A stretch of DNA of 7,697 nt from Deltaproteobacteria bacterium RIFOXYA12_FULL_61_11. Lineage in GTDB: Bacteria > Bdellovibrionota_F > JAHFAK01 > YA12-FULL-61-11. The stretch spans positions 1 through 7,697 of the forward strand of contig MGSU01000200.1 of NCBI GenBank assembly GCA_001799195.1, read 5' to 3'. The position numbers were made by a program, and so were the translations under genes. The notes beneath the pieces were generated by a model, which worked only from the letters and a program-made list of their open reading frames with translations, made no database searches and was not told the origin of the DNA. This document shows positions 1 to 7,697 of the stretch, piece by piece. Numbering within the stretch: the stretch's first letter is position 1; the number at the start of each line of letters is the position of its first letter.

Positions 1-312
1 CAGTCTTTTCAGCGCCGCGCGAGGACGGGAGAGGTGCGCCCGCGAGACGAGGGTTGTGGGTTGCAAGGTGTCTTTTTAATCTTTTTCAACGGCTGCTGAC
101 AGTATCATTGAAATGCTGATGACGCAGGGAGAAGATCTTCGGTAGAGCAAAGTCCAACTTGGTGTTGTTGGTGTTGGTGGTGGTGGTGTTGGTGCTCAAC
201 TTGGTGTTGCTGTGTTGGTGCTCATCGGCAAGAGAGCGCCACGCGGATCCCCCGAGCCAGGGGTAAAACGGCAAGCGAGGAAGAGCTTTTCCTAAAGCCT
301 TGTTTTTTGAAC
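1..312. other. Non-coding region downstream of the operon
   Basis: Beyond the membrane-protein stop codon there is no convincing gene. An open frame of 91 codons (86-361, minus strand) starts with TTG inside the membrane-protein gene and reads through the low-complexity tract as an Asn/Thr-rich run, so it is not supported. I found no stem-loop followed by a T-run in the minus direction, so the operon's terminator is not identified. The left end contains two T-runs (71-76 and 80-85) in an otherwise GC-rich stretch. Confidence 0.55.
155..224. repeat. GT-rich low-complexity repeat tract
   Basis: A 70-base tract built from GTT, GGT and related short units. Two 13-base exact repeats interlock in it: CAACTTGGTGTTG at 155-167 and 197-209, and GTGTTGGTGCTCA at 186-198 and 212-224, with a (GGT)n stretch between. 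The plus strand is almost free of C and A here. It looks like a slippage-prone minisatellite downstream of the operon's last gene. No function is visible. Confidence 0.75.
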
Positions 313-1683
313 TCAATGCCGAGGTCGGGAACTCCTCGGGCAACGTAAGACGATATCCCAAGGTCCTTCCCGTTCCAGGACTATCGTAAGACCCTCGCGA
401 TCAGCCAGATCCCCACACCTCGACAACCTCACCTCGGCGCTGCGAAGGAAGGCTTCGAGCACCTCCCCTTCTGCGCGAGTGGTGGAGAATAGCGTGTGAT
501 TGTAGAGATTGAGGGGCACGATGAGTATCGGGACGCACACCAGCGAGGTGACCTTGATGAGGCGACCCCAAGAGACCCACGAACGGGCGAGCAGGATGCC
601 CGAGCCGGTCAGTAGCATCAGTTGCTGAATATAAAAATACCTGTTGTCCCAAGGTGTCGCGAGCTTTTCCTCGCACTGCAGAGAACGTCCGAGTACACTT
701 GCGGTGGTCATTGCCACCAAGAAATAGCCCCACAACACCCACGGTAGTAAGGGTGCGGTCTTCCCGCTGCACCTGCGGGAGCGAGCAGCTAGTGCAGCGG
801 ACCCCAGAATCCCGCATAGCAGGGCAAGGAACAGACAGGACCGGGGTAAGCAGGAGGAGAAGAGGTCGTAGCGAAGTTGGCCTCCGAGTAAGGCTTCGAG
901 CCCAACCCTCGAGACGAGGTAGTTGGCGATAGTCTCGACCGTGGAAAAGGAGAAGGAGAGGGTCAATTCCTGAAAAGCCGTTCCCCTGATCAGGTATCCA
1001 CAGACGAGGGTGAAAACATAGGCGCTGGTGAGTTTCTCCGAGAGGGTTGGTGCAGCGGAGAGACGATACAGGGCGATCGGCCCAAGGACGATGCTCAGCG
1101 GGTTCGAGCACACGGCAAGGGTCACTGTTCCCAGCAGGAAGAGGATCTGCCAGCGGGAGGTGGGCGGGGGACCGAGGTAGAGGAGGAGTGCGAAATACAA
1201 CAGGTGCCAGATACAATACGACACATTGGTGAGCACGAGGTGATTCCCGAGTGGCAGGAGCGCAACCAGACCACAGATCATCGCCCGGGCACCATCATTG
1301 GGAAGGTACACCCGGAAGCGGCGGAGGGAAAAACATGACAGAGCGAGTACGGCGAGCAGGAAGGACGTGCCCATCATGAAGTAGGGAGTCCATCGCAAGG
1401 GGCATAACCCGAGCGCACAAACGGTGGTGAGATTGGGGAACAAGGGGATGAAACCGGCATAATGGTGAAGGAGATTGCGCCACGAGGGATGGTTGTGGAA
1501 GGGGGCAAGGAACACGGTCCCATCCTCGACCAGCATCCCGGGAGAGAGTATTGCGTTTCGGCTGCGCAAGAACAAGACGAGAGCGACCCCGCAACAGGTA
1601 AGGAGAAACCACGTGCATGCAGGAAGGGTGTAACGAGTCCTCGATCGCGGAAGGGGAATGGGCTCGTCGCTCAGCAGGGTCAC
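313..1683 (-). CDS. Polytopic membrane protein, possibly GT-C glycosyltransferase-like
   Basis: A 456-residue protein with roughly nine to eleven hydrophobic helices (about 22-40, 101-120, 133-149, 155-171, 178-207, 219-235, 281-300, 311-331, 350-366, 376-395), ending in a soluble tail of about 55 residues. After helix 1 comes a VEDGTVF segment (52-58) followed by HHYAGFIPLFPNL (73-85), and a late WDNRYFY (345-351). This pattern is typical of uncharacterised bacterial membrane proteins that resemble GT-C transferases, where an acidic pair in the first outer loop is often catalytic; that role is inference here. The start is a GTG preceded by AGGAG five bases away, overlapping the hydratase stop codon, so translation appears coupled. 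Cysteines are unusually frequent, and GC content is lower than in the enzyme genes, which may mean it joined the operon separately. No functional link to acyl-CoA metabolism is visible. Confidence 0.8.
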   Translation of the reverse strand: MTLLSDEPIPLPRSRTRYTLPACTWFLLTCCGVALVLFLRSRNAILSPGMLVEDGTVFLAPFHNHPSWRNLLHHYAGFIPLFPNLTTVCALGLCPLRWTPYFMMGTSFLLAVLALSCFSLRRFRVYLPNDGARAMICGLVALLPLGNHLVLTNVSYCIWHLLYFALLLYLGPPPTSRWQILFLLGTVTLAVCSNPLSIVLGPIALYRLSAAPTLSEKLTSAYVFTLVCGYLIRGTAFQELTLSFSFSTVETIANYLVSRVGLEALLGGQLRYDLFSSCLPRSCLFLALLCGILGSAALAARSRRCSGKTAPLLPWVLWGYFLVAMTTASVLGRSLQCEEKLATPWDNRYFYIQQLMLLTGSGILLARSWVSWGRLIKVTSLVCVPILIVPLNLYNHTLFSTTRAEGEVLEAFLRSAEVRLSRCGDLADREGLTIVLEREGPWDIVLRCPRSSRPRH

Positions 1684-1688
1684 TGCAT

Positions 1689-1693
1689 CTCCT
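1689..1693 (-). promoter_or_regulatory. Ribosome binding site overlapping the hydratase stop codon
   Basis: AGGAG, whose first base is the last base of the TGA stop of the DUF35-MaoC gene, stands five bases before the GTG start of the membrane-protein gene. An ATG four bases nearer on the same strand (ending at 1688) opens a frame that stops after two codons, so the GTG is the usable start. The overlap points to translational coupling. Confidence 0.65.
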
Positions 1694-2592
1694 CACCCCT
1701 TGCGCGGCGGGAGGACCACGGCCCAGCCGGTGGCGACGAGCTGGCCGTGCTGGTTGGTGAAGTCGCAGCGCAGCTTGACCCTCTTATGCTCGGCCTGCTT
1801 CTCCTCGACCGTGGCCTTGGCCGTGATGGTGTCGCCGAAGAAGGTCGGCGCCTTGAAGGCGCACTGCACTTCCACGGCCAGGGTGCCCAGGCCTGGCAGC
1901 TTCATGCCCAGGACCGGCGCGATCAGTGATTGCGGCAGTGCGCCGTGGGCGATGCGCGTGCCAAAAGCCGTGGTCTTGGCGTATTCCTCATTCATGTGCA
2001 AGGGGTTGAAGTCGCCGGAGATGCCGGCGAAGAGGTAGACGTCGGTCTCGGTGATGGTCTTGGTGAAGGAGGCCGTCATGCCTAGTTCGAGTTCCTCGTA
2101 CGAGTATCCCAGCTCCTGGCGCGGTTTGCCGGCCGGAGCGAAGTGGTCGATGGCGAGGATGGTCGGCTGTGGGTCTTTCGCATAGACTGCCTTGACCTCG
2201 AGCCCAACCCGTACCTCGGAGGGGGCGAGGCCCTTCAGCAGGTGGACCAGGCTCGAGTCGGCGCCGTCGAGGGCGACGAGGGCCAGGATATAGGGCGGCG
2301 GACAAGGCTGGTAGGGTTCGGCGTAGCGCACCACGGTGAAGCCCCGGACCGTGCCGGTACCCGGCAGTTCGATCCACTCGTCGCAGGGGGCGTCGAGGTG
2401 ATGCTCGCAGTGCGAGCGGGGCGGCACGAAGACCTTCTTGCAGCGCGAGCAGCGCCGGCCGAGCAGCTTCCTGCGGTCGCGAAGGGAGACCAGGAACTCG
2501 CTGCCGAGCGTGCCGGCGAAATACTGGTAGGGTAAAGCCAGCTTGCCCTCGACCGAGAAGGCGTCGCTCTCGCTGTAGCTGAACTGGTTCAT
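1693..2592 (-). CDS. DUF35 (zinc ribbon/OB-fold)-MaoC enoyl-CoA hydratase fusion
   Basis: A 299-residue two-domain protein. Residues about 20-155 are DUF35: a zinc ribbon with Cys48, Cys51, Cys62 and a fourth ligand that is probably His65 (or Cys70), since the usual second CxxC reads CEHH; then an OB-fold. Residues about 163-299 form a MaoC/hydratase-2 hot-dog domain with the catalytic Asp194 and His199 in SGDFNPLH, followed by RIAHG (213-217). The spacing matches (R)-specific hydratases, so trans-2-enoyl-CoA hydration to the 3-hydroxyacyl-CoA is likely. The steroid enzyme subunit ChsH2 also joins MaoC and DUF35 and recruits the thiolase-fold aldolase Ltp2, but there MaoC comes first; here the order is reversed. 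GGAGG stands four bases before the ATG, and the ligase stop is 27 bases upstream. Domain calls are strong; the substrate is not known. Confidence 0.93.
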   Translation of the reverse strand: MNQFSYSESDAFSVEGKLALPYQYFAGTLGSEFLVSLRDRRKLLGRRCSRCKKVFVPPRSHCEHHLDAPCDEWIELPGTGTVRGFTVVRYAEPYQPCPPPYILALVALDGADSSLVHLLKGLAPSEVRVGLEVKAVYAKDPQPTILAIDHFAPAGKPRQELGYSYEELELGMTASFTKTITETDVYLFAGISGDFNPLHMNEEYAKTTAFGTRIAHGALPQSLIAPVLGMKLPGLGTLAVEVQCAFKAPTFFGDTITAKATVEEKQAEHKRVKLRCDFTNQHGQLVATGWAVVLPPRKG

Positions 2593-2619
2593 GGTTCCTC
2601 CCCCGCGGCGTTCGACCGC

Positions 2620-5370
2620 TCAGTCGACAAAGGTGAAATGCACGAGGTCGGTGATCGCGCCCGTGCGGTGTTCGGCCCAGACCGGCCGCACCCGGGCGCC
2701 CTTGCGGATCCGGGAGAGGTCGGAGCAGTCGAGTTCGTGCCAGAATACGTCGTTGCCGCGGCAGCCGTCGAGCAGGATGAAGGCCGTGCAGTACGGGGTC
2801 TCGCGGCTCTCGCCGGTGAGCGGGTCCGGGCTGGCATAGTAGACCAGGTCGTAGTTGCCGACCGTGCCCTCGGGGCCAACCTCGACGAGTTCCGTGGCGC
2901 GCACGCGACAGACGGCGCAAGCCTCGCGCGGTGGGGTCTGCAGGCGGCCGCAGCGCGGGCAGCGGTTGGCGAGGATGCGTTGGTGATCGCGCAGTTCGGC
3001 GAGGAACTTGCCCATCAGTGGCCCGGTGTCGAAGCGCTGATCGATGGACAGCACCTGTCGCAGGACGAGCAGCTCGGGCGGGGGTTGTGCAGCTCCGGGA
3101 GCCTCGGGCGGACGGTAGCGGGAGAAGAGCCGCGCCGATTTGGCGACCAGCGACGCGTCGCCCTCGACCTTGATCCTGCCGGTGGTGAAGGCGGTCATTC
3201 CGTCGAGCTTCCCGAGATTGAGGTCGAGGAAGTCGGCCGCGGAGACGATCGTGGTGACCTCGGGACGGTCCAGGCCCTCGGTCACGGTGACTTTGCCGGC
3301 GGCGATGTTCACGGTCCAGCGGCCACCGCCCTCGCCCGTGAGGTCGTACCCGAGGCGCATGGAGACGCCCGCGAGGCGGTCGGCCTTGGCCCGCCCCGGC
3401 AGGGTGGCGAAAACATGGGCGACCGTCGCCCCCGGAGGTGGGCTCGGGGAGGCTGCTGGGAGGGGAGTTACCGGAGCGGGAGTCCCGTCGGTTCGAGCCT
3501 CTGCAGCTTCGCGGGGACGGTACTTGGTAAACACCTTGGTGGCCTTGAGCAGCAAGGAAACATTGCCCTCGGCCTTGATCTTGCCCGAGGTGAAGGCGGT
3601 CATACCGTCGAGCGTGCCGAGGTTGAGGTCGAGGAAGTCCCTCGCCGTCATGGTCACGGTCACGTCGGTCGCGCCGAGCCCGGGGGTGACGACGACTTTG
3701 CCCTTGGCGACCGCGACCGTCCATTCCCCGCCGCCGGGGCCGGTGAGGCGATATCCATAGGTCGCGGTGAGGCCGGCCGCCCCCTTGGGATCGATCCGCG
3801 TCGGCATGGTCTCGAAGACATGGGCCGCGTTCGGGACCTCGGTCCGGGGTTTCTTGGGCCGCGGGACGAGTCCCCACTCGCGCAGCACCTTCTTGAGGAC
3901 CTTGCCGACCGGATTGCGCGGCAGGTCCTGGTCCAGGAGTTCGACGTAGCGCGGTACCTTGTAGTCGGCGAGGCGCTCCCGGCAGAACGCGAGGACCTCT
4001 TCCTCGGTCAGGCTCTCGTCCGACGGTACGATGAAGACCTTGACCTCCTCCCCGCGGACCGGGTCGGGCACGCCGATGGTCGCGGCCTCCTGCACCTTGG
4101 GATGCCCCGCGAGGCAGTTGTCGACCTCCTTGGGATAGATGTTCTCGCCGCCGCGGATGATCATGTCCTTGATGCGATCCACGAGGTAGACGTAGCCGTC
4201 CTCGTCCTTGTAACCGACGTCGCCGGTGTGCAGCCACCCGCCGGCCAGCGTGGCCGCGGTGTCTTCGGGCCGACCGTGATAACCGACCATGACGTTCTCG
4301 CCGCGGATCGCGAGCTCTCCGCGTTGCCCGACCGGCAGGATCCGGTCCTCGGGATCGAAGATCTCGACCTCCTGTCCGGGGAGGGGCAGGCCGATCGAAC
4401 CGACCTTGCGCACCCCGTCGCGCGGATTGATCGTGCTCACGCAGGTCCCCTCGGTCAGGCCGTAGCCCTCGACAATGGGGATGCCGAAGGTCTCTTCGAA
4501 GCGGCGCATGGTCTCGGCGGTGAGGGGCGCGGCGCCGCAGATGCCGAAGCGTAGCGAGGAGAGGTCGTGCTGTTGCCTGCCGGGATCTGAGAGCAGGATC
4601 TGGTAGACCGCGGGCACGGCAGACCAGAAATTGACCTTGTGCTCGGCGACCACCTCCCAGAACTCCGAGGCGCTGAAGCGCTGGCGGAGGACGACCTCGA
4701 TGCCGGAGCGCATGCCGAAGATCGAGGTGAGCATGGCGTTGACGTGGAACAGGGGCAGGAAAACCAGCATGGTCGCAGAGTCCTCGACGTGCAGGGCGGC
4801 GCCGATGCCGTTGAGGTCGGCGAGCACGTTGCGGTGCGAGAGGAGCACGCCCTTGGGGTTGCCCGTGGTACCTGAGGTGTAGAAGATGAAGGCCAGGTCT
4901 TCGGGTCCGAGCGGCACCTCGGGGGCAGGTGCCGCTCGTTCGAGCAGGCGTTCGTATGAGGCGTGCCCGGACACCGGCTCGGCGCCGAGCACGATCACCG
5001 TGCGCAGGGCAGGACAGGCTGGTTGGATTTGCTCGACGAGGGGCAGGAACTGCCGGTCCACGATGATGGCCGTGCCGCCGGAATCGCCGAGCAGGTACTG
5101 CACCTCCGGTGCCTTCCAGAAGGTGTTGATCGGCCCGGCGATGGCACCAATGGCCTGGATGGCGAAGTACGAGACCAGCACGGCAGGGTCGTTCTGGGCC
5201 AGGACATGGACGACCTCCCCCTTGCCGATACCCAGCGAGGTGAGGCCGTTGGCCAGGGCGAAGACCCGCCGGGCGAACTCCCGGTAACTCGTGGGTTGGC
5301 CGTAGTAGTGCAAGTAGGTCTTCTCGTCATGGCGTTGTGCAGCTTCGGTGAGGTAGTCGCGCAGGTTCAT
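2620..5370 (-). CDS. Acyl-CoA ligase fused to two SCP2 domains and a DUF35 zinc-ribbon/OB-fold domain
   Basis: A 916-residue fusion, far longer than the 500-560 residues of stand-alone ANL ligases. Residues 1-510 are an AMP-forming acyl-CoA synthetase: P-loop YTSGTTGNPKG (164-174), GYGLTEGT (302-309), GWLHTGD (378-384), hinge DRIKDMIIRGGENIYP (398-413) and the C-terminal catalytic Lys490 in NPVGK. It should turn a carboxylic acid plus ATP and CoA into an acyl-CoA. Residues 515-619 and 650-754 are two SCP2 sterol-carrier domains, joined by a Pro/Ala-rich linker. Residues about 780-916 are DUF35, with ribbon cysteines 804, 807, 818 and 821 and then an OB-fold. DUF35 domains dock onto thiolase-fold enzymes, and two such genes lie just upstream. 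The start at 5370 follows AAGGAGG; an in-frame ATG at 5388 would add six residues. Substrate is unknown; SCP2 suggests a bulky lipophilic acid. Probably cytoplasmic. Confidence 0.95.
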   Translation of the reverse strand: MNLRDYLTEAAQRHDEKTYLHYYGQPTSYREFARRVFALANGLTSLGIGKGEVVHVLAQNDPAVLVSYFAIQAIGAIAGPINTFWKAPEVQYLLGDSGGTAIIVDRQFLPLVEQIQPACPALRTVIVLGAEPVSGHASYERLLERAAPAPEVPLGPEDLAFIFYTSGTTGNPKGVLLSHRNVLADLNGIGAALHVEDSATMLVFLPLFHVNAMLTSIFGMRSGIEVVLRQRFSASEFWEVVAEHKVNFWSAVPAVYQILLSDPGRQQHDLSSLRFGICGAAPLTAETMRRFEETFGIPIVEGYGLTEGTCVSTINPRDGVRKVGSIGLPLPGQEVEIFDPEDRILPVGQRGELAIRGENVMVGYHGRPEDTAATLAGGWLHTGDVGYKDEDGYVYLVDRIKDMIIRGGENIYPKEVDNCLAGHPKVQEAATIGVPDPVRGEEVKVFIVPSDESLTEEEVLAFCRERLADYKVPRYVELLDQDLPRNPVGKVLKKVLREWGLVPRPKKPRTEVPNAAHVFETMPTRIDPKGAAGLTATYGYRLTGPGGGEWTVAVAKGKVVVTPGLGATDVTVTMTARDFLDLNLGTLDGMTAFTSGKIKAEGNVSLLLKATKVFTKYRPREAAEARTDGTPAPVTPLPAASPSPPPGATVAHVFATLPGRAKADRLAGVSMRLGYDLTGEGGGRWTVNIAAGKVTVTEGLDRPEVTTIVSAADFLDLNLGKLDGMTAFTTGRIKVEGDASLVAKSARLFSRYRPPEAPGAAQPPPELLVLRQVLSIDQRFDTGPLMGKFLAELRDHQRILANRCPRCGRLQTPPREACAVCRVRATELVEVGPEGTVGNYDLVYYASPDPLTGESRETPYCTAFILLDGCRGNDVFWHELDCSDLSRIRKGARVRPVWAEHRTGAITDLVHFTFVD
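3109..3423 (-). repeat. SCP2 domain copy 2 inside the ligase fusion
   Basis: This encodes residues 650-754, from VAHVFATLPG to SRYRP, after a Pro/Ala/Ser-rich linker of about 30 residues. Within it, positions 3184-3234 match 3589-3639 of copy 1 with only about four differences in 51 bases, while the rest is much more diverged. The short near-identical block covers the most conserved protein segment, so constraint or partial gene conversion could explain it. Confidence 0.88.
3514..3828 (-). repeat. SCP2 domain copy 1 inside the ligase fusion
   Basis: This encodes residues 515-619 of the fusion, from AAHVFETMPT to TKYRP. It aligns without gaps to the second copy exactly 405 bases further along the gene, with 59 of 105 residues identical by hand count. 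Shared landmarks are GGG-WTV, the DFLDLNLG-LDGMTAFT block and the KYRP or RYRP end. SCP2 domains bind sterols, fatty acyl chains and acyl-CoAs in a hydrophobic tunnel. Confidence 0.88.
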
Positions 5371-5375
5371 CTCGT

Positions 5376-5382
5376 CCTCCTT
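5376..5382 (-). promoter_or_regulatory. Ribosome binding site deciding the ligase start
   Basis: AAGGAGG lies five bases before the ATG at 5370. The alternative ATG at 5388, four bases after the upstream stop codon, has only a weak GAAGA at a long distance. The strong site also falls inside the codons of the longer form, so initiation at 5370 is favoured. Confidence 0.75.
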
Positions 5383-5392
5383 GGCCATCTGA

Positions 5393-6586
5393 TCAACGTC
5401 TTCCCGGCGGTTCGCTGCCCAGCAGCATGAGTACGGTCCACAGGGTGCCGCCGAAGCCCGAGGCCAGAGCCTTTTTCACCTCGCGGCGGAGCTGGTGGTC
5501 CCCGGCCGTTCGGCGGATCTGGGCGGCCGCCTCGGCCACGCGGATCAACGCCGTGGCGCCGATCGGGTTGGAAGCGATCACGCCGCCCGAGGGGTTGAGC
5601 GGCAAGAGTCCTTCGGGCGTGAGTTGATCCTCCTCGACCAAACGCAGATGCCGATCACCTTCCAGCAGCAAGAACTCGCGCAGCCACTCCACGCCCCACC
5701 AACTCGAAGGGTCGTACATCTCGAACACGTCGAGTTCGGCCAGGGGATCTTTGAGGTCGTTGCGACGGAAGAGCCGCTCGGCGGCGTAACGCATGGTGCC
5801 GACCTCGCGCTGACCGCCCCAGAGCGTGAAGGTCTCCTCGCGGTGCACGGTGAGGTGGTCGTGGACCCAGGCGGCCTTGGCCCCGAGTTCGGCGATCTTG
5901 TCCTCGGAGGCGAAGATCACGGCACAGGCCCCGTCGCTCTGCGAGCACATGTCGATCATACGCAGCTCGCCCACCAGCGGCGGTGAACCCGAGGCCAGCT
6001 CGTCGAGCTGGTCCATGGTCAGACCGAAGCGGCGGTGGGCGTGGCGGTTGCGCATCGCGTTCTGGTCCATCAAAATGCGGTACTTCATCGCTACCCTGCG
6101 CGCCCGCTCGGCGCCGAATTCGTCGATCAGCTCCTGCGCGGCGATGCCGGTCAGGGCTCCGGTCTGGAGCTGTCGGCCCCACAGCGGATCGGCCATGTTG
6201 GTGATCCCGCCCGTGGTGTGCCCCTCTTGCAGTTTCTCGAAACCCACGGCCAGGACCACCTCGTGCAAACCCGAGGCGCAGAGATTGTCCGCGGCGCAGG
6301 CCAAGGTCGCGCCCGTGGTTCCGCCCGTGGTCACGCGTAGGCACTCCTTGCCGAAAGCGCCGGTGCCGAGGACGTGCCAACAGTCCGGCTGGTGGACCAT
6401 CTCGAACAGCTCCATGTTGCCGTGAACCACGCAATCGAGGTCCTCGACGGCTAGCCCCGCATCCGCGAGTGCTGCGGCCACGGCTTCTCGGATCAGCTCC
6501 GGCTGGTTGACGTCCTCGCGGTGGCTGGAATGTACCGTCTGCCCGGTGCCGATGATGCCCACGTTCCTGTTGCGGCGATGTTCCAT
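5393..6586 (-). CDS. Thiolase-superfamily protein (acetyl-CoA acetyltransferase-like), complete, catalytic residues replaced
   Basis: A 397-residue protein, the usual thiolase length. The ATG at 6586 is chosen because GGAGG precedes it by six bases and the N-terminus (NVGIIGTGQT, residues 8-17) matches the thiolase opening strand. The frame stays open to 6898, but that extension would overlap the upstream gene. The nucleophile motif CASG is replaced by GTTG (89-92), the GHP histidine by SNP (339-341, within NPSGGVIASNPIGAT), and the C-terminal Cys by Phe378. The NEAF/HDCF region reads MYDPSSWW (290-297). The acyl-CoA binding scaffold is kept while the known Claisen chemistry residues are gone. 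It lies between the other thiolase-like gene (35-base gap) and the ligase fusion, so the two thiolase-like proteins may form a heteromer. Alternatives are an aldolase of the Ltp2 kind or a non-catalytic partner. The fold is firmly assigned; activity and substrate are inference. Confidence 0.92.
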   Translation of the reverse strand: MEHRRNRNVGIIGTGQTVHSSHREDVNQPELIREAVAAALADAGLAVEDLDCVVHGNMELFEMVHQPDCWHVLGTGAFGKECLRVTTGGTTGATLACAADNLCASGLHEVVLAVGFEKLQEGHTTGGITNMADPLWGRQLQTGALTGIAAQELIDEFGAERARRVAMKYRILMDQNAMRNRHAHRRFGLTMDQLDELASGSPPLVGELRMIDMCSQSDGACAVIFASEDKIAELGAKAAWVHDHLTVHREETFTLWGGQREVGTMRYAAERLFRRNDLKDPLAELDVFEMYDPSSWWGVEWLREFLLLEGDRHLRLVEEDQLTPEGLLPLNPSGGVIASNPIGATALIRVAEAAAQIRRTAGDHQLRREVKKALASGFGGTLWTVLMLLGSEPPGRR

Positions 6587-6621
6587 TCTGATCCTCCCAG
6601 CGACCCCGCGGGCCGCGCTTG

Positions 6622-7697
6622 TCACTCGTCCCGTTCCAGCACGATCGCACAGTGGAACTGCCCGGCAGGGCCCATGGTGCCGTGGGCCAAACCGCGGCGG
6701 GCATTTTTGATCTGGTGTTGACCGGCTTTGCCCGAGAGCTGCAGGGCGATCTCTGCGACCCGGACGAGGCCTCCGAGGATCAGCGGATTGCCGGCCAGGA
6801 GACCGCCCGAGAGATTGACCTTCTGGAGGTCCGGACCTCCGGAGGCCAGCCAGGCTCCGCCCTTGCCCGCTTCGAGGAGCCCGAGCCCTTCGCACCACTG
6901 GGGGAGCTGGTGGGCGTACTGGTCCGAGACTTCCACGAGGTCGAAGGCCCTGGCCGGATGCTTGATGCCGGCCCGGGTATAAGCCCTACTTGCCGCGGCC
7001 GTGAGAGCCGCGCTCTGGGCGAGGTTGCGCTCGCCGAGGTGGAAGCCGTCCATGCTGTTGCCCACCCCCGTGATCCAGACCGGGGTGTCGGTGATGGCCC
7101 GCGCCCGATCGGCCGAGGCCAGCACCAACCCGATCGCGCCGTCGGTGACCGGATAGGCGTGGAGCGCGCGCAGCGGATCGCAGAGGAACGGGGAGGCGAG
7201 GACCTCGTCGACGGTGACCGGATCCAGACCATGCTGGCAGGGGTTGGCCATGGCCAAGCGGCGTGCCCTCGCGACCAGCTCGGCGAGGTTCCGGTCCGTG
7301 ACGTAGCTCTTGGCCATATAGGCCTGGGCCTGCAACGCCGCGGCCGCAAGGAAGTCCAGGCCGACCGGCCGGGTGTAGAAGGGGTCGAAGGCCAGGTGCG
7401 TGACCTGGTTGCGGCTCTTGGCCTGGGATTCCTTGCAATGGCCGACCACCAAAACCAGGTCGGCGTGGCCCGAGAGGATGGTGCTGAGGCCGTAGTACAC
7501 GGCCTGGGCGCCGTCCTGGGCGACCTTCTCCTCGCAGCGGTAGTGGGCGCCGAGCACATCGGTCATGGCATTGTCCGAGATGGTCCGGGCATCGAAGACA
7601 TCGTCGGAGACGCTGATCACGGTGCCGATGCCCTCGTCCTCGGCGAAATCCAACCCGGTCTGGCCGAGCAGGTTTTCGACCACGGGCAGGACCATGC
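6622..7697 (-). CDS. Thiolase-superfamily protein (SCP-x/lipid-transfer type), 5' end missing, lacks catalytic Cys
   Basis: This is the first visible gene of the operon. Its start lies beyond the window, and about 357 residues can be read, numbered here from the Met codon at 7695, which is probably internal. The fold shows in the region equivalent to the thiolase nucleophile loop (residues 56-86), a late NLSGGLLAGNP motif (294-304) and the C-terminal glycine-rich strand (335-355). The canonical catalytic positions are replaced: the CASG nucleophile motif reads AQDG (59-62), the GHP histidine motif reads GNP (302-304), and the final Cys loop has no Cys in place. A Tyr sits in SDQYAH (257-262), where the family normally has an NEAF or HDCF motif. 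Ordinary thiolysis is therefore unlikely; a retro-aldolase such as Ltp2, or a structural subunit, fits better. The gene ends 35 bases before the paralogous thiolase-like gene. Superfamily assignment is secure from motifs; the reaction is unknown. Confidence 0.88.
   Translation of the reverse strand, partial: MVLPVVENLLGQTGLDFAEDEGIGTVISVSDDVFDARTISDNAMTDVLGAHYRCEEKVAQDGAQAVYYGLSTILSGHADLVLVVGHCKESQAKSRNQVTHLAFDPFYTRPVGLDFLAAAALQAQAYMAKSYVTDRNLAELVARARRLAMANPCQHGLDPVTVDEVLASPFLCDPLRALHAYPVTDGAIGLVLASADRARAITDTPVWITGVGNSMDGFHLGERNLAQSAALTAAASRAYTRAGIKHPARAFDLVEVSDQYAHQLPQWCEGLGLLEAGKGGAWLASGGPDLQKVNLSGGLLAGNPLILGGLVRVAEIALQLSGKAGQHQIKNARRGLAHGTMGPAGQFHCAIVLERDE

Follow-up and report, generated by a model that had tools for sequence, protein, structure and literature searches.

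Which task could be served by one polypeptide that joins an acyl-CoA ligase, two SCP2 domains and a DUF35 domain? The question is raised by P0001, encoded in a 7,697-nucleotide stretch (the window) that covers 7697 of the about 7819 bases of its contig. The initial annotation had placed these four domains in a single polypeptide, and Pfam matches, an intact frame and matches to DUF35 structures bear this out. We compared P0001 and its neighbors with related loci and with characterized thiolase-fold complexes.

The locus and the reading frame of P0001

Two thiolase-fold proteins, ThA and ThB, are encoded upstream of P0001, and P0002 is encoded downstream:

1693..2592, minus strand: P0002, DUF35B (2128-2592) and a MaoC hydratase (1696-2115) (PF01796, PF12172, PF01575)
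2620..5388, minus strand: P0001, ligase-SCP2-SCP2-DUF35A fusion (open frame, end-to-end homologues, Shine-Dalgarno sequence before 5370)
5393..6586, minus strand: P0003 (ThB), thiolase-fold protein (Pfam PF22691/PF00108; alignment A1; PDB and Foldseek matches to SCP2-thiolase, Ltp2 and Sal)
6622..7697, minus strand: P0004 (ThA), second thiolase-fold protein, without the Cys nucleophile and with its N terminus outside the window (contig to 7818)

Because all four genes lie on one strand with intergenic gaps of 22–35 bases, they look like one operon.

The frame of P0001 (2620-5388, minus strand) runs without interruption for 922 codons from an upstream ATG and for 916 codons from the ATG at 5370. 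The latter is the likely translation start, since an AAGGAGG Shine-Dalgarno sequence lies immediately 5' of it and the homologues begin with the same MNL. Nine homologues align with P0001 from end to end at 56–60% identity, which rules out a frame error as the source of the fusion.

Domains of P0001

The domains were located as follows:

2623..3072, minus strand: DUF35A (PF12172, PF01796; free-standing DUF35 in G036; PDB 6esq_E, 3irb)
2677-2886, minus strand: OB fold of DUF35A
2890-2997, minus strand: zinc ribbon of DUF35A, CPRC-x10-CAVC
3103..3432, minus strand: SCP2 copy 2, 55% identical to copy 1 (Pfam PF02036)
3433..3513, minus strand: Pro/Ala-rich linker between the SCP2 copies, APVTPLPAASPSPPPG (from the sequence; pLDDT <50 at residues 625-652)
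3496..3846, minus strand: SCP2 copy 1 (Pfam PF02036, two stretches; groups with the ligase-borne SCP2 of L045/L051)
3874..5370, minus strand: ANL acyl-CoA ligase, AMP-binding and AMP-binding_C (Pfam PF00501, PF13193; NCBIfam PRK06187 above cut-off; FadD13 among the matches)

With both domains (AMP-binding at residues 14-371, E 2e-96; AMP-binding_C at 421-496, E 2e-18), the P-loop and the C-terminal catalytic Lys, the ligase part has the make-up of a FadD-like ANL ligase. The motifs YTSGTTGNPKG and GYGLTEG and the C-terminal Lys of NPVGKVLKK are all intact, and YTSGTTG-PKG and this Lys are invariant in the alignment of P0001 homologues (A3). The SCP2 profile matches in two stretches, with a whole-protein E of 2e-29 and a score of 102.5 bits (cut-off 21.3).

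The C-terminal part shows the DUF35 order of a C4 zinc ribbon followed by an OB fold, the OB half being recognized through DUF35 structures. The zf-ChsH2 match (residues 798-833; E 7e-7, 29.4 bits) exceeds its cut-off of 23.2, whereas the OB_ChsH2_C match (residues 835-904; E 4e-4, 20.8 bits) lies below the Pfam cut-off of 27.1. This stretch matches the DUF35 structures 6esq_E and 3irb, and residues 773-922 are 60% identical to the free-standing DUF35 protein of G036. The structure model of P0001, made with few sequences in the alignment, is weak, with a mean pLDDT of 58.

Distribution and variants of the fusion

A first survey covered 386 genomes across phyla, with few per phylum and one other genome from the phylum of the window; in this thinly sampled set, no other genome had a ligase joined to SCP2-SCP2-DUF35. 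In a second survey, the ThB alignment was scanned against about 85,000 species genomes, and the best 80 of 178 matches gave at least 77 named loci. Ligase-SCP2(n)-DUF35A proteins with n = 1 to 3 were found at no fewer than 20 loci, the window included, so the layout is not singular. One SCP2 domain is present in at least 5 of these proteins, two in at least 10 and three in at least 5, counts that may be off where they come from short-read assemblies because repeats misassemble (as in L107).

Carriers other than the window are mostly Desulfobacterales (sulfate-reducing bacteria), in which the order ThA-ThB-[ligase-SCP2n-DUF35A]-[DUF35B-MaoC] recurs; complete genomes with the fusion are those of Desulfosarcina alkanivorans PL12 (L116, n = 2) and D. 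widdelii PP31 (L122, n = 3). The initial annotation knew of no characterized ligase of this layout, and the open-access literature likewise gave no description of a ligase-SCP2-DUF35 fusion (subscription journals lay outside the search). A paper on a limonene operon, considered as a possible account, concerns a different system. The ligase-SCP2-DUF35A fusion is real and conserved and, apparently, so far uncharacterized.

Elsewhere the parts are arranged differently. The ligase of G036 and G101 bears one SCP2 domain, and in G036, where the contig extends that far, DUF35A is a separate protein. SCP2-SCP2-DUF35A without a ligase occurs in G262, G126, G388, Spirochaetes and Syntrophaceae, and DUF35A is a lone protein in Phycisphaerae and Hydrogenedentes. 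In some close relatives (L132, L144 and L169), the ligase is missing at the position equivalent to P0001. At L158 (70-2022), ThB and DUF35A form one polypeptide of 650 residues, whose DUF35 lacks most zinc-ribbon cysteines. From these many fusion variants, DUF35 behaves as a plug for various partners. Every collected ligase-DUF35A fusion has at least one SCP2 domain, as do most ligase-free DUF35A proteins. Split versions of the fusion are seen in L104 and L107; the break in L107 interrupts the SCP2 repeat and seems to be a misassembly, and we do not take it for a natural split version.

SCP2 copies and the origin of the fusion

The history of the SCP2 copies differs between lineages. Within Desulfobacterales fusions, the copies share 80–95% identity, roughly what is seen between copies of different genomes, and therefore reflect recent duplication or homogenization; the three units of D. 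widdelii are spaced by exactly 339 bases and share 87–88% DNA identity. The SCP2 pair of the Spirochaete and Syntrophaceae proteins is old, since identity within most pairs is 23–43% and every copy pairs up with the corresponding copy of other genomes. The two copies in the window share 55% identity and fall together with the SCP2 that is attached to the ligase in L045/L051. For the SCP2 domains of D. widdelii, a close homologue, a match was obtained with the SCP2-like domain of peroxisomal MFE-2.

The ThB tree joins the window to G036 and a Hydrogenedentes/Phycisphaerae clade with support 0.87, and the Desulfobacterales fusions form a separate clade with support 0.93. This leaves two histories: an old fusion that some lines later split or lost, or two origins of the fusion. 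P0001 could have come about simply by the joining of a ligase-SCP2 gene to an SCP2-DUF35 gene, an origin that the SCP2 tree weakly supports (0.71–0.93); an old fusion with later splitting fits equally well.

P0002 and the second DUF35 domain

P0002 matches structures of (R)-enoyl-CoA hydratase and ChsH2 (DUF35), and its order, DUF35 N-terminal and MaoC C-terminal, is that of Shy. Its zinc ribbon (2388-2460, minus strand) reads CSRC-x10-CEHH and may be of the Cys3His type, while the G036 homologue has four Cys. The zinc site of Shy, the partner of Sal, is also Cys3His (PMC12329534).

DUF35B is fused to MaoC in at least 25 loci and to BKACE in at least 23 others, and both together occur in none. 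The DUF35B-BKACE proteins (e.g., L148:12413-13837) are found in Spirochaetes and Syntrophaceae, where Desulfobacterales have DUF35B-MaoC.

Loss of the thiolase cysteines in ThA and ThB

In all nine sequences of alignment A1, ThB carries TTGG at the position of the thiolase Cys, with Asn replacing the GHP His and Phe replacing the second Cys. In alignment A2, the CASG position of ThA shows no conserved Cys. The full thiolase set of Cys at CASG, His of GHP and second Cys is therefore present in neither protein. One motif of ThB stands out:

5696..5716, minus strand: Y291-D-P-S-S-W-W, aligned with thiolase HDCF, where Ltp2 has YDHF and Sal has YDCY

Ltp2 and Sal use the Tyr of YDHF/YDCY as catalytic base (PMC12329534). 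Y291-D292 is invariant in the nine ThB sequences and takes the place of the YDxx Tyr in an alignment made via HDCF of SCP2-thiolase rather than directly with Ltp2 or Sal. The third motif position is Pro in ThB, where Ltp2 has His and Sal has its catalytic acid Cys; because of this Pro, the chemistry of ThB may differ from that of Ltp2 and Sal. ThA also lacks the YD tyrosine, and its role may be structural. Fold comparison with the ThB model, which is weak (mean pLDDT 62), placed SCP2-thiolases on top, with Ltp2, Sal, BbsB and PhlC also listed.

Hydration followed by retro-aldol cleavage is favored, though not proven, because of the YD motif, the Shy-like P0002, acyl-CoA dehydrogenases in 44 of the 90 loci searched and the outcome of a query of the 90 collected loci for 3-hydroxyacyl-CoA dehydrogenase, which found none. 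An ordinary thiolytic β-oxidation of branched or long acyl chains, on a scaffold where ThA and ThB form a BbsAB-like thiolase heteromer with an unrecognized nucleophile, appears unlikely to us. The profiles of both proteins do match thiolases, including BbsB (7pxp), and acyl-CoA dehydrogenases and ligases accompany them in many of the operons, but the CASG Cys is kept in neither, ThB has lost the His and second Cys as well, and the collected loci yielded no 3-hydroxyacyl-CoA dehydrogenase, an enzyme that a gene elsewhere in the genome could provide.

We give somewhat less credit still to a pathway running in the building direction, in which ThA/ThB would condense acyl-CoAs or C-acylate like the DUF35-containing PhlABC and BKACE or MaoC would process the product. 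Two thiolase-fold proteins with a DUF35 are indeed the PhlABC layout (matches to 5m3k and 9vbt), and MaoC is replaced by BKACE in one clade. Against this, ThA and ThB do not have the active-site Cys that acyl transfer requires, and the same operons encode TetR regulators, several acyl-CoA dehydrogenases and acyl-CoA ligases, a gene content typical of catabolism.

A proposed DUF35-scaffolded hydratase/aldolase complex

The reading that we prefer, and to which we give about even chances, is a DUF35-scaffolded hydratase/aldolase complex that would shorten hydrophobic acyl-CoAs, with the SCP2 domains as tethered carriers. From the domain order, the operon, conservation, the cysteine loss, the YD motif and the L158 fusion, we infer the docking pairs, the carrier role, the retro-aldol chemistry and the substrate class. 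P0001 would be the activating and carrying arm of this multienzyme complex. Its DUF35A most likely docks onto ThB, because the parts are separate or differently fused elsewhere, including as ThB-DUF35A, and the DUF35 of P0002 would bring the MaoC enoyl-CoA hydratase, presumably onto ThA. The ligase would form the CoA ester of a hydrophobic acid, and the acyl chain would stay non-covalently bound to one to three SCP2 domains, which linkers would keep next to the complex. Meanwhile, acyl-CoA dehydrogenases and MaoC would produce the 3-hydroxyacyl-CoA, which ThB would cleave in a retro-aldol reaction that relies on a Tyr, like the cleavage of steroid side chains by Ltp2 and Sal.

Part of this had been anticipated: the operon, homology to known docking subunits and the ThB-DUF35A polypeptide all support the idea that DUF35 docks a thiolase-fold partner. 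The accompanying idea of a direct hand-over of the activated substrate to that partner found no support, as ThB lacks the thiolase cysteines and is most like retro-aldolases. Direct transfer from the ligase to ThB is unlikely because dehydrogenation and hydration must intervene; the retro-aldolase substrate forms only after these steps, for which acyl-CoA dehydrogenases and MaoC are encoded in the same operons.

Besides the Pro in the ThB motif and the missing YD tyrosine of ThA, a further point speaks against the proposed complex: in Spirochaete and Syntrophaceae operons (at least 23 loci), BKACE replaces MaoC on DUF35B, and a simple hydratase-aldolase picture does not account for DUF35B-BKACE. 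That the fusion is an economy of co-expression only, with independent domains and an SCP2 idle for ligase and ThB, would suit the separate genes of relatives and the ligase-free position in L132, L144 and L169, but is improbable given the SCP2 domain in all ligase-DUF35A fusions and most ligase-free DUF35A proteins and the sorting of DUF35B fusions by clade, with one of two enzymes each.

More tentatively than the hydratase/aldolase complex itself, we suggest a DUF35-docked assembly line of anaerobes, in which tandem, copy-variable SCP2 domains might serve as non-covalent carriers, as the ACPs of PUFA synthases do, and keep a very hydrophobic acyl-CoA from activation to cleavage by a cysteine-free thiolase-fold aldolase pair. 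If this is true, the culturable sulfate reducers Desulfosarcina alkanivorans and D. widdelii would offer a defined enzyme system for learning whether a lipid-carrier domain can hand on an activated acyl group inside a complex. DUF35 docking, known from steroid side-chain aldolases, would then extend to several bacterial phyla, with the dock fused to interchangeable partners: ligase, SCP2, MaoC and BKACE.

Comparison with known systems

The ligase-SCP2-DUF35A operon is a variant of DUF35-docked thiolase-fold complexes. Paired acyl-CoA dehydrogenases are a feature that the igr operon (ChsH1-ChsH2-Ltp2) shares with the operons here. ChsH1-ChsH2-Ltp2 (PDB 6OK1) likewise has a thiolase-fold aldolase docked by DUF35, but this complex contains neither SCP2 nor ligase, and the DUF35 of ChsH2 is C-terminal. 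Shy-Sal, the bile acid side-chain hydratase-aldolase of Comamonas testosteroni (PMC11321319, PMC12329534, PDB 9MYR), also combines a DUF35-MaoC protein with a YD-motif thiolase-fold partner, and Shy binds its aldolase Sal through DUF35 (PMC11321319). It differs in that the present operon has two thiolase-fold proteins and two DUF35 domains, the second with SCP2 and ligase, that the motif is YDCY rather than the YDPS of ThB, and that the relatives here are mostly anaerobes.

The benzoylsuccinyl-CoA thiolase BbsAB (PDB 7PXP) is from an anaerobe and pairs a DUF35 zinc subunit with a thiolase-fold subunit; BbsB, however, is a true thiolase, and fused SCP2, ligase and hydratase are absent. In SCP-x thiolase and peroxisomal MFE-2, SCP2 is joined to enzymes degrading branched or sterol-derived acyl-CoA, whereas here it lies between ligase and DUF35 in one to three tandem copies. 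The tandem ACPs of PUFA synthase (PMC3585217) are a variable number of near-identical carrier domains in series, a likeness of layout and not of homology; the SCP2 ligand would be held non-covalently.

Neighboring genes and other observations

In many Desulfobacterales, a second operon, ThA'-ThB'-SCP2-DUF35A' without a fused ligase, follows the first at L101, L118, L121, L125, L129, L159, L165 and L167. Spirochaete and Syntrophaceae clusters contain a CoA-transferase pair (PF01144; L148:15801-17577, L106, L110 and others) that adjoins an additional, diverged ThA/ThB/DUF35 set. A ligase-SCP2 protein of 637 residues with 47% identity (L013:1477-3390) is found in another phylum, unlinked to a ThA/ThB operon.

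A small PHP-domain protein (about 185 residues) is encoded directly 5' of ThA (L116:8077-8631, L045:16975-17562, L051:3879-4430 and others), and a PHP-like protein is present in 67 of the 90 loci searched. The gene had no match in the window's own genome, whose assembly is about 87% complete and whose contig ends at that point.

Within the window, P0005 (313-1683, minus strand; 456 residues) is hydrophobic and resembles a membrane protein; Pfam and NCBIfam searches with it gave no match. The GC content drops from about 67% in the operon to about 57% at P0005, and P0005 is probably unrelated to the operon. Downstream of P0005 lies a short low-complexity stretch rich in GTT/GGT (window positions 150-225).
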